DNA of 9,239 bases. It comes from Candidatus Desantisbacteria bacterium CG1_02_38_46. GTDB lineage: Bacteria > Desantisbacteria > UBA1551 > UBA1559. Below the pieces are notes generated by a model that ran no database searches, had not been told where the DNA came from, and saw only the letters and a list, made by a program, of their open reading frames with translations. Positions 1 through 9,239 of the stretch are shown here, piece by piece; position 1 is the first letter of the stretch; the number at the start of each line of letters is the position of its first letter. The position numbers and the translations under genes are program-made. The stretch is from assembly GCA_001871015.1 (NCBI GenBank), contig MNUO01000035.1, positions 1-9,239 on the forward strand, given 5' to 3'.

Positions 1-151
1 TTTCTTTATTCTCTATACCTTCTGCGGCTAGAAGAATTATTTTTGCTCTAACTACATTTTTGTAAGGTGCTGTATATTTTCTGGTCAAAGATGTCAAACA
101 GTTCCTTTCTTCTTTGGTCAGAATAATTTTAAATGGGCTTTTTCTCGGCAT
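1..151 (-). CDS. IS630-family transposase, N-terminal 50 codons (runs off left edge)
   Basis: The reverse strand from the ATG at 151 reads MPRKSPFKIILTKEER..., then RKYTAPYKNVVRAKIILLAA and EGIENKE at the edge. This is the typical start of IS630/Tc1-mariner-type transposases: a basic leader followed by the first helix-turn-helix of the DNA-binding domain. The DDE catalytic domain lies outside the window, so it is unknown whether the enzyme is intact. The start is supported by a purine-rich ribosome-binding stretch (AAGGAAGGGGG, 167-157) five bases upstream and by a strong promoter at 182-210. IS630 elements insert at TA dinucleotides. The element's end should lie a few tens of bases upstream of the promoter, about where the neighbouring plus-strand transposase loses its N-terminus. 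This suggests IS630 inserted into or against an older element. The family call rests on recognised N-terminal motifs only. Confidence 0.8.
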   Translation of the reverse strand, partial: MPRKSPFKIILTKEERNCLTSLTRKYTAPYKNVVRAKIILLAAEGIENKE

Positions 152-181
152 AATATCCCCCTTCCTTATAAGATAGGAGAT

Positions 182-210
182 ATTATACCACAACTTCAGC
201 CAAAAGTCAA
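182..210 (-). promoter_or_regulatory. sigma-70-type promoter of the IS630 transposase
   Basis: On the minus strand there is a -35 box TTGACT (210-205), a 17-base spacer and a perfect -10 box TATAAT (187-182). Transcription would begin near 175 and give a leader of about 25 bases before the ATG at 151. It points leftward out of the window, away from the plus-strand transposase remnant. This is the clearest promoter in the window. Confidence 0.75.
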
Positions 211-231
211 GAATAATACATAACATTACTT

Positions 232-1038
232 ATGAAGAGAACCACTAAGGAGGTCTATTATGCGGAAAAACGGTCTAGAAAAAGAAGGACTACTCAAGGT
301 TCTAAATGTTACTTCTATCAGCGTTGGTTCTGTAAAGATTGCCAGAGGCCTTTTAAGCCATCCCGAAATAATAAAGGGAAGATAAACTTTTCCTTCAAGG
401 TTAAAATCTGTAATCTTTACTATGACTCTGAAGCCAGTTATCGGGCAGTGCACCGACAATTCAAGGGCATAATTAGTGATCTTCTTCCTGAATTCTTTGG
501 TGTAAGTCAACGGCTGCTACCGAAGATACCACATCAGTTCTGTACTTATCACGCCTTAAAGGCAACAGAACGATATGTAAAATATCATTACAGTGGTGGT
601 GATAAATTCTGGGCAAACCGATTCCTTTTCGTTACAAAGATTATCTGCCAGTGCAAGACTCTGGAAACAGCCCAGCGGGCTTTAGCTTATTTAGAACGCC
701 ACCAGGAAGAACTAAGACGGGCAAAACTCCTTAAGAGAATGAATATTCTACGGTTAAGATTTCCACATCTTATTAAGCATTTCCAGGATTCTAACTTAAG
801 ACCTGATAACAATATTATTGAGAATGTAATTAAGCAACTCAATCAAAAATTCAAAAAGGTTGCCGGGTTTGAAAAATTCCATACTGCTTTTAATTCCATC
901 AGCCTTTTAATTATGCACTATCGGTTTCACAAATTTACTTGTTCCAGAATACCAGGAAATAATGGAAAATCGCCATTAGAGCTTGCGGGGGTTGATACTT
1001 CTCATCTTAACTGGGTACGCTTTTCTCAAAGATCTTAA
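232..1038 (+). pseudogene. DDE/MULE-like transposase remnant, N-terminally truncated and lacking the first catalytic region
   Basis: The 268-residue frame begins in the middle of a zinc-ribbon-type domain. RWFCKDCQRPFKP (about residues 31-43) is the second knuckle and no first CxxC precedes it. A basic helix-turn-helix-like segment, YYDSEASYRAVHRQF (about 63-77), follows. The text then jumps directly to KGIISDLLPEFFGV with PHQFCTYHALKATERY, the region around the second catalytic Asp in mutator/MULE-like transposases. NNIIENVIKQLNQKFKK (about 193-209) holds the third acidic residue, Glu. The stretch normally carrying the first Asp, roughly 100 residues, is absent, so the protein should be catalytically dead. 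The ATG at 232 has no clear ribosome-binding site, and the frame is open only back to 217, so the true start is probably lost. The neighbouring IS630 end is the likely cause. The exact IS family is uncertain. Confidence 0.7.
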
Positions 1039-1041
1039 TTG

Positions 1042-1061
1042 TTGGAAATTATAATTTCCAA
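1042..1061. repeat. 20-bp perfect palindrome downstream of the transposase remnant
   Basis: TTGGAAATTATAATTTCCAA reads the same on both strands. It begins four bases after the transposase stop codon and overlaps by one base the outer arm of the large inverted repeat that follows. It could be a transcription end, a protein-binding site or part of an element end. No T-tract of the intrinsic-terminator type follows it. Confidence 0.75.
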
Positions 1062-1184
1062 TTGTGGATACTGACGCTCTGTGGAAACTATGGATAACAC
1101 AATGAAAGCGTGAAAGTGTGGTGGTTATCACACAGTTTCCACATCGCTTGGATAACCCTTCTGGTTACCCACAGTATCCACAAT
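1061..1184. repeat. interrupted inverted repeat (cruciform) packed with DnaA-box-like 9-mers
   Basis: The outer arms ATTGTGGATACTG (1061-1073) and CAGTATCCACAAT (1172-1184) are perfect 13-bp complements. The inner arms TGTGGAAACT (1080-1089) and AGTTTCCACA (1134-1143) are perfect 10-bp complements. GATAAC (1093-1098) pairs with GTTATC (1124-1129). A side hairpin, GGATAACC-CTTCT-GGTTACCC (1150-1170, one mismatch), sits in the right arm. Against the DnaA-box consensus TTATCCACA, one-mismatch sites occur at 1063-1071 (reverse), 1089-1097 (reverse), 1165-1173 and 1174-1182. Two-mismatch sites occur at 1080-1088 (reverse), 1135-1143 and 1147-1155 (reverse). An AT-rich stretch (1185-1243) follows. 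It may be an origin-like or replication-linked site, or the subterminal region of a transposon; the sequence alone does not decide. Confidence 0.7.
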
Positions 1185-1238
1185 ACTACTGCTAATTTTC
1201 AAATCTCTCTTTATTATTAACTCTAAATTCTGAAAGAT

Positions 1239-1475
1239 TTAAATGGGGTCAGAATGAGCTATCAGCAACCAATTTTGTATACGCTCCCAAGAATTGCGAA
1301 AATCAATATATTCATTGCCATCCACATCCCAGATTCTACATCCCTTTCCCCTGACAATCAATGCTGGTTCTTCATTTTTAAACCTCGGTGCTTTTGAATT
1401 TGTTGAACTGCCACCAGCAAGATAATTCAAACTTTCCTCATACTTTTCCCATGACTTTTTTACAGAAAAAAACAC
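1239..1475 (-). pseudogene. glutamate-1-semialdehyde-aminomutase-like (class III) aminotransferase, N-terminal fragment cut by mobile DNA
   Basis: Residues 1-62 match the start of class III PLP-dependent aminotransferases of the glutamate-1-semialdehyde 2,1-aminomutase type: KKSWEKYEESLNYLAGG, then PALIVRGKGCRIWDVDGNEY followed by IDFRNS. Full-length members are about 430 residues; here the homology stops near base 1290. The last 15 or so codons (WERIQNWLLIAHSDPI) look foreign, and a stop follows in the inserted DNA. The PLP lysine and the whole catalytic domain are missing. The start is a GTG at 1475, chosen because AAGGAGG (1486-1480) lies four bases upstream. Such aminotransferases serve tetrapyrrole synthesis or, in divergent copies, amino-sugar and glycan pathways. 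The upstream secreted carbohydrate-active genes make the second role plausible, but this is inference. The rest of the gene may lie beyond the left edge or be lost. Confidence 0.8.
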
Positions 1476-1479
1476 CTCT

Positions 1480-1486
1480 CCTCCTT
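1480..1486 (-). promoter_or_regulatory. ribosome-binding site fixing the GTG start of the aminotransferase fragment
   Basis: AAGGAGG on the minus strand (1486-1480) lies four bases before the GTG at 1475-1473 and is the strongest Shine-Dalgarno match among the genes here. It sits only four bases from the arm of the palindromic element at 1491-1563, so the mRNA stem of that element would end right next to the ribosome-binding site. Confidence 0.7.
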
Positions 1487-1490
1487 AGTG

Positions 1491-1563
1491 AAATTAGGGA
1501 CGGGTTCTAATTTTGCACAAGGACACGGGAACGGACTCAAAAATTAGAACCCGTCCCTAATTT
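1491..1563. repeat. palindromic element (MITE/REP-like) with perfect 24-bp inverted repeats
   Basis: The arm 1491-1514 (AAATTAGGGACGGG...) is the exact reverse complement of 1540-1563 (...CCCGTCCCTAATTT). They are separated by a 25-base loop, 1515-1539, which carries GGACACGGGAACGG. No coding function is visible. On the minus strand the element supplies the last eight codons and the stop of the frame at 1974-1537. It also fills the whole space before the aminotransferase ribosome-binding site. A long stem with a conserved-looking loop fits a non-autonomous, transposase-mobilised repeat. As RNA it would form a very stable hairpin between two genes. It lacks the T-run expected of a plain intrinsic terminator. 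Confidence 0.85.
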
Positions 1564-1974
1564 CTCCCAGCCAAGCGAAACGGAACAAATGTTTCTGGAT
1601 GAGAAAAGAACTTTATCTTTGTATTTTAACAGGTTTCCTTTAAAGAGAACATATTTTTCTATTTCATTTTTTAATGAAAGAAAAATATATGAATTCTTTC
1701 CTGAGAAAGAGTGTTCCTGGTAGGATAGGGGAGCATCCTTTTCGCTTGTGTTAAAAAGTACCTGTTTGAGACCAAACTCATCCTGTATCTTTGTACCGAT
1801 AAGGTCTTTTTCTTCTATTGCATGAGCTTTTATGCCCAGTTTTTCTTCTTCTAATTCTTCTTTCTTTTCTTCTGTTTGTTTAAGAGCAAGAGAAACAGTG
1901 CCCATAAAATAATTTTCAGAAGCGGTATCTTTACCTATTATTTCAAATTTGAGAAAATATATATACGCCACCAT
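1537..1974 (-). pseudogene. C-terminal remnant of a second heparinase-type protein (145-codon frame)
   Basis: I see no complete domain, but two stretches resemble the C-terminal beta-sandwich of heparinase II/III-like proteins: SENYFMGTVSLALKQ (about residues 19-34) and GLKQVLFNTSEKD followed later by FKGNLLKYKDKVLFSSR with NICSVSLGWEK (about 112-138). The last is similar in pattern to IGKKLFESDYPLSLEID in the upstream 1643-residue protein, so it may be a paralogue's tail. The frame overlaps the end of that gene by 32 bases. The ATG at 1974 has no convincing ribosome-binding site, and the first 13 or so residues are just the other gene read in a different frame. A Glu/Lys-rich stretch lies at about 35-46. 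The frame ends KLGTGSNF-stop, entirely encoded by the palindromic element at 1491-1563. It is most likely a fragment left by rearrangement; a short expressed protein is not excluded. Confidence 0.5.
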
Positions 1975-3019
1975 CTTTACAACCAGCGACTATTTCTTCT
2001 TTACCATCTTTGTTTAAGTCTTCTACATTAATTACATTAACTCCTGAAGGAACAGGATATGTTCCGATTTCCTCTCCTTTTAAGGAATATATGGCAACTT
2101 CTCCATCTCCCTTTCCCAATACTAACTTTGGCTCTTCCAGAGAGCCTACTTTTGGCTCTTTTGGTGAAATAAGAGACGAAGAGTTGATAGGAGCGTCAAA
2201 GCTCTTCAAAAATATTTTTCCGCCATCTTTATCAAGAATATAAACAAAATTACTTGCTGAAGAGACAATTATTTCCTTAAAACCGTCTTTATTGACATCA
2301 AGAGGAATAATGGAGGTGATTCTGTCCCCACAGCTGATATTCCATTTTAATTTTCCTTTAGAATCCAGGCAATTCAGGGTGCCGTTATCAGTGCAGACAA
2401 AGACTTCCTCTTTACCGTCATTATCCAGGTCATAAGCACAGACTAAGTTAAAATGCGGGGTAGGGGAGCCAAATGTCCATATTTTTTCACCTCTGGAATC
2501 AAGAAGGTGGCACTGATAATACTGATTAGCTGCAATTAATTCTTTTTTTCCATCACCATTTACGTCACTGATAAAACCAGTGGTTGCCGGGTGAGCATAA
2601 ACATATTTCTTCCATTTTAACTTGCCCTTGCTATCCAGACAAAAATAATGCCAGTTACCCAATCCGCAGATTACTTCTTTTTCTCCGTCGTTATCTAAAT
2701 CTGAAACTAAGACTACTTTTACTCCTGCTTTGTAACCACCCCATCTGGAGAATTGATATTTCCATTTTAAATTACCTTTTTCGTCAAGGACGTAGAGGTT
2801 TTCGTCTTCTGAACCAATAAGCACTTCTGCTTTTCCGTCATTGTCAAGGTCATCAGTTGCAATAGAATTGATTCTTCCTTTGGTAGAATAAGACCACAGC
2901 TTTTCTGCCTTTTCGTTAAATACGTAGACATTTCTGTCTTCAGAGCCAACAGCAATCTCTTTTTTCCCGTCTCCGTCCAGGTCATAAACACAAAGTGAAG
3001 TAATAGATTTATCTGCTTT
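1943..3019 (-). repeat. eight propeller repeat units (FG-GAP/PQQ-like) at the C-terminus of the heparinase-like protein
   Basis: Units of about 45 residues follow the pattern D-x-D-x-D-G-x-x-E, a short strand (EIAVGSEDGNVYVL-like) and then a K/LKWKY-like strand. Calcium-type loops stand at residues 1298-1306, 1342-1350, 1392-1400, 1437-1445, 1482-1490, 1526-1534 and 1619-1627. Spacing is 44-50 residues except for the last gap of 93. That gap contains a unit (about 1560-1605, LVLGKGDGEVAIYSLKGEEI) with no Asp loop. The eight units suggest an eight-bladed propeller used as a binding or scaffolding head. At the DNA level the KLKWK codons give recurring TTCCATTTTAA on the plus strand. Confidence 0.85.
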
Positions 3020-6000
3020 AGCCCGGGCAAGTAATTTCATATTCTTTGTTGGTCTTTCTTTTTTAGCTTCTTCCACGGTTTCTTCAGAGACAATTTTTTG
3101 TTTCTGTAAACTTGAGTTTATTTCATTTAATATTGAAGAGTCAAGAGAAAACGAGAGCTCATAAGTTCCCTTAGAAAGAGTAAGAGAAATTCCATCTTTT
3201 CCTTCTTCTATCCTGGAAGATGGAGAAATCAAGACTTGCTTCAAAGGAAGGGGGAACGTAATCTTTACTTCGTTATTATTCTCATTTATAATCTTTGCCT
3301 TTCCTTTAGCTAAGTCAATTTCAAGGGATAAAGGATAATCAGATTCAAAGAGTTTTTTTCCTATGCTTAAAGAGATTCCCTGAACAATGCTGAATATGTC
3401 TTTAGTCAGATGGAACATCTTTGCTTCAAGAGAAAATACAGGAGAAGAGAACTCTTTTTCACATATTCCTGCAAAAGAAGTATATGTTTCTGTTTCTTTT
3501 TCTCCTCTTATTCTTACGACAGTAGGAGCAATCTTTGACACTGTATAGGTGCAACCTTTAGTTTCAGGAGTAGCATAGAGAAGGTTAAGAAAAGCGTAAT
3601 CTTCATCTTTCTTTAATTTAATATTCTTATCCTGGTAGAGAATTTTCCAGATTGGGTCAGCATAAGTATAACTCCCCCAGCCAGGTCCCTCTTCTTCTTT
3701 TACATTCAATTGTGCATCACCTGCCTGAACAACGTTTAATAATTCTCCTGATTCTCTCTTTACAGAGGAAAAGTTCATATTTTCTGCTTCAACAACAATC
3801 TTGTTCTTTGTTTCCTTATTTATGAATTCAATTCTGTCCATTACTACTCCAGGCCCTTCTCTTAAAGTAATAAAGAAGTTATAAATTTTTGAATTATCGA
3901 GTTTAAGAAGTAAAGGACCTCCTCTTCCTCCCCATTCCAATCCGCTTGGACCAATCCTACTAAGTGGAATATGAAAAGCATCCAGACGTTTTCCATCCAT
4001 ATCTACCCACAGGGAATCATGAGAACCGTCAGTCCCATAGGCAAAAATGCTTACTTCATAATTCCCTTTTTCTAAATAGATATCAAATGAGAGGCAGGAA
4101 TCATGGCTATCAAATTCTATTACTTTGTTTCCGCTTGCCCCCTTATCTTCTTTTACCAAAATTAAACCACTGAGTGTACCGCCCTTCTGGTTAGCAATAA
4201 ATCTTTTGTTGGTAAGATGTATCTCTCCAGCAGTGCGCCAGAAAGTGCGAAAGAGATAATCTGCAGGAGTATTTGCTTTGACCTGGTCAATGAAAAGGAA
4301 ATATTCTCCTTTATTCCATATAATATTCCTGTACCAATCTACCTTATTATAATCCTTAAGATAAGTCTGGGCAAAACCTGTTAGAGGAAAATCAGCTAAA
4401 TATCCCAGTCCGCACACAGCAGGAATAAGCTCATCTTCCCCGTCTCTTATAATAATCATTGTATTGTGATGCTTTGGAGCGCTGAGAATATAATCACCTT
4501 CGTCGAGGAACACTCTTTTGTTTTTGGCAAATCTGATAATAGAATTTCCATCAAGGTGTTTATGTCCTCCTGAAGAAAAACCATCAAGAAGAAGATATTC
4601 ATCCTCAGGATTAAATCCATTGCGAAAAGTAATTTTATCAAAAGTATTTTCATATGGAAGGTTAAATTTTGCATCTGGGAACTTAGTACTGAAAAACTCA
4701 TAAACTCCTTTATCTAAAGGACAAACCTTAACTCCAATGAAATCTTCTGGTATGACAGAACTGGCAAGAGAAGAGTGATAATTATGTAGATGCTTAGAAG
4801 TTTTCTTTTCAATCTTCTCAGCCATCCATGCCAATCTTCCATCATTATAATACCATGAAGCCATTCTTAATATTCTCAGAAGCCCTACATCACTAAAGAA
4901 ACCATGACCGCAGTCCCCAAACCGAGGTTCCCAGCCGAAATTATCAGTGCACATTATTCCCAATTCAGCGATTTTCTTAGCATTGCCATTTTCAAAAAAT
5001 TCTGTTTCCCCGCTGTTTAAAGCATAGACCATTGTATGAAATGGAACAAGCCATTGATAACCGGCAGAATCTTCCTGGGGTTTGAAAGATTTAAATTGAC
5101 CGCGGAAACACCTCTGTGCTAACTTCATCCAGTATTCTGCTTCGTTGACAAAAGGATAATATTTAAGAAGATATTCAGATACAAAATATAGACCTAAAGA
5201 AGAAAAACTTTCATGGTTATGTGGAATTTCATAAATATTGTTTTTTTCTCTATGTTTAGGTCCTGACATTTTCCAACAATTGACTGTAGCTTTAGCATAG
5301 TCAATAAAATATTGAACCACTTCTTCTCTTTCTTCGTCAGTAATTACAGGGCATTCTTCTATCTGGTCCCAGGCAATGAGGAGTACCCACATTTCAAAAG
5401 TAAAAAGTGCTTCCATTTTAGGGTCTCTTATAGATACAGCATGGGCAAGCATTCTTTCTTTGGCTAAATTTGCCCAGCGTGGGTCTCCTGAAAGATAATA
5501 ATTTCTTGCAAATCCTATAGCTATATTTGCACAATTTCTGGTCATTCCCCATCCACGATAAAAAGTATCTCCTTCCCTGAATTTCTTTGCGTCTTCTAAG
5601 TATTGTTTCTCCTGTTCCTTAGAAAGGGATGGAACACCTGCAAGACTACTTTTTACAATAATTGCTGGTTCAATAATAAAGTCTTTTCCTGGCTTAAGTA
5701 AGGATAAAAATTTGTCTACTGCAAGATTAAAACCTTCTTTTTCGCTTGCTCCAATAAAGACAATGTTTTTACCGTATCCAAAGGGATTGTAGATTGTTCT
5801 TATCTCATAACCATTGCCTCCGGGAAAATAAGCATCGCAATAAATATAATAGTGGTGGTAGAGTCTTTGTGCAAGTTTACCGGAGTCTAAATTTCCCAGA
5901 AGGATAATGTTGGACTTTTTTAAATCTTCCTCAGTTACCAGGGAATCAAGTTTTATTTCTAAATTTACACCTGTATATTCCTGTATTTTCTTCTGAATGA

Positions 6001-6874
6001 AATTTGCCAGTTCTTCTAATTGCTTTGGAGCAACAATCAAAGAATAAAATTTACCTTCTTTTAAAGAACTCTTTATATTTTCTTTTGCCATTTTTCCTAT
6101 CGCCTCCTTTTGAAAAACAGGGGACCTCATTTTGATTTTTTCAATTTCCTGCGAACCTAAAAGGTTGGTACACTGTTCTTCGAAGTGTTTCTTTATTTCT
6201 TCTTCAGTCAATGCGCGATTGTAAATTCTTACTTCATCAATAAAACCGCAGAAATAATTAAAGCCAGTGCTGCGTCCTATATAAAAATTATCGGCAAAAT
6301 TAGTGATTTGGCCTTCATATAATTTACTTGCAGTCATTACTCCGTTTTGATACAATTTTATAGTTTTTTCATTGGAATCATAAGTAGCAGCAACGTGCAT
6401 CCATTCGTTAACGGGAATGTTTTTTCCCGTTATACTGCCGTATCCGGTAATATCAGTGTTAAGGTAAAAAACGATGTTTTGTGAGGGTTGATGATAAAAA
6501 AGTTGATATCCGGAACTGCCACCACCCTTTGAAACAATGCCATCCCATCCCTTTCCATCTCCCGTTCTTTTCACCCAGCACTCAATTGTAATGGCATCTG
6601 CGATATTTAAGATGTCATCGCTCCCGCAATCAACATAAGCATCTTCCCCATTAAATTTAAGAGCATAACCTTTTTTCTGCTTAACCCATTCCGCATCTCC
6701 ATTAATAGTTCCATCATTTCCATTTCCTGAAAGGTCCTTCACTTCTTCTGCTTCACCTTCGTCAAAATTCCAGTAGGCAACAAGGTCTTTTTCTTTTGTA
6801 CCAGCTACCTCTATTGACCCCAGTAAGCCTCCCATTATGCCGAATGCCATTCCCAAAATTATCCATTTCTTCAT
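1943..6874 (-). CDS. secreted multidomain heparinase II/III-like protein: LamG, lyase-like core, CBM-like insert, beta-propeller
   Basis: This 1643-residue exported protein probably binds and cleaves an acidic polysaccharide. A signal peptide (MKKWIILGMAFGIMGGLLGS) is followed by a LamG/concanavalin-like domain (about 30-232, ending FIDEVRIYNRALTEEEI). A small alpha/beta domain (about 270-405, ILLGNLDSGKLAQRLYHHYY) is of a kind found before lyase-type toroids. The alpha/alpha-toroid (about 425-700) has PHNHES at 551-556, a candidate catalytic Asn-His, and Tyr606 in a likely active-site position. The heparinase II/III beta-sandwich begins near 745, with GGHKHLDGNS (769-778), FLDEGDYI and KHHNTM (801-806). 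Residues about 890-1032 look like an inserted CBM-type jelly roll, and the sandwich resumes to about 1250. A Glu/Lys-rich linker leads to eight propeller repeats (1286-1643). The start is supported by AAGGAAG seven bases upstream. Substrate is unknown; lyase activity is inferred from family motifs. Confidence 0.85.
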   Translation of the reverse strand: MKKWIILGMAFGIMGGLLGSIEVAGTKEKDLVAYWNFDEGEAEEVKDLSGNGNDGTINGDAEWVKQKKGYALKFNGEDAYVDCGSDDILNIADAITIECWVKRTGDGKGWDGIVSKGGGSSGYQLFYHQPSQNIVFYLNTDITGYGSITGKNIPVNEWMHVAATYDSNEKTIKLYQNGVMTASKLYEGQITNFADNFYIGRSTGFNYFCGFIDEVRIYNRALTEEEIKKHFEEQCTNLLGSQEIEKIKMRSPVFQKEAIGKMAKENIKSSLKEGKFYSLIVAPKQLEELANFIQKKIQEYTGVNLEIKLDSLVTEEDLKKSNIILLGNLDSGKLAQRLYHHYYIYCDAYFPGGNGYEIRTIYNPFGYGKNIVFIGASEKEGFNLAVDKFLSLLKPGKDFIIEPAIIVKSSLAGVPSLSKEQEKQYLEDAKKFREGDTFYRGWGMTRNCANIAIGFARNYYLSGDPRWANLAKERMLAHAVSIRDPKMEALFTFEMWVLLIAWDQIEECPVITDEEREEVVQYFIDYAKATVNCWKMSGPKHREKNNIYEIPHNHESFSSLGLYFVSEYLLKYYPFVNEAEYWMKLAQRCFRGQFKSFKPQEDSAGYQWLVPFHTMVYALNSGETEFFENGNAKKIAELGIMCTDNFGWEPRFGDCGHGFFSDVGLLRILRMASWYYNDGRLAWMAEKIEKKTSKHLHNYHSSLASSVIPEDFIGVKVCPLDKGVYEFFSTKFPDAKFNLPYENTFDKITFRNGFNPEDEYLLLDGFSSGGHKHLDGNSIIRFAKNKRVFLDEGDYILSAPKHHNTMIIIRDGEDELIPAVCGLGYLADFPLTGFAQTYLKDYNKVDWYRNIIWNKGEYFLFIDQVKANTPADYLFRTFWRTAGEIHLTNKRFIANQKGGTLSGLILVKEDKGASGNKVIEFDSHDSCLSFDIYLEKGNYEVSIFAYGTDGSHDSLWVDMDGKRLDAFHIPLSRIGPSGLEWGGRGGPLLLKLDNSKIYNFFITLREGPGVVMDRIEFINKETKNKIVVEAENMNFSSVKRESGELLNVVQAGDAQLNVKEEEGPGWGSYTYADPIWKILYQDKNIKLKKDEDYAFLNLLYATPETKGCTYTVSKIAPTVVRIRGEKETETYTSFAGICEKEFSSPVFSLEAKMFHLTKDIFSIVQGISLSIGKKLFESDYPLSLEIDLAKGKAKIINENNNEVKITFPLPLKQVLISPSSRIEEGKDGISLTLSKGTYELSFSLDSSILNEINSSLQKQKIVSEETVEEAKKERPTKNMKLLARAKADKSITSLCVYDLDGDGKKEIAVGSEDRNVYVFNEKAEKLWSYSTKGRINSIATDDLDNDGKAEVLIGSEDENLYVLDEKGNLKWKYQFSRWGGYKAGVKVVLVSDLDNDGEKEVICGLGNWHYFCLDSKGKLKWKKYVYAHPATTGFISDVNGDGKKELIAANQYYQCHLLDSRGEKIWTFGSPTPHFNLVCAYDLDNDGKEEVFVCTDNGTLNCLDSKGKLKWNISCGDRITSIIPLDVNKDGFKEIIVSSASNFVYILDKDGGKIFLKSFDAPINSSSLISPKEPKVGSLEEPKLVLGKGDGEVAIYSLKGEEIGTYPVPSGVNVINVEDLNKDGKEEIVAGCKDGGVYIFSQI

Positions 6875-6900
6875 TTTTTTACTTCCTTCTTTAAAGCCAT
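6871..6900 (-). other. nine-codon frame overlapping the heparinase-like start by ATGA; possible tail of the pre-insertion upstream gene
   Basis: ATG at 6900 reads MALKKEVKK and stops with a TGA that overlaps the ATG of the next gene in the four-base arrangement ATGA. Such overlaps are common between translationally coupled operon genes. The same frame is open back to a stop inside the palindromic element (6919-6921). It may therefore be the leftover 3' end of the upstream surface-protein gene, cut off when the element inserted, or it may be chance. Confidence 0.3.
6882..6888 (-). promoter_or_regulatory. ribosome-binding site of the heparinase-like gene
   Basis: AAGGAAG on the minus strand (6888-6882) lies seven bases before the ATG at 6874 and fixes the start directly in front of a good signal peptide. 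No convincing promoter is visible between this site and the upstream gene, which suggests readthrough transcription from upstream unless the intervening hairpin stops it. Confidence 0.65.
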
Positions 6901-6913
6901 TTTTTCAGGAGGC

Positions 6914-6975
6914 AGGTGTTAGGTCTTAAATTGTGAATTCATTTTTGCAAACTCACTACTCAAGACCTGACACCT
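6914..6975. repeat. palindromic element (MITE/REP-like) between the surface-protein and heparinase-like genes
   Basis: The arms AGGTGTTAGGTCTT (6914-6927) and AAGACCTGACACCT (6962-6975) are inverted repeats with one mismatch in 14. Imperfect pairing continues inward for about 13 more bases toward a short loop around TTTTTGCAAA. The right arm lies inside the upstream reading frame: it encodes KVSGL, and the stop codon (6958-6956) falls in the inner part of the element. The stem could also act as an mRNA stabiliser or partial terminator between the two genes. The sequence is unrelated to the element at 1491-1563. Confidence 0.8.
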
Positions 6976-9239
6976 TCACCTCAAAATAAATATATTTTGT
7001 TTGATTTGGACCGAGGGAATTAATCTTCCATCTTAATCCTTTGACATTATCACTTGGCTTTGGCGGTTCTGAACCCCATTCCTGCCAGTTAGAAGTGGTA
7101 TCTGGTGTATAGGTGTAAGAATCTGGTGCCCACTGGGCGGTAGAAGTATCCCAGCCTGTAAATGAAATAGCCCTGTTAACAGAAGTATCAAAGCAATGTG
7201 TATCAGTAATAATTAGATTTGTTGCTGTGTCTGTGCCAATATTGGTAATTGTAAGTTTATAAGCAATTGTTTCACCTGTGGTAGCAGCAATAGAAGATGT
7301 GTTATAAGAAGTATTCTTTTTCTGATGGTATTTAGTAACAGTAAGGACTGGTTGAGTAATTGTATTTGCCTGGGAGCCTGTAATTGGAGTTTGTGAATCA
7401 ATTGTTGCTGTATAATCATAGGAAGAAGCACTGATTGTCCAGGAACCACCTTTTGTATTCTTGCAATAGAATGTAGTTTCTCCTCCTGTCATATTTAGAA
7501 CAATGGTTGGACTGTTGTAATTTATATTATCAGTAGAAAATTTGCATCTTTGAGAATTAGAAGAGAGCTGGACTGTTTCACTCCAGTTAGTATCAGTATT
7601 TCCAGCATAATCAGAAGCAATAATTCTAATAGAAGCTGTTTCATTAGAATGAATTGTGAATTGAGGAGAGATAAATTCAATTCTGCCAGCAGTGATTGTA
7701 TTTATTTGAGTAGATGACTCATATTCACTACCTCTTGAAACAGTAAGAGTTGGTGTTCCAAGTCTTAAGTCACGATAATAAACTTGTGTTTCTCCACTTA
7801 CTAATTTAACTATTATTGTATTGGTTCCATTCCAGGAAGAACCATCAGCAGAGAATTGTCCACTATCAGAAGAAGATTGAATTAAGCAAGTGTCATTAAA
7901 TGAAGAATCAGCTCCACCTGCCGCACCTCCAAGCGTAATAGTAAGAGGTACTTCCTTTCCTGCTCGGACACTGAAAGGAGAAGAGGCAATATTTAATTTA
8001 TAGGCAGTGAAATAAATATTTGCCTTTCCCTGATAACTTGCCTTAATCTCATCTTCAGTTAAAGCACGATTGTAGATTTTAACTTCATCAACTAAACCAT
8101 TAAAATACCAACTCCAAAAGGCGCCTATTTTACATTTATCAGTAGTATAAACGATTGGACCACTAAAAGAAGCAGTGGAAGATTGGAATACCCCATTAAA
8201 AGCAATTTTTATTGTTTTTCCATCCCAGACTCCTACTACATGCTGCCATGTATTTGTTTGTATAAGTGAATCAGAATATAATCCACCAAGAGAACTTCCA
8301 CTTCCCAACTGGAAAAGATACTTATTATTATCATATTGAAACAACCTCCATCCTTTTTTGGCATTATAATCATATCCTTTGTTTACAATTCCCTGGTTTG
8401 AGCTTGATGATAAAGGCTTTACCCATGCTTCTACTGTAAGTTGATTAGTAATATCTAAACTGGGGTTATCCTCATACCAGACATAATCACTTCCGTCAAA
8501 CTTCAAACAATACCCATACTTACCTTCAATCCATTCAGGATTGCCATAGATAGTTCCTGTATTTCCGTTACCTGAAAAATCATTTACATCAAAATCTAAA
8601 TGTACAATTAATTTTGCGTCTTGCTTATTTACTCCGCGGGTGATAGTGTCATTGGGATAAGTGGAAACAACTGCAGTGACGGTATTTTGACCGACATAAG
8701 AGGAGATAATCATAAATGTGCAATTTCCGTTTGCATCAGTGATATTGGTAATAATGGTGATTGTATCCTGATTTCCTCTGGCAGTTTGTAGCGATACCAA
8801 TTTATTGGTAATAGGATTCCCATAGGTGTCACATACAGTGACTACTGCTGTACAGGTAGATGTGCTATCAGCTTTAATAGTATAAGGAGTGAAGATAATA
8901 TAAGAGGAATTTTTATTAAAAGGACCAGGAGAAACAGATTCGATTTGACTTGTATTTTCCAGAGTTCCGGAAGTAACTGCGATAGTAGGTGAACCAGATT
9001 TGGTATCCTGGTAATAAACATAGGTTTCTCCCTGCACCATTTGTAAAACAATTGTTGAAGTCCAGGTTTCAGGAGAAATACTTGAAGCAAACTTACCAGT
9101 AGCAGAAGAAGTAGAGAATGTGCAGGTGCCATTATATGAGGAAGCCTTAATATTATTTATTGTCCATGCCCGCACGCAGATAGAATCAGAAATATCGCCG
9201 GCATTAATATTACGTGAAGGAGTCACAATTGCTAATTTC
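6956..9239 (-). CDS. large surface protein, 3' part: Ig-like modules, Big_1-like, LamG and DUF11-like domains (runs off right edge)
   Basis: The frame is open through the right edge (KLAI precedes the GTG at 9226), so the GTG is not the real start and the N-terminus is missing. Counting from the GTG, residues about 1-97 are an Ig-like module (GETYVYYQDTKSGSPTIAV). Residues about 105-190 are a Big_1/invasin-like domain (CDTYGNPITNKLVSLQTARG, TDANGNCTFMI). Residues about 205-395 are a LamG domain ending LVDEVKIYNRALTEDEI, closely like that of the next gene. Two further modules (about 405-510 and 515-615) repeat the first one's pattern (GETQVYYRDLRLGTPTLTV; GETTFYCKNTKGGSWTISA). Residues about 625-752 are a DUF11-like domain (TGETIAYKLTITNIGTDTATNL ... 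GPNQTKYIYFEVKV). It probably works outside the cell in adhesion or as a stalk. The final VSGLE and stop come from the palindromic element, so the original C-terminus, perhaps with an anchor or sorting signal, has been replaced. Confidence 0.8.
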   Translation of the reverse strand, partial: KLAIVTPSRNINAGDISDSICVRAWTINNIKASSYNGTCTFSTSSATGKFASSISPETWTSTIVLQMVQGETYVYYQDTKSGSPTIAVTSGTLENTSQIESVSPGPFNKNSSYIIFTPYTIKADSTSTCTAVVTVCDTYGNPITNKLVSLQTARGNQDTITIITNITDANGNCTFMIISSYVGQNTVTAVVSTYPNDTITRGVNKQDAKLIVHLDFDVNDFSGNGNTGTIYGNPEWIEGKYGYCLKFDGSDYVWYEDNPSLDITNQLTVEAWVKPLSSSSNQGIVNKGYDYNAKKGWRLFQYDNNKYLFQLGSGSSLGGLYSDSLIQTNTWQHVVGVWDGKTIKIAFNGVFQSSTASFSGPIVYTTDKCKIGAFWSWYFNGLVDEVKIYNRALTEDEIKASYQGKANIYFTAYKLNIASSPFSVRAGKEVPLTITLGGAAGGADSSFNDTCLIQSSSDSGQFSADGSSWNGTNTIIVKLVSGETQVYYRDLRLGTPTLTVSRGSEYESSTQINTITAGRIEFISPQFTIHSNETASIRIIASDYAGNTDTNWSETVQLSSNSQRCKFSTDNINYNSPTIVLNMTGGETTFYCKNTKGGSWTISASSYDYTATIDSQTPITGSQANTITQPVLTVTKYHQKKNTSYNTSSIAATTGETIAYKLTITNIGTDTATNLIITDTHCFDTSVNRAISFTGWDTSTAQWAPDSYTYTPDTTSNWQEWGSEPPKPSDNVKGLRWKINSLGPNQTKYIYFEVKVSGLE
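7382..8014 (-). repeat. two tandem copies of an approximately 100-residue Ig-like module; a third copy at 8936-9226
   Basis: The module pattern is a polar strand with SSxSxxGxFSxDxxxW, then TIVLxMxxGETxxYYxDTKxGxPTxxVxxG, then a short QINTI-like linker. Copies lie at 8014-7697 and 7684-7382, with the first at 9226-8936 before the Big_1-like and LamG domains. The copies are diverged in DNA, so this is an old protein-level duplication. The third copy has drifted most (YCKN, GGSW). The fold is probably a beta-sandwich; the partner is unknown. Confidence 0.7.

What the first reader, a model, noticed from the sequence alone, without database searches (positions are those of the whole stretch)
1061..1243. 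DnaA-box-like array folded into a 124-bp cruciform beside an AT-rich stretch
At least four one-mismatch and three two-mismatch matches to TTATCCACA lie in about 120 bp on both strands, arranged as nested inverted repeats, followed by an AT-rich segment (1185-1243). This is the layout of a replication origin, yet it sits between a dead transposase and a broken gene. Possibilities are a chromosomal or plasmid origin invaded by mobile DNA, a transposon-borne DnaA-titration or replication-linked site, or a transposase-binding terminal region that mimics DnaA boxes.
Basis: partly seen in the sequence, partly recalled or inferred. Interest (0 to 1): 0.65.

Follow-up and report, generated by a model that had tools for sequence, protein, structure and literature searches.

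The report
IS-borne three-way-junction RNA-like element
The supposed replication origin is a small branched hairpin carried near one end of a jumping gene; the same fold recurs in several unrelated jumping-gene families in four bacterial phyla, and its wobble pairs suggest it acts as a single strand, probably RNA, on the strand opposite to the one first read.

Summary
In detail: four one-mismatch and three two-mismatch DnaA-box matches in 1063-1182, nested in a 124-bp inverted repeat, none expected by chance. It is not an origin. It is one of eight copies in this genome, seven of them just downstream of the same transposase and about 100 bp from the right end of one insertion sequence (IS; 8-bp target duplications). 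DnaA-box letters are not conserved in relatives; the fold is. A covariance model finds it in Atribacterota, the phylum of an Auribacterota MAG and, through a viral contig, Bradyrhizobium, Acidiphilium and Skermanella plasmids. It lies in or beside at least five transposase families: the window's unclassified one, ISNCY/IS481, ISH6, IS256 and IS3. Position and orientation differ between families. All copies share a three-way junction with strong covariation (95 double-sided changes, shuffled mean 28). Non-Watson-Crick pairs become G-U only on the minus strand (42 versus 3), which also folds better in 24 of 24 copies. So the functional form is probably a minus-strand single strand, most likely RNA. 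It is not in Rfam. No Y1 transposase locus examined carries a copy, so it is not a standard REP element. Its function is inferred, not shown: a portable noncoding RNA module of unrelated DDE insertion sequences.

The parts
232..1038 (+). dead IS transposase (DDE type, unclassified; 77% identical to an intact Atribacterota relative) with an internal deletion
   Evidence: residues 82-172 of the relative missing; only sub-threshold IS6/IS1/IS256 matches
1061..1184 (-). three-way-junction element; functional single strand inferred to be the minus strand
1061..1073 (.). P1 arm, pairs with 1172-1184
1172..1184 (.). P1 arm, pairs with 1061-1073
1076..1088 (.). short GC helix 1076-1077 and lower P2 1080-1088, pair with 1146-1147 and 1135-1143
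   Evidence: covariation C-G to T-A in the short helix
1135..1147 (.). 3' side of P2 (1135-1143) and of the short helix (1146-1147)
1149..1171 (-). P3 hairpin; A1152/C1168 read as a G-U wobble on the minus strand, kept in 21 of 24 copies
1185..1192 (-). motif at the 5' foot of the minus-strand fold, GCAGTAGT (GTAGTAG or GTCGTCG in the non-proteobacterial copies, GCTGTTG-like in several alphaproteobacterial ones)
1193..1243 (.). AT-rich stretch, 5' of the fold on the minus strand; AT-rich also in the non-proteobacterial copies
   Evidence: sequence
1042..1061 (.). small perfect palindrome TTGGAAATTATAATTTCCAA just beyond P1, only in the window copy
   Evidence: sequence
1264..1287 (-). right terminal inverted repeat of the IS (AGCGTATACAAAATTGGTTGCT)

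Best explanation
The element is an IS-borne, portable noncoding module. Shown: it is a conserved three-way junction (P1, P2, P3) that covaries, sits inside the ends of several unrelated DDE insertion sequences, is better conserved than its flanks, and has a strand polarity (conserved G-U wobbles) pointing to the minus strand of the window. Inferred: it is made as RNA from the minus strand, starting near the GTAG/GTCG motif downstream of an AT-rich stretch, and acts by its fold, probably by binding a host or transposition protein or by controlling expression at the IS end. Also inferred: it is exchanged between IS families within a genome. The tips of its hairpins are freely replaced (in this genome by a palindrome that is common elsewhere), so the junction and helix feet matter rather than the loops. 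The DnaA-box look is a by-product of the GTGGATAA letters at the helix feet.
For: Eight copies in the genome, seven in one IS, one beside a different ORF. 8-bp target duplications at two pairs of IS ends. Covariation over 24 copies: 18 pairs and 95 cells with double-sided change against shuffled 10.6 and 27.9, 0/500, and slid controls at most 7 and 11. Minus-strand G-U 42 against 3; one P3 wobble kept in 21/24; minus strand more stable in 24/24. Same fold with ISNCY/IS481, ISH6, IS256 and IS3 transposases. In IS256 of two species the element is 83% identical and its flanks 57%. Elements of different IS families in one genome are more alike (91%) than the same IS family between genomes (81-84%). 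Alphaproteobacterial homologues. Absent from Rfam.
Against: No transcript data. No convincing promoter or terminator: one weak minus-strand match, 3 found against 1.6 expected by chance. Position and orientation relative to the transposase differ between IS families, so no single regulatory scheme fits. Half of the wobble asymmetry is one column, and related sequences are not independent. G-T pairs also stabilise single-stranded DNA (DNA parameters), so ssDNA is not excluded. Relatives of the same IS lack the element (L018, L019), so it is not essential for transposition. Two copies sit by non-IS genes (L094, L097).
Confidence: 0.5

Rival explanations
1. Single-stranded DNA hairpin of REP type: a tag at the 5' foot of a palindrome, recognised by a Y1 (HUH) transposase and moved in trans into IS ends.
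For: On the minus strand GTAG (window, L012, L015, L097) or CGTC (Atribacterota) stands at the 5' foot, the two tags that define REP super-families (PMC3733652). Y1 genes in 9 of 10 genomes searched. G-T pairs also fit ssDNA.
Against: No copy of the element in 18 fetched Y1 loci. Not spread through intergenic regions: no non-IS copy in the own genome down to E = 1. Alphaproteobacterial copies have GCTGTTG-like motifs instead. 59-146 nt and branched, not 20-40 bp. G010 has the element but no Y1 gene.
Confidence: 0.2
2. Passive hitch-hiker: a palindromic repeat trapped in the noncoding ends of IS and copied with them, without function.
For: Varying position and orientation; related IS without it; hairpin tips replaced by other palindromes.
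Against: Covariation, a wobble kept across four phyla, and element identity of 83% against 57% in the flanks.
Confidence: 0.15
3. Double-stranded DNA site for a transposase or host protein (transposon enhancer or end).
For: Inverted GTGGATAA motifs; location near IS ends.
Against: Shared by unrelated transposases; one-strand wobble bias; sequence changes freely while pairing is kept.
Confidence: 0.1
4. Chromosomal or plasmid replication origin, or DnaA-titration site.
For: DnaA-box-like array beside an AT-rich stretch.
Against: Eight copies in one genome; boxes not conserved in relatives; no skew turn.
Confidence: 0.03

Closest known systems
REP elements / REPtrons (GTAG and CGTC super-families, Di Nocera 2013, PMC3733652)
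   Same: Palindrome with a GTAG or CGTC motif at one foot in many copies; small; repeated; may act as RNA
   Different: Branched three-way junction of 59-146 nt, low copy, mostly inside IS, no copy at Y1 genes; motif differs in alphaproteobacterial copies
IS110/IS1111 bridge RNA and seekRNA (PMC11208160, PMC11187229)
   Same: Structured RNA encoded in noncoding IS ends
   Different: Those belong to one DEDD recombinase family and carry programmable guide loops; here DDE-type transposases of several families. Loops were not tested for target matches
IS200/IS605 omega RNA
   Same: Structured RNA at an IS end
   Different: No TnpB/IscB gene was seen at the loci read here; unrelated transposases
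Regulatory RNAs of IS10, IS200, ISPpu9 (PMC5006887, PMC12594629, PMC8450116)
   Same: IS-encoded small RNAs that control transposase expression
   Different: Each is specific to its own IS; this fold is shared between families

Membership tests
Bacterial oriC / DnaA-box cluster | Conserved DnaA boxes | tested here: not met
   no exact box in the window; relatives mostly carry TTATCCCCA or 2-mismatch forms
Bacterial oriC / DnaA-box cluster | Single locus with GC-skew turn | tested here: not met
   eight copies; no skew turn within 9 kb (weak)
REP element | GTAG or CGTC tag at one foot of the palindrome | tested here: inconclusive
   present in most non-proteobacterial copies; mostly absent in alphaproteobacterial ones
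REP element | Small (20-40 bp) palindromic unit in many intergenic copies | tested here: not met
   59-146 nt, 1-8 copies per carrier genome, nearly all in IS
REP element | Copies flanking a Y1 (RAYT) gene | tested here: not met
   no match in 18 Y1 loci
IS110 bridge RNA | DEDD recombinase of IS110/IS1111 | tested here: not met
   ISNCY/IS481, ISH6, IS256, IS3 and an unclassified DDE-like transposase
IS110 bridge RNA | Loops matching target and donor DNA | not tested
   -
Any Rfam 15 family | Score at gathering threshold | tested here: not met
   gathering; low threshold
RNA element | Compensatory base changes and G-U pairs on one strand | tested here: met
RNA element | Transcript of that strand | not testable with these tools

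The most novel reading that the evidence does not exclude
A noncoding RNA module shared by unrelated DDE insertion-sequence families across several phyla, exchanged between them and acting through a common host partner, i.e. a cross-family transposon RNA that is not tied to one transposase.
Probability: 0.35. Interest if true: 0.85.

Novelty: new variant of a known kind. Interest (0 to 1): 0.6.

Why it matters
As far as I know, IS-encoded RNAs described so far serve a single transposase family. A fold kept by covariation in several unrelated DDE families, with a fixed strand polarity, would mean that many simple transposons depend on, or carry, a common RNA. It can be tested in cultured Bradyrhizobium strains.

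Tried and rejected
oriC and DnaA titration. REP/RAYT membership. Rfam families. An early view that scarce G-U pairs meant a DNA-level palindrome was dropped after the opposite strand was counted. Pattern TTGTGGATANTGACG.. in viral contigs gave only coding-sequence chance hits; two further patterns gave none. Window element in plasmids and E. coli: none; L092 element in plasmids none; L015 element in phages only one weak partial hit. The window's transposase family is absent from plasmids. Gemmatimonadota scan reached one genome only. A paper search for a shared IS RNA found none; others listed only family-specific IS RNAs.

Full report
The array is real.

It belongs to an insertion sequence. 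In the own genome (1.73 Mb, 133 contigs) the element occurs eight times. Seven copies stand directly after the same kind of transposase C-terminus and about 100 bp before a sharp IS end. Pairing left and right ends gives 8-bp target duplications, AAATATTG (C101/C51) and AAATCCTT (C108/C15). The eighth copy (C59) precedes an unidentified ORF. The window's own transposase is dead: an internal stretch equivalent to 91 residues is missing. Intact relatives of the IS with the same element lie in two Atribacterota MAGs (L015, L016); relatives in one Gemmatimonadota genome lack it (L018, L019).

The element is a fold, not a sequence. A covariance model found it in 7 of 50 genomes of the phylum of L015 and in 1 of 44 of the phylum of an Auribacterota MAG. 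There it lies near ISNCY/IS481-like (G011, four identical IS copies with 15-17-bp duplications; G009), ISH6 (G014, G010) and IS256 (G014, G009) transposases; L098 and L099 share flanks with the IS256 ends and look like remnants. Two copies are beside a 23S-IVP gene and an AbiEi gene. A pattern drawn from the minus-strand P3 and junction then found a reduced copy next to an IS3-like transposase on a viral contig. That copy led to Bradyrhizobium, Acidiphilium and Skermanella plasmids, near ISBj12, an IS21 helper gene and an IS256 transposase; that these copies lie inside those IS was not shown. Because the pattern preselected P3 and the junction, only the P1 and P2 match is independent evidence there.

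Covariation over 24 copies is strong: 91.7% of cells paired, 18 pairs and 95 cells changed on both sides against 10.6 and 27.9 in shuffles, and no slid register comes near. The alignment was fitted to the model, which favours it; the earlier MAFFT alignment of seven copies gave the same picture.

The strand matters. Read on the window's + strand, non-Watson-Crick pairs are A-C 42 times and G-U 3 times; on the minus strand they are therefore G-U 42 and A-C 3. One wobble at the foot of P3 is kept in 21 of 24 copies although its neighbours change; outside that column the ratio is 21 to 3. The minus strand is the more stable in 24 of 24 copies. Copies are related, so these are not independent trials. 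They point to a single-stranded functional form on the minus strand, RNA more likely than DNA.

Read that way, the fold begins just after a GTAGTAG or GTCGTCG motif and an AT-rich stretch; the alphaproteobacterial copies mostly have GCTGTTG-like motifs. This resembles the tags of REP elements, but size, copy number, location and the lack of copies at Y1 genes speak against membership.

The element seems to be exchanged within genomes: G014's ISH6 and IS256 copies are 91% identical, while the same IS family differs more between genomes (81-84%). In IS256 of G009 and G014 it is 83% identical against 57% in the flanks. Relative to the transposase, the inferred functional strand lies downstream antisense (window IS, IS3-like), upstream sense (ISNCY, C59), downstream sense (IS256) or upstream divergent (ISH6). 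No single cis-regulatory scheme covers these, which is why a trans-acting or protein-binding role is preferred; this step is inference.

Noticed in passing
G000 C77:2450-2464, 2556-2570, 317-331 (L109-L111); element tips in L003, L005, L006, L008: The palindrome GTCGCC-NNN-GGCGAC occurs at 21 perfect sites in the own genome (reversed control 0). By eye some lie in hairpin tips of what look like 16S and 23S rRNA, and it replaces the P3 tip of otherwise near-identical IS copies (L002 against L003).
   Followed up: partly
window 1498-1561: Long inverted repeat TTAGGGACGGGTTCTAATTTT ... AAAATTAGAACCCGTCCCTAA between the aminotransferase fragment and the next gene.
   Followed up: no
window 1943-6874: 1643-aa protein with a laminin-G-like domain and FG-GAP/beta-propeller repeats.
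   Followed up: no
L142:186-659 (-): The IS3-like transposase ORF runs through the element antisense; its C-terminal tail ...LRLDNAGALPTCSQPPQQQ is the translated P3.
   Followed up: partly
L092:2461-2714 (-); L086:4594-4655 (+): T-box leader and fluoride riboswitch in the same stretches as copies of the element.
   Followed up: no
L017:3062-3170: The Auribacterota MAG's relative of the window IS has another hairpin at the same place, GGAGTTACCCACA...TGTGGATAACTCC, with the same A-C (minus-strand G-U) mismatch.
   Followed up: no
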